Shown in pieces: positions 1 through 51,964 of a DNA stretch of 51,964 nt. A program made the position numbers and the translations under genes. This stretch comes from Acidobacteriota bacterium. Its GTDB lineage: Bacteria; Acidobacteriota; Terriglobia; Versatilivoradales; Versatilivoraceae. Below the pieces are notes generated by a model. The model searched no databases and was not told where the DNA came from. It saw nothing but the letters and a program-made list of their open reading frames with translations. The stretch lies in assembly GCA_028875575.1 (NCBI GenBank), contig JAPPDF010000039.1:1-51964 (forward strand). Direction: 5' to 3'. The first letter of the stretch is position 1; each line of letters starts with the position of its first letter.

Positions 1-245
1 TATCACTCCCCCCTTGAGGGGGAGTCGGCGAGGCAAACGCGGCGTCCCTTCGACCGTGCCGCAGCCTGCAGCCGAGCCGGAGGGGGGCCAACGCGGCGCC
101 CCGAAAGCCCCGCCCGCAGTCGAACCGGTGGGGGGGACGGAATCGGCGAGATCGCAGGATAGGAGATCCAGCCCGCCGTCGAGTCGGTGGGGAGCCCCAG
201 TCTCCGAGGTTCGTAACAGGCCCCTGTTTCACTCTGTATGATCCG
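1..245 (+). repeat. Dispersed GC-rich repeat R1, copy A (cut by window start)
   Basis: This is non-coding sequence closely similar to 29554-29904 (same strand) and 44541-44870 (opposite strand). Shared blocks include the palindromic hairpin ACTCCCCCCTTGAGGGGGAG at 5-24, a block with GTCGAACCGGTGGGGGGG near 119-136, CGGAATCGGCGAGATCGC near 137-154, and the tail ending TATGATCCG at 245. The internal part (about 35-110) differs from the other copies. No transposase or credible ORF is present. It is probably a mobile or REP/MITE-like intergenic element; the type is inferred from recurrence alone. Confidence 0.75.
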
Positions 246-287
246 TCCCGTCGTCGGGGACGGGGGGGGCGCTATCCACCAAGGACA

Positions 288-337
288 AAAAGAAATCCAT
301 GAAGGGGCGCGAAGGACGACGAAGGACCACCAAGGGG
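288..337 (+). repeat. CACGAAGG-type dispersed repeat R2, copy 1
   Basis: A short purine-rich repeat built from degenerate units of the type CCACGAAGGACACGAAGG. Related copies lie at 6524-6575, 6771-6834 (inverted), 14961-14993, 15325-15360 (inverted) and 44511-44540. This copy lies between R1 copy A and folB. Nothing else is recognised in 246-462 apart from a possible folB leader. Confidence 0.65.
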
Positions 338-462
338 TTGGAGGAGGCTATAGAGGGATCTGTCACGGCGCGCTACGGGGAGAAGTTTCCCGACCGCGAA
401 CCATCCCGGTCACCCCCATGCTATCATCGGGCCGTTGTGAGTCGACGGGGGGCCGTGCGGCC

Positions 463-825
463 ATGGACAAGATTCTGCTGAGAGACATTCGACTGCAGAT
501 GAAAGTAGGAACCACCCGGGAAGAACGCGGTCGGGCCCAACCCTGCCGGGCCGACCTGACCCTGTGGAGGTCCCTGGAGAAAGCCCGGGACGGACGGTTG
601 GACCAGACAGTCGACTATAGCGCGGTCTATGCCCAGGTCGAGAAGTTGTGCGAAAGCCGAACCTTTACCCTGCTGGAGGAAGCGGCTCTGCAGATCTGCC
701 GAGAGGTGCTGAAGGACTTCCCGGTCAGGAAGGTCAGGGTTCGAATCGGCAAGACCAGTCCCTTCAGCGAGAAACTGGGTTTCGTCGGAGTCCAGGTGGA
801 GCGGCGCCGGTCCTGGCTGTCCTGA
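463..825 (+). CDS. folB: Dihydroneopterin aldolase
   Basis: A 120-residue protein, the normal FolB length. FolB converts 7,8-dihydroneopterin to 6-hydroxymethyl-7,8-dihydropterin plus glycolaldehyde in cytosolic folate synthesis. The DYSAVY motif (residues 51-56), the FTLLEEAA segment (68-75) with a conserved Glu, and the IGKTSP segment with the active-site Lys97 are all visible. Glu20 in GTTREE matches the N-terminal conserved acid of the family. The frame stays open further upstream to 238, but that part is repeat-like and unlike FolB, so I chose the ATG at 463. Its Shine-Dalgarno is weak. A nucleotidyltransferase gene follows after 31 bp on the same strand. No other folate gene is in the window. 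Confidence 0.9.
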   Translation: MDKILLRDIRLQMKVGTTREERGRAQPCRADLTLWRSLEKARDGRLDQTVDYSAVYAQVEKLCESRTFTLLEEAALQICREVLKDFPVRKVRVRIGKTSPFSEKLGFVGVQVERRRSWLS

Positions 826-856
826 ATTCCGACCATTCCGGTTACGGGAGCTTTGC

Positions 857-1906
857 ATGAAGGCGGTGATCCTGGCGGGCGGCGAAGGAACCCGGCTCAG
901 GCCGTTGACCCTCCAGGTGCCCAAGCCGGTGGTTCCCATCGCCAACGTCCCTTTTCTGGGATATCAGCTCGACTTGCTGCGCCGCCACGGCGTCAGCGAG
1001 GCCATCCTGAGCCTGGGCTATCGGCCCGACAAGATCGAAGCGGAATTGGGAGACGGCAGCCGTTTCGGGATTCGGCTACGCTACGTGGTCGAGCAGTCTC
1101 CCCTGGGTACCGGCGGGGCCTTCAAAAACGCGGAGCCATTCCTGGACGGTACCGCTGTCGTTTTTAACGGGGACATTCTCTGCGACTTCGATCTGACGGA
1201 GATCCTTCGGTCCCACCGCCGGCGCGCGGCAACGGCCACCTTGACCCTGACCCGAGTCGACAACCCTTCCGCCTACGGATTGGTGGAAACCGGGCAAGAT
1301 GGCCGAGTGGCGCGCTTCCTGGAGAAGCCCGGCCGCGACCAGGTCACCTGCGACACCATCAATGCCGGGCTCTATGTGCTGGAACCGGAAGTCCTGAAGA
1401 CGATTCGGGCCGGCGTGAACACCTCCTTCGAAAGGGAGGTGTTTCCAGGTCTGCTGGCCGGCGGACTGCCGGTCTATGCCTATATTTCTCCGGGTTACTG
1501 GATTGACATAGGAACCCCACAAAAGTACCTGCAGGCTCACCGGGACATTTTTCAGGGGCGGTTTGTGTCGCCTGTATCCGGTTTCCGGTTCGACCCGGCG
1601 GAACCCCCTGAGCCCGAGGATTGCGTTGGCCTCGTGCGGAATTCGGTGGTCGCCGATTCGGTCCGCCTCGGGGACCAATCCCGGGTCCTCGGCTCGGCCA
1701 TCGATCGAGACTGCCGGGTCGGAGAAGGGGCAGTCGTCGACGGTTCAGTGCTCTGGAAGGGGGTGCAGGTGGGAGAAGGGGCCCAATTGCGGGGGTGCAT
1801 CCTGGGCAACGGCTGCCGCATCGGCCCCCACGCCGTGGTAGGGGAAGGGGTGGTCCTGGGAGACGATGCCCGCCTCTCGGCCAACAGCCGGCTCCCGTCT
1901 CCTTGA
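857..1906 (+). CDS. Sugar-phosphate nucleotidyltransferase (GDP-mannose or UDP-glucose pyrophosphorylase type)
   Basis: A 349-residue NDP-sugar pyrophosphorylase. It should transfer a nucleotide from NTP to a sugar-1-phosphate to give an activated sugar for polysaccharide or lipopolysaccharide synthesis. The N-terminus has the nucleotide-binding signature MKAVILAGGEGTRLRPLT and then PKP at 22-24. NGD at 104-106 carries the metal-binding Asp. FLEKPG and YWIDIGTPQKY are typical of the catalytic domain. From about residue 250 the sequence becomes hexapeptide-like (left-handed beta-helix), as in mannose-1-phosphate guanylyltransferases of the GMPP/ManC-like group. The exact sugar and base cannot be read from sequence. 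GGGAG lies 6 nt before the ATG. The gene converges on ribBA with only 25 bp between stops. Confidence 0.85.
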   Translation: MKAVILAGGEGTRLRPLTLQVPKPVVPIANVPFLGYQLDLLRRHGVSEAILSLGYRPDKIEAELGDGSRFGIRLRYVVEQSPLGTGGAFKNAEPFLDGTAVVFNGDILCDFDLTEILRSHRRRAATATLTLTRVDNPSAYGLVETGQDGRVARFLEKPGRDQVTCDTINAGLYVLEPEVLKTIRAGVNTSFEREVFPGLLAGGLPVYAYISPGYWIDIGTPQKYLQAHRDIFQGRFVSPVSGFRFDPAEPPEPEDCVGLVRNSVVADSVRLGDQSRVLGSAIDRDCRVGEGAVVDGSVLWKGVQVGEGAQLRGCILGNGCRIGPHAVVGEGVVLGDDARLSANSRLPSP

Positions 1907-1931
1907 GGGAGATCTCCGGGCCGGCAGTCGG

Positions 1932-3113
1932 CTACCGCTTTTTCTCGGCCGGCTCGGCTTGAGTTGGAGTGACCGGGGTGGGCGCTTCGATGGGTATTTG
2001 TTCGACCACCCGAATCCCGTAACCCTCCAGTCCGACGATGCGGCGAGGGTGGTTGGTCAGCAGCCGAATTTGCTTGAGGTCCAGCCGGGAGAGAATCTGG
2101 GCGCCCGTGCCGTAGTCCCGCTGGGCTCGACGCCAACTGTAGACATCCGCCTCGGTGGAGGTCATGCCGTGGTAGGCGATGCGATGGCAGCCGTCCTCCT
2201 TCTTGAGCTGAAATCCCCTTCCGGTCTGGTGCAGGTAGAGCAGCACGCCGCTGCCGGCCTGGGCAATGGCCTGCATGCAGCGTTCGATCTGGGAACGGCA
2301 GTCGCACCGGATCGAATGAAAGACATCCCCCGTCAGGCAGTGGGAGTGAACCCTGACCAGCACCGGTTCCTCCGAACGAATGGTGCCGAACACCAGGGCC
2401 ACGTGGGTCTCCTGCTCGATCTCGCTCTCGAAGGCCAGCATCCGGAAGGTGCCGAACTCGGTGGGCAGGTCGGCCTCGGCCACCAGCTTCACGAATGACT
2501 CGGTCCGCAGCCGGTATTTGATCAGATCGGCCACCGTAATCATCTTCAGCCCGTGTTCCGTGGCAAACCGGTGCAGTTCTCCGACCCGGGACATGCTGCC
2601 GTCGTCGTTCATGATCTCGCAGATGACGCCTGCCGGTCTCAAGCCGGCGATGCGTGCCAGGTCGACGGCCGCCTCGGTCTGACCGGCTCGAATCAGCACA
2701 CCTCCTCGGCGGGCCCGCAGGGGGAACACGTGACCGGGCTTGACCAGGTCGCCGGGCCGGGTTTCGGGGTGGATGGCCGTCAGAATCGTCTGGGAGCGGT
2801 CAGCCGCCGAGATTCCCGTGGAGACTTTCCCTCTGGCCTCGATCGAAACGCAAAAGGCGGTGCCGTAGCGGGAGTTGTTCTCGTTCACCATCAGCGGAAC
2901 CTGCAGCTCGTCCAGGCGTTCTCCCGTCAGGGAGAGACAGATCAGGCCCCGCCCGAACTTGGCCATGAAGTTGATGGCTTCCGGTGTCACCTTCTCGGCG
3001 GCGATGGTCAGGTCGCCTTCGTTTTCCCGATCCTCGTCGTCGACCACGATGAGCATCTTCCCCGACCTGATGTCCTCGATGGCCTCTTCAATGGTCGAAA
3101 AAAAGCTTTCCAA
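1932..3113 (-). CDS. ribBA: Bifunctional RibBA (DHBP synthase / GTP cyclohydrolase II-like)
   Basis: A 393-residue protein. Residues 1 to about 200 form a well-conserved 3,4-dihydroxy-2-butanone-4-phosphate synthase: [10 protein letters not shown] at 25-34, then TGISAADR and [11 protein letters not shown]. Residues from about 205 form a GTP cyclohydrolase II domain whose zinc cysteines (C259, C270, C272) are present in the order CLTGD...RCDC. The region after QTGRG (296-300) is divergent. Ala330 stands where E. coli RibA has Asp126, while the Arg two residues later (R332) is kept. The frame is open to 3269, but that would overlap ribE by 109 bp. I chose the TTG at 3113, which has GAGG 6 nt upstream and gives the usual [16 protein letters not shown]-type N-terminus. 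It is the last gene of the rib operon. Confidence 0.88.
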
Positions 3114-3160
3114 TGGATTCCTCGGCAGGTCCCGGATGGAAGGGTTTTCTCGGGAACCGT

Positions 3161-3811
3161 CTATCGATACCCCTGGTCCCGGAGGTGCTGAACGGAAAGG
3201 CCGTCCTGGCTGCCGTCGTGTGTCCGGTGGCTCAGCGAGGCCTCCACGTACTTGGCCAGAATGTCGCACTCCAGATTCACCCGATCTCCGGGTTTTCGCT
3301 GGGATAGGTTGGTGTGTTCCAGCGTGTGGGGGATGATGGCCACTTCAAAGAAGCCTTTCCCCAGACCGGAGACCGTCAGGCTGATGCCGTCGACGGAGAT
3401 GGACCCTTTCTCCACCACGTAGGCTCTCATCTCCGCGGGAAGCGAGAAGCGGAACAGGGCGAAGGCTTGCTGCTTTTCGATCCTGACCACTTGAGCGACG
3501 GCGTCCACGTGGCCCTGGACGAAGTGCCCCCCCAATCGCGCCGTGGGCAACAGGGGCAACTCCAGGTTGATGGAGTCCCCCGAGCGCAGATTGCCCAGGT
3601 TGGACCGCTCCAGCGTTTCCCGGGACAGGTCCGCCTGAAACCCCTTGCCGTCCCGGCCGGTCACGGTCAGACAGGCGCCGTTGACGGCCACGCTGTCGCC
3701 GGGCCGGAGTTCCGTGCTCAGAGCGGGGGCAAGCGCTTCCAGGCGGGCCGCGTCTCCGAGCCGCCTCAGCGACTTCACGCGACCGACGTCCTGGATGATT
3801 CCGGTAAACAT
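3161..3811 (-). CDS. ribE: Riboflavin synthase, alpha subunit
   Basis: A 216-residue protein, the family length. Riboflavin synthase dismutates two 6,7-dimethyl-8-ribityllumazine molecules to riboflavin plus the pyrimidinedione precursor. The start [10 protein letters not shown] is diagnostic. Two lumazine-binding repeats follow, about residues 1-97 and 98-195, the second beginning near HFVQGHVD. ribD lies 21 bp upstream and ribBA starts 47 bp downstream, consistent with one transcript. The partner lumazine synthase (ribH), often in the same operon, is absent from this window. Confidence 0.93.
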
Positions 3812-3832
3812 CCCACCCCCGGCTCAATGCGG

Positions 3833-4951
3833 CTACTCCGAGGCGGCGCCCGAGCGCTGCGGGTACGCCTCGATCATGAGGTCGGGACCGATCCGTTCGA
3901 CTCTGGAGAAGGCCAGCGGGGGCGCCTTGTCCAGCCCCGGGAAGCCGGCGCCTCCGAACATGGCGACTGCCTTTCCGCCCAGGATCCTGGGAGCCAGAAA
4001 GCAGACCAGCTTGTCGACGACCCGGCTGCGCAGGGCTTCGAAGTTGATCGTGGCTCCCCCCTCCATCAGGAGACCGACGACCTGGCGCCGCCCCAACTCC
4101 TCCAGGACCGGACCAAAGGCGATTCGGCCGCCGGTTCCCGCTGTCGGAATGACCTCGATCCCTGCTTGCTCCAGCTTGTGCCGCCGCTCAGGCTTGGGCC
4201 GCCGGCCGCAAAAAACGATTATATCACCCTGGTCCCGGCTGCTTGCCAGGCGGCTGTCGAGCGGGAGCCGCAGTCGAGAGTCGAGGACCACGCGCAGCAG
4301 GGGCCGGGTCCGCGGCTGCCCGCTGCGGTCGGTCAGGTAGGGGTCGTCCTGGAGCGCGGTTCCGATGCCGACCAGGATGGCGTCCGCCTCGAGGCGCATG
4401 CGGTGCACTCGTTGGCGAGACTCCAGACTGGTGATCCACTGGGGAGGGCCGTCGTCGGCGGCGATTCTGCCGTCCAGTGTGGCTCCAACCTTGGCGGTCA
4501 CGAACGGTTTTCGGCTGGAAATGTACTTGGCGAAGGCTTCGTTGAGCCTGCGCGCCTCCTCCTCCCGGACCCCGGAAGTCACCTGGAGGCCGGCCGAGGT
4601 CAACCATTCAATGCCCTTGCCGGCCACCAGGGGATTGGGGTCTCTCATGCCCACCACCACCCGGGCGATGCCCGAGTCCACGATGGCCCGGCAGCAGGGC
4701 CCGGTGCGGCCCTGGTGGCAGCAGGGTTCCAGATTGACGTATAGGGTGGCTCCGCGAGCCTGGTCGCCGGCCTGCTCCAGGGCCCGGACCTCGGCGTGCT
4801 TGCGTTGGCCGTATCGATGAACGCCCTGGCCGACGACGCGGCCGTCCCGAACCAGGACCGCACCCACCATGGGATTGGGACTGGCAAGTCCCCTTCCCCG
4901 CAGGGCCAGCTCCAAAGCCTGTCCCATGTAGTAGTGGTCACGTTCGGACAT
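3833..4951 (-). CDS. ribD: Bifunctional pyrimidine deaminase/reductase RibD
   Basis: A 372-residue two-domain enzyme for the second and third steps of riboflavin synthesis. The N-terminal deaminase (about 1-145) has the zinc site: HAE at 52-54 supplies H52 and E54, and EPCCHQGRTGPC supplies C77 and C86. The C-terminal half (about 150-365) is the NADPH-dependent reductase, beginning near PFVTAKVGATLDGRIA. The start MSERDHYYMGQALELA is typical. It lies 136 bp downstream of ftsY and directly upstream of ribE. The GC-rich leader 4952-5087 shows no recognisable FMN riboswitch. Confidence 0.93.
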   Translation of the reverse strand: MSERDHYYMGQALELALRGRGLASPNPMVGAVLVRDGRVVGQGVHRYGQRKHAEVRALEQAGDQARGATLYVNLEPCCHQGRTGPCCRAIVDSGIARVVVGMRDPNPLVAGKGIEWLTSAGLQVTSGVREEEARRLNEAFAKYISSRKPFVTAKVGATLDGRIAADDGPPQWITSLESRQRVHRMRLEADAILVGIGTALQDDPYLTDRSGQPRTRPLLRVVLDSRLRLPLDSRLASSRDQGDIIVFCGRRPKPERRHKLEQAGIEVIPTAGTGGRIAFGPVLEELGRRQVVGLLMEGGATINFEALRSRVVDKLVCFLAPRILGGKAVAMFGGAGFPGLDKAPPLAFSRVERIGPDLMIEAYPQRSGAASE

Positions 4952-5087
4952 GGTGGCGTGTCGCGGTCCGGCCGGCGTCAGCCGGCGCCGGATGAGCGGG
5001 TCGGGTTTGCAGCCGGAACGGTCCCGCGGGAATCCCCTGCGGCGGCCCGCGCCGGTGAGCGGTCGATAGACGGCCCCGGGCCGGCCC

Positions 5088-6053
5088 CTACGCCTCTCCG
5101 TCGAATAGGGAGGCGATGAAGTGCTCGGCTGAAAAGGGGACCAGGTCTTCGATCCGCTCGCCCACTCCCACGTAGCGGATGGGGATCCCGAGATCCCGCG
5201 CGATGCCGATGACGACGCCTCCCTTGGCTGTCCCGTCGAGCTTGGTCAATACGATCCCGCTGACACCGGTGGAGCGGGTGAACTCCCGGGCCTGCATCAC
5301 CCCGTTCTGACCGGTGGTGGCATCCACCACCAGCAGAATCTGTTGGGGCGCTCCGGGAACTTCCCGTGCGGCAATCCGCTTCATTTTCTCCAGCTCGGCC
5401 ATGAGGTTGTTCTTGGTGTGAAGTCGCCCTGCCGTATCCACGATCAGGATGTTCGCCTGCCTGGCCTTGGCGGCACGAATGGCGTCAAAGAGCACCGCGG
5501 CCGGATCGGAACCCGACTGCTGGCGGATGACCTGGGCTCCGGCCCGCTTCCCCCATGCTTCCAGTTGCTCCACCGCCGCCGCCCGAAAGGTGTCGGCGGC
5601 GCACACCAGCACCCTCCGCCCTTCCCGGACCCAAAGGCCCGCCAGCTTGCCGGCGGTGGTGGTCTTGCCCACGCCGTTGACCCCGACCACCAACAGCACC
5701 TGGAGGCCGGAAGAGGCGGGGCCGTCACCTGGGGCGGAACTGGCCTGCAAGATATCGAGGAGCTCCGATCGGATACAGGATTTGAGCTGGCCCGCGTCGT
5801 TGATGCGGTTCCGCTCTACCCGGTCCCTGACCCTGTCGAGGACCACTGTGGTGGTATCGATCCCGACATCGGCCCCCACCAGGATTTCCTCGATTTCCTC
5901 AAGCAGTTCCGGGTCTATCGCCTTCCGGCCCTGCAGCACCTCTTCCATGCGGGCCACCAGGTTCCTGCGGGTCGACGACACTGCCGCCTTGAACCTGCCC
6001 AGAAGACCGTCCCGGGGTTGCCGATCGTCGCGGGCGCCGCCCGGATTGCCCAT
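5088..6053 (-). CDS. ftsY: Signal recognition particle receptor FtsY
   Basis: A 321-residue SRP GTPase. FtsY docks SRP-ribosome complexes at the inner membrane for co-translational insertion. The NG domain is complete: GVNGVGKTTT (about 124-133) is the P-loop, DTFRAAA and DTAGR follow, and TKLDGTAKGG is the closing guanine-specificity motif. The acidic A domain is very short, about 20-30 residues, so membrane targeting probably relies on the N-terminal helix. The frame is open to 6098, but I chose the ATG at 6053 because GGAGG lies 5 nt before it. It is the first gene of the strand run leading into ribD. Confidence 0.92.
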   Translation of the reverse strand: MGNPGGARDDRQPRDGLLGRFKAAVSSTRRNLVARMEEVLQGRKAIDPELLEEIEEILVGADVGIDTTTVVLDRVRDRVERNRINDAGQLKSCIRSELLDILQASSAPGDGPASSGLQVLLVVGVNGVGKTTTAGKLAGLWVREGRRVLVCAADTFRAAAVEQLEAWGKRAGAQVIRQQSGSDPAAVLFDAIRAAKARQANILIVDTAGRLHTKNNLMAELEKMKRIAAREVPGAPQQILLVVDATTGQNGVMQAREFTRSTGVSGIVLTKLDGTAKGGVVIGIARDLGIPIRYVGVGERIEDLVPFSAEHFIASLFDGEA

Positions 6054-6167
6054 GCCTGCCTCCACCGAACTCGTTTCTCCGGGCGCTAATCTTAACACAG
6101 GGAAAATGGGCGTCAGGAAGGCGGCAGTCAGCCCTGCTGGACTCGGAGGCCGGGAGACTGCGGCGGC

Positions 6168-6440
6168 CTATCGCTTTTCGCAGGCGACGCTCTTGGGAGG
6201 GGTTCGGGAGCAGGCGATGGAGTCGGTCATTCCCGAGGAGAGCTGGGCGCAGGCGGTGTCGAGGGCCGTTCGCAGAGCCTCGGCCTCGGTGGCTCCAACG
6301 GCCTTGCGACAGTCGGTCCTCCCTCTGAACTCCATGCAGACCTCGCAACTGTACTGGTCCAGCGCCATGGAGGAATAGACGATATACCCCAGTACGGCCA
6401 GCAGGGAGACGGCAATGAGGATCCGGGTGCCTTTAGACAT
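6168..6440 (-). CDS. Small membrane-anchored Cys-rich protein, conserved hypothetical
   Basis: A 90-residue protein I cannot assign a function. Residues 6-25 form one hydrophobic N-terminal segment, either a signal anchor or an uncleaved signal. The remainder is predicted to be outside the cytoplasm and has six cysteines (32, 35, 44, 64, 77, 87), starting with a CEVC pair and then FRGRTDCR. An even number of exported Cys suggests disulphides. The frame is open upstream to 6893, but that part runs through repeats, so I chose the ATG at 6440. A TATAAT box lies only 9 nt before it and no Shine-Dalgarno is visible, so translation may be leaderless. Confidence 0.6.
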   Translation of the reverse strand: MSKGTRILIAVSLLAVLGYIVYSSMALDQYSCEVCMEFRGRTDCRKAVGATEAEALRTALDTACAQLSSGMTDSIACSRTPPKSVACEKR

Positions 6441-6449
6441 GGAGGCAAG

Positions 6450-6455
6450 ATTATA
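6450..6455 (-). promoter_or_regulatory. Perfect -10 box (TATAAT) before the small Cys-rich gene
   Basis: TATAAT on the minus strand ends 9 nt before the ATG at 6440, so transcription would start very near the ATG. No good -35 is visible at 16-18 nt (GGCCGA at the expected place). The position would give a leaderless or nearly leaderless mRNA. Confidence 0.4.
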
Positions 6456-6523
6456 CGTTAGTCGCAGCGCCCTCGGCCACCCCGCGACGGTTGCGAAGGG
6501 CGGGTGTTTTCCGCAACGGTCGC

Positions 6524-6575
6524 AAAAGATTGATCCACGAAGGAACACGAAGGACGACGAAGGGCCACGAAGAAA
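6524..6575 (+). repeat. CACGAAGG-type repeat R2, copy 2
   Basis: Contains GATCCACGAAGGAACACGAA and GGACGACGAAGGG units. It is in inverted orientation to 6771-6834, about 200 bp away, so the pair could fold into a long stem enclosing 6576-6770. Confidence 0.65.
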
Positions 6576-6770
6576 GACCAAATCGGCACCAGTTTCAGAG
6601 ACCTCAGGAACCATTGCCGGGCGGTGCCGTCGTTGGCCCCCGAGAAGATCCGGCACAGGGTAACGACGGGCCGGTTTTCTCCAGAAAATCCTGTTTCCGG
6701 CCATTTCACGGCCCCGGCAAGCAACGCGGGTTAACGACGAAGAGCAGATCCGTCCCAAGGCATTCAGTCG

Positions 6771-6834
6771 TTCTTGGTGTGTCTTCGTCGTCCTTCGTGT
6801 GACTTTGTGGATCACTCTTTTTTGTCCCTCCGTG
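6771..6834 (-). repeat. CACGAAGG-type repeat R2, copy 3 (inverted)
   Basis: Read on the minus strand this is AAAAAAGAGTGATCCACAAAG followed by CACACGAAGGACGACGAAGA. The A-run plus GAGTGATCCAC head is also found at 15325-15360. With copy 2 it forms an inverted pair in the ftsY-side/gltB intergenic region. Confidence 0.65.
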
Positions 6835-7238
6835 GAAAATTCCCCATGAGACAGGACCCTGCTCCCTCTATCAACATCCTTTATCGAAAACATAAATATT
6901 ATAAATTTAGTTTGCTGCCGCCTTTCTTCTAGAATTTGGCGGGAGCCGTTTCTTCATCAAGGATTGTCCTCGGGCTTCAGCTCATTCCAACCGAGTTTCA
7001 GGCAGGACAAGCAAGACTTCTCGGGTCCGAATTTGGTACAATCCTTGGTTCGATGAGTCAAGATGCCCTTTCCGGCTGTCAATCAAGTTTGCTGGCTTCC
7101 CCAACTCAAGCACCTTTAGCCAACTGATTTAGCTGGAAGGCAGCACCGCGGGGCCTTTCGAGGATCCGCCGGTGCCGGCTTCGTGGGCGTTGCTGTCGCC
7201 ATTTGACGGCAGGCTTGACTGAGGTTCAGAAGATTTCC
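6835..7238. other. Intergenic region upstream of gltB, no gene seen
   Basis: About 400 bp between the R2 repeat and the gltB start. It includes an A+T-rich patch at 6885-6915 and TACAAT at 7037-7042, either of which could belong to a gltB promoter. No convincing -35/-10 pair, sigma-54 site or structured leader is evident by eye. Short ORFs here are not credible. Confidence 0.4.
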
Positions 7239-10200
7239 ATGCGTCAGGACGGACTGCCGAAAAAACAGGGGTTGTACGACCCTCGCTTTGAGCGGGACAG
7301 TTGCGGGGTGGGTTTCGTGGTCAACGTGGATGGGGACCGCAGCCACCTCATTGTCCGCCAGGGATTGGAAGTGCTTTCCAACCTGGCTCATCGTGGGGCC
7401 TGCGGTTGCGATCCGGAGACGGGAGATGGGGCCGGAGCCCTCATCCAGATTCCCCATGAATTCCTGCAACGAGACTGCCGGGCTCTTGGGCTGCAGCTCC
7501 CTCGGGCGGGGGAATACGGGGTGGGGATGGTCTTCCTGCCGCGAGAGGTGGAGGCCCGTGCCCGGCTGGAGGGGGTCCTGGAGGAAGTGATCGCGGCCGA
7601 GGGGCAAGACCTGCTGGGATGGAGGGATGTGCCCGTCGACAGCCAGGCCATCGGCAGCCTGGCTCGAGAATCGGAGCCGGTCATTCGCCAGGTCTTCATC
7701 GGCAAAAGCGCCGGCTTGAAGCGGGAAGCCGACTTTGAGCGCAAGCTGTACGTCGTGTGCAAACGGGTGGAGCGGGAGGTGGAGAGACGGGGTCTGGACC
7801 ACGGCGAGAGTTTCTACATCGCCAGCCTGTCGGCCGCCACCGTGGTCTACAAGGGCCTCCTGACCGCACCCCAGATCCCGGCTTACTATCGGGATCTGGC
7901 CGATCCTGCAGTGAAGAGCGCCCTGTGTCTGGTCCACTCGCGCTTCAGCACCAACACCTTCCCTTCCTGGAAACTGGCCCATCCCTACCGCTACCTGGCC
8001 CACAACGGAGAGATCAACACGCTTTGCGGCAACCGCAACTGGATGCGGGCCCGTTCCAAGACGCTCTCCTCGGATCTCTTCGGGGAGGACCTTCCCAAGA
8101 TATTCCCGTTGGTGTCCGATACGGCCAGCGACAGCGCCACCATCGACAACGCCCTGCAGTTCCTGGTCCAAGGCGGCCGTTCGCTGGCCCACTCGGTGGT
8201 GATGCTGATCCCCGAGGCCTGGAACAAGGACATTCGCATGGACCCCGACAAGCGGGGTTTCTACGAGTACCATTCCTGTCTGATGGAGCCCTGGGACGGT
8301 CCGGCTTCTATTGCCTTTACCGACGGAACCCGCATCGGCGCGGTGCTCGACCGGAACGGTCTGCGTCCTTCCCGTTATGTGGTCACCAAGGAAAACCTGG
8401 TGGTGATGGCTTCCGAAGTGGGTGTGCTGGATCTGCCCGAGGAGCGAATCCTCTACAAGGGCCGGCTCCAACCCGGCAGGATGTTTCTGGTCGACACACA
8501 GCAGGGCCGCATCATCGACGACTCCGAGCTCAAGCAGGCCCTCACCACCCGAAAGCCCTATCGGCAGTGGGTCGAAGCCAACCGGATCGAGCTTTCCCAG
8601 CTGCCGCCCGCACCGGCCGACAAGGATCTGGTGGTCGAAGATCTGCTGACCCAGCAGCAGGCCTTCGGGTATACGGTGGAAGACCTCCGATTGTTGATGG
8701 CCCCCATGGCCAGGAACGGCGAAGAAGCGGTCGGGTCCATGGGAACGGATACGCCGCTGGCGGTTCTCTCCAACAAGTCGCCGCTGCTCTACAACTACTT
8801 CAAACAACTCTTCGCCCAGGTGACCAACCCGCCCATCGATTCCATCCGGGAAGAGATGGTGATGTCGGTAGAGAGTTATATCGGCAGCGAGCAGAATCTC
8901 CTGGACGAAACCCCCCGGCACGCCCGCCTGCTCAAGTTGCAGTGCCCCGTGCTGACCGATCTCGAGCTGGGTCGAATCCGGCACGCCTCGGTCAAGGACT
9001 TCAGCGCCACGACCTTGAAGATGCATTTCCCTGAAGGAGCCGGAGGCGGCGGAATGGAGACCGCCCTGGAGGCGCTCTGCCGCCAAGCTTCCCAGGCGGT
9101 GAGCCGGGGGCACAACATCATCATTCTCTCCGATCGCGGTGTCGATGCCGAAAGGGTGCCTATCCCGGCCCTGCTGGCGACGTCGGCCGTCCACCACCAC
9201 CTCATTCGGGAGGGCACCCGGACCAAGGTCGGCATCGTGGTGGAAACCGGCGAGGCTCGGGAGGTCATGCACTTTGCGCTCCTGATCGGTTTCGGGGCCG
9301 GGGCGGTGAACCCCTACCTGGCCTTCCGGACCTTGGCCGACATGGTGGCGCAAAAGCTCTTTCGTCCCGAAGTCACCGAAGAGCTTGCCTTCAAGAACTA
9401 CATCAAGTCCATCAACAAGGCATTGCTCAAGATCATTGCCAAGATGGGGATTTCCACCATCCAGAGTTACCGGGGAGCTCAGATCTTCGAAGCCATCGGG
9501 CTGAATTCACGCTTGGTCGAACGCCACTTCACCGGCACCGCCTCTCGTATCGAGGGCATCGGCCTGGAGGTTCTGGGGCGAGAGGGTATCGCCCGGCACC
9601 GACAGGGTTTCCCCAAGGCACAGTCCCGGAAACACCTGCTGGACGTGGGCGGACAATATCAGTGGCGGCGCGACGGCGAGTTTCACCTGTTCAACCCGGA
9701 GTCGGTGGCCAAGCTGCAGGTGGCCACCCGTCACGGCGACTACCGCCTGTTCAAGCAGTACTCCACCTTGATCAACGACCAGAGCAGAAACATGTGCACG
9801 CTCAGGGGCCTGTTCAAGCTCAAGAAGGGCGACCCCGTTCCGCTGGATGAGGTCGAGCCTGCCTCCGAGATCGTGAAGCGGTTCGCTACCGGGGCCATGT
9901 CCTTTGGGTCCATCAGCAAGGAGGCCCACGAGAACCTGGCCATCGCCATGAACCGTATCGGGGCCAAGAGCAATACGGGCGAGGGAGGGGAGGACCCGGC
10001 CCGCTACATCCGAGATCCCAACGGGGACTGGCGCCGCAGCGCCATCAAGCAGGTGGCTTCGGGGCGCTTCGGAGTGACGGTCGAGTACCTGGTCAACTCG
10101 GAGGAGCTTCAGATCAAGATGGCCCAGGGGGCCAAGCCGGGAGAAGGGGGCCAGTTGCCTGGACACAAAGTGGACAAGGTGATCGCCCGGGTGCGCCACT

Positions 10201-11795
10201 CCACCCCGGGAGTTTCGCTGATATCGCCTCCGCCCCACCACGACATCTACTCCATCGAGGATCTGGCCCAGTTGATTCACGACCTCAAGAACTCCAATCC
10301 GCGGGCCAGGATTTCAGTGAAGTTGGTGGCCGAAGTGGGGGTGGGTACGGTGGCGGCGGGGGTTTCCAAGGCTCACTCCGACGTGGTGCTCATCAGCGGG
10401 CACGACGGAGGAACGGGCGCTTCTCCGCAGACCTCCATCAAGCATGCTGGCGTTCCCTGGGAGCTGGGCCTGGCGGAAACCCAGCAGACCCTGGTACTCA
10501 ATGACCTGCGGGGCCGCATCGTGGTTCAGACCGATGGCCAGCTCAAGACGGGCCGGGACGTGGCGGTGGCCACCCTGCTGGGCGCCGAGGAGTTCGGCTG
10601 CGCCACGGCTCCGCTGGTGGCTTCCGGGTGCATCATGATGCGCAAGTGCCATCTCAACACCTGCCCGGTAGGCGTTGCCACCCAGGATCCGGTGTTGAGG
10701 CGCAAGTTTTCCGGCAAGCCCGAATACGTCATCAACTTCTTCACCTTCGTGGCCGAGGAACTGCGTGAAATCATGGCGGAGATGGGCTTTCGCAGGGTGG
10801 AGGACATGGTAGGCCGGTCGGATCGCCTGGACGTGACCGACGCGGTCGAGCACTGGAAGGCGATGGGGCTGGACTTCACCCGCATCTTCTACAGGCCCCA
10901 GGTTCCGGAGCGGGTCGCCACCCACAAGGTTCAGGAACAGGACCACGGTCTGGAGAAGGCGCTGGACCATCAGTTGATTGCCGATTGCCGGGAATCGCTG
11001 GAGAAAGGAACCCGGATTTCCCTCAGCTATTCCATCAGAAACTCCCAGCGCACGGTGGGCACCATGCTGAGCTCCGCTCTGGCAGAAGTCCACGGCAATT
11101 CCGGGCTTCCCGAAGATTCCATTCAGGTGGATTTTCGCGGTTCGGCCGGCCAAAGCTTCGGGGCTTTTCTGGCGGCCGGTGTCACCTTCAGGCTGGAAGG
11201 CGACGCCAACGACTACATCGGCAAAGGGTTGTCGGGCGGCAAGTTGGTTGTGTTTCCGCCCAGGGAGGCGACCTTCAAGGCCGAGGACAACATCCTCATC
11301 GGAAACGTGGTGCTCTACGGCGCCACCGGGGGCCAGGCCTACTTCCGGGGGGTGGCCGGGGAGCGATTTGCGGTGCGCAACAGTGGCGCTCGGGCGGTCG
11401 TGGAAGGAGTGGGGGACCACGGATGCGAGTACATGACCGGCGGGGTGGCCGTGGTGCTGGGCGAGACCGGACGCAACTTTGCCGCCGGCATGAGCGGAGG
11501 CATCGCCTTCGTGCTGGACGAGTCGGGACACTTCAGCCGGAACTGCAACCACAGCATGGTGGATCTTGAGCCGGTGGTGGAGCCTGCCGACCTGGAGACC
11601 CTCAAGGGGATGATCTCGCGGCACCGGCGTTTCACCGGGAGTGCGGTTGCGGACAGGGTGCTGCGGGATTGGGAGGCGTTGCTACCCAAGTTCGTGAAAG
11701 TGATGCCCGTGGACTACCGGAGAGTCCTCCGGGAGTTGGAAAAGGCCCGGGCTGCCCAAGCTGACCGCGAGCAGACCCCGGCCCTGTCGAGTTAG
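7239..11795 (+). CDS. gltB: Glutamate synthase, large subunit
   Basis: A 1518-residue GOGAT alpha subunit, full length for the family. It makes two glutamates from glutamine and 2-oxoglutarate. The N-terminal class II amidotransferase has its nucleophile Cys22 in RDSCGVGF, so a 21-residue propeptide must be removed. A central domain and an FMN-binding synthase domain follow. [17 protein letters not shown] near residue 1130 supplies the 3Fe-4S cysteines. The C-terminal GXGXG beta-helix domain includes [20 protein letters not shown]. The frame allows a TTG start at 7203, but I chose the ATG at 7239 because homologues start just before the GLYDPRFE segment. gltD follows after 126 bp. Confidence 0.95.
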
Positions 11796-11847
11796 CTCAA
11801 TCACCGGAAAGACAAATCAGGATACAGCGGTTCCAGATGGTGTTCTG

Positions 11848-11869
11848 TATTTCTCGGACAGGACACTAG
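11848..11869 (+). repeat. Degenerate solo end of the CTAGTGT MITE-like element
   Basis: TATTTCTCGGACAGGACACT followed by AG matches the inner-to-outer end of the element at 40973-41247 at 19 of 22 positions (best against its left inverted repeat, read inverted). No second end is visible in the 126-bp gltB-gltD gap. It looks like an eroded remnant. Confidence 0.5.
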
Positions 11870-11921
11870 GGTTCAGGGAGGGCCGCAGGGCTCCTTTCAG
11901 TGGCTCCGAGGCGGAGAAGCC

Positions 11922-13361
11922 ATGGGAAAAGTGACGGGATTCATGGAAATCGGCCGGAAGATGGCCCCCCGCCGACCCGTGGACGAGCGCCTCAAGGACT
12001 GGTTCCAGGTGTACCGGGAACCTGCCGACTCCCTGGTGCAGAGCCAGGGGGCCCGCTGCATGGATTGCGGCATTCCCTTCTGCCACACCGGTTGTCCTCT
12101 GGGAAACATCATTCCGGACTGGAACGACCTGGTCTATCGAAACCGCTGGCAGGAAGCCATCCAGGTACTGCACAAGACCAACAACTTCCCCGAGTTTACC
12201 GGTTGGGTCTGCCCTGCGCCCTGCGAAGAGGCCTGTGTGCTTGGAATCAACGACAAACCGGTTACCATCAAGCAGATCGAAATCAGCATCATCGAGCATG
12301 CCTTCCGTGAAGGCTGGATCAAACCGACGCCTCCCGCCGTTCGTACCGGGAAAAAGGTGGCCGTGGTGGGTTCGGGTCCGGCCGGCCTGGCCTGCGCGGA
12401 CCAGTTGAACAAGGTGGGCCACCGGGTCACCGTGCTTGAACGCGCCGACCGCATCGGGGGGCTGCTGACCTATGGAATTCCCGATTTCAAGCTGGAAAAG
12501 TGGGTGGTGCGGCGTCGCCTCGATCTGATGCGGGAAGAGGGTGTCCTCTTCAGGACCGGGGCCAACGTCGGATTCAACGTGGCGGTGGAGGATCTGAGGC
12601 GGGACTTCGACGCTCTGGTTTTGGCGGGCGGGGCCACCAAGGCCCGCGACTTGCCCGTCCCGGGCCGGGAGCTGGACGGCATCCATCTGGCCATGGATTA
12701 TCTGCCGCAGCAGAACCGGCGGGTGGCTGGAGACCGGAAGATTCCAGGGAAGGGCATCACCGCCAAGGGCAAGCGAGTGACCATCCTGGGCGGCGGAGAT
12801 ACGGGTTCGGACTGCCACGGGACGGCTCTCAGGCAGGGAGCCCGCTCGGTGCGCTCCTGGGAACTCCTGCCCAAACCTCCGCCTGAACGGACTCCCTCCA
12901 TGCCGTGGCCCTACTGGCCGATGATCCTGAGAACCTCCTCTTCCCACGAAGAGGGCGGCTTTCGGGACTGGAGCATCAACACCAAGCGGTTTAGCGGCTC
13001 CAATGGTCGAGTGGAAAAGCTGCATGCGGTTCGCGTCGAATTCGGAGAACCCAACCAAAACGGACGCCGTCCCATGCGGGAAGTGGCGGGAAGCGAGTTT
13101 GAGGTGGAGACCGAGCTGGTGTTGCTGGCGCTGGGTTTCCTGGGACCGGAGTCCGACGGCATGCTGAAGCAATTGGGGGTCAAGCTGGATGCTCGCGGCA
13201 ATGTGGAGGCGGACGGCGACTACATGAGCAGCCAGCCGGGAGTCTTTGCGGCCGGTGACATGCGGCGAGGACAGTCGCTGGTGGTCTGGGCCATCGCCGA
13301 GGGCCGCTTGGCCGCTCGCGGTGTGGACCGGTTTCTGATGGGATCGACCGATCTGCCCTGA
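11922..13361 (+). CDS. gltD: Glutamate synthase, small subunit
   Basis: A 479-residue GOGAT beta subunit that passes electrons from NAD(P)H through FAD and Fe-S clusters to GltB. Two N-terminal Cys clusters are clear: [13 protein letters not shown] (C46, C49, C54, C58) and CPAPCEEAC (C97, C101, C105). [13 protein letters not shown] is the FAD dinucleotide fold and [13 protein letters not shown] the NAD(P)H fold. [18 protein letters not shown] is the C-terminal FAD signature. The start [10 protein letters not shown] is the usual one. It is co-directional with gltB, with a MITE-end remnant in the gap. Confidence 0.95.
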
Positions 13362-13510
13362 TCGGCCCCCGAGCCGGCCCGCCGGTCGAGCCTGATTCCC
13401 GGTCTTCTCCCCAGTCAATCCCGGTCCCGGGCTTGATTACCCCCGTTCCCCCGGCGCCAACCCATTCCCGCCGTCAGCGGGAGAATCCTTGATCGAGGTC
13501 ACGACTCCTC

Positions 13511-14437
13511 ATGGACGGTAGCGGCAAGATCGAGCGCCTCAGCGTTCCGGCGCTGGACGAAATCCTCGGGGAGCCCTTCAAGGTCCTGAATGATGGCTTC
13601 ATCCGCTTGATCGACTACATGGGTTCGGATGAGGCCATCGTGCAGGCCGCCCGTGTCTCCTACGGGAAGGGAACCAAGAAGGTCCACCAGGACCGCGGCT
13701 TGATTCGATACCTGATGCGGCACCGTCACACGACTCCCTTCGAGATGTGCGAAATCAAGCTGCACGTCCGGGTGCCGATGGACTGCTGGCGCCAGTGGAT
13801 CCGCCACCGAACGGCCAGTGTCAACGAGTACTCGACCCGCTATTCCGAGGCTATCGATTCGGCTCAACTGACCGGTGACGACCAGTGGCGGGAGCAATCC
13901 CGGGGCAACCGCCAGGGCAGCACGGGATTCCTGACCCGCGAAGTCGGCTCGGAGCTTTCCGAAGGAGAATCAATTCTGATTCAGGATAGCCGCCGGCTCT
14001 ACCGCGAACGCCTGGAGGCCGGCGTCGCCAGAGAGCAGGCTCGCAAGGACCTTCCGCTCTCAACCTATACCGAGGCCTACTGGAAGATCGACCTCCACAA
14101 CCTGTTGCACTTCCTGGCCCTGAGAATGGATGCCCACGCCCAGTGGGAGATCCGCAGCTACGCCACCGTCATCGGCGAGGAAATTCTCAGCCGCTGGTGC
14201 CCCATCACCTGGGAAGCCTTCCAGGACTACCGTTTTCATTCCACCGCCCTTTCCCGACGGGAGCAGCAGATTATCCGCATGCTGGCCGCCGACTGCCCGG
14301 AGGAAGCCAAGGAACTGGCTTCTCAATTCGGGCTTCTCAACTATGACGGCCCCCGCCTCAAGCCCAACCGCGAGCGCAAGGAGCTGGAGGAGAAGCTTCA
14401 GTCCCTGAACTTCAAGATTCCCTGGTTGGATGGATAG
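13511..14437 (+). CDS. thyX: Flavin-dependent thymidylate synthase ThyX
   Basis: A 308-residue ThyX, which makes dTMP from dUMP using FAD and methylenetetrahydrofolate without a separate dihydrofolate reductase. The family signature RHRxxSxNExSxRYS is intact at residues 98-112. The C-terminal third, with many charged residues, is typical of the longer ThyX clade. The best ATG is at 13511, although GAGG is 10-12 nt away. No thyA is seen in the window. It ends 29 bp before the convergent antitoxin gene. Confidence 0.95.
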   Translation: MDGSGKIERLSVPALDEILGEPFKVLNDGFIRLIDYMGSDEAIVQAARVSYGKGTKKVHQDRGLIRYLMRHRHTTPFEMCEIKLHVRVPMDCWRQWIRHRTASVNEYSTRYSEAIDSAQLTGDDQWREQSRGNRQGSTGFLTREVGSELSEGESILIQDSRRLYRERLEAGVAREQARKDLPLSTYTEAYWKIDLHNLLHFLALRMDAHAQWEIRSYATVIGEEILSRWCPITWEAFQDYRFHSTALSRREQQIIRMLAADCPEEAKELASQFGLLNYDGPRLKPNRERKELEEKLQSLNFKIPWLDG

Positions 14438-14466
14438 ATTGGCGGATATGCGGGCCAGTCGCCCCT

Positions 14467-14799
14467 TCAATCCAGGAGGGTGTCAATCCTTGTGTCCAGC
14501 GCTGCCGCAATGCGGTTCAAGGCCTTCACGGAGCCGGTCTTGAGACCTCGTTCGATTTCGGAGAGATAGCCGTTGGCAAACCCCGTCTTTTCGGCCAGAG
14601 CTCTCAGCGTCATGCCGCGAAACGCCCGCCAGGCAGCGACTGGGTTCTCCCCGTCCATGATTCTCAGAAAGACCTCGTGCGGGATGCGGCTCCCATCATC
14701 GGCTTCCCTGGCCGCCACCAAATCTTCCAGCTCTTCCTGACGAGCAATCAGGGCGTCGTAGTCCGCCCGACTCAGCGTAACGGTTTCGGTCTCAGACAT
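14467..14799 (-). CDS. XRE-family antitoxin (helix-turn-helix)
   Basis: A 110-residue protein. The N-terminal half (1-55) resembles the toxin-neutralising part of RelB/HigA-like antitoxins, with SRADYDALIARQEELEDL. The C-terminal half (about 58-108) is a Cro/C1-type HTH with TLRALAEKTGFANGYLSEIE. It would repress its own operon and bind a RelE/ParE-type toxin. The upstream overlapping frame (14792-14935) is the remains of that toxin. The ATGTCTGA overlap of start and toxin stop shows the original two-gene operon. The antitoxin itself looks intact. Confidence 0.85.
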   Translation of the reverse strand: MSETETVTLSRADYDALIARQEELEDLVAAREADDGSRIPHEVFLRIMDGENPVAAWRAFRGMTLRALAEKTGFANGYLSEIERGLKTGSVKALNRIAAALDTRIDTLLD

Positions 14800-14935
14800 A
14801 GGCTTCCCTCCGATGACGCACTCTCAAGACAACCATGACGGTCAATTCGCCGGCTTGGTCCCACTTGAAGATGATCACTCTTATCTTGTCGCTTCCGGCA
14901 AGTCCAGCCGCCGCCCTGGTGTGCGGATCATTGGA
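14792..14935 (-). pseudogene. Truncated RelE/ParE-type toxin remnant
   Basis: On the minus strand the frame reads NDPHTRAAAGLAGSDKIRV, then IIFKWDQAGELTVMVV and LRVRHRREAYV, before a TGA at 14794-14792 that overlaps the antitoxin ATG. LRVRHRREAY is the classic C-terminal motif of RelE/ParE toxins, and the LAGSDKIRV segment matches the usual K-L-x-G-x-x-x-x-R-V strand. The first half of a normal toxin of about 90 residues is missing. A few residues around the expected G-x-Y-R-V-I strand also seem deleted. No start codon fits, and R2 repeat DNA (14961-14993) lies just beyond the break. Too short and degraded to be active. Confidence 0.6.
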
Positions 14936-14960
14936 GGAAGAAACTGCCGATGGTTGTTAA

Positions 14961-14993
14961 AGAGGAACCACGAATGGACACGAATACCGAAGG
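14961..14993 (+). repeat. CACGAAGG-type repeat R2, copy 4
   Basis: GAGGAACCACGAATGGACAC then GAATACCGAAGG. A diverged copy next to the truncated toxin, so its arrival may be linked to loss of the toxin 5' half. Confidence 0.55.
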
Positions 14994-15029
14994 AGCTCCT
15001 TTGCTGCGACGGAGTCAGGGGATGAAGCC

Positions 15030-15239
15030 CACCCGGGAGCGCGGGCGTCCCGCCCGCACAAGACTTGGCACAGCCTGGTTCATCTCCTCCACCTGCCTCG
15101 ACCGGCAACGGCGCCAGGACTCTGCTTCGGCCGAGCCCATGCCGTACCCGCCGGCAGGGTGGCCGGGCGCCACATCACAGGGAAACTGAGCGGCACGAAT
15201 CGGGATAGCAAGCGGGCGGGACGCCCGCGCTCCCGGGTG
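15030..15239. repeat. Inverted-repeat element R3 with perfect 28-bp arms
   Basis: The left arm 15030-15057 and the right arm 15212-15239 are exact reverse complements over 28 bp. The left arm begins CACCCGGGAGCGCGGGCGTC. They enclose 154 bp with no coding potential. Repeats with this GGAGCGCGGGCGTCCCGCCC core are, to my knowledge, scattered widely in environmental genomes. The whole looks like a miniature inverted-repeat element. Confidence 0.7.
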
Positions 15240-15324
15240 GCGCCTCTTCCAATCGCTCTTGCTCCTCAAGAGGGCGTGCACGGGATTGCATGAACTCAGC
15301 CAGTGCCGATGCGGCACAGCCGTC

Positions 15325-15360
15325 GCGCTTCGTGGCTCTTCGTGGATCACTCTTTTTTTG
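15325..15360 (-). repeat. CACGAAGG-type repeat R2, copy 5 (inverted; overlaps the rqcH stop)
   Basis: On the minus strand this reads AAAAAAAGAGTGATCCACGA followed by AGAGCCACGAAGCGCG. The TGA in GAGTGA is the stop codon of the NFACT gene (15349-15347), so the repeat begins inside the end of that gene. Confidence 0.65.
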
Positions 15361-17080
15361 TTTCAGGCAGGTCGGGAATGCAGGGGTGGACGGCGATGGA
15401 CTGAAAGCGCCTGAGCCGGACGACACCCGGCTTTCCTCCCTTGGGCCTGGTGACGAACTTTTTCTGCGTATAGTGCACCTCGACCCGGGGTGCGTTGCGG
15501 GCCTGGCTGAAATAGGCGGCCAACTGGGCTGCTTCCAGCAGCGAGGGCCCCGAGGGCTCAGAGCGCCTGTCGGGATTTCGCAGCACCACATGGGATCCCG
15601 AATATCCCGCCACATGCAGCCAGAAGTCGTGGCCGTGAGCCACTTTGCCCGTCAAGGCGTCGTTTTGCCGGTTCCCCCTGCCCACCAGAATGGTCGACCC
15701 CTCCGATGAAACAAACCGGCGAGCCAGCTTCGAAAGTTCCGCCCTTGCCTCTTCCCTGGAAGAGCGGCGCGGTCCGGCCCCGGACGGCGTCGGCGAAGGG
15801 ATTGGATCCGGACGTGCGGGCGCCGGCTCCGGCTCGGCCGGAGAGGTTGTCCGGTCAAGCTGCTCCTGTTTTTCCTCCAGGGCGGCAAGCTCTGCCCGAA
15901 CCGCTTCCAGCCGAGTCAGAATCCTGGGAATGGCGCGGCTCGACTTCCGGAAATGCCGCGCATAGCGGGTGGCGTTCTGGAGCGCCGTGAGCCGGGGCTC
16001 CAGGGGAATCGTCACCTCGGGTTGATCCGGCTGAAACAGGTCCGGAAGGCGCACGGATGTCCGGCCCGCGGGCAACCCCGGAGCCTGGGCCAGCAGCAGG
16101 TCGCTGTATCTCTTGAAACCTTGGCCCCGGCGGTTCTTTTCCAGGTCCGTTTCCAGGTCTTTCAGCAGTCGGGTCAGCTTCCTGCCTCGCCGTCGCAACC
16201 GCGAGAGCCGGCCCTGGCGCCCTTGGAACCACTCTTGGCGATCCTGGTAAAGCCGACAGGTCTCGGCCACGGCGGCGTTCATGTTGGGGAATTCCCGATG
16301 AGGAAAACCCCCCAGGTGGGTTAGCGGGAAAGGAGTGCAGATCCAGGGTTGGCTGTCCTTGGCGGGTGGGTAAGTTCGAGGAGTAACGGGTCCATGCCGC
16401 ACCCGCTGAATCATTTCCTGTATACATTCCCACGACCCCTCCGGGTCCGTCTGGCATCGGTGAACGATCTCTCGAAGGAAGAGAGGACTCAGACCTCGGA
16501 TTCCCTTCCCGGGGCGACCGTCCCGGGCGGTCCTTGGACTCTTCCTTCCGGACCCCCGGCAGGCATCCAGGATCAGGTCGTGGAGCACCTGCCTGTCGAG
16601 GCTTTCCAGGCCGGAACCGGCGCCGGACGCCGGACCGGCGGCAGGCTGATGGGGTCTAAAGGCTCGCAGAACGCGGCCCTGGTCGTCTTGCAGGAAGGCG
16701 TTGACCCGCAGGGGAATCAGTTCCAGGCGCAGAAGGTGGGTTCTGGCTGAAGAAGGCCACTTTACCTCCTCGATGGCGAGGGTAACCGACCGATCTCCCA
16801 GCTCTTTTTCGACGGCGACGATGGCGCCCCCCGTCAGGTGGCTCCGTAACGAAAGAAGCCAGTCGCTCGAGGCAGTCGGCGAGTCTGCCGGTGATTCTTT
16901 GGGCCGCAAGTAGAGACAGGGGAGTTGCTGATCCAGAATCACAACCAGGTCGAACGGGGAGGGGCGATGCAGCGAGAAGAGGAATTGGCGGTCATCGATT
17001 TGCCTGACCTTGCGAATTCTCTTCTGAGGCAGCAAGTCCCGGAGTTCCTGCACCAGCGCCTGTAGGCAGAAATTATCCAT
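15347..17080 (-). CDS. rqcH: NFACT-family protein, RqcH/Rqc2 homologue
   Basis: A 577-residue protein. Bacterial RqcH binds peptidyl-tRNA-blocked 50S subunits and adds C-terminal alanine tails to stalled chains for degradation. Older annotations call the family fibronectin-binding. The NFACT-N domain starts at MDNFCLQALVQELRDLLPQK. The middle is rich in coiled-coil, including LEAVRAELAALEEKQEQL. The C-terminal NFACT-R domain has ILVGRGNRQNDALT, DFWLHV, GSHVVLR and KPKGG-like KFVTRPKGGKPGVVRL. The frame is open to 17302, but that part overlaps maf; the ATG at 17080 overlaps the maf end by 8 bp. The stop codon lies within an R2 repeat. Confidence 0.88.
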   Translation of the reverse strand: MDNFCLQALVQELRDLLPQKRIRKVRQIDDRQFLFSLHRPSPFDLVVILDQQLPCLYLRPKESPADSPTASSDWLLSLRSHLTGGAIVAVEKELGDRSVTLAIEEVKWPSSARTHLLRLELIPLRVNAFLQDDQGRVLRAFRPHQPAAGPASGAGSGLESLDRQVLHDLILDACRGSGRKSPRTARDGRPGKGIRGLSPLFLREIVHRCQTDPEGSWECIQEMIQRVRHGPVTPRTYPPAKDSQPWICTPFPLTHLGGFPHREFPNMNAAVAETCRLYQDRQEWFQGRQGRLSRLRRRGRKLTRLLKDLETDLEKNRRGQGFKRYSDLLLAQAPGLPAGRTSVRLPDLFQPDQPEVTIPLEPRLTALQNATRYARHFRKSSRAIPRILTRLEAVRAELAALEEKQEQLDRTTSPAEPEPAPARPDPIPSPTPSGAGPRRSSREEARAELSKLARRFVSSEGSTILVGRGNRQNDALTGKVAHGHDFWLHVAGYSGSHVVLRNPDRRSEPSGPSLLEAAQLAAYFSQARNAPRVEVHYTQKKFVTRPKGGKPGVVRLRRFQSIAVHPCIPDLPETKKE

Positions 17081-17681
17081 CGGGCGGGAACCCCAATTGC
17101 ATGAGTGTCCTGTGGAGGTGGGCCAGGGGCAGCCCGACGACGTTGAAGTAGCAGCCGTGGATATGCTGAACGAATCGGGAGGCGTAGCCTTGAATTGCAT
17201 AGGCTCCGGCTTTTCCCAGGGGCTCGCCGGTGGACACGTATTCCTGGATGTCTCTATCGGAAAGCGCCGCGAAGCGGACCGTAGTCTCGACGTAGCTGGC
17301 ATGCCGGAGTTGCCGGTGCCGGATGCAGATGCCCGTCAACACCTCATGGGTGCGGTCGCTCAGTTTGCGCAGCATGACGCCCGCCGCCTCCATGGAGTCC
17401 GGCTTTCCCAGAACCTCGGAGCCGCAGACCACCACCGTATCGGCTCCGACCACCCAGGCGTCCGGTCGGGTATCGCGGACGGCTTCGGCCTTGGCCCGGG
17501 CCAGACGCGTCACCAATCGGGTGGCGGATTCACCCCGCCGCGGTTCCTCCGGCACGCCGCTAGCCCGGACCTCGAAGTCGAACCGGAGCAGCTTTATCAG
17601 CTCCTGTCTTCTGGGCGAGGCGGATGCTAGAATCAGGCGTGGGGAGGGAGAGTTGAGTCCGGCGGGCATGTGGCTGGACAT
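17073..17681 (-). CDS. maf: Maf-family nucleotide pyrophosphatase
   Basis: A 202-residue Maf/YhdE protein. The family hydrolyses non-canonical or regular nucleoside triphosphates (dTTP, UTP and modified forms) to monophosphates. LILASASPRRQELIKLL (about 16-32) is the substrate-binding signature. ADTVVVCGSEVLGKP holds the catalytic Asp. KAGAYAIQGYASRFVQHIHG and YFNVVGLPL are typical of the C-terminus. The start could be 17681 or 17669; GGGAGG lies 10 nt before the first. It is co-transcribed with rqcH and divergent from the cytochrome gene at 17834. Confidence 0.9.
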   Translation of the reverse strand: MSSHMPAGLNSPSPRLILASASPRRQELIKLLRFDFEVRASGVPEEPRRGESATRLVTRLARAKAEAVRDTRPDAWVVGADTVVVCGSEVLGKPDSMEAAGVMLRKLSDRTHEVLTGICIRHRQLRHASYVETTVRFAALSDRDIQEYVSTGEPLGKAGAYAIQGYASRFVQHIHGCYFNVVGLPLAHLHRTLMQLGFPPDG

Positions 17682-17833
17682 CCTTGAAATGCCTCCCGAA
17701 AGCGGCCGTCATGGAGAGTCCGGGCCGCCGATCCACCAGCTGGCCCGCCCGGTTTACAAACTTCCGGGCGGTATGATAGAAAAGGTCCATTCCGGGGTTC
17801 CGGCCACCCGGTACCGGCCTGCCTGCGAGGAGG

Positions 17834-19249
17834 ATGTTTCCATTGATCGATAGGCGTTTGCGCTATGGCGCCGGCTTTGTTTTGTCCGTGCTGGCGGTCA
17901 TTGGCCAGGTCCGATCGGCGCCCCAAATCCAGAGTTCCGATTTCGACTTCAGCATCTATTTTACCGGAAACGTTCGGGGGAATCTCGAACCCTGCGGCTG
18001 ACCGCGCAATCCCGCGGGCGGTCTTGCTCGCCGAGCAAACATCATCAGGGAGAGGACCCGGGAGTTTCCCGCCCGTCCGGCCCTCCAGGTGGAGATCGGC
18101 AACTTCATGCAGCGGCTGGGTCCTGATCGGGCGATCAAGAACGAGTGGCTCTGGCAGGGGATGGAGCTGCTGGGAGTCGAGGTTTTCAACATCGGGGGCA
18201 ACGACGTCGAGGAACTTCAGGCCCTGGGAGTGGAACTCGGCAAAAACGGGCGGTTTATCTCCGCCAACCTGCTTTCCGACCAATCGGGCGATCCGCTGCT
18301 CGATCCCTATGTGATCAAGACCATGCCGCCGACGCCCTCCGCCTCCGCTTTCCGGGTCGGCTTCATCGGATTTGCGGTCAGCAAACATTCCTCCGGGAGC
18401 GGTGCGAGCTACCGCTGGGGGAATCCATCCGAGAGCGCGGAGAAATGGCTGCCCGAGTTGAGAGAGAAGTGCGACTACGTGATTGCACTGGCCTGCATGC
18501 CCCTTGGCGATGCCATCCAGTTGGCTATCGACCACAACGGCATCGATATGATTCTCAACGGATTCGAGCATCAAACGGCGATGCCGCCCATCAAGATCAG
18601 CCGGTCGACCATCGTATACGCCGAAGACGAAGCCAAGAGCCTGGGGGAATTGCGCTTTTCGATGAAATCGGGCCGGGCGGCAGTGCAGCCCTTGAATCAT
18701 CGCTTGACCCGTCGTGTGGCCGACGACCCCGATATGGCAGCCTTTATGGTGAAGGCCAAGGCCGACATCTCGGCCAAACAGACCGCGATGGCTCTAGAAA
18801 CCGCCCAGGCCGACGGTCACGAGCACCACGGTCACGACCACGGCCATAGCCACAGCCACGGCAGCCACCGGCATCACGCCGATTCCGATTTTGTAACCTC
18901 CCAAACCTGCGGGACCTGTCATGTGGAGGCCTTCCAGATTTGGGAAAGCTCGGCCCACGCCCATGCCATCGACATCCTTGTCAGGGAAAGGAAGGAGTTC
19001 GATACCCAGTGTGTCATCTGCCACGTGACCGGTTCGGGGCAGCCGGGTGGGTTTGAAGATCTCTATCGCACCGCCCACCTGGCAAACGTTCAGTGTGAGG
19101 CCTGCCACGGTCAGGGTCGGAAACACAGCCAGCAGCCGACCGTGGTCAAGATGGAGCCGCTGGGGCCGAATTCCTGTGTGACCTGCCACAATCGGTCCAA
19201 CAGCCCCGAGTTCGAGTTCGTGTCCTACTGGGAAGCCATCAAGCACTGA
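17834..19249 (+). CDS. UshA-like tetrahaem cytochrome, candidate selenoprotein (in-frame TGA at 17999)
   Basis: A 471-codon frame broken only by TGA at 17999-18001. Codons 1-30 encode a signal peptide (basic RR, then GFVLSVLAVIGQVRSA). The mature start FTGNVRGNLEPCG-TGA-PRNPAGGLARRA matches the UshA-like metallophosphatase N-terminus, where I expect EPCGC, so TGA stands for a Cys (residue 56, read as Sec). Residues 60-310 continue that fold, though some usual metal-site Asp positions look altered (VEIGN, NIGGND). A His-rich stretch spans 328-348. Four CxxCH sites follow (359, 393, 421, 448), so haem would be attached outside the cytoplasm by the ccm system. GAGGAGG abuts the ATG at 17834; the TTG at 17843 has ideal 9-nt spacing and may be the true start. 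Without Sec only a GTG start at 18089 remains, which lacks a signal peptide. Confidence 0.75.
18024..18038 (+). promoter_or_regulatory. Candidate bacterial SECIS hairpin
   Basis: TTGCTC (18024-18029) pairs with GAGCAA (18033-18038) around the three-base loop GCC. This is a 6-bp perfect stem with G first in the loop, and the loop is 28 nt after the TGA. These values agree with the general bacterial SECIS rule (short apical loop with an early G, about 16-37 nt after the UGA). A second helix, GACCGC 18000-18005 with GCGGTC 18018-18023, could stack beneath it. Coding constraint (LARRAN) could explain part of the pairing. Confidence 0.5.
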
Positions 19250-19260
19250 CAGGCTGTTTA

Positions 19261-19305
19261 GTGGAGAGTGATTAGTGATCAGTGGTCAGTGATCGGTGTT
19301 TAGTG
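19261..19305 (+). repeat. Short tandem-like AGTGATCAGTGG repeat
   Basis: Contains GTGATTAGTGATCAGTGGTC and AGTGATCGGTGTTTAGTG, a degenerate direct repeat of AGTGATCAGTGG-like units. A complementary-type block, CCACTATCCACTGACCACTA, lies at 19407-19426, giving an inverted pair within 19250-19460. No gene is present in this 211-bp gap. Confidence 0.5.
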
Positions 19306-19460
19306 AAGCGCTTCGGGAATGGTCAAGCGCCCATGAGCCGGGTGCATTTTAGATGGACTTCGCGGAGATCGACGAAGGGAATAACGCATCGATTTAAACA
19401 ACTAGCCACTATCCACTGACCACTATCCACTCCTTCCGAAACCGGGGGCTTTCGGACAAG

Positions 19461-19889
19461 ATGAAACCGCTTGCGAGCTTGCTTCCCGATCTCTTCCGTC
19501 AGTACGCGGCCGATGGACACTGGCCGGAGCAGGTGGCGGCGGCTCTCTGGAATGAGATCGTGGGCGAGCACCTGGCCCGTCGTACCCGGCCTGTCGAAGT
19601 CAGTCGATCCAGGCTGGTGGTTGCGGTGCCCTCGTCCAGCTGGAAGCGGCAATTGCGCGCCCTCCGGGGGGAGATCGTGAAACGGCTCAACCAGGCGCTC
19701 GGCACCGACATTACCCGGGTGGCGTTCCGGATCGACTCCACGGTGGAGCAAGCGCCGCCGACACCGCCCCCAGCACCTCCCAGGAGAATTTCGACTCCCG
19801 TCGAGCTGCCCCTTCACGGGATTGCGGACAAGGAGCTTCGAGCCAGGATCCAGGCGGCTGCCGCAGCCTGCCTGGATCGGAGAAAGTGA
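19461..19889 (+). CDS. DUF721 / DciA-like protein
   Basis: A 142-residue protein. Residues 1-95 match the DUF721 fold: a helical start (LASLLPDLFRQY), then WNEIVGEHLARRTRPVEV and a KH-like segment LVVAVPSSSWKRQLRALRGE. In bacteria lacking DnaC/DnaI, DciA proteins of this fold help load the replicative helicase, but many DUF721 proteins are untested. The C-terminus is Pro-rich (APPTPPPAPPRR) and ends in a short charged helix. Ten bases separate it from gatC, so they probably share a transcript. Confidence 0.7.
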   Translation: MKPLASLLPDLFRQYAADGHWPEQVAAALWNEIVGEHLARRTRPVEVSRSRLVVAVPSSSWKRQLRALRGEIVKRLNQALGTDITRVAFRIDSTVEQAPPTPPPAPPRRISTPVELPLHGIADKELRARIQAAAAACLDRRK

Positions 19890-19899
19890 GGATTCCGAC

Positions 19900-20202
19900 A
19901 TGAAAATCGATGGCGCACGGGTGGACTACATCGCCAATCTGGCCCAGTTGGCGGTGACCGAAGAGGAAAAGCGGGAACTCATCGGCCAGATGAATTCCAT
20001 TCTGGATTACGTGGAGCAGTTGAACCGACTGGACACCAGTGGTATCGAGCCTACCGCGCAGGTCGTCCATACCTCGGAGCAGAACTATAGCTGGCGGGCC
20101 GACCGGTCCCGGTCGGGATTCTCCCAGGAACAGTCGTTGGGCAATGGTCCCGCAACCGGGTCGGGTCACTTCAAGGTGCCGAAAGTGATCTCGGAGAAGT
20201 AA
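19900..20202 (+). CDS. gatC: Asp-tRNA(Asn)/Glu-tRNA(Gln) amidotransferase subunit C
   Basis: A 100-residue GatC, the small scaffold subunit that wraps GatA and GatB in the amidotransferase that corrects Glu-tRNA(Gln) or Asp-tRNA(Asn). VDYIANLAQLAVTEEEK and MNSILDYVEQLNRLDTSGI are the family's conserved helices, and the C-terminus ends FKVPKVI as usual. GAGG lies 7-10 nt before the ATG at 19900. gatA follows after 43 bp; gatB is not in the window. Confidence 0.93.
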   Translation: MKIDGARVDYIANLAQLAVTEEEKRELIGQMNSILDYVEQLNRLDTSGIEPTAQVVHTSEQNYSWRADRSRSGFSQEQSLGNGPATGSGHFKVPKVISEK

Positions 20203-20245
20203 TCCGGTTCTTCCTGAACCTCAACCACTCGGACGGAAGGGTTTC

Positions 20246-21691
20246 ATGGATCTCAAGAAGCTGACCGCCAGGAAAATCAAGAGTCTGATCGAGCGCGGCG
20301 ACGCTTCGGCCGTAGAGATTTGCCGCGCCTTCCAGGACCGCATCCGAGAGCAGGATTCCGAGGTTCGGGCTTTCTTGCACTACGACAACGACTTCGCCCT
20401 CGGCCAGGCCGAGCGGATCGATCGTATGAAGCGGGCCGGAGAGCCGCTTCCCGAGCTGGCCGGACTGCCAATGGCCATCAAGGACAATCTCCTGATTCGG
20501 GGTCTCCGCTGCACCTGCGGATCTCGGAATCTGGAGAACTTTGTCGCTCCCTACAACGCCACCGTCATTGACCGGCTGCAGTCCGCCGGGGCGGTGTTTC
20601 TTGGAAAGGCCAATCTGGACGAATATGCCATGGGCTCGTCCACGGAGAATTCCGCCTTTCAGCCAACCCGGAATCCTCACTCCCGCGACCACGTTCCCGG
20701 CGGTTCGAGCGGCGGCTCGGCAGCGGCAGTGGGCGCCCATATGGCGGTAGCGGCGCTGGGCACGGACACCGGAGGCTCCATTCGGCAGCCGGCGTCGTTT
20801 TGCGGTGTGGTCGGCATGAAGCCCACCTACAGTCGAGTATCGCGCTATGGGCTGGTGGCATTCGGATCCTCTCTGGATCAGATCGGTCCCCTGGCTCACG
20901 GCGTCGAGGACGTGGCCGGTATTCTCAAGGTGATCTCGGGCAAGGACCCGCTCGATGCCACCTCGCTGGCGGTGGATGTGCCCGACTTTGCGGGCGGGCT
21001 GGGTCAACCGATTGAAGGCCTGAAAATCGGAATACCCCGTGAGTATCGGCAGAGCGGAGTCTCCGAGCCGGTCCGGACCAGGATTGAAGCAGGCTTGAAG
21101 CTGTTTCAGCATCTGGGGTGCCGCCTGATCGAGGTCGATCTGCCCCACACCGACTACGCCATTGCCACCTACTACGTGATTGCCATGGCCGAAGCCAGTT
21201 CCAATCTGGCCCGATATGACGGCGTCCGTTATGGTCTGCGGATACCGGGACAGGGCGATCTGTCCAGCATGTACCGGGAGACCAGGGACGCCGGATTCGG
21301 AGCCGAGGTCAAGCGCCGGATCATGCTGGGGACGTTCGTGCTGAGCTCCGGCTACTACGACGCCTACTATCTGAAGGCGCAGCAGGTGAGAACTCTGATC
21401 AAGCGGGACTTTGAAGCGGCCTTCCAAGAGGTGGACCTCCTGATTTCACCCACCTCTCCCACCCCTCCTTTTCGCCTGGGCGAGAAGACCAACGATCCGC
21501 TGGCCATGTACCTTTCGGATATATTCACCATTACTGCCAACCTCGTCGGCATTCCCGGCATTTCGCTGCCCTGCGGCCGCACGCCCGAGGGAATGCCCGT
21601 CGGGATTCAGCTTCTGGGAAAACACTTCGACGAGCAGGTGGTTCTGAACGCGGCGCATGCCTTCGAGCAGGCCGGCGGCTTCGATCCCTGA
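20246..21691 (+). CDS. gatA: Asp-tRNA(Asn)/Glu-tRNA(Gln) amidotransferase subunit A
   Basis: A 481-residue amidase-signature enzyme that releases ammonia from glutamine for tRNA transamidation. The catalytic triad is complete at the positions known for GatA: Lys79 in MAIKDN, cis-Ser154 in PGGSSGGS and Ser178 in GTDTGGSIR. The following GLVAFGSSLDQIGP segment and the C-terminal GIPGISLPCGRTPEGMPVGIQLLG are characteristic. It is the last gene of the DciA-like/gatC/gatA run; a histidine kinase gene starts 51 bp later on the same strand. Confidence 0.96.
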   Translation: MDLKKLTARKIKSLIERGDASAVEICRAFQDRIREQDSEVRAFLHYDNDFALGQAERIDRMKRAGEPLPELAGLPMAIKDNLLIRGLRCTCGSRNLENFVAPYNATVIDRLQSAGAVFLGKANLDEYAMGSSTENSAFQPTRNPHSRDHVPGGSSGGSAAAVGAHMAVAALGTDTGGSIRQPASFCGVVGMKPTYSRVSRYGLVAFGSSLDQIGPLAHGVEDVAGILKVISGKDPLDATSLAVDVPDFAGGLGQPIEGLKIGIPREYRQSGVSEPVRTRIEAGLKLFQHLGCRLIEVDLPHTDYAIATYYVIAMAEASSNLARYDGVRYGLRIPGQGDLSSMYRETRDAGFGAEVKRRIMLGTFVLSSGYYDAYYLKAQQVRTLIKRDFEAAFQEVDLLISPTSPTPPFRLGEKTNDPLAMYLSDIFTITANLVGIPGISLPCGRTPEGMPVGIQLLGKHFDEQVVLNAAHAFEQAGGFDP

Positions 21692-21742
21692 CCTCTCCGG
21701 CTCCCCTCAGTCGCCCCTGCCCGCCTGCCCTTCGGTTGTTCC

Positions 21743-23773
21743 ATGCAACTGCTCCTGGTCGTAAAACTGGTTGGTTTCGTGCTGGGCGTGGCGCTCCAGG
21801 TCTCTCTCTTCGTGCTCATCAAGCGCTACCGGCGAATCGGCAAGCTGGAGCGGGTCCTGCTGGTGCTTGTCGGTTGCCTCTTCCTCTGGAACCTCTGCAA
21901 CTGCCTTACCCTGGTGTTCGAGAGCCTCGCGCTCACCCCCATGACCACCTTCCTCCTTTCGGTCGGGGTCGATCCGCTGGCCTATGTCGCCCTGGCGCTC
22001 CAGCCGTCCCTGTTGCTCCACGTACACCTGATCTTTCAGGCGGACAAGCTTCCCAAGCCGATGATTCCCCGTCATTGGGTCTGGGAGATTGGCGCTTATG
22101 CTCCCCTGATCTTTCTGCCCTGGGCGTTTGCCGAGTTTCTGCAGGCCTATCCGGTAAGGATCCTGGCCCCTCTCTCGTACGCCAAACCGTTTGCCGCCTG
22201 GTTCGTCCTGGTGCTGATGGTTTGTGTCCTGATCGAGTGGCGTCTGCTGAGAGCCAACGACAGGCCGCGGGAGCGCAGCCTGTATCGAATTTCGATCGCC
22301 ATCTTCCTGACCGTGGCTGTCCTGGTCTTCCTGGCCTACTGGGTCTTCGACCACGGGTCACCCGAACGAATGGACGCTACCGTCGAGACGGTCCTCCTGT
22401 TGTGGTTGAATCTTCCCAGTGGGCTGCTGGGCTACTACATTTTTCGTTATCGATTTTTCGAGGTGGCCATCCAGCGCAGCCTGGGATTCTCCCTGGTCGG
22501 AGTTCTCCTGCTGGTGATCTACCTGTTCGTGGTGAGGGGCCTGAGGGACTTCCTGGAGGATCGCTTTGAGCTTCCGGGCGTCCTGGTGGAGGCCGCCATG
22601 ATCCTGGCGCTCTTCGCCCTGGCCCAGCCGCTGAAGCGTTGGCTGGAGAACTCGGTTCGCCAGCTCTTCTCGCTGGAAATGGCTCGTCTGAGCGGCATGG
22701 CCGCCAGGCTGGAGGAAGTCTCCCGGTCTACCGTCGAGATCGATCGACTGGTCCGTTTTACCGAGAACCTGCTGAGATCGGAGCTTGGGCTCCAGCAGGC
22801 CAGGCTGGTGCTCTATTCTGAATCCTCTGCGGCTGGAGAGGGGGAAGGGAAGAGGAGAGCCGGTCGGGACACGGCGGAACGTTTCCTCCTGAAGCAGGGG
22901 GAACAGACCATCGGAGAACTGCAGGCAGCCTCGGCCTCGGGCCGCCTTTCCACCGAACAGCAGGCGGGAGTGCAGCTGGTGGCTGCCCAGTTCGTTGGCG
23001 CCCTGGAGAACTGCAGGTTGGCCAGGGGCAAGATCGAGCTGGAACGGGAGCTGGCCGAGCGCGACAAGTGGGTGTCCCTGGGCCGGATGGCTGCCGCCGT
23101 GGCCCACAACGTCAAGAATCCATTGAGCTCGATCAAGACCATCGTTCAGCTAATGCAGGAGGATGGAGAGGTCCAAAGCAAGTACCGGAGCGATCTCGGT
23201 CTGATCAACGGCGAAATCGACCGCTTGAGTCACAGCGTCGGCCAGTTGCTGACCTTCTCCCGGCCGACCGTGGCCGGCCGGTCCAGCCTGGACCTGGACC
23301 CGGTGCTGGGAAGGATCGGACAGATGTTCCAGGCCGAGTCGGAGCGCCGGCAGGTTCGGCTGATAATGAAACGGAGTGCGCAGCCGTTGCCGGTGCAGGG
23401 TAACGAAGAGATCTTCCTGGAGATCTTTCAGAACCTGGTGGTGAATGCCCTGGAGGCTGCTCCCGCCGGCAGCCGAATCACCTTGGGCAGCGCCATCATT
23501 GGCGCCGACAGGGACAAGAGGGTCAGGGTCCGGGTGGAGGACGAGGGTCCCGGCATCCCGGCCGGCGACCAATCGGAGATGTTCCGGCCCTTTTACACCA
23601 CCAAGCCCGGAGGTACCGGTTTGGGCCTTGCCCTGGCCCAGCGCCGGGTTTTGGATCTCGGCGGAGAAATCTCCTGTCACAGCCCTGTTTCCAAGAGGGG
23701 AGGCGCCCGCTTCGAGGTGACCCTTCCCTTGATTCCAGCCCTGGAAGAGGAACCGACATGCACAGAATCCTGA
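21743..23773 (+). CDS. Membrane histidine kinase, PrsK-like
   Basis: A 676-residue sensor kinase. The first roughly 300 residues contain about seven or eight hydrophobic helices, beginning LLLVVKLVGFVLGVALQVSL. A GAF-like or linker segment follows (about 330-440). The HisKA box is MAAAVAHNVKNPLSSIK with His455 as the likely phospho-acceptor; NVKNP replaces the commoner EIRNP. The ATPase domain has N-box NLVVNALEAAP, DEGPGIP and GGTGLGLALAQ. The layout resembles PrsK kinases that pair with PrsR-type sigma-54 regulators, as the next gene is. No PEP-CTERM or exosortase gene is seen nearby, so the regulon is unknown. The gene overlaps its regulator by 16 bp. Confidence 0.85.
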   Translation: MQLLLVVKLVGFVLGVALQVSLFVLIKRYRRIGKLERVLLVLVGCLFLWNLCNCLTLVFESLALTPMTTFLLSVGVDPLAYVALALQPSLLLHVHLIFQADKLPKPMIPRHWVWEIGAYAPLIFLPWAFAEFLQAYPVRILAPLSYAKPFAAWFVLVLMVCVLIEWRLLRANDRPRERSLYRISIAIFLTVAVLVFLAYWVFDHGSPERMDATVETVLLLWLNLPSGLLGYYIFRYRFFEVAIQRSLGFSLVGVLLLVIYLFVVRGLRDFLEDRFELPGVLVEAAMILALFALAQPLKRWLENSVRQLFSLEMARLSGMAARLEEVSRSTVEIDRLVRFTENLLRSELGLQQARLVLYSESSAAGEGEGKRRAGRDTAERFLLKQGEQTIGELQAASASGRLSTEQQAGVQLVAAQFVGALENCRLARGKIELERELAERDKWVSLGRMAAAVAHNVKNPLSSIKTIVQLMQEDGEVQSKYRSDLGLINGEIDRLSHSVGQLLTFSRPTVAGRSSLDLDPVLGRIGQMFQAESERRQVRLIMKRSAQPLPVQGNEEIFLEIFQNLVVNALEAAPAGSRITLGSAIIGADRDKRVRVRVEDEGPGIPAGDQSEMFRPFYTTKPGGTGLGLALAQRRVLDLGGEISCHSPVSKRGGARFEVTLPLIPALEEEPTCTES

Positions 23774-25194
23774 TCGTGGATGATGAGCCGGCGGCCCGCT
23801 ATGGCATTCGCCGCGCTCTGGAGGGTCCGGAGATTCAGGTCTTCGAGGCCGGCAGCGCCGAGGAGGCCCGGCGGCTGATCCGGTTGCATCGGCCCGGTGT
23901 CATGCTGGCCGACATCAACATGCCTCACGAGGACGGGATCGCGCTGCTCCACAGCCTGGAGCAGGACACGCATCCCCCGCTCACCATCATGGTGACCGCC
24001 TACGGAGCGGCCAGGGTCGCGGTCGAGGCCATGAAGGCGGGGGCTTACGACTACATCGTCAAACCGTTCGAGATCGACGAGCTCAGGCTGGCGGTGCAGC
24101 GGGCCCTGGAGCGGATCGCCCTGGAGGAGGAGAACCGGGAACTCAAAAAGCAAGTGCTGAGCGACGGACACTTTGGAGGGCTGATCGGCAAGAGTCCCGC
24201 CATGCTGAGAGTCTTCGAGATCGCGGAAAAGCTGGCCGCCACCGATGTCACCGTATTGATTCAGGGGGAGAGCGGCACCGGCAAGGAGGTGCTGGCTCGC
24301 GAGATCCATGCACGCAGTCCCAGAGCGGCGGGGCCCTTTGTGGCCGTGAACTGTGCGGCCCTGCCTGAATCCCTGATCGAAAGCGAGCTCTTCGGGTACG
24401 AGAAGGGCGCTTTTACGGGAGCTTCCCGGGAACGTGCCGGCAGGTTCGAGCAAGCCCATCGGGGAACCCTCTTTCTGGATGAGATCGGGGACATGAACCC
24501 GGTGACCCAGGCCAAGGTCCTTCGCGCCCTGGAAGCACGAACGGTCGAACGCCTGGGCGGCAACCGGGCCATCCCGGTCGATGTCCGGATTCTCAGCGCC
24601 ACTCACAAGGATATTGCCGCGGAAGTGGCGGCCGACCGGTTTCGCGAGGACCTGTTCTTTCGTTTGAAGGTCGTCATCGTGGAGATTCCACCGTTGCGGC
24701 TGCGATCCCAGGACCTTCCCCTGCTCATTCAGTCCTTTCTGGAGATCTATGCCTCCCGCCACCGGAGACCCGGCATTTCCCTGGCGACCGACGCCCTGGA
24801 TCGGCTGCACCGATATTCCTGGCCGGGAAACGTTCGCGAACTGCGCAACGTCATCGAGGGCTGTGTCGTCCTGGGGCGGTCCTCGACCATTCAGGTGCAT
24901 GATCTCCCTCCCGAAATCCGTGAGCTGCCGTCCCGGTCCGATATGGGTCCGGAGGGGCGGTCCATGCTCGGAGAAGCGGATCCGGGTCGACCTTCCGGCA
25001 GTTGGCTGTCGCTGCCCTACAGGGAAGCCAGGAAACAGTTTGAATCCAACTACATTGCCACCCGCCTGAGAGCCAACGGAGGCAACGTGAGCCGAACGGC
25101 CGCCCAGATCGGGCTTCACCGGCAGAGCTTGCACCAGAAACTGAGGGAACTTGGAATTGAAAGCAGGCAGCTCGGGAAATCTGCCGGCGGGTGA
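23758..25194 (+). CDS. Sigma-54-dependent response regulator, PrsR/NtrC-like
   Basis: A 478-residue activator. The receiver domain (1-120) has DD at 8-9, phospho-acceptor Asp52 in MLADINMP, Thr80 and Lys102. The AAA+ domain has Walker A GESGTGKE (170-177), the sigma-54 contact loop GAFTGA (217-222) and Walker B GTLFLDEIGD. The C-terminal Fis-type HTH is ANGGNVSRTAAQIGLHRQSL. Phosphorylation by the adjoining kinase should trigger oligomerisation and open-complex formation at sigma-54 promoters. I found no convincing -24/-12 site in this window, so its targets are probably elsewhere. Confidence 0.93.
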   Translation: MHRILIVDDEPAARYGIRRALEGPEIQVFEAGSAEEARRLIRLHRPGVMLADINMPHEDGIALLHSLEQDTHPPLTIMVTAYGAARVAVEAMKAGAYDYIVKPFEIDELRLAVQRALERIALEEENRELKKQVLSDGHFGGLIGKSPAMLRVFEIAEKLAATDVTVLIQGESGTGKEVLAREIHARSPRAAGPFVAVNCAALPESLIESELFGYEKGAFTGASRERAGRFEQAHRGTLFLDEIGDMNPVTQAKVLRALEARTVERLGGNRAIPVDVRILSATHKDIAAEVAADRFREDLFFRLKVVIVEIPPLRLRSQDLPLLIQSFLEIYASRHRRPGISLATDALDRLHRYSWPGNVRELRNVIEGCVVLGRSSTIQVHDLPPEIRELPSRSDMGPEGRSMLGEADPGRPSGSWLSLPYREARKQFESNYIATRLRANGGNVSRTAAQIGLHRQSLHQKLRELGIESRQLGKSAGG

Positions 25195-25231
25195 TTCACC
25201 TGCCTTGCGCGGGAGCGGTCGTCCGGCACCC

Positions 25232-26155
25232 GTGCATTTTTCGAAGGCGGCCCTGATTTACAACCCCGCGGCCCGGCGGTTGAGGTACCGGCGGTTCCGC
25301 AGGCTTCGGGCGGTCCTGGAGCGCCTTCGCTCATTCGGACTGACGGTGGAGGTCCATGAGACGGTTGGCTCCAACCATGCCACCGGTCTGGCCCGATCGG
25401 CCGTGCAGAGGGGTTGCGACCTGGTCGTGGCATGCGGGGGAGACGGCACCGTCAACGAAGTCGTCGTCGGCATGGCGGGGTCCCGGGTTCCCCTGATGGT
25501 GATCCCTGCCGGCACGGCCAATGTCCTGGCGCAAGAAATCGGTTTGCCCCTGGATTGGGTCGAAGCGGCCGGATTGCTCCGGACCGGTCGGATCCGGCGA
25601 ATTGCCCTGGGCCGGGTCGGTAGCCGGCCCTTCGTTCTGATGGCCGGTATCGGAGTGGACGCCGCCGTTGTGGGTTCGGTGCATGGAGGACTGAAAGCAC
25701 TGCTGGGACAGGGGGCCTTCTGGATTGCGAGCTTGCGGCAGCTCCTGAGCTACCCTTTTACCCCATTCGAGGTGCAGGCGGAGGGAGAATCCAGCCAGGC
25801 CACCTTTGCGGTGATCGCCAGAGCGAGGAATTATGGCGGAGGGTTTCAGATTGCCGGCCAGGCAGACCTCTTTTCGGAAGACTTCCAGGTGTGTCTCTTT
25901 CAGAACGGGAGCCGATGGCGTTTTCCCCGCTATTTCTGGAACGTGGTTCGCCGGAGGCACCCTCGTCTTCCGGACGTGCTCCAGTTCCGCACCCGCTCCG
26001 TCCTGGTCAAGGGCAGCCCGCAAACAGGAGTCCAGATCGACGGTGAGCTGATTGGCTGCTTGCCGCAGTCGGTAACCCTTCAGCCCGATGCCCTTTCCCT
26101 GCTCGTTCCGGGACCCGGGAAGTTGTCCAGCGGGGAGGGGAAGGTCATTCCGTAG
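25232..26155 (+). CDS. Diacylglycerol kinase-like lipid kinase (YegS/DgkB family)
   Basis: A 307-residue protein if started at the GTG at 25232; a TTG at 25151 would add 27 residues and overlap the regulator gene. It starts AALIYNPAARR, a typical first strand. VACGGDGTVNEVV is the nucleotide-binding GGDGT motif and PAGTANVLAQEI the second conserved loop. The C-terminal beta-sandwich contains ARARNYGGGFQIA and VQIDGELIG. The family phosphorylates diacylglycerol, sphingoid bases or related lipids; substrate not predictable. Immediate proximity to the kinase-regulator pair suggests a shared transcript. Confidence 0.85.
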   Translation: MHFSKAALIYNPAARRLRYRRFRRLRAVLERLRSFGLTVEVHETVGSNHATGLARSAVQRGCDLVVACGGDGTVNEVVVGMAGSRVPLMVIPAGTANVLAQEIGLPLDWVEAAGLLRTGRIRRIALGRVGSRPFVLMAGIGVDAAVVGSVHGGLKALLGQGAFWIASLRQLLSYPFTPFEVQAEGESSQATFAVIARARNYGGGFQIAGQADLFSEDFQVCLFQNGSRWRFPRYFWNVVRRRHPRLPDVLQFRTRSVLVKGSPQTGVQIDGELIGCLPQSVTLQPDALSLLVPGPGKLSSGEGKVIP

Positions 26156-26864
26156 GAGACAGGGGACTCTGCCAAAGGGTCCTGCCGATGAAGAAGGGCC
26201 CCAGGGATTCAATGTACTGGGAGGTCTGGCGGGTCTTCCGCATGGTCTGCACGATGTGGGAGAGAGGATGGAGATCCCGGCCGACCAGGCCGATCACGAA
26301 GTCGTTGTCGTTCTTGTCCAGCCCGTGACAGGCCAGGCGAACGTCGTGAGCCAGATCAGCCTCTCCATAAGCCCGTCCGATGGTGGCGTGCTCTCGCAGG
26401 ATGGCGCTCTGCTGGGCCGGCTCCAGCCCGGCAAAGGCGCCGGAGCGCCTGAGAGGATACCAGATGGCCCAGGGCCAGTCCGGATTGAGCACGGTTCTGC
26501 GAGCCTTGTGCAGCAACCAGTGCTCCAGGTCGGGTTCGAATCCCGAAGCATAGGTTCTCCCCAGCATGGTCAGCTCGGGTTTGGGCGCCAGCCCTTCCAA
26601 CGGCGGAGAGTTCAAGAGATCCCGCCATCCCGTCACGAAATAGGCGGGGTCCTCGCTCATGCCCAGCACGGCAATGCCCTTGGGATCGTTCAGGTCCTGA
26701 TAGAGGACCAGGTTGCGGGCGCTTTGCTCCAGGGTTCGAATGACCGGCTCGGGACGGGTGCAGTTGCCGAAGACCTGCAGTTGCAGGAACAGGCGGCGAT
26801 CCAGGCTTTGCCCCCGGGCTCCCCGCTCCTGGACGTCGATCTTCGGACCGGCCGAATGGTTCAT
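26145..26864 (-). CDS. Chlorite dismutase family haem protein (HemQ-like)
   Basis: A 239-residue protein of the chlorite dismutase/HemQ superfamily. RRLFLQLQVF, LYQDLNDPKGIAVLGMSEDP and the long C-terminal motif DLHPLSHIVQTMRKT with QTSQYIESLGPFFIG are characteristic. Members either decarboxylate coprohaem to haem b (HemQ) or decompose chlorite; the former is commoner in bacteria outside chlorate reducers. The frame is open to 27005, overlapping ccmD, so I chose the ATG at 26864. Its location 32 bp after ccmD suggests co-expression with cytochrome c maturation. The 3' end overlaps the convergent lipid kinase gene by 11 bp. Confidence 0.8.
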   Translation of the reverse strand: MNHSAGPKIDVQERGARGQSLDRRLFLQLQVFGNCTRPEPVIRTLEQSARNLVLYQDLNDPKGIAVLGMSEDPAYFVTGWRDLLNSPPLEGLAPKPELTMLGRTYASGFEPDLEHWLLHKARRTVLNPDWPWAIWYPLRRSGAFAGLEPAQQSAILREHATIGRAYGEADLAHDVRLACHGLDKNDNDFVIGLVGRDLHPLSHIVQTMRKTRQTSQYIESLGPFFIGRTLWQSPLSPTE

Positions 26865-26896
26865 GTCCAACTGCGCTCCAATCGCACCAACAGGGG

Positions 26897-27040
26897 TCAG
26901 TCGTCTTCCGCCTTTTCCAGGGCCTCCCGCAGGCGGGCCAATTCCTGCTGCAACCGGAGTTGGCGTCGGCCGATACTGAAGACATATCCGAAGAGGATGA
27001 GCCACATGATCCCGTAAGCCGCCAGCAGGTAGTGATTCAT
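26897..27040 (-). CDS. ccmD: CcmD-like small membrane protein
   Basis: A 47-residue protein with one N-terminal transmembrane helix (LLAAYGIMWLILFGYVFSI), then a charged helix (LRLQQELARLREALEKAEDD). CcmD releases holo-CcmE from the CcmABC complex in System I cytochrome c maturation. Size, topology and position after ccmC are typical. The ATG at 27040 overlaps the ccmC TGA in an ATGA arrangement, so translation is coupled. Named by position and topology, since CcmD sequences are poorly conserved. Confidence 0.8.
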   Translation of the reverse strand: MNHYLLAAYGIMWLILFGYVFSIGRRQLRLQQELARLREALEKAEDD

Positions 27041-27789
27041 CGGACCTCCCTCAGGTGGCGCTGGGCGGTTCGCCGGAGACTTTCGACCGATTCCCGGCAT
27101 CGTTCCAGGTCGCACCCCATTTTCCAGAGGCAAAAGAAGAGCAGAGCAAGTGCCAGCAAGGTCACCGACAGAGCCAACCACATGTCCGGATGCAGGCCGG
27201 AATCCTCGCCGCCGGCGATCACCGGCTGGGGGTGCTGGGTCCGCCACCAGCGGTTGGCCATGTAGACAACCAGGGCGTTCACGGCGCCGAAAATGCTGAC
27301 GACGGCGCTCAATCGGGCTCGTTGCTCGGGCGAGTCCACCAGGCGGCGCAGCATCAGGTAGCCCATGTAGATCAGCCACAGAACGAAGGTGGTGGTGAGC
27401 CGGGCGTCCCAGGTCCACCAGATCCCCCACACCGGCTTGGCCCAGATGGGCCCGCTGACGAGGTTGAGGGTCAGGAAGACCGCGCCCACCTCGGCCGCCG
27501 AGGCTGCCCGAACGTCCCACTGTCGGTCACGTTTTCGCAGGAATCGGAGGCTGCAGAAGCACACCAGGTAGATGGCCAGGAAGCCCACCCAGGCGGAAGC
27601 AACGTGGAAGTAGAAGATCTTCTGCACGATCCCCATGGTGAGCTCCACCGGCGCCAGCACAAAGATGGCGTAGAGAGCCGCCATCATGGCCAACAGGGCC
27701 AGCAATCCAAGTCCTTTGTGCAAGCCGACCATGGGGGTCCTTCCGCTCCGGCGCCGGAGCCTACCGAACAATCGGGACATATTACCCAA
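27037..27789 (-). CDS. ccmC: Haem exporter / CcmE haem-loading protein CcmC
   Basis: A 250-residue polytopic membrane protein with about six helices. IFYFHVASAWVGF and the periplasmic tryptophan motif WWTWDARLTT identify CcmC, which loads haem onto CcmE. The start could be the ATG at 27789 or 27780. A hydrophilic C-terminal tail of about 30 residues extends beyond the last helix. ccmB lies 24 bp upstream and ccmD overlaps downstream. Confidence 0.93.
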   Translation of the reverse strand: MGNMSRLFGRLRRRSGRTPMVGLHKGLGLLALLAMMAALYAIFVLAPVELTMGIVQKIFYFHVASAWVGFLAIYLVCFCSLRFLRKRDRQWDVRAASAAEVGAVFLTLNLVSGPIWAKPVWGIWWTWDARLTTTFVLWLIYMGYLMLRRLVDSPEQRARLSAVVSIFGAVNALVVYMANRWWRTQHPQPVIAGGEDSGLHPDMWLALSVTLLALALLFFCLWKMGCDLERCRESVESLRRTAQRHLREVR

Positions 27790-27813
27790 ATATGGACCTC
27801 AGCACCAAGAATC

Positions 27814-28494
27814 TCATTTCTCCAGGACGTAGTCGAAGGTCATCAGGGGGAGGGTCACGAAGATAATGTCGTAGGCCGTCAGCACCTGCATCCAGAAAAA
27901 CATCACCCGCTCCTCCGGGGGTTGGGCGAAATTGGCGGCGGTTGCCAGGACCACGCTCAGGATCACGGGCAGCACCAGGGGTACCAGCAGCACCGGGAGC
28001 ATGACCTCGCTCATACGGGTGTTGGCGGAAACGGCGGCCAGCAGGGTGCCCACCGAGGCGAAGCCGAGAGTCCCCAGGAAGGTTATGGCCGCCATCCAGC
28101 CGATCCTGGGCCAGATGCCGTAGTTGAAGAGGAAGGAGAACAGGCAGAGGATGATCGCCTCCGCCAGCAGCAGGAAGATCAGGTTGGCCAGCATCTTTCC
28201 CAGGTAGATGCTGCTCCATTTCACCGGGGACAACATCAGTCCCTCCAGGGCGTCGTTCTCCTTTTCGCCGGCGAAGGACCGGTTCATTCCCAGGAGTCCC
28301 GCGAAAATGAAGGTCATCCACAGCAGCCCCGGCCCGAACTTCCTGATTTCCTCGGAATCGGGCTCGAAGGCGAAGTTGAACATCAGGATGACCAGAAGCC
28401 CGAACAGCAGCATGGAGGTCAGGACATCCTTGGTCCTGTATTCGGTCAGGAGGTCCTTCATCAAGATGGCTGCCGTCTGGCTCCAGAACTTCAC
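27814..28494 (-). CDS. ccmB: Haem exporter protein CcmB
   Basis: A 226-residue ABC permease subunit with about six transmembrane helices. Typical segments are LLTEYRTKDVLTSMLLFGLL, FAGEKENDALEGLMLSPV and GTLLAAVSANTRMSEVMLPV. With CcmA it forms the transporter-like complex that drives release of holo-CcmE; the transported substrate in this family is not settled. ccmA ends 82 bp upstream. Confidence 0.93.
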   Translation of the reverse strand: MKFWSQTAAILMKDLLTEYRTKDVLTSMLLFGLLVILMFNFAFEPDSEEIRKFGPGLLWMTFIFAGLLGMNRSFAGEKENDALEGLMLSPVKWSSIYLGKMLANLIFLLLAEAIILCLFSFLFNYGIWPRIGWMAAITFLGTLGFASVGTLLAAVSANTRMSEVMLPVLLVPLVLPVILSVVLATAANFAQPPEERVMFFWMQVLTAYDIIFVTLPLMTFDYVLEK

Positions 28495-28576
28495 CCTTGC
28501 GCCTCACTGTAACGGCTATTCCTGAAACGCGTTCAAATCCGGTTGCAACCGATCTGCTGTCTCAAACGCCTCGTTC

Positions 28577-29311
28577 TCAGTTCCTTGGCCCCACCGAGCT
28601 GTCAGGAGCTCCTTTCAGGAACTGCCGGTAGCGGCTGCGAGCCGCCCTGGAGTCGCCGGTCCATTCGGTCACAATGCGGCCACGGTCCAGAAGGATCCAG
28701 CGGGTGACGCCCTCCGGACCCTGCTCCAGGTTGTGGGTAGCCATGACGATGGTTCTCCCGGCTGCCGCCCATTGCCGCAGCCGCTTCGAAAGGAGCTCGG
28801 CTGCTTCGAGGTCAAGCCCGGTGAAGGGTTCATCCAGCAGCACCAGCTCGGGGCCGTGCAGCGTAGCCCGGGCAATGGCCAAGCGCTGCTGCATCCCGCG
28901 GGAGAAGCCGCGTACGGGACGATCGGCGCTCAGGTCCAACCCTGCATCGCTCAGGGCGGCGGCGACCCGTTCGCCGGCTCCCTCGATCCCGTGCAGCCGG
29001 GCATGCAGCCGCAGGTTCTCTCTGGCGCTCAAGCCGGGATAGAGAAGGGTCTGGTGAGCCACCAGGCCGATCCGCTCCCTGCCGCGCTCGGGATCCCGGG
29101 CGACATCCACGCCGCAAATCCGCACCCGGCCCCGGTGGGGCTTCACCAGTCGAGCCATGACCCGCAGCAGCGTGGACTTCCCGGCGCCGTTGCGACCCAG
29201 CAACACCACGAATTCACCTTGGTGGACGCGCAGCGAAACATTCGCCAGAGCCGGGTTGAGCCCGAACCATTTTTCGGCGTTCTCGACGACTACGGCGGCA
29301 TCGGCAGTCAT
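28577..29311 (-). CDS. ccmA: Cytochrome c maturation ABC ATPase CcmA
   Basis: A 244-residue ABC ATP-binding protein. Walker A is GRNGAGKST, the signature is FSRGMQQR (replacing LSGGQ), Walker B is LVLLDEP, and the H-loop lies in MATHNLEQG. These fit CcmA within the ccm locus. The start at 29311 is an ATG with no strong Shine-Dalgarno. A repeat-rich gap (29312-29953) separates it from the upstream ccm genes, so it may need its own promoter. Confidence 0.9.
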   Translation of the reverse strand: MTADAAVVVENAEKWFGLNPALANVSLRVHQGEFVVLLGRNGAGKSTLLRVMARLVKPHRGRVRICGVDVARDPERGRERIGLVAHQTLLYPGLSARENLRLHARLHGIEGAGERVAAALSDAGLDLSADRPVRGFSRGMQQRLAIARATLHGPELVLLDEPFTGLDLEAAELLSKRLRQWAAAGRTIVMATHNLEQGPEGVTRWILLDRGRIVTEWTGDSRAARSRYRQFLKGAPDSSVGPRN

Positions 29312-29500
29312 CGGCTCACTCCGGAACTTGATTGAAACAAACGCCGCAACTCAGGAAGCTGCAGTTTGTGGAACCAGTGTAAAGCCAAGAGACTTAGCGG
29401 AATCTGTAAGTCCCGCGAGGCGGCGTTGCCGGACTGATTCGAATTACTCCTGTTGCAACCGGTTTGAGCCGCCCGGTCGCACGATGCGGAGCTGAGACTT

Positions 29501-29583
29501 GCCCCCACCGCATCAGCCTTCGCTTGGCTGGCTGAGGCCGCATCTAGGAGGCGCGGCGTCGCCCCCCACCGCATCAGCCTTCG
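29501..29583 (+). repeat. Direct duplication of GCCCCCACCGCATCAGCCTT
   Basis: 29501-29523 and 29560-29583 are nearly identical copies about 60 bp apart. The second copy is the left edge of R1 copy B. The segment 29312-29500 contains nothing I recognise. Confidence 0.55.
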
Positions 29584-29904
29584 CCATTCGGCTCGGCTTC
29601 TGCGACTCCCCCTCGAGGGGGGAGTGATACCCGCGTTACATAGCGGGAATGTTGCTTACCCATTAGACCACAAACAAGGTTTACATCCTGCCCAGGAATC
29701 GGGCGAGACGTCTCGTGCTGGCCTCAAGGATCACTCCCCCCTGGAGGGGGAGTCGGTGAGACAAGGGCTTCGCCCGCAGTCGAACCGGTGGGGGGGACGG
29801 AATCGGCGAGATCGCCGGATAGGAGATCCGGCCCGCAGTCGAGCCGGTGGGGGGGCGGACTCCGAGGTTCGTAAGAGGCCCCTGTTTCACTCTCGTATGA
29901 TCCG
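29554..29904 (+). repeat. Dispersed GC-rich repeat R1, copy B
   Basis: About 350 bp matching R1 copy C (44541-44870) in inverted orientation almost end to end, and copy A (1-245) in its right half. Two hairpin palindromes, CTCCCCCTCGAGGGGGGAG near 29609 and ACTCCCCCCTGGAGGGGGAG near 29732, bracket a 100-bp middle with CATTAGACC. It lies within the ccm locus between ccmA and the 29954 gene. No coding potential. Confidence 0.8.
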
Positions 29905-29953
29905 CACGGCAGGGCGGGGTCTGGATTCGTATTCAAGGTGCGCCATGTTGCTG

Positions 29954-31081
29954 TCAGGAGCGCTTCTTTTTGCGCTTTCGCAGCTGCTGGTGAAGTCGTT
30001 CCCGGGATTGCTGTCCCAGCGCGTAGAAGATGATGGCCAGGGACAGTGCGGCCAGGGTTCCCAGGATGAGAGTTCGCTGTTCATAGATGCGGTTCGGCAT
30101 TCGGACCACCCGGAGCTGGGAATCCTCCCCGTGGTCGTGGCCGTCATGGGGGGAGTGTTCGGGGGCCTCGCCCACGATCCTGAGGTTGAGAAACTCCCCC
30201 TCGGGGATTTGGGTGATGTGAAAGGTTGCGGACTCGGTCCGGGAGTCTGTGCCCGTGGAAACCACTCCCGTGCCGGTGACTTCAAGGGTGGAGGGCTTCA
30301 CGAACAGTTGAGAGTGGTCGGTCCCGTTGAGCAGTCGAAACTTCAGTTGTCTGTCGTCGCTGGGAAACCTGACATTATAGGCGACCCAGATTTCATTGAT
30401 TCCCGGCTTCATGGGGTAGTTGATCCGGTAGCCGCCTCCGTCCCGGATGAGGGGCCGCTGAGGCAGAGGAATTCTCCCCAGGCCCAGCACCGACACCTTC
30501 AGATCCAGCGGGGAGTCCGGTGTGTCGAACTCGAAGGTCGACAGGGAATTCGCCAGCGTTCGCCTGGGTTGGGAGTTGTTGGTGAGGAGATATTGGTGCT
30601 CGATCCGCAACTCGTTGCCGTGAGCCAGGGCGACCATGAAAGGCATGGATACGCCGACTTCGGCGAGCTGGGAGGCCGTTTCGTAGATGGTCAGGAGTTG
30701 AGGGTCCTCCATCTCGGCCGTGGAAGACAGCGACTGATTGTAGTTGACACCCCGGTAGATGGTGCGCAGCAGGATATGCGGGCTCGAAGGGGCCAACTCG
30801 ACCTGCTCGAAGGTGAATCGACCTCCTTGAGCAGTGAAGGTTTCCTTGGTGGCATTCGTTCCCTCTCCCAGCGTGAGAAGCTCCACCTTCTGGTTGACCG
30901 CCGGCCGTCCGGTGGTCCCGTTGATCACCTGCCCGGAGACGGAGGACTGGGCCCAGGCTGCTTGCAAGCAAAGGCTGGATGCCCAGAGAACGGCTGGGAG
31001 CAGTCCAAGGCCGCGGAAGACCGGGCGGGGACCTTCCTTGCGTCTCCGGAGGGGGCATTGGCCGGGCACGGTGGCTATCAT
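29954..31081 (-). CDS. Exported single-TM beta-sandwich protein in ccm locus, unknown function
   Basis: A 375-residue protein I cannot name. A signal peptide (PAVLWASSLCLQAAWA) is followed by a carboxypeptidase-regulatory-like or CNA-B-like domain (SSVSGQVINGTTGRPAVNQK to about residue 130) and a second, probably beta-rich, region to about 320. A His/Asp-rich patch HSPHDGHDHGED precedes one C-terminal transmembrane helix (LILGTLAALSLAIIFYAL) and a basic cytoplasmic tail KKKKRS-like. The domain layout fits a periplasm-facing anchored protein. It sits between ccmI-like and ccmA on the same strand, so a role connected with cytochrome assembly is possible but unproven. Confidence 0.65.
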   Translation of the reverse strand: MIATVPGQCPLRRRKEGPRPVFRGLGLLPAVLWASSLCLQAAWAQSSVSGQVINGTTGRPAVNQKVELLTLGEGTNATKETFTAQGGRFTFEQVELAPSSPHILLRTIYRGVNYNQSLSSTAEMEDPQLLTIYETASQLAEVGVSMPFMVALAHGNELRIEHQYLLTNNSQPRRTLANSLSTFEFDTPDSPLDLKVSVLGLGRIPLPQRPLIRDGGGYRINYPMKPGINEIWVAYNVRFPSDDRQLKFRLLNGTDHSQLFVKPSTLEVTGTGVVSTGTDSRTESATFHITQIPEGEFLNLRIVGEAPEHSPHDGHDHGEDSQLRVVRMPNRIYEQRTLILGTLAALSLAIIFYALGQQSRERLHQQLRKRKKKRS

Positions 31082-31202
31082 GAAAGTCGCTCAGCCCCTT
31101 TTCGCTGAGCCCCCGAAAATTCTCTGCCCTGGGAAGGCTGGAGGGAGGGGCGATGTGTCGATTGGAACCCCGACGGATGGGGAGGATGGGAAGGTTTTCT
31201 GT

Positions 31203-31574
31203 TCAAGGCTTCCTGGATTTGCCGGGGCGCTTGCCGCTCTTGAGCACCGCCACCACCTGAGGACTACCCGTGCGGTCGAGCGGCTCGGGTTGGATCGCTT
31301 CGATCTGGCTCACCACCCCGTAGGCTTCTGTCAGGTAGTCCTGATGGAGTCGCTGGTAGTCCTCGTCGGAGAGTTTCCCCATCTTGTACTCGAAGTCCAG
31401 GTCCTTGATGTTCTCGTAGATGGTCTCCTTCCTTCTCAGCAGGCGCTTCAGGCCTGTGGAGCGGCTGTCGACGTCCACCAGGAAGGGACTGCCGGCGGTG
31501 GAAAGCAGCGGGCGAAAGACGTAAAAGGCCGCGGCCAGGGAGATCAGTATGCATGTCAGAGCCAGCCAGACCAT
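31203..31574 (-). CDS. CcmI/CycH N-terminal-like membrane protein
   Basis: A 123-residue protein with one N-terminal helix (MVWLALTCILISLAAAFYVF) and a cytoplasmic or periplasmic helical part. RRKETIYENIKDLDFEYKMG then KLSDEDYQRL closely resembles the short conserved segment near the N-terminus of CcmI/CycH-type proteins. The TPR part of full CcmI is missing, so this is a short form. Its position directly after ccmH supports a role in presenting apocytochrome or stabilising the haem lyase. Confidence 0.7.
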   Translation of the reverse strand: MVWLALTCILISLAAAFYVFRPLLSTAGSPFLVDVDSRSTGLKRLLRRKETIYENIKDLDFEYKMGKLSDEDYQRLHQDYLTEAYGVVSQIEAIQPEPLDRTGSPQVVAVLKSGKRPGKSRKP

Positions 31575-31642
31575 GGGAACTTAACCTCGAATCTCAAAGG
31601 ATGCCCTCTGCTTGGGTGATGGCGCCACTCCGGAACAGGGGG

Positions 31643-32194
31643 TCAGTCGAAATCCTTCAACTCCTTCTCCATCCGGTTTCGATACGCTTCCGGAATGGCC
31701 TCCGGGACGGCCGGAGTCGACGCCGGGAGCGGCCGGCGCCGGGTCCATACCCTGACGACCCGATAGAGCACGAGCAGCCCTGCCAGAAGAGCCACCACCG
31801 GCAGGGTCCAGGCTACCAGGTCGAAGCCCTCGCCTGTGGGCGCCGATAGAATAACGCCACCGTACTTGGCCACGAAGTCGTCGACGATCTGCTCTTCCGT
31901 CATCCCCGCCTGCAGCTTCTGGTCGATCTCGCTTCTCAGCGGGTTGGCGGAACCACAATGCAGCATGCCACAGCCCGAGAGCTGGTGGTTGCAGCTGCAT
32001 TGACAGACAAAGTTTTCGGAGACCTTCTTGACTTCGGGCGAAAAGATCTGAGCGGAGGCCGGTGGGGGAAGCAGGATTGCCAGAAGCAGAATCAGGGCCG
32101 AAAACCGGTAGCGGACCCAGGCAAAGCCGTGGGACCGGAATGGAACCGCAAGCGGTTTGTACTGCGTCCCAGGGCCTGTCCTAGACTTTGGCAT
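31643..32194 (-). CDS. ccmH: CcmH-like thioredoxin-fold protein with multi-Cys motif
   Basis: A 183-residue protein with a signal peptide or anchor (about 31-49, ending PPASAQ), a CcmH helical domain and a C-terminal transmembrane helix (LPVVALLAGLLVLYRVVRVW). CcmH normally reduces apocytochrome thiols through an RCxxC pair. Here the motif is FVCQCSCNHQLSGCGMLHC (C64, C66, C68, C75, C80), a known-looking variant with extra Cys and no LRCxxCQN. The downstream ITEEQIVDDFVAKYG-like segment (TEEQIVDDFVAKYGGVIL) is typical. The start at 32194 overlaps ccmF by 14 bp; a later start is possible. Confidence 0.85.
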   Translation of the reverse strand: MPKSRTGPGTQYKPLAVPFRSHGFAWVRYRFSALILLLAILLPPPASAQIFSPEVKKVSENFVCQCSCNHQLSGCGMLHCGSANPLRSEIDQKLQAGMTEEQIVDDFVAKYGGVILSAPTGEGFDLVAWTLPVVALLAGLLVLYRVVRVWTRRRPLPASTPAVPEAIPEAYRNRMEKELKDFD

Positions 32195-34211
32195 AAGACC
32201 TGGCCTCGACTTTCAGCGGAACTTTCTGAGCCGCCCGCTCATGCTGGTTGGGGATCAGGCAGATCACCGTCCCCAGGATAAAGACGGCTCCTCCGATCCA
32301 GATCCAGGCGACCAGCGGCTTGATGTAGGCCTGAATGATGAAACTGGACCCATCCTGGTCGGGGCCGGCAAAGACGACGTAAAGGTCCTCCTTGAGCGTC
32401 CGGTGGAGGGCCACCTCGGAAGTGGGCTGCTTGCTGGTCTTGTAGAGGCGCTGTTCCGGCTTGATCTCGGAGAGGGCCCGACCCTCCTTCCAGACCTGCA
32501 AACGGGCCAGGGCGGAGGAGTAGTTGGGGTTGTCGGCGTTCTCGACCTCCTTCATCTCCAGCGTGTAGGAGCCGATTTCCAGCTTGTCCCCCGGAACCAT
32601 GGCTTGTTGCTGTTCCTGGTCAAAGCCCGCCCCGGCAAATCCCACGAACAGGAAGACCATGGCCACGTGCACGATATAGCCGCCATGCCTGCGGGTGTTG
32701 CGGAAGGTCAGGATCCAGAGCGACTGCCAGTAGGCCTGACCCTGCCGGCGCCTTGCGCGGGCGCCCCGATGGAACTCGGCCAGAATGGTCACCAATACGA
32801 AGACGCAGAGAACGAGGCAGACGGTCGCATAGAAATGGCGCATCCCGAAAGCGACAAACACCGCTCCCGCCCCCAGCCCGGCCGCCAGCGGAATGGTGAA
32901 GTTCTTCCTCAGGCTGCGCAGGGAGGTTTTTCTCCAGGCCAGCAAGGGTCCGACACCGGTCAGGAAGAGCAGGAACAGCCCGATGGGGATGTTGACCTGG
33001 TTGAAGAAAGGAGCCCCTACCGTTCTCTTCTCGTTGGTGACCCATTCCGACAGGATCGGAAAGATGGTTCCCCACAACACGGCAAAGGTGGTCGCCAACA
33101 GAACCAGGTTGTTGAACAGGAAGCTGCTTTCCCTGGAAACCACCGAGTCCAGTCGGTTCTCGCTCTTGAGCTCTTCCAGTCGGGTGAAGAGAAAGTAGAG
33201 CGACAGGGCGGTCATCAGGATCAGAAAGGAAGAGAAGTAGGGACCGATCGGAGACTGGGCGAAAGAGTGGACCGAGGAAACGATTCCGCTGCGAGTCAGA
33301 AAAGTGCCGAGAATGCACAGCAGAAAGGTGGCCAGGATCAGGACCATGTTCCATACCTTCATCATCCCCTTGCGTTCCTGCATGATGACCGAGTGCAGGA
33401 AGGCCGTCCCGGTCAGCCAGGGCATCAGGGAGGCGTTTTCCACCGGGTCCCACCCCCAGTATCCGCCCCAGCCCAACACCACGTAAGCCCACATGGCGCC
33501 CAAGAGGATTCCCGTTCCCAGGAACAGCCAGGGGACCATCATCCATCGCCTGGTCGTACGGATCCAATCCTCGTCCAGTTCCCGAGTGATCAGGGCGGCA
33601 ATGGCGAAAGCGAAGGGGATGGTGAATCCGACGTAGCCCACGTAGAGGATGGGCGGGTGGATCACCATGGCCCAGTATTGCAGCAGGGGATTGAGTCCCT
33701 GACCGTCGGGGGGAGTCCAGGGCACCGGCGCTTGCCCGGCCTGCGACACGCCGATGGCGTCGAAGGGGTTGGCGACGAAGTTGTTGACCAGCAGAAAGAA
33801 GGTGGTCACCATGGCGACCACTCCAACCACCCAGGGCATCAGGACGGGATTTCTCTTGCGATGGACCAGGACGGTCACCATGGAGAAGAGGGTCAGAATC
33901 CAGCACCAGAAGAGAAGCGAACCTTCCTGTCCTCCCCACAGCGCCCCCACCTTGTAGTACCAGGGCATGGCCTGGTTGCTGGAGGAGGCGACATACTGGA
34001 GTTGGAAGTTGCTGGTGACGAGCTGGTACCAGAGGCTCATCACGGCGACGGTCACCAGGACAGTGACGGCGACGGCGGCTCTCTCTCCGGTGGCGGCCAG
34101 ACGTCGGTGCCCGAACTTCCCTGCCAGCAGCGACGCAACCAGCGCATAACAGGACAGGCCGAAGGCCAGCAGCATGGTGAACTGTCCGACATCGGTCAAA
34201 AAGACTTGCAT
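32181..34211 (-). CDS. ccmF: Haem lyase subunit CcmF
   Basis: A 676-residue polytopic protein, the usual CcmF length, with about 14-15 transmembrane helices. GGYWGWDPVENASLMPW is the haem-handling tryptophan-rich motif, and WGGQEGSLLFWCWIL and VIHPPILYVGYVGF are diagnostic. CcmF takes haem from CcmE and attaches it to CxxCH sites of apocytochromes. ccmE lies 99 bp upstream and ccmH overlaps downstream. Confidence 0.95.
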   Translation of the reverse strand: MQVFLTDVGQFTMLLAFGLSCYALVASLLAGKFGHRRLAATGERAAVAVTVLVTVAVMSLWYQLVTSNFQLQYVASSSNQAMPWYYKVGALWGGQEGSLLFWCWILTLFSMVTVLVHRKRNPVLMPWVVGVVAMVTTFFLLVNNFVANPFDAIGVSQAGQAPVPWTPPDGQGLNPLLQYWAMVIHPPILYVGYVGFTIPFAFAIAALITRELDEDWIRTTRRWMMVPWLFLGTGILLGAMWAYVVLGWGGYWGWDPVENASLMPWLTGTAFLHSVIMQERKGMMKVWNMVLILATFLLCILGTFLTRSGIVSSVHSFAQSPIGPYFSSFLILMTALSLYFLFTRLEELKSENRLDSVVSRESSFLFNNLVLLATTFAVLWGTIFPILSEWVTNEKRTVGAPFFNQVNIPIGLFLLFLTGVGPLLAWRKTSLRSLRKNFTIPLAAGLGAGAVFVAFGMRHFYATVCLVLCVFVLVTILAEFHRGARARRRQGQAYWQSLWILTFRNTRRHGGYIVHVAMVFLFVGFAGAGFDQEQQQAMVPGDKLEIGSYTLEMKEVENADNPNYSSALARLQVWKEGRALSEIKPEQRLYKTSKQPTSEVALHRTLKEDLYVVFAGPDQDGSSFIIQAYIKPLVAWIWIGGAVFILGTVICLIPNQHERAAQKVPLKVEARSYAKV

Positions 34212-34310
34212 GGAGTGATTTCTATAGGGGTTCGGTGCTGAATTGACCTGAGGATAGACGCCGGAAGGAACAACTCTCGGCGTTTCACTGCCCGGTCCTT
34301 GCCGGCAGGG

Positions 34311-34742
34311 TCACTGGTTTTGACCGGCGGCCTGCTTGAGGGCTTCCTGGCTGTAGGTGGCCTCGTACTTGGAGGCGCACTTGGCCTGAACCACCGTCGA
34401 CTGAAACTCTCCGCCGGGCATGAGCTTGCCTTCCGCCATGGCCTCCGCGTCGTCCTTGAAGGTGTCCGGCAGCAGATCCTTCCCTACGTAGCGGATATTC
34501 AGGCTATGTCCCTCTTGTTCCAGGGTGAACCGCACTCCTTCATCCGCCTTCAGGATGCTCCCGGGAACGACGTTGCCGGCTACCCGGATCCGGCGGCCGT
34601 AGGCTTCGTCCCCCATGGCCTGCAATTCGCCGACGGTCTTGTAGTAGGCCACGCTTTCGTCGAAGCTGCTGAACCCCAGCCAAGCAACCGCCAGTACGAT
34701 AACCAGAGAGCCGGCCAGGAACTTGATTTTTCCCTTGTCCAT
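34311..34742 (-). CDS. ccmE: Haem chaperone CcmE, CxxxY type
   Basis: A 143-residue periplasmic protein with an N-terminal membrane anchor (IKFLAGSLVIVLAVAWLGF) and an OB-fold beta-barrel domain (RIRVAGNVVPGSI to about 115). The haem-binding site is CASKY (C122 to Y126) instead of the HxxxY of E. coli CcmE. Cys-type CcmE is known from some archaea and sulphate reducers. The flanking QAKCASKYEATY matches that group. First gene of the ccm locus, with a promoter-like sequence about 65-95 bp upstream. Confidence 0.92.
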   Translation of the reverse strand: MDKGKIKFLAGSLVIVLAVAWLGFSSFDESVAYYKTVGELQAMGDEAYGRRIRVAGNVVPGSILKADEGVRFTLEQEGHSLNIRYVGKDLLPDTFKDDAEAMAEGKLMPGGEFQSTVVQAKCASKYEATYSQEALKQAAGQNQ

Positions 34743-34807
34743 GCTTTCTTCCTTCCCGCCGCCAACGATTCAAGTCCAGTGAGAGCAGGCGAAAACCCGA
34801 CGACAAT

Positions 34808-34837
34808 ATTGTACCCGCCGGCCGGGTTTTTAAGCAA
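34808..34837 (-). promoter_or_regulatory. Sigma-70-like promoter of the ccm locus
   Basis: On the minus strand TTGCTT (34837-34832) and TACAAT (34813-34808) are separated by 18 bp. The -10 lies about 65 bp before the ccmE ATG, and the direction fits. The box overlaps the 10-bp palindrome ACAATATTGT (34803-34812), a possible repressor site. Confidence 0.5.
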
Positions 34838-34922
34838 GTTTAAGGCAGGGACCGTTTTCTCAGTGGTTCCGGCGGGAGCAGGCCATGGCAGGCAGAACCT
34901 ATAGGCATGCAAAAGCCGGGAG

Positions 34923-35324
34923 TCAACCAATATGGACGTGCTGTACCACGACTTTCAGGCCCGAGGTTCTGGAAAGTCTTCCGTCGGCGGTCAAGAGGGG
35001 AATATCCAGTGTGCGGGCGGCTGCGAGATAGAAGGCATCGTAGGCGCTGACGCTGCGGTGATACTGCCAAGCCAGACGAGCCAAGTACCGGTGCGAAATT
35101 CGGTCCACCGGCCAGTGGGCCAAGTCATCGATAGCCAGCGATGCCCGCGACTCCTCGAGGTGACCCTTCAGCACCGCGCGGCGCAACACCGACAAGACCT
35201 CTGCGTCCATCAACTCGGGCGCTGACAGGGATGCATTCTCGATCATGTCTGCTACGGCCCGTCCGAGGGAGGTCCTCAGGAGGTACTCGACCGCAACTGA
35301 GGCATCGACAACGTACCCGGTCAC
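34923..35324 (-). CDS. vapC: PIN-domain toxin, VapC/FitB family
   Basis: A 133-residue PIN-domain ribonuclease. YVVDASVAVEYLL has the first acidic residue (Asp7); ELMDAEVLSVL supplies the second, and YDAFYLAAARTLDIPLLTAD the remaining acids. The frame is open to 35429, but I chose the GTG at 35324, which overlaps the antitoxin TGA in a GTGA arrangement and gives the normal PIN length. Together with 35321-35554 it forms a toxin-antitoxin pair; the toxin should cleave RNA when freed. Confidence 0.85.
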   Translation of the reverse strand: MTGYVVDASVAVEYLLRTSLGRAVADMIENASLSAPELMDAEVLSVLRRAVLKGHLEESRASLAIDDLAHWPVDRISHRYLARLAWQYHRSVSAYDAFYLAAARTLDIPLLTADGRLSRTSGLKVVVQHVHIG

Positions 35325-35554
35325 CCGATCTCCAGGTCTCGGTGTGAACGTTCCTCCAGAAGCAACGCTGCCGCCGGTACTCCGAGGCGGGTCTTGGGGC
35401 GCTGAGCCAGGTGCTTGCGCCACTCCCACCTCGCCAACTCGCGTTCGAGCGCGGCCAGTACCGACGCGCTCAGGGTGCAGTGGTTCTCTCTCGCGTGGCG
35501 GCGCAGGCGCTCGTGAAGATCTTCCGGGATGTTCTTTACTTGAAGGTTGGCCAT
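35321..35554 (-). CDS. vapB: Ribbon-helix-helix antitoxin, FitA/VapB type
   Basis: A 77-residue protein. The N-terminal ribbon-helix-helix is LQVKNIPEDLHERLRRHARE followed by SASVLAALERELARWEW, close to FitA-type antitoxins. The C-terminal tail would wrap the PIN toxin. It is the first gene of the pair and should repress it by binding the palindrome at 35555-35573, immediately before its start. Confidence 0.85.
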   Translation of the reverse strand: MANLQVKNIPEDLHERLRRHARENHCTLSASVLAALERELARWEWRKHLAQRPKTRLGVPAAALLLEERSHRDLEIG

Positions 35555-35573
35555 GTCATGATCTTAGCATGAC
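35555..35573. promoter_or_regulatory. Palindromic operator of the toxin-antitoxin pair
   Basis: GTCATG (35555-35560) and CATGAC (35568-35573) are inverted with a 7-bp spacer, directly abutting the antitoxin ATG. A third GCATGA half-site-like sequence follows at 35578-35583. This is the usual kind of autoregulatory site for FitA/VapB proteins. Confidence 0.5.
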
Positions 35574-35619
35574 GCTGGCATGAACGCAAGACCGCCGACT
35601 TACTCCTTAATCATGGTTC

Positions 35620-35925
35620 TCAACAGCTCACCCAGACGTCATCTCCTTCGATCTTGACCGGGTAGCATCCCACCTGGGCCCGCGGGTTGGTCAGGCAGGC
35701 GCCGGTGGCCACGTCGAATCGCCAGGAATGCCAGGGGCAGCTCACGACGTTGCCGTCCAGCGAGCCCTCGCCCAGCGGTCCGCCCCGGTGGACACAGGTG
35801 TCGTCGATCGCATGCAGATCGCCATCCACGTTGAACACCGCGATTCTCTTTCCGTCGACCTCAACCGTTCGGCCCTGCCCTGCCGCAATCTCATCGGCTC
35901 CGGCCACCCGAATGTAGTCGGCCAT
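35620..35925 (-). CDS. Rieske [2Fe-2S] ferredoxin-like protein
   Basis: A 101-residue protein with the Rieske cluster motif CVHRGG (C44, H46) and CPWHSW (C63, H66). Residues 1-40 and 70-101 form the flanking beta-sheet, as in the small ferredoxins of dioxygenase or nitrite-reductase NirD type. GGAGG lies 5 nt before the ATG at 35925, so I chose this over the longer frame to 35982. No oxygenase partner is next to it; an MFS transporter gene lies upstream on the same strand. Confidence 0.92.
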   Translation of the reverse strand: MADYIRVAGADEIAAGQGRTVEVDGKRIAVFNVDGDLHAIDDTCVHRGGPLGEGSLDGNVVSCPWHSWRFDVATGACLTNPRAQVGCYPVKIEGDDVWVSC

Positions 35926-36032
35926 GGTTTCCTCCTTGTGGATCAGGATTTTGCCGGTCGGCGGTCGCTGATGAACCGGCAAACACAGTTTTGCTGTCAG
36001 CGGTCAAAGGGAGGCAAAGGATCACGCCAGTT

Positions 36033-37562
36033 TCAGCTTCGGCTGGGCTGGTCCAGAAGTCTGGCCCGGTAGCCTCCGATCCGCTTGAAGTAGGCCATCA
36101 GAACGAGATACCCCCCGAGCATGATGAGGGGCAGGACGGCCACTGTCATGAGGGCATCCTTCTTGGCGCCGGATTGGACCTCTGCGATCAGGCGGAGGTC
36201 GTCCGCGCCTACGGCTTGAAGCTTTTCCTGGTCCAGGGGCCGGTATCTGCCGAACACGCTCACCTTCTCCCGGCTCACCACCTGGGCGTGCAGAGCAGGA
36301 TTCTGCGCGTGCAGCTCGCGTTCGATCACCCGGTCCTGAACGTGGCCGAGAAAGGCGGCGCCGACCACTCCAACGCTGAGCGTTCCCACGGCTGCGATGG
36401 CGTTCAGGGTCAGGGCGCCTCCTCGGGGAAACTGCTCGGAAACGACGCCCAGCATGGTGGGCCAGAAGAAGGTCTTGCCGAAACCGTAAAGGGTCGCCGC
36501 CAGCAGAATGGCGATTCCGGTCGATTTTGACAAGGCTACCAGGCCGACCGCCGCCACCAGGCTGCTGACGGCCAACAGTCCCAGAGGAGAAAGCCTGTGC
36601 ACGAACGGACCCGCGAAAAAGCGGAGGATCATCATGATGAGGGAGGTGTAGACCAGCACCCACCCCGGATGGATTCCGAGTTGGCTCATTTCGGGAGCCA
36701 TGAGGGAAGTGATCCAGCTATCGGTGCCCAACTCGGTGGTGGCCAGCGGAATCATCAGCAGGAGAAGGAAGAAGAACATCATCCTGCCCCAGGAACGCAC
36801 GTAGAGGGTGTAGCCACCTACCAGAACGCCACCCAACACCAGTTGAACCGTCAGTGGCCAGGAAAAAACGCGGCCAACCTCGCTCACGATCAGAGCCACC
36901 ACAATCAGGATGCCCAGGATGCCTGCTTCCTGGAGCATGGCCTTGTAGGAGACGCCGGCCTGCACCCTTTCCTGCACGGGGAATCTGCAGCCGGGCAACA
37001 TCAGTCCATAGACTGCCGTCGGCAGCAGGATCAAGGCCACTTTCCAATGCCAGTCCACGCCGCCCATCATGAGGGCCAGTATGCCGCCCAGAACCAGTCC
37101 TCCCGGCCAGCCTGCATGCAGGATATTGAGCCACTTGGTCTTGTCGCGGGGATACATGGTGGCCACCACGGGATTGACCACCGCCTCAACCGTCCCATTG
37201 CCCAGCGCCACGATGAAGGTCCCGATATAGAGACCCCAGTAACCCTGGGCCAGGATGGTGATCACGGCCGAGGCCAGATGGCAGACAAGGGCGAAGGCCA
37301 TGGCCTTGCCGTAACCGATGCGGTCCACCACCAGACTGAACAGGACGATGCTCAAGGCAAAAGGCCAAAGCCCCACACCGAAGATCTCGCCTTTCTGGGT
37401 CTCGCTCAGGTTGAACTGGACTCCCCATTCGTTGATGACCTGGGTACGCACGATGAAGCCGAAGGCGGTGGCCACCAGGGCAATAAAGCTGGCCCAGAAG
37501 AGCCTCTTGGCATTGGAGTCGAGCCGTTGCTGCTCGTCCCCTGGTGAGGTGGGATTGTCCAT
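36033..37562 (-). CDS. MFS transporter
   Basis: A 509-residue major facilitator with about 12 helices. The loop after helix 2 reads VVDRIGYGKAMAFAL (a variant of the GxxxDRxG motif). The second half has GPFVHRLSPLGLLAVSSLVA. An extra hydrophilic stretch of about 70 residues lies between the last two helices (VIERELHAQ to SGAKKDALMT), which is unusual. The substrate cannot be assigned. It lies upstream of the Rieske gene, separated by 107 bp. Confidence 0.85.
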   Translation of the reverse strand: MDNPTSPGDEQQRLDSNAKRLFWASFIALVATAFGFIVRTQVINEWGVQFNLSETQKGEIFGVGLWPFALSIVLFSLVVDRIGYGKAMAFALVCHLASAVITILAQGYWGLYIGTFIVALGNGTVEAVVNPVVATMYPRDKTKWLNILHAGWPGGLVLGGILALMMGGVDWHWKVALILLPTAVYGLMLPGCRFPVQERVQAGVSYKAMLQEAGILGILIVVALIVSEVGRVFSWPLTVQLVLGGVLVGGYTLYVRSWGRMMFFFLLLLMIPLATTELGTDSWITSLMAPEMSQLGIHPGWVLVYTSLIMMILRFFAGPFVHRLSPLGLLAVSSLVAAVGLVALSKSTGIAILLAATLYGFGKTFFWPTMLGVVSEQFPRGGALTLNAIAAVGTLSVGVVGAAFLGHVQDRVIERELHAQNPALHAQVVSREKVSVFGRYRPLDQEKLQAVGADDLRLIAEVQSGAKKDALMTVAVLPLIMLGGYLVLMAYFKRIGGYRARLLDQPSRS

Positions 37563-37706
37563 GGATCGGGGCGGGCCTGCCGTGATGTCGGTGCTGTCGA
37601 AACAGGCGCAGCTTAGCTCAGGCCCGGGTCGCTGTCAATCCGATTGCCCGCGGTCGATTACCCCCGGTCAACTATGGTTTGATTTCTCGGCTTTATCTGG
37701 GAAAGA

Positions 37707-40286
37707 ATGCTGCCAGCCATGAAACGCGCAGAACTGAACCGGCAGATCGATCGGCTCAAAGAGGATTTTTGCGGCCACCTGCAAGTGGAGACCACGCTTG
37801 GGTCCATGACCGGGCTCATCAGGGGCGTGGTGGAGGATGCCTACCGTGAAGCTCGAACCGCCCTGCCGCCCGGCCGCAACGGGATCGCATTGCTCTCTGC
37901 CGGGGGATTCAGCCGAAACCAGCTTCATCCCTATTCGGACATCGACATCCTGGTGCTATTTGCCGGCCGCCTCCGGGAAGAGGACGAAACCTTCCTCAAG
38001 AGGCTGTTTCATCCGCTTTGGGATCTGGGGTTACACATTGGCCACCAGATCCTGGAGCTGAACCGCTATCGCTTCGATCCGGAGAACCTGGAGCTGGCTA
38101 CCGCCCTGCTGGAAACGCGCCTGGTGGCCGGCGACTCCCGCCTCTATCAACAGTTCCTGCAACGGGACGTGAGACGGCTCCTCAAGCGCCAGCGAAAGCA
38201 GTTCCTGCGTATTCTGGTGGACAGCTACGAAGAGCGGCAGAAACGTTTCAGCTCGACCATCTACCAGTTGGAGCCCGACGTCAAGGAAGCCCCGGGCGGC
38301 CTGAGAGATCTTCAGGTGGCCGGCTGGCTGAGTCGACTCCTCTACGGAGTCGAGTCGGGGCAGGGCCTGATCGAGCTGGGCCTCCTGAACCAGGGCCAGT
38401 GGGACGAGCTCAGAGCGGCGCAACGGTTCCTGATGCAGTTGAGGACCTACCTTCACGTTCTGGCCGGACGCAACCGGAACGTCCTGTCTCACGAGTCGCA
38501 GGAAGAAATGGTCAAGGTGCTGGGCTACTCTGCCGACACCCCCTGGATGGCGGTGGAGAACCTCATGAAGGACTACTTCCTGAAGGCCAAGGTCATTCAC
38601 GCCTTTTGCGAATCCATGGTTCGGAGAGCCTTCCCCCCGGTGAGGCGCCACAGGCGTTCCCTGAAAAAGACCTGGACCACCACCGTTGTCAGGAAAGGCG
38701 CTCTGGCGTTTCCCCGGGAAGCTGTGATTCCGGAGAACCCTCTCAACGTTCTGAAACTGTTCTCCCGTTCGGTGAGGTACCAGGTTCCGGTCAGCGAAGA
38801 GGCGCTGGACCAGATCCGGAGAAATCTGCCGCTGATCGGTGAAAGGCTTCGGGCCTCGGCGGAAGTCAGGGATCACTTCCTGAGGTTGCTGCGCCAGCGC
38901 CACGGGGTTTACGACGCTCTGTTCCTGATGCACGAGATCGGACTGTTGGGGCAGATCTTTCCGGAGTTCGATCGGATACGCTGCCACGTCACCCAGGACT
39001 TCTTTCACAAGTACACCGTGGATGAGCATTCCCTTCTGACCGTCAGGAACCTGGAAGAACTTTATCGCGGGCGAACGGAGAGAAGCCTTCGCTTCGGCGA
39101 GATTCTCAAAGGCCTCCGACGTCCCGATCTGCTGCTCTTCTCCCTGCTGTTTCACGACGTCGGAAAAGCCGAGCCGGGCAACCATTGCGAGAAGAGCCTG
39201 GCGGCCGTCGACCGGATTGCCGAGCGGATTCAACTGCCCCTGGCAGATCTCGAAACGGTCCGATTCCTGGTCAGCGGCCACCTGGAGATGTCCAACACCT
39301 TTCAGCGGAGAGATGTGACCGATGAGTCCGTAATCAAGCGATTTGCCGAGTTTGTGGGCAGCCAGGACAATCTCCGCCTGCTCTGCCTGGTGACCTACGC
39401 CGACATCACCGCCGTCAGTCCCGAGGCTCTGACCCCATGGAAGGAAGACGTGCTATGGCAGCTCTACGTGGAAACCAATGCTCAGTTGACCCGGGACTTC
39501 GCCGATGAGCGCTGGCACCTGAACGAGGATTCCGGCTTGATGGACAAAGTTTCCGACCTGGTGGGGGAAGGCCCCGACAACTCCCGGCTGCAGGACTTTC
39601 TGGATGGGTTTCCGCGGCGTTATCTGCGCTTCACTCCCACGGAACACATCGCCGAGCACTATCGATTGTCCGAGGGAATCCGTTCCCCTACCGACATCGT
39701 CAGCCGGCTGACCCGGCATCGGTCGACCTACCGGCTAACCTTCATGGCCTTGGACCGCCCCAACCTGTTCGCCAAAGTAACCGGGGTCCTGGCCTGCTAT
39801 GGCATGAATATCGTTCGGGGGCAGGCCTTCGCCAACAGCCACGGCCTGATCCTGGATTTGATCGAGTTCGAGGACCGGCTGCACACGTTCAAAATGAACC
39901 GTAGCGAGATGGATGCCTTTCAGAACACCCTGCGTGAGGTAGTGCTGGGGCGCCAGGATCTGGCGGTGTTGCTCAAGAAAAGGGAAAGTAGTATTCTTTT
40001 TCGGTCCAAGAGTTGGAGTCCGATTCATACCTTTGTGGGTTTCGATGACCATGCCTCGGACAAGTACACATTGATGGAAATCGTGACCCGCGATCGGTTT
40101 GGGCTCCTGTATACTATTGCCACCAACTTGGCGAGGAACGACTGCAACATCGACGTCGCCCTCATATCCACCGAAGGACACAAAGCCATTGACGTCTTTT
40201 ACTTGACGCAGGCGGGAGGGAAGTTGACCTCTCTGCCTCAGCAGGCGCTGGAACATTCGTTGCATCGGGCTCTGGATGGGGCCTGA
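37707..40286 (+). CDS. glnD: [Protein-PII] uridylyltransferase / uridylyl-removing enzyme
   Basis: An 859-residue bifunctional nitrogen sensor. The nucleotidyltransferase core has GGFSRNQLHPYSDIDILVLF (G-x-x-x-R then SDxD). An HD phosphohydrolase domain follows with LFHDVGKAEPGNHCEKS. Two C-terminal ACT domains (TFMALDRPNLFAKVTGVLAC and MEIVTRDRFGLLYTIATNLA) bind glutamine. Low glutamine drives uridylylation of PII, high glutamine its removal. The start at 37707 has GGGAAAG just upstream; 37719 is an alternative. The PII gene follows in the same direction. Confidence 0.95.
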   Translation: MLPAMKRAELNRQIDRLKEDFCGHLQVETTLGSMTGLIRGVVEDAYREARTALPPGRNGIALLSAGGFSRNQLHPYSDIDILVLFAGRLREEDETFLKRLFHPLWDLGLHIGHQILELNRYRFDPENLELATALLETRLVAGDSRLYQQFLQRDVRRLLKRQRKQFLRILVDSYEERQKRFSSTIYQLEPDVKEAPGGLRDLQVAGWLSRLLYGVESGQGLIELGLLNQGQWDELRAAQRFLMQLRTYLHVLAGRNRNVLSHESQEEMVKVLGYSADTPWMAVENLMKDYFLKAKVIHAFCESMVRRAFPPVRRHRRSLKKTWTTTVVRKGALAFPREAVIPENPLNVLKLFSRSVRYQVPVSEEALDQIRRNLPLIGERLRASAEVRDHFLRLLRQRHGVYDALFLMHEIGLLGQIFPEFDRIRCHVTQDFFHKYTVDEHSLLTVRNLEELYRGRTERSLRFGEILKGLRRPDLLLFSLLFHDVGKAEPGNHCEKSLAAVDRIAERIQLPLADLETVRFLVSGHLEMSNTFQRRDVTDESVIKRFAEFVGSQDNLRLLCLVTYADITAVSPEALTPWKEDVLWQLYVETNAQLTRDFADERWHLNEDSGLMDKVSDLVGEGPDNSRLQDFLDGFPRRYLRFTPTEHIAEHYRLSEGIRSPTDIVSRLTRHRSTYRLTFMALDRPNLFAKVTGVLACYGMNIVRGQAFANSHGLILDLIEFEDRLHTFKMNRSEMDAFQNTLREVVLGRQDLAVLLKKRESSILFRSKSWSPIHTFVGFDDHASDKYTLMEIVTRDRFGLLYTIATNLARNDCNIDVALISTEGHKAIDVFYLTQAGGKLTSLPQQALEHSLHRALDGA

Positions 40287-40436
40287 TCCGGATTCGGCTC
40301 GACTCGGAGGGTTAGAGCCATGAGCCCGTCAACGAAATGCCGGCATCCAAGTCGTGGTTCCCTCAAGCTGGATCTGGTGTAGTTGTTTGATTCGAAATTC
40401 GCTTTGCTGGTTACCGCTACGAGGAAGGGGAAATCC

Positions 40437-40769
40437 ATGAAGCTCGTGAAATGCATCATTCGGCCGAACAAAGTAGAGGAAGTCCGGGAAGCTCTGTCCC
40501 AGGTCAATGTTTCCGGAATGACCGTATCGGAAGTACGCGGTCATGGTCGCCAGAAAGGCCATAAGGCCATTTATCGGGGCCGGGAATACAGCGTGACCCT
40601 TTTGCCCAAGATGATGATCGATTTGGTGCTGCCGGATGATCAGGTCGACGAGGTATTGAAAGTCGTCATTGAGGCCGCCAGAACCGGAGAGATCGGAGAC
40701 GGCCGGATTTTCGTCCTTCCGGTAGATGAGGGATACAACATACGGACCGGAGAAAAGGACGTCAATTGA
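40437..40769 (+). CDS. glnB: Nitrogen regulatory protein PII
   Basis: A 110-residue PII protein. The T-loop carries Tyr51 in YRGREY, the residue uridylylated by GlnD. GRQKGH precedes it, and the C-terminal nucleotide-binding segment is TGEIGDGRIFVLPVDEGYNI-like (GEIGDGRIFVLPV). A good Shine-Dalgarno (AGGAAGGGG) lies about 7 nt before the ATG at 40437; a longer frame to 40383 is not needed. No amtB follows, so GlnB rather than GlnK is a guess. It is followed by non-coding DNA and a MITE. Confidence 0.95.
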   Translation: MKLVKCIIRPNKVEEVREALSQVNVSGMTVSEVRGHGRQKGHKAIYRGREYSVTLLPKMMIDLVLPDDQVDEVLKVVIEAARTGEIGDGRIFVLPVDEGYNIRTGEKDVN

Positions 40770-40972
40770 CCCCATCATCCCGGTTCGACGGGAGTTCGGG
40801 GAAACGCTGACCCAAGGGTCCGCCCCTTCCCGGCCAGCGACGGGGTGCACGCCCGGACTTCCGCTCGGCAATGCTGCTTTCCCCGCTTCCCCCAACGCCA
40901 GGCCGGGGGATGAGTAGCGCCCTTCCGCAACGCACTGCCCTTCCAACAACCGCCAGCCACCTACCGCGCGGG
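40770..40972. other. Non-coding DNA between glnB and MITE
   Basis: No credible ORF, RNA or terminator is evident. The minus-strand ORF running through here and the MITE is low-complexity and has no family features. Confidence 0.4.
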
Positions 40973-41247
40973 CTAGTGTCCTGTTTCAGAAATAAAGTTA
41001 CCATCTCCGATGGAGGTTCCACGGAGATACGGTCGGATTGAGAAATTCCATGCGTTTCAGAGAAACAGGCACCATTTTGCTTCCCCTCCCGGGAACCTCC
41101 AACGGCCCTACGGGTTCGGGCGGAACGGCGCCGTCTTCGTCGTCGCTCCTCCTCACAATGAAGGGGCATTGCATCGTCGTCGCTCCTAGAATCCGGCGCC
41201 GTTGCGCCCCGAAATATGGCAACTCTATTTCTGAAACAGAACACTAG
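40973..41247. mobile_element. MITE-like element with 27-bp inverted ends at the glnE 3' end
   Basis: Left end 40973-40999 (CTAGTGTCCTGTTTCAGAAA then TAAAGTT) and right end 41221-41247 are inverted repeats matching at 25 of 27 positions. Both terminate in CTAG, so the duplicated target could be CTAG or its central TA. The 221-bp interior encodes nothing credible, so it would need a transposase supplied in trans. The right CTAG contains the glnE stop codon (41244-41246). A solo degenerate end is at 11848-11869. Confidence 0.75.
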
Positions 41248-44200
41248 TCCCCACCCAGCTTGGCCACGATTTCCCGGTAGTGGCGCCGGACGCGGCGGGT
41301 GGTTGCCAGGTAGTGGTCGGTGAAGGCTTCCGGGGATTGGCAGTAAGGAGTCTTGGGTTCCCCCAAAAGGAGAATCAGCTTGCGCAAGTGCTTTGGGTCT
41401 CGAGAGATCGTGGAGACGCCATCGGTGGCTGCAATTCGCAGTCTGTTCTCGAGCCGGCGCAGGAACCGGTAACCCTCCGACAGGTCGTGAAGCGCATCCT
41501 CGCCCAGTAGTCCCCGTCTTTCCATGCGAGCCATGGCCGTGAGCGTACGGGGGTTGCGGAGCTCGGGATACTCTCCTCCATACTTGAGCTGCAACAACTG
41601 GGTGGCGAATTCCACATCCTGCAAACCTCCGGCCCCGGCTTTCAAATGGAATCGGCCTTGCTGGGCCTCTCTGCCCAGCTCGACTTCCATGCGACCTCGT
41701 AGGTGAGCGATCTGAGAGACCTCCTCCGGTCTCAACTCCGGCTGATAGACGAACCCGTCAATCATGGCGCCGATCTGTCGTCGAATGCGGCGCCCACCCA
41801 AGATGAAGCGGTGGCGGGACAGCGCCAGGCGCTCCCAGGCTTCCGCCCGTGTGGCCAGGTATTCACGGTAGCGGGTTGCAGGAGTGACCAGATCCCCCTT
41901 GCTCCCCATGGGCCGCAGCCGCGTGTCTATGTGGTATATGGTTCCCTCGCCCTGCGACACCGAAAGGATCTCGTCGAGGCGCTCGACCAGGCGGACGCAG
42001 CGGCGCTGGCTCTCCCAACTGGCCGCGGCATCCGCGTCCGCATAGAAGTAGACCAGGTCCAGGTCGGAGTGGTAGCTGAGGTCGGCGCCGCCCATCTTTC
42101 CCATGGCCAGTACGGCCACCTGCTCGCGCGCCCAGCCGGTGAAGCCCGGGCCGAAACGGTCTTCCAGGCTTTCACAGGCCAGATCGAAGGCGGCCAGAAG
42201 GCAGCACTCGGCCAGGCCCGCCATCTGCTTCCCGACCTGGTCCCGGCTCAACTCGCCCAAGGCGTCCTTCATCCCGATTCGGAACATCTCGGTTTGCTGA
42301 TAGCGTCTCAGACACCTGCGCTTTTCCCAGTCATTGCCGGCTTCCCGGAGCAGCGAGGCCAACTCGGTCGAGAAGCGTGCGAGTGTCTTCTGCCGTTTCA
42401 ACCCCTCGGGGCGGACCAGGGTGTCGAAGAATTCGGGCCGTCTGCAGAGGAAGTCCGAAAGAAATCGGCTGGAGGCAAGCAGTCTCAGGAGCCGGGCCAG
42501 AACACCCGGAGACTCGTTCAGCAAGCCGTAGAGCGAATCCCGATCGCCCAGGGCGTCGGCGAAACTTTCGAATGCGGACAGGCCGGCGTCGGGGTCGGGG
42601 CTGGACTGCAGTTCGCTCAGCAGTCTCGGCATCAGGTTGGCCAGCAGGTTGCGCATCCGGGAGGGGGCATGAGCGAAGGAGGGGGCATCCCGCAACAGGG
42701 TGATCTGGTGGTAGGCGGTTCTCAGGTCTGAAAATCCCCGGGCGGCAAGCATCCGGTGGGCTTCCTGCTCCGCAAGTCCCGGATGGAGCACCAGCGCCGC
42801 CTCACGGATCTCGACGCCGGCAGCACCCCCTCGTCGCCAGGCCACCAGGTCTTCAAACATGCCGTGCACCAGCGCCGTGTGCCGGGCGTAGGTTTGCCGG
42901 AACCTGTCCACGGTTTCCGCGTCAGTGGAGCCGGCAATCCCCATGCGCCGGGCGCACTTGTAGAGGTCCTCTTCCTTCTCAGGCAATTCGTGCGTCTGGA
43001 AATGAAAGACCATCTGAAGCTTGTGCTCCAGGTCGCGCAGAAACTCGTAGGCTTCTCGCAAACCGCGATGTTCCCGGGTATTGAGGAACCGGGCCCGGTG
43101 CAGCGCCTCCAGGGCCTGCACCGTCTGCGCCTGCTGCAGGTGCGGATGGCGACCCCCGTAGATGAGCTGGAGCGCCTGGACGAAGAATTCGACTTCGCGA
43201 ATGCCTCCCTCCCCCAGCTTGACGTGCCGCTCCTGCTTTCCCGTTGAACCCAACTTGGCGTTGATGCGGTTCTTGATCTCCTGAAGCTCCTCCAGAGAGG
43301 CAAAATCCAGGAATTTGCGGTAGGTAAAAGGTCGAAAGGTTTCGCAGAAGATCCGTCCCAGTTCCCTGCATCCGCCCACCGGGCGCGCCTTGATCAATGC
43401 CAGTCGTTCGAAGGTTTCCCCCCAACTGCCATAGTAGTTCCGATAGTCGTTCAGCGACGTGGCAACGTTTCCGGTGCTGCCTTCGGGCCGCAGCCGCAAG
43501 TCCACCCGATAGAAGGCTCCTTCAACGGTCGACTCCGACAGGGCTTGGGTGATCATGCGAGCCAGCTTGGTAAAGAATTCGCGGTTTGAGATGGTTTTGG
43601 CAGGACTGTTCGAGAGCGGAGCTTTCGAGCAGGCCTCCCCACCCCCGGTTTGGCCCTCCTCCCCGTCGTAGCAGTAGATCAAATCGATATCGGAGCTGTA
43701 GTTGAGCTCCTCCCCTCCCAGCTTGCCCATTCCCAGCACCGTAAAGCGGGCCTCCCTCATTCCGCCCCGGCCGTCGGGCGTTTGGGGAATTCCGTGCCGG
43801 CTCACCAGGCGGGCCCGGCAAATCTCGTATACGCAGTCAATGACGGACTCGGCCAGCCGAGACAGCTCCGTGGTAGTTCCGCCCACGTCGATGACCCTCA
43901 AAATATCGCGGGCGCTGATGCGCAACATCTCCCGGCGCTTGAAGCGGGCCAGAGCCCTCAATGGATCCTCGTCAGCCCAGCCCGGGGAGATGGCCTGGCG
44001 GGCTTCATTGCGATAGGAGGCCAGGGATTTGGGCCAGGGCGCGCCCAGCTCGTTCAGCAGCCAGTAGAAGGTCTCCGGGTCGCGAATGAGAATTTCGGAG
44101 GCGTAGCTGGAACAGCCGCAGATCAGGAGCACCGCCTCCAGGGCCTCGGCGGTGTCGCCCAGGAAGCCCAGGAAGTTCACCGGGTGGCTGACCACCCCCA

Positions 44201-44429
44201 GCAGGCGTTCGAAGTGGTTGAGAGCTCCGTCGGGGTCGGGTGTTTCCCGAACCACCTCCAGCAACTTGCCCAGCATGCGTGCCAGGGCCAGCCGGGTAGT
44301 CACGTCCTCCGCCATCAACTGCAGGTTGCGGTCGGCGGCTGCCGGGTCCGAGAATCCGAATCGGCCGAGGAATTCCGTCACCTCTTCCGTGGAAAGTTCG
44401 GGCGCCAGCAGCAGGTCTTCGGGCTTCAT
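41244..44429 (-). CDS. glnE: Bifunctional glutamine synthetase adenylyltransferase/deadenylylase
   Basis: A 1061-residue GlnE, somewhat longer than E. coli GlnE. It adenylylates and deadenylylates glutamine synthetase, controlled by PII and glutamine. Both nucleotidyltransferase domains are intact: GMGKLGGEELNYSSDIDL in the N-terminal half (deadenylylase) and AMGKMGGADLSYHSDLDLVY in the C-terminal half (adenylylase), each with G-S/Y-x-SDxDL-type acids. LRPEGSTGNVA and LRPMGSKGDLVT are the matching later motifs. The gene ends on a stop codon inside a MITE boundary. It converges on glnD-glnB. Confidence 0.95.
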   Translation of the reverse strand: MKPEDLLLAPELSTEEVTEFLGRFGFSDPAAADRNLQLMAEDVTTRLALARMLGKLLEVVRETPDPDGALNHFERLLGVVSHPVNFLGFLGDTAEALEAVLLICGCSSYASEILIRDPETFYWLLNELGAPWPKSLASYRNEARQAISPGWADEDPLRALARFKRREMLRISARDILRVIDVGGTTTELSRLAESVIDCVYEICRARLVSRHGIPQTPDGRGGMREARFTVLGMGKLGGEELNYSSDIDLIYCYDGEEGQTGGGEACSKAPLSNSPAKTISNREFFTKLARMITQALSESTVEGAFYRVDLRLRPEGSTGNVATSLNDYRNYYGSWGETFERLALIKARPVGGCRELGRIFCETFRPFTYRKFLDFASLEELQEIKNRINAKLGSTGKQERHVKLGEGGIREVEFFVQALQLIYGGRHPHLQQAQTVQALEALHRARFLNTREHRGLREAYEFLRDLEHKLQMVFHFQTHELPEKEEDLYKCARRMGIAGSTDAETVDRFRQTYARHTALVHGMFEDLVAWRRGGAAGVEIREAALVLHPGLAEQEAHRMLAARGFSDLRTAYHQITLLRDAPSFAHAPSRMRNLLANLMPRLLSELQSSPDPDAGLSAFESFADALGDRDSLYGLLNESPGVLARLLRLLASSRFLSDFLCRRPEFFDTLVRPEGLKRQKTLARFSTELASLLREAGNDWEKRRCLRRYQQTEMFRIGMKDALGELSRDQVGKQMAGLAECCLLAAFDLACESLEDRFGPGFTGWAREQVAVLAMGKMGGADLSYHSDLDLVYFYADADAAASWESQRRCVRLVERLDEILSVSQGEGTIYHIDTRLRPMGSKGDLVTPATRYREYLATRAEAWERLALSRHRFILGGRRIRRQIGAMIDGFVYQPELRPEEVSQIAHLRGRMEVELGREAQQGRFHLKAGAGGLQDVEFATQLLQLKYGGEYPELRNPRTLTAMARMERRGLLGEDALHDLSEGYRFLRRLENRLRIAATDGVSTISRDPKHLRKLILLLGEPKTPYCQSPEAFTDHYLATTRRVRRHYREIVAKLGGD

Positions 44430-44510
44430 GGGTCTGGTGGGTTCGGTCCCGGAGAAACGATTGCGATATTAACCTGCATTCCTCTCCAACGGTAGGAGAA
44501 GTCGGTTCTC

Positions 44511-44540
44511 GGAAAGAGTAATCCACGAAGGGGCTCGAAG
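44511..44540 (+). repeat. CACGAAGG-type repeat R2, copy 6
   Basis: GAAAGAGTAATCCACGAAGG then GGCTCGAAG, in direct orientation and fused to the edge of R1 copy C. It lies in the glnE/pyrR intergenic region. Confidence 0.55.
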
Positions 44541-44870
44541 CCTCTTACGAACCTCGGAGACTGCCCCCCCTCCGGCTCGACTGCAGGCTGAATCTCCTAA
44601 CTGGCGATCTCGCTAATTCCGTCCCCCCCACCGGTTCGACTGCGGGCGGGGCCCTTGTCTCACCGACTCCCCCTCAAGGGGGGAGTGATTCTTGAGGCCA
44701 GCACAAGGCTTATTGCCCGATTCCTCGGCGGGATGTAAATCATGTTCGCGGTCTAATGTATAAACGATGTTTGCGGTTTGTAACGCGAGAATCACTCCCC
44801 CCTGGAGGGGGAGTCGCAGAAGCCGAGCCGCAGGCGAAGGCTGATGCGGAGGGGGGCATACGCGACGCCG
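44541..44870 (-). repeat. Dispersed GC-rich repeat R1, copy C
   Basis: The inverted, nearly complete counterpart of 29554-29904. Shared features are the two hairpins CTCCCCCTCAAGGGGGGAG (44670) and ACTCCCCCCTGGAGGGGGAG (44794), the block around GTCTAATGT (complement of CATTAGACC) and the flank with GCAGGCGAAGGCTGATGCGG. The remainder up to 45008 (44871-45008) shows nothing recognisable and presumably carries the pyrR promoter. Confidence 0.8.
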
Positions 44871-45008
44871 TAAAGCTACGGCTTCCTGAGACGCAGCGTT
44901 TATTTCAAACAAGAACTGCCGAGCCTGCCAATCCCGCGGCCGAGGTGACGGACCAGCGCCTGCTGTGGTAGTATTCGAGCGGTTTTGCGGTGAGCGGCAG
45001 CCGGCCAA

Positions 45009-45572
45009 ATGATGATTAGTCTAATGGGACCGATTGAAAAAGAAGAACTTATGAGCTCCGATCAGATCGAGCGCACCATCCGCCGGCTGGCGCGGGAGAT
45101 CCTCGACCACAACCGGGGTCAGCATGGATTGGCGCTGGTTGGCATTCGCCGCCGCGGGGTGCCGCTGGCGGAGCGTCTGGCCGGGGCTCTGTGGGAAATA
45201 CAGGCTGTCAAGGTTTCGGTCGGTCATCTCGACATCAATCTCTATCGAGACGACCTTTCCTCGGTAGCCACCCAGCCGATCGTACAGAGCAGCGAAATCG
45301 ATTTCCCGTTGGACCGGAAGATCGTGGTGCTGGTGGACGATGTCCTGTTCACCGGGCGCACCGTGCGGGCCGCCATGGACGCCCTGGTGGATTACGGCCG
45401 GCCCAAGGCCATTCAGCTCTGTGTCCTGATCGATCGGGGACATCGGGAGTTGCCCATCCAGGCCCATTTTGTGGGCAAGACGGTCGAGACCGACGCGGTG
45501 GAGATGGTGGAGGTCCGGCTCAAGGAGATCGATCGTCGCGAGGGAGTTCTGCTGGTTGAACCTGCTTCATGA
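45009..45572 (+). CDS. pyrR: PyrR bifunctional regulator / uracil phosphoribosyltransferase
   Basis: A 187-residue PRTase-fold protein. The PRPP loop is [12 protein letters not shown], preceded by [14 protein letters not shown], with DINLYRDDL typical of PyrR. In Gram-positives it binds pyr mRNA at high UMP to attenuate transcription; some homologues act only as a phosphoribosyltransferase. Start uncertain: ATGs at 45009, 45024 and 45051, of which 45024 ([10 protein letters not shown]) best fits the family. I see no attenuator in the leader. The stop overlaps the pyrB ATG (ATGA). Confidence 0.88.
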
Positions 45573-46597
45573 GTCCTGAAGCCATTGCCTCAAAGTCCGG
45601 CGCGTCCACCCCACCCACCTCCCGGGGAGGCCCGGTGTCATTCAATGCCAAACACCTGCTGGGCATTGAGCCGCTGTCGGTGGATCAGATTCAATTGATC
45701 CTGGAGACGGCCAAGTCTCTTCGAGAAATCTCAACCCGTCCCATCAAGAAAGTACCCACGCTTCGCGGCAAGACCGTTATCAATCTTTTCTTCGAGGCCT
45801 CTACCCGGACGCGCACCTCCTTCGAGATCGCAGCCAAGCGACTCAGTGCCGACGCCATCAATATCTCGACTTCCTCCAGCAGCATTGTAAAAGGAGAGAC
45901 CTTGGTGGATACGGCCAGAAACCTGGAGGCCATGGCCCCGGACGTCATCGTGATTCGACACTCTTCGGCCGGAGCCCCCCATCAACTGGCTGGAAGCTGT
46001 ACGGCCTGCATCGTCAACGCGGGTGACGGGGCCCATGAGCATCCCACTCAGGCGCTACTGGACGCGCTCACCATTCTGGACCACAAGCCCGCCTTGAAGG
46101 GACTGAGGGTCGCCATCATCGGAGACATCGCCCACAGCCGTGTGGCTCGGTCCAATTGTCTGTTGCTGGGGAAGATGGGTGCCGGGGTGACGGTCTGCGG
46201 ACCGCCGACCCTGCTCCCGGTAGGCTTCGAACGGATGGGCAGCGAAGACGGATCGCTGACCGTGACCGATCGAATGGACGAAGCCCTGGAGGGGGCCGAC
46301 GTGGTGATGATGCTGCGCATTCAAATGGAGCGCCAGCGAGAGGCCTTCTTCCCCTCGGTGCGGGAATACTTCCGCTACTACGGGCTTACCGCCAAGCGCA
46401 TGAGGTCGGCCAAGCCCGACGCCATCATCATGCATCCCGGTCCCATCAATCGTGGCGTGGAAATCGCGTCGGAGGTGGCCGACGGACCCTATTCGGTGAT
46501 CCTGGGACAAGTGGCCAGCGGTGTGGCCATTCGAATGGCCGTGCTCTACCTGGTCATCGGAGGAAGGGAACAACCTCTGCGGGACCCCGAGGGGTGA
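45569..46597 (+). CDS. pyrB: Aspartate carbamoyltransferase, catalytic chain
   Basis: A 342-residue protein that condenses carbamoyl phosphate and aspartate in pyrimidine synthesis. [20 protein letters not shown] carries the carbamoyl-phosphate binding STRTRTS motif. The C-terminal [12 protein letters not shown] is characteristic. It has an N-terminal extension of about 25 residues rich in Ser, Thr and Pro before [13 protein letters not shown]. No regulatory chain (pyrI) follows. It is translationally coupled to pyrR and 34 bp ahead of pyrC. Confidence 0.95.
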
Positions 46598-46631
46598 GTG
46601 TTGGCGGCCGCAATCACTGGAGGAGTCAGGA

Positions 46632-47927
46632 ATGTCATCCTTGCTGGTTAAAGGCGGAAGAGTGATCGACCCGGCGCAGGAGCTGGACCAGGTCAGCGAT
46701 GTCCTGCTGGAGGACGGCAGGGTCAGCCGTATCGCCCCGGGCCTGCAGGCCCCGGGGATTCCAATCCTGGACGCCTCCGGGCTGGTCGTGTCCCCGGGTT
46801 TGATCGATATCCACGTGCACCTCAGAGAACCCGGCAGGGAGGACGAAGAGACCATCCAATCCGGTTCCGAGGCGGCAGCGGTCGGCGGCTTTACCTCCAT
46901 CTGCTGCATGCCCAACACCAATCCGGTCAATGACAATCCCGCGGTCACCAGCTTCATCCTCAAGGAGGCTGAGCGTCTGGCCTTGACTCGGGTGTTTCCG
47001 ATAGGCGCCATCAGCGTGGGCAGCGCCGGGGAGCGTCTGGCGGAAATCGGAGAAATGGTCAACGCGGGAGCCATCGGCATCAGTGACGACGGCAAAGGCG
47101 TGATGGACGGACAACTCATGCGTCGGGCGCTGGAGTATTCGCTGCCCTTCAAGATCCCCGTCATCGAACACTGCGAAGATCTCAACCTCTCGGCCCACGG
47201 CTGCATGAACGAGGGGTACCAGTCCACGGTCCTGGGCCTGAAGGGCATGAGTCGCACGGCCGAAGACGCCATGGCGGCTCGGGACATCATGCTGGCCGAA
47301 TTGACCGGCGCGCACATCCACATCGCCCATCTTTCCACCCGTGGCGCAGCCGATCTGGTGAGGCAGGGAAAAAGCAAGGGAATTCATGTCACCTGCGAAG
47401 TCTGCCCCCACCACTTCACCCTCAGCGATGCGGCCTGCAGCGGCTACGACACCAACACCAAGATGAGTCCTCCCCTGCGAACCGAGGACGACATCGAGGC
47501 GTTGCTGGAAGCCATCGTCGACGGCACGGTGGATTGCATCGTCACCGACCACGCTCCACACAATCCCAACGAAAAGATGCTGGAATTCGACCAGGCACCC
47601 TTTGGAATCATCGGTCTCGAGACCGCCCTGGGCCTGGTCCTGACCCGCCTCTACCATCCCGGTCTCATCAGTCTCCGCCGTGTGGTGGAGCTCATGAGCA
47701 CCCAACCCGCCCAACTGATCAACCAGCCGCTCGGCCATCTGAAATCAGGAAGCGCGGCCGACCTGACCCTGTTCGACCCGGACGCCGAATGGGTCTACGA
47801 TCTCGGACAGACCAGGTCCAAAAGCCGCAATTCTCCCTTCCACGGAACGGCCCTCAAAGGGCGCGTGGCCGCCACCATCGTGGCGGGGAAGATCGTTTAT
47901 CGGTGTCCGGAGTATTTCGAGGGTTGA
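46632..47927 (+). CDS. pyrC: Dihydroorotase
   Basis: A 431-residue amidohydrolase that cyclises carbamoyl-aspartate. DIHVHLREPGREDEETI holds the first two zinc His residues; further metal ligands lie in HCEDL and HIAHLSTRGA, and DHAPH gives the catalytic Asp. CMPNTNPVND is the substrate loop. The ATG at 46632 has AGGAG about 10 nt upstream; the frame is open to 46521 inside pyrB and is not needed. It is the last gene of the pyrRBC operon. Confidence 0.94.
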   Translation: MSSLLVKGGRVIDPAQELDQVSDVLLEDGRVSRIAPGLQAPGIPILDASGLVVSPGLIDIHVHLREPGREDEETIQSGSEAAAVGGFTSICCMPNTNPVNDNPAVTSFILKEAERLALTRVFPIGAISVGSAGERLAEIGEMVNAGAIGISDDGKGVMDGQLMRRALEYSLPFKIPVIEHCEDLNLSAHGCMNEGYQSTVLGLKGMSRTAEDAMAARDIMLAELTGAHIHIAHLSTRGAADLVRQGKSKGIHVTCEVCPHHFTLSDAACSGYDTNTKMSPPLRTEDDIEALLEAIVDGTVDCIVTDHAPHNPNEKMLEFDQAPFGIIGLETALGLVLTRLYHPGLISLRRVVELMSTQPAQLINQPLGHLKSGSAADLTLFDPDAEWVYDLGQTRSKSRNSPFHGTALKGRVAATIVAGKIVYRCPEYFEG

Positions 47928-47928
47928 G

Positions 47929-48207
47929 CTACCGGCTCTTCTGGAACTTCTCAAGGCATTCCGAGGAGCAGAAGTATTTGGTTTCTCCGCGGAAGGAGCG
48001 GCGCAAGGCGGAGTCGGTGTCGACGTAGGTGCCGCAGACGGGGTCCTTCTCCATGGTCCCCTGCTTGACGGTCGAACCGCGGGACCGGGAGGGGCCGGGA
48101 TTCTCGAAGTTGGAGTGCCCCCGCATGGGCGCCAGGAACGCCCGCAGCACGCCCCGGACAAACATCAAGGCCGCCAGGAGAATGGCGAAGTAGAAGATCC
48201 ATTTCAT
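47929..48207 (-). CDS. Membrane-anchored YHS-domain protein
   Basis: A 92-residue protein: one N-terminal helix (MKWIFYFAILLAALMFVRGV), a linker, and a C-terminal YHS domain with KDPVCGTYV and KYFCSSECLEKF. YHS domains are thought to bind metals through Cys/His; here three Cys (PVC, FC, EC) are visible. Function unknown. The frame is open to 48336, but I chose the ATG at 48207, where the hydrophobic segment begins. It converges on pyrC with almost no gap. Confidence 0.75.
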   Translation of the reverse strand: MKWIFYFAILLAALMFVRGVLRAFLAPMRGHSNFENPGPSRSRGSTVKQGTMEKDPVCGTYVDTDSALRRSFRGETKYFCSSECLEKFQKSR

Positions 48208-48370
48208 GGCAGATGCACACCCCCTGGAGAAATGCGAGCCTGACCCGCATGCCCTGAGTCTACCACCGATACCAAGGGCGTCAAGCGGCCGGCAGGGTCG
48301 CCCTGGGGCTTTCCTGACGGGCTGCCTTCGGTCCACCGGCAGGCGTCGCGGGACGGTCGGGAGGGTTGTT

Positions 48371-49618
48371 TCAAAAGAGCTGGTGGGACTTCAAGTCCAG
48401 CCGTTGAGACTGATGCATGAGCACCGCGTTCATCAACTCGATCGCCAGGCGCGACTCCAGTGTGATCCCGGCGCGGATGCCCACGCAAGGGTCATGGCGT
48501 CCCATCTTGAGCTTGAACTCGATCTCTTCCAGGTTTTTGCGGACAGACTGCTGGGGAAGCAGAATGGAGGAGGTTGGCTTGAACCCCACCCGGCAGATCA
48601 AGGGACTGCCGGTAGTCACTCCACCCAGCAATCCGCCGTGGTGGTTGCCCTGATAGCCTGAACGGCGGATGGGGTCGTTGTTTTGGCTGCCCCGACGCCC
48701 GACGGCTGCCGAGCCCGCACCGATCTCGCACGACTGAACGGCGTGCAATCCCCCCAAAGAACCCATCAGGCGCAGCTTCAGGCTCTGATAGAGTGGTTCC
48801 CCGACCAGCGGAGGCGGATTGACCGCCACCACCTCGATCGATGCTCCCAGGGAATCTCCCTTCTTGCGGGTTTCCCGGATGGCTTCGGCGGCGCTCCGGG
48901 CGAAGGCCGTGTCCAGCGCGTGGATCTCGGAATCCTCCAGGGACTTCTCCAGGCTTTCCAGGGTGTCCGCGGGACAGTTCCGCGAGCCGGGCTCCCGCAG
49001 GTCTTCGAGCCGATCGGCCAGGGTCAACGAGCTTTTCAACGGCCCCACCTGGCAGATGGATGACAGGATCACCGTGCGGAAATGTTCCCGAAGAAAGATC
49101 CGGGCGATGGAGCCGGCGATCACGTCGGAGATGGTGGACCGGTAGCTGGAGCGCCCCCCTCCTCTCGGGTCCGCGTAGCCTCGGGACTGGTGATGCTTGA
49201 CCAGGTCGGTGTGTCCGGGGCGAACCTCCCCTTTAGGACCTGCAAACTGCTCATAGTCCTGCGGCCGCTTGGATGAGGAGAGCACCAGGGCCGCCACCGG
49301 TTCGCCGCTGCAGTAGCCCTCCTCGTAAGAGGGGACCGTAAGGGACTGGTCCGCGTCGCCGACCCGGATGGGGGCGCCGGCCGTCAAGCGGTCGGTATCC
49401 GCCTGGTACAACCCCGACAAAAGAATCAACCGGTCCTGCTCGCGGCGGGGGGTTCCATGCTTGCTGCTCCCCGGACGCCGCCGGTCCAGGTACCGCTGGA
49501 TTCTCCCGCGGGAAATCCCGAGCCCGGGCGGGCAACCGAAGACGATGGTCGTGATGGCCGGACCGTGGGATTCTCCGGCGCCGGCAACCGCGTACAACGG
49601 ACCACCCAGTATCTCCAT
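48371..49618 (-). CDS. aroC: Chorismate synthase, divergent
   Basis: About 415 residues, longer than E. coli AroC (361). It converts EPSP to chorismate with reduced FMN. GESHG, RRRPGSSKHGTPRREQD, RPGH, RGGGRSS and HGGLLGGVTTGSPL match the family. Two signature regions diverge: after GGGRSS the sequence is YRSTISD where most have ARETAAR, and after RHDPCVG-like GRHDPCVGIRA comes GITLESR instead of VPIAEAM. Two ATGs exist at 49621 and 49618; the second has AGGAG at 6 nt and is preferred. An extended -10 lies about 45 bp upstream. Confidence 0.88.
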   Translation of the reverse strand: MEILGGPLYAVAGAGESHGPAITTIVFGCPPGLGISRGRIQRYLDRRRPGSSKHGTPRREQDRLILLSGLYQADTDRLTAGAPIRVGDADQSLTVPSYEEGYCSGEPVAALVLSSSKRPQDYEQFAGPKGEVRPGHTDLVKHHQSRGYADPRGGGRSSYRSTISDVIAGSIARIFLREHFRTVILSSICQVGPLKSSLTLADRLEDLREPGSRNCPADTLESLEKSLEDSEIHALDTAFARSAAEAIRETRKKGDSLGASIEVVAVNPPPLVGEPLYQSLKLRLMGSLGGLHAVQSCEIGAGSAAVGRRGSQNNDPIRRSGYQGNHHGGLLGGVTTGSPLICRVGFKPTSSILLPQQSVRKNLEEIEFKLKMGRHDPCVGIRAGITLESRLAIELMNAVLMHQSQRLDLKSHQLF

Positions 49619-49665
49619 CATAAACTCCTGGCAAGGCGTGGGATGCGCAAACTGACAAATGCCAT

Positions 49666-49671
49666 ATTATC
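49666..49671 (-). promoter_or_regulatory. Extended -10 (TGTGATAAT) of aroC
   Basis: On the minus strand GATAAT preceded by TGT forms an extended -10 about 45 bp before the aroC ATG. No -35 match is seen, which is usual for extended -10 promoters. Confidence 0.35.
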
Positions 49672-49854
49672 ACAAGTTTAGACGGATTCTTCCACCGGGT
49701 CGCCCGATTGCCCGTCAAAACGGACCGATCCTATGCACGGAGTTGGTCCGGTTGTCAGGGCTTGCAGGCACAAATGCCGGCCGTTGAAATTTCAAGGTCG
49801 GCCCCATATAGTGTCGCCGGCGACCGGGCAGGGAGGTGAGCCAAAAGCACTCGC

Positions 49855-50763
49855 ATGACCAGGAAACAAACATTCTCCAAGGTAAAGGTGGGTCTTCTGC
49901 AGATGGCGAGCTGCCCCCAACCTCGAGACAATCTGGAGAAGGTTCGGGAGGGCATTGGCCGGGCGGCCGACCAGGGAGTTCAGATTCTTTGCCTGCAGGA
50001 GCTGTTCCGGTCACAGTACTTCTGCCAAACGGAAGACGACATCTTCTTCGATCTCGCCGAGCCGATTCCGGGCCCCACCACCGAGGTATTGTCCGGGCTG
50101 GCCCGACGACATCGAATGGCGATGGTGGTTCCACTGTTCGAAAGAAGGACGGCCGGTGTCTACCACAACACCGCCGTCGTCCTGGATGCGGACGGGGCCT
50201 TGCTGGGGAGCTATCGCAAGATGCACATTCCCGACGACCCGCTCTATTACGAGAAATTCTACTTTACGCCGGGGGATCGGGGTTACCCGACCTTCGAGAC
50301 CCGCTACGGCAGCATCGGCGTGCTGGTGTGCTGGGATCAGTGGTATCCGGAGGCGGCCCGCCTGATCGCCCTGGGCGGGGCCCAGATCCTCTTCTTTCCC
50401 ACCGCCATCGGATGGCACCCCTCGGAGAAACAGCAATACGGAGCCGCCCAGCAGGAGGCCTGGAAGACCATTCAGCGTTCCCATGCCATTGCCAACGGAA
50501 TCTTCGTGGCATCGGTCAACCGCGTCGGTTACGAGCGCTCCCCGGAGGGTGAGGGCCTGGAGTTCTGGGGAGGTTCATTCCTGTGCGACCCGTTCGGTGT
50601 GGTGTTGACGGAAGCTTCCCGCAAGGAAGAGCTGGTGGTGGCGGAATGCGACTGGTCCCGGATTGAAGCGGTCCGGCGCCAATGGCCCTTCTTGCGAGAC
50701 AGGCGCATCGACAGTTACGCGCCGATTGTCAATCGACTCCTCGACCATTCGCCGCCGGGTTGA
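49855..50763 (+). CDS. aguB: Nitrilase-family amidohydrolase, probable N-carbamoylputrescine amidase
   Basis: A 302-residue nitrilase-superfamily enzyme with the full triad: Glu49 in LQELF, Lys122 in YRKMHIPD and Cys159 in VCWDQWYPEAAR. The pattern YRKMHIPDDPLYYEKFYFTP with VCWDQWYPE is that of N-carbamoylputrescine amidases of arginine/agmatine-to-putrescine metabolism. The usual partner agmatine deiminase (aguA) is not in the window, so the substrate is inferred from sequence only. The ATG at 49855 lacks a well-spaced Shine-Dalgarno. Confidence 0.82.
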   Translation: MTRKQTFSKVKVGLLQMASCPQPRDNLEKVREGIGRAADQGVQILCLQELFRSQYFCQTEDDIFFDLAEPIPGPTTEVLSGLARRHRMAMVVPLFERRTAGVYHNTAVVLDADGALLGSYRKMHIPDDPLYYEKFYFTPGDRGYPTFETRYGSIGVLVCWDQWYPEAARLIALGGAQILFFPTAIGWHPSEKQQYGAAQQEAWKTIQRSHAIANGIFVASVNRVGYERSPEGEGLEFWGGSFLCDPFGVVLTEASRKEELVVAECDWSRIEAVRRQWPFLRDRRIDSYAPIVNRLLDHSPPG

Positions 50764-50874
50764 ACCGGGGAAAGCAATCCGGCGAAAAGAGCGGGCCGGG
50801 CGTGTTTGGGCTCGGCTACTGCCGGTGTGCCAAGTGTGTGAAAGAGGGACTACCCTCGGAAGGGAAAGGGATCG

Positions 50875-51807
50875 ATGTCATTTTCTCAATGGACCACGGG
50901 CCGCAAGCCGAAGAAGGCTGTCCTCGCATGGTTGGCCATCGTTTTCGGCCTCAGCCTTGGGGCCGCCGCGGTAGCAGCCCAGGAGTCTCCAGCAACCCGG
51001 GAGACCTCCAGGAGCTGTTTGTGGCAAGCTTCTTCCGAGAAGGGCACCCTGTTTCTACTGGGCACCGTGCATTTGCTGAAACCCGGGACCCATATCGTCT
51101 CTCCGGCGGCGGAAGCAGCCTTTGAGCAAGCCCAAACGATCCTGCTGGAATTGGACCTGGACGAAGCCGAGTCGCCGGCAAGCCAGCAATTGTTCGCTCG
51201 GAAGGCATTGCTCCAGGGAGAGACGCTCAAGGCCAGAGTCTCCTCGGAGACCTTGGCCCTGGCCAAAGAGAAAACCGAGGCGATGGGACTGGCCTTTGAT
51301 CGGCTTCGCAACCTCAAGCCCTGGTCTCTCAGTCTGAGCCTTACCCTCTTCAAATTGCAGACTCTGGGATTCGACCCCAAGCACGGCGTCGACCGCTATT
51401 ACTTCGACCAGGGCAAGCAGGCGGGAAAGAAGATGGGTGCCTTGGAAACGATGGAGTACCAGTTGGACCTGTTCGATGGAATGTCCGACAGGTTGCAGGA
51501 GGAATTCCTTGTGCAGACGTTGGGCGAACTGGATCGCCTGGGGGAAGAAACGGAACAACTGGTGCAAGCCTGGTCCGGCGGGGAAGTCGAGGTTCTGGAA
51601 GAGTTGATGCAGAAGAGCTTCGAGGACTATCCCAACCTGTATCAGAGGCTGGTTGTCGATCGAAACAAGAACTGGGTGCTCCGGATCGAGCCCCTGCTGG
51701 ATCGGCCGGGAACCACCCTGGTGGTGGTCGGAGCGCTCCACCTGGTAGGCGCGGATAGCGTTGTGGAACTCCTGAAAAAGCAGGGATACACCGTGAAACA
51801 GCTGTGA
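50875..51807 (+). CDS. TraB/GumN-family protein
   Basis: A 310-residue exported protein. A signal peptide (about 13-34, ending AAAVAAQ) precedes a TraB/GumN domain. The N-terminal GTVH motif (63-66) and C-terminal VVVGALHLVG are the two conserved blocks containing metal-binding residues. Eukaryotic TIKI relatives are metalloproteases; bacterial members are mostly uncharacterised. The middle is helical and charged, with LETMEYQLDLFDGMS typical of the family. No partner genes are recognised. The gene is followed at 51811-51826 by a short hairpin (GGGATC, loop GCCC, GATCCC) with no U-run. Confidence 0.85.
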   Translation: MSFSQWTTGRKPKKAVLAWLAIVFGLSLGAAAVAAQESPATRETSRSCLWQASSEKGTLFLLGTVHLLKPGTHIVSPAAEAAFEQAQTILLELDLDEAESPASQQLFARKALLQGETLKARVSSETLALAKEKTEAMGLAFDRLRNLKPWSLSLSLTLFKLQTLGFDPKHGVDRYYFDQGKQAGKKMGALETMEYQLDLFDGMSDRLQEEFLVQTLGELDRLGEETEQLVQAWSGGEVEVLEELMQKSFEDYPNLYQRLVVDRNKNWVLRIEPLLDRPGTTLVVVGALHLVGADSVVELLKKQGYTVKQL

Positions 51808-51810
51808 ATC

Positions 51811-51826
51811 GGGATCGCCCGATCCC
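51811..51826 (+). terminator. Weak hairpin after the TraB/GumN gene
   Basis: GGGATC and GATCCC pair around a GCCC loop (6-bp stem), 3 bp past the stop codon. No T-run follows, so it is a doubtful intrinsic terminator. Confidence 0.25.
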
Positions 51827-51964
51827 GTGAATCTGATGGGCCTGATTTCGACACCCGACGGGTACCCGCATATTTCACCAGGGGGCGTGATGATGGCGCA
51901 GGCATTTTTCCCTCAGCGCGTGCTCGGGAGCGAAGAGCGTAGCGGTCACTACGGTCGAGCGAGC

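Follow-up and report, generated by a model that had tools for sequence, protein, structure and literature searches.

A single TGA codon interrupts the otherwise open frame of a gene for an UshA-like tetrahaem protein in the 51,964-nucleotide stretch of Acidobacteriota DNA analysed here (the window, which is contig C39 of a 4.49-Mb assembly estimated to be 100% complete), and we conclude that this TGA (17999–18001, + strand) is real and almost certainly encodes selenocysteine (Sec56). The sequence comparisons make it very probable that the UGA is decoded by SelB and tRNA-Sec under the direction of a SECIS hairpin that would act from just downstream of the codon. By computation we found the TGA to be conserved, its alignment column to be confined to Sec and Cys, the decoding machinery to be present in the genome, and the encoded protein to have a recognizable fold with replaced metal ligands. 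The protein adds a new and divergent relative to the UshA-like selenoproteins already catalogued, and it probably acts as a periplasmic oxidoreductase.

The reading frame and its translation start

The gene (17834–19249, + strand) is open except for the internal TGA, ends with another TGA (19247–19249) and, when the internal codon is read through, yields a product of 471 amino acids counted from the ATG at 17834. Residues around the codon read YFTGNVRGNLEPCG-U-PRNPAGGLARRA, with the local motif EPCG-U, and the region containing Sec is followed by a His-rich linker and then by four CxxCH motifs. An earlier reading made from this DNA sequence alone had described the same frame, and each of its details (the TGA, a signal peptide and four CxxCH motifs) is present, but the start that it assumed is probably not the one used. 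The ATG at 17834 directly abuts AGGAGG (17828–17833, + strand), a probable ribosome-binding site conserved in six relatives, and is ATT in the relative L026. Because the TTG at 17843 lies at the right spacing from AGGAGG (9 nucleotides) and is conserved in six of six close relatives, whereas the ATG is not conserved, comparison of the start regions indicates that TTG 17843 is probably the true translation start. The codons from this TTG onward encode a probable signal peptide, MIDRRLRYGAGFVLSVLAVIGQVRSAP (17843–17923, + strand), with a predicted helix at residues 8–23. Our designation of the gene as that of an UshA-like tetrahaem selenoprotein draws on the readthrough translation, a match to the family model NF041198 (226 bits), the presence of orthologues in 12 genomes from the bacterial family, and this start comparison.

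Conservation of the TGA and the Sec/Cys column

The same TGA recurs in the relatives of the gene. All seven relatives recovered from Acidobacteriota metagenome assemblies, whose best segments show 52–89% identity, carry the codon as TGA. Relatives derive from metagenome bins of sponge type. Among 299 sampled genomes of the class, 12 contain the gene, all of them from the window's bacterial family, and 11 have the TGA; the twelfth match has no stop and begins downstream of the site, such that every family member retaining the region carries the TGA. Additional members were recovered by searching the whole phylum with NF041198, and TGA was also seen in several families beyond the window's own; the final alignment comprised 39 Acidobacteriota sequences (window included). 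The sequence-only reading had named a TGC-to-TGA sequencing error as its main alternative, and one base change in sequencing or assembly would indeed suffice, but the codon is shared by eleven genomes of the bacterial family as well as by the other families; because independent assemblies have the same TGA, we dropped this explanation, the probability of which we consider negligible.

The column itself contained nothing but Sec or Cys, with TGA in 32 of the 39 sequences, TGC in five and TGT in two, which is the pattern that the alignment of homologues had been proposed to look for. Full invariance was seen in only eight columns of the alignment, three of which are C54, G55 and C/U56, with the partner Cys54 (codon TGC, 17993–17995, + strand) unchanged in all 39 sequences. 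Thus, the TGA does stand at a Cys position beside another Cys, in a C-x-U pair, as had been supposed. On a tree of the UshA-like domain, built with the Sec column left out, Sec and Cys have interchanged minimally five times, of which at least three changes are forced by well-supported branches. Sec and Cys forms also occur together in one genome (L052, genome G153), in which the Cys form is part of an open frame of 960 residues; paralogues of the two states thus coexist. Another relative (L028:3001–4281) is without ~40 residues directly after the Sec region (window residues 70–113), as the result of a deletion or of faulty assembly.

If the TGA were instead a true stop, the gene would be a pseudogene or its downstream part would be translated on its own from a start inside the gene, and GTG and ATG codons that could serve are present downstream. 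We regard this as very unlikely. In all close relatives the frame has been kept both before and after the TGA, in agreement with its coding-like appearance in the window sequence, and purifying selection acts on both sides (downstream dN/dS of 0.07–0.25 for the window versus five relatives). The C54-G55-U/C56 motif is invariant across the supposed stop, homologues have a sense Cys codon at the site, and the genome encodes Sec machinery. Moreover, attachment of c-type haem needs a signal peptide, which a separately made downstream part would lack. The homologue column, the tree and the purifying selection therefore exclude in practice a sequencing error, a pseudogene and a true stop.

Selenocysteine machinery of the genome

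The sequence-only reading had proposed a look-up of the Sec genes in the same genome, and all were found there: a tRNA-Sec with anticodon TCA and, by profile searches, selA (526 bits), selB (331 bits) and selD (344 bits). The organism is therefore equipped with everything needed to decode Sec. The machinery also bears on whether the TGA might stand for a different amino acid (for example Trp) under a changed genetic code. Such a code would fit a frame that is open once the TGA is read through, but the gene's own terminator is TGA, a dedicated tRNA-Sec(TCA) is present, and the homologous residue is Cys, all of which make this possibility vanishingly small compared with decoding as Sec. The selD of this genome (L020:412–1431) is itself a selenoprotein gene, with an in-frame TGA in the motif SCAGU at which automatic annotation would cut it.

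We considered and rejected an association between the Cys form and absence of the machinery, as selB is found in nearly all genomes of both the Sec and the Cys types. Only in G006, which has a Cys form without haems, did neither selB nor tRNA-Sec score over the cut-off. The genome of L032, which has the TGA form, contains tRNA-Sec and no selB over the cut-off, perhaps due to a fragmented assembly.

A candidate SECIS hairpin

Downstream of the TGA lies a candidate bacterial SECIS hairpin, GCGGGC-GGUCUU-GCUCGC (18014–18031, + strand), with a 6-bp stem, a 6-nucleotide loop (GGUCUU) that starts 18 nucleotides after the UGA and a predicted energy of –9.1 kcal/mol. Its position and geometry fall within the published bacterial model (PMC13188914). 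When the window sequence was shuffled synonymously, 30% of the shuffles gave an energy as good, a modest advantage that does not make the hairpin exceptional by itself, and a search for covariation or compensatory changes in the hairpin found none. Codon conservation, however, gave a further signal: among nine family members, only three of 73 conserved four- or six-fold codons were invariant at the nucleotide level, and two of these three were the adjacent GGC62 and GGT63, which make up the last bases of the 5′ stem and the GGU of the loop. This invariance provides good but not conclusive support for the candidate SECIS.

Longer RNA segments fold preferentially into other hairpins, including one at 18023–18037 where the peptide LARRA gives rise in most homologues to a coding palindrome (GCN CGN CGN GCN). 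We did not count this palindrome as evidence for a SECIS; it can mimic a hairpin and is a pitfall for SECIS prediction. Two members of another clade without haems (L050 and L058) have CTGGGA-GGUCU-UCCCAG, which shares the GGUCU loop and the 18-nucleotide spacing, and their peptide at this place differs (GGLPRR).

An UshA/SoxB-type fold with replaced metal ligands

The predicted structure of the protein (pLDDT 86.8, using the 39-row alignment; with only the eight closest sequences the model was of poor quality, at pLDDT 44) matched SoxB (2wdc, Z 28.7) and Escherichia coli UshA (1ho5, Z 28.2) over residues ~36–318, in line with the UshA relationship that had been proposed from the sequence and that NF041198 also indicates. 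We therefore assign residues 37–313 (17942–18772, + strand) to an UshA/SoxB/5′-nucleotidase-fold domain on the basis of these matches and of the ligand columns. The window protein has no match to Pfam Metallophos, as is the case for all but three of the 39 members. The metal ligands of UshA (D41, H43, D84, N116, H217 and H252) correspond to N46, R48, N90, G122, C221 and F244 in an alignment of the window protein to 5′-nucleotidases (~20% identity), and none of the 39 members keeps the full two-metal set of D, H, D, N, H and H. The model and the alignment together indicate that the 5′-nucleotidase/SoxB-type fold is kept and the two-metal phosphoesterase site is lost.

The tetrahaem domain and the His-rich linker

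The C-terminal part of the protein is a tetrahaem cytochrome domain of the Cytochrome_C554/C7 type (18884–19246, + strand; PF13435, 6.6e-15; cytochrome c554 structure 1bvb, 1.5e-8), with CxxCH motifs at residues 359, 393, 421 and 448. Haem motifs are present in 32 of the 39 members, and the haem domain is not obligatory in the family because the other seven are without haems. Between the two domains lies a His-rich linker, HEHHGHDHGHSHSHGSHRHH (18818–18877, + strand), which is present in the window and in L026–L031 and absent from L032, L071 and L073–L075. Its length varies within the genus, and it may be a metal binder or simply a flexible insert.

The combination of a His-rich linker with a tetrahaem domain had been thought unusual for an UshA-like selenoprotein. 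For the linker this holds, as it is confined to the genus. The tetrahaem domain, on the other hand, turned out to be a familiar partner: the NF041198 model already spans the haem region, and Sec and four haems occur together in 27 of the 39 sequences, in six bacterial families of the tree.

Relationship to known families

NF041198 (UshA_like_PCGU) was the best family match, at 226.1 bits over both halves of the protein. Because this score is below the cut-off of 275 bits, we place the window protein as a divergent relative rather than as an equivalog member. It shares with NF041198 the PCGU motif (EPCGU in the window), an UshA-like domain with a multihaem region after it (model positions 357–518) and the interchange of Sec and Cys, and it differs in forming a divergent branch with the genus-specific linker. 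All 39 members match NF041198, the SoxB profile and UshA-like selenoprotein family 2 (NF049981). The window protein resembles this last family in a related UshA-like domain (29 bits, residues 40–132) with Sec in the N-terminal part, but NF049981 has CxxU (PMC13188914) where the window has CxU, and its model of 262 positions is too short for a haem domain. With SoxB thiosulfohydrolase and the UshA/CD73 5′-nucleotidases the window protein shares the fold of the N-terminal domain (Z ~28), and it departs from them in its replaced metal ligands, its CGU motif and a tetrahaem domain in place of the 5′-nucleotidase C-terminal domain; its score for SoxB (TIGR04486) is 38.4 bits, below the cut-off of 550. 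The C-terminal domain is like cytochrome c554 of Nitrosomonas (PF13435, 1bvb), except that here it is fused to a Sec-bearing domain. ExtKL (NF040886) is also a multihaem protein with Sec, and with just 10 bits to the window protein it represents a different family.

The Global Ocean Sampling study (PMC2398784) already lists UshA-like CxU selenoproteins (COG0737 UshA-like), in line with the sequence-only reading, which had such proteins recorded from environmental data, and they also appear in reviews (PMC9312934, PMC13188914). Because the NF041198 model already spans the haem domain, the haem architecture is not new. In the open-access literature, where the family has been listed since 2008, we found no paper that gives UshA-like selenoproteins a function, none dealing with their occurrence in Acidobacteriota or with the disappearance of the metal site, and nothing on multihaem selenoproteins together with Acidobacteria; the name NF041198 appeared in one review only. 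Plasmid records returned distant 5′-nucleotidases only.

Proposed function

Because the invariant C-G-U/C lies beside a degraded metal motif and the domain is fused to four haems, redox chemistry is suggested. In the mechanism that we propose, the product would be exported as a 5′-nucleotidase/SoxB-type fold fused to a cytochrome c554-like tetrahaem domain, and the C-G-U pair, which lies near the former metal-binding motif in the sequence, would take over from the two-metal site. Sec56 and Cys54 would cycle between the selenol/thiol and selenenylsulfide states, coupled to the haems, with electrons passing between the four haems and the Cys54–Sec56 selenenylsulfide/selenolate and with Sec attacking a substrate. 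We consider it probable that the protein is a periplasmic oxidoreductase of this kind. The genes around it (Thy1, NFACT, Maf, DciA, an amidase and a two-component system, with Maf and DciA remaining adjacent to the gene throughout the family) are housekeeping genes and gave no clue to its substrate, partner or function.

Sec at this position would also be compatible with a domain that is still a hydrolase or a sulfur-handling enzyme, in which Sec and Cys would bind a substrate or metal without redox chemistry, for instance by cleaving a sulfur adduct in the manner of SoxB. Among solved structures, the nearest fold is that of SoxB, a thiosulfohydrolase whose profile matches 39 of 39 members; some members keep single metal-site residues, and a D-x-H pair is retained in one clade (L054, L056 and L060). 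We nevertheless think such an enzyme unlikely, given that all six metal ligands are missing from the window's family, that no member among the 39 has Asn at the Asn position, and that most members have the four-haem fusion.

Our preferred reading, the haem-coupled oxidoreductase, suggests the conversion of a phosphoesterase fold into a redox domain coupled to haems. More tentatively, this conversion may have been family-wide in Acidobacteriota, with the dinuclear metal site lost and Cys-Gly-Sec installed beside it to give a periplasmic reductase or oxidase that depends on selenium and represents a new catalytic type, a scenario that we regard as possible without rating it as probable. With the UGA only 55 codons from the start, such genes are easily missed or annotated as truncated. 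In the Acidobacteriota set, UshA-like selenoproteins are common, Sec and Cys have interchanged repeatedly, most members have four haems, and the metal site is largely gone. For a family that has been annotated but not explained, these features provide a testable hypothesis, in which a nucleotidase scaffold supports selenenylsulfide redox chemistry coupled to haems.
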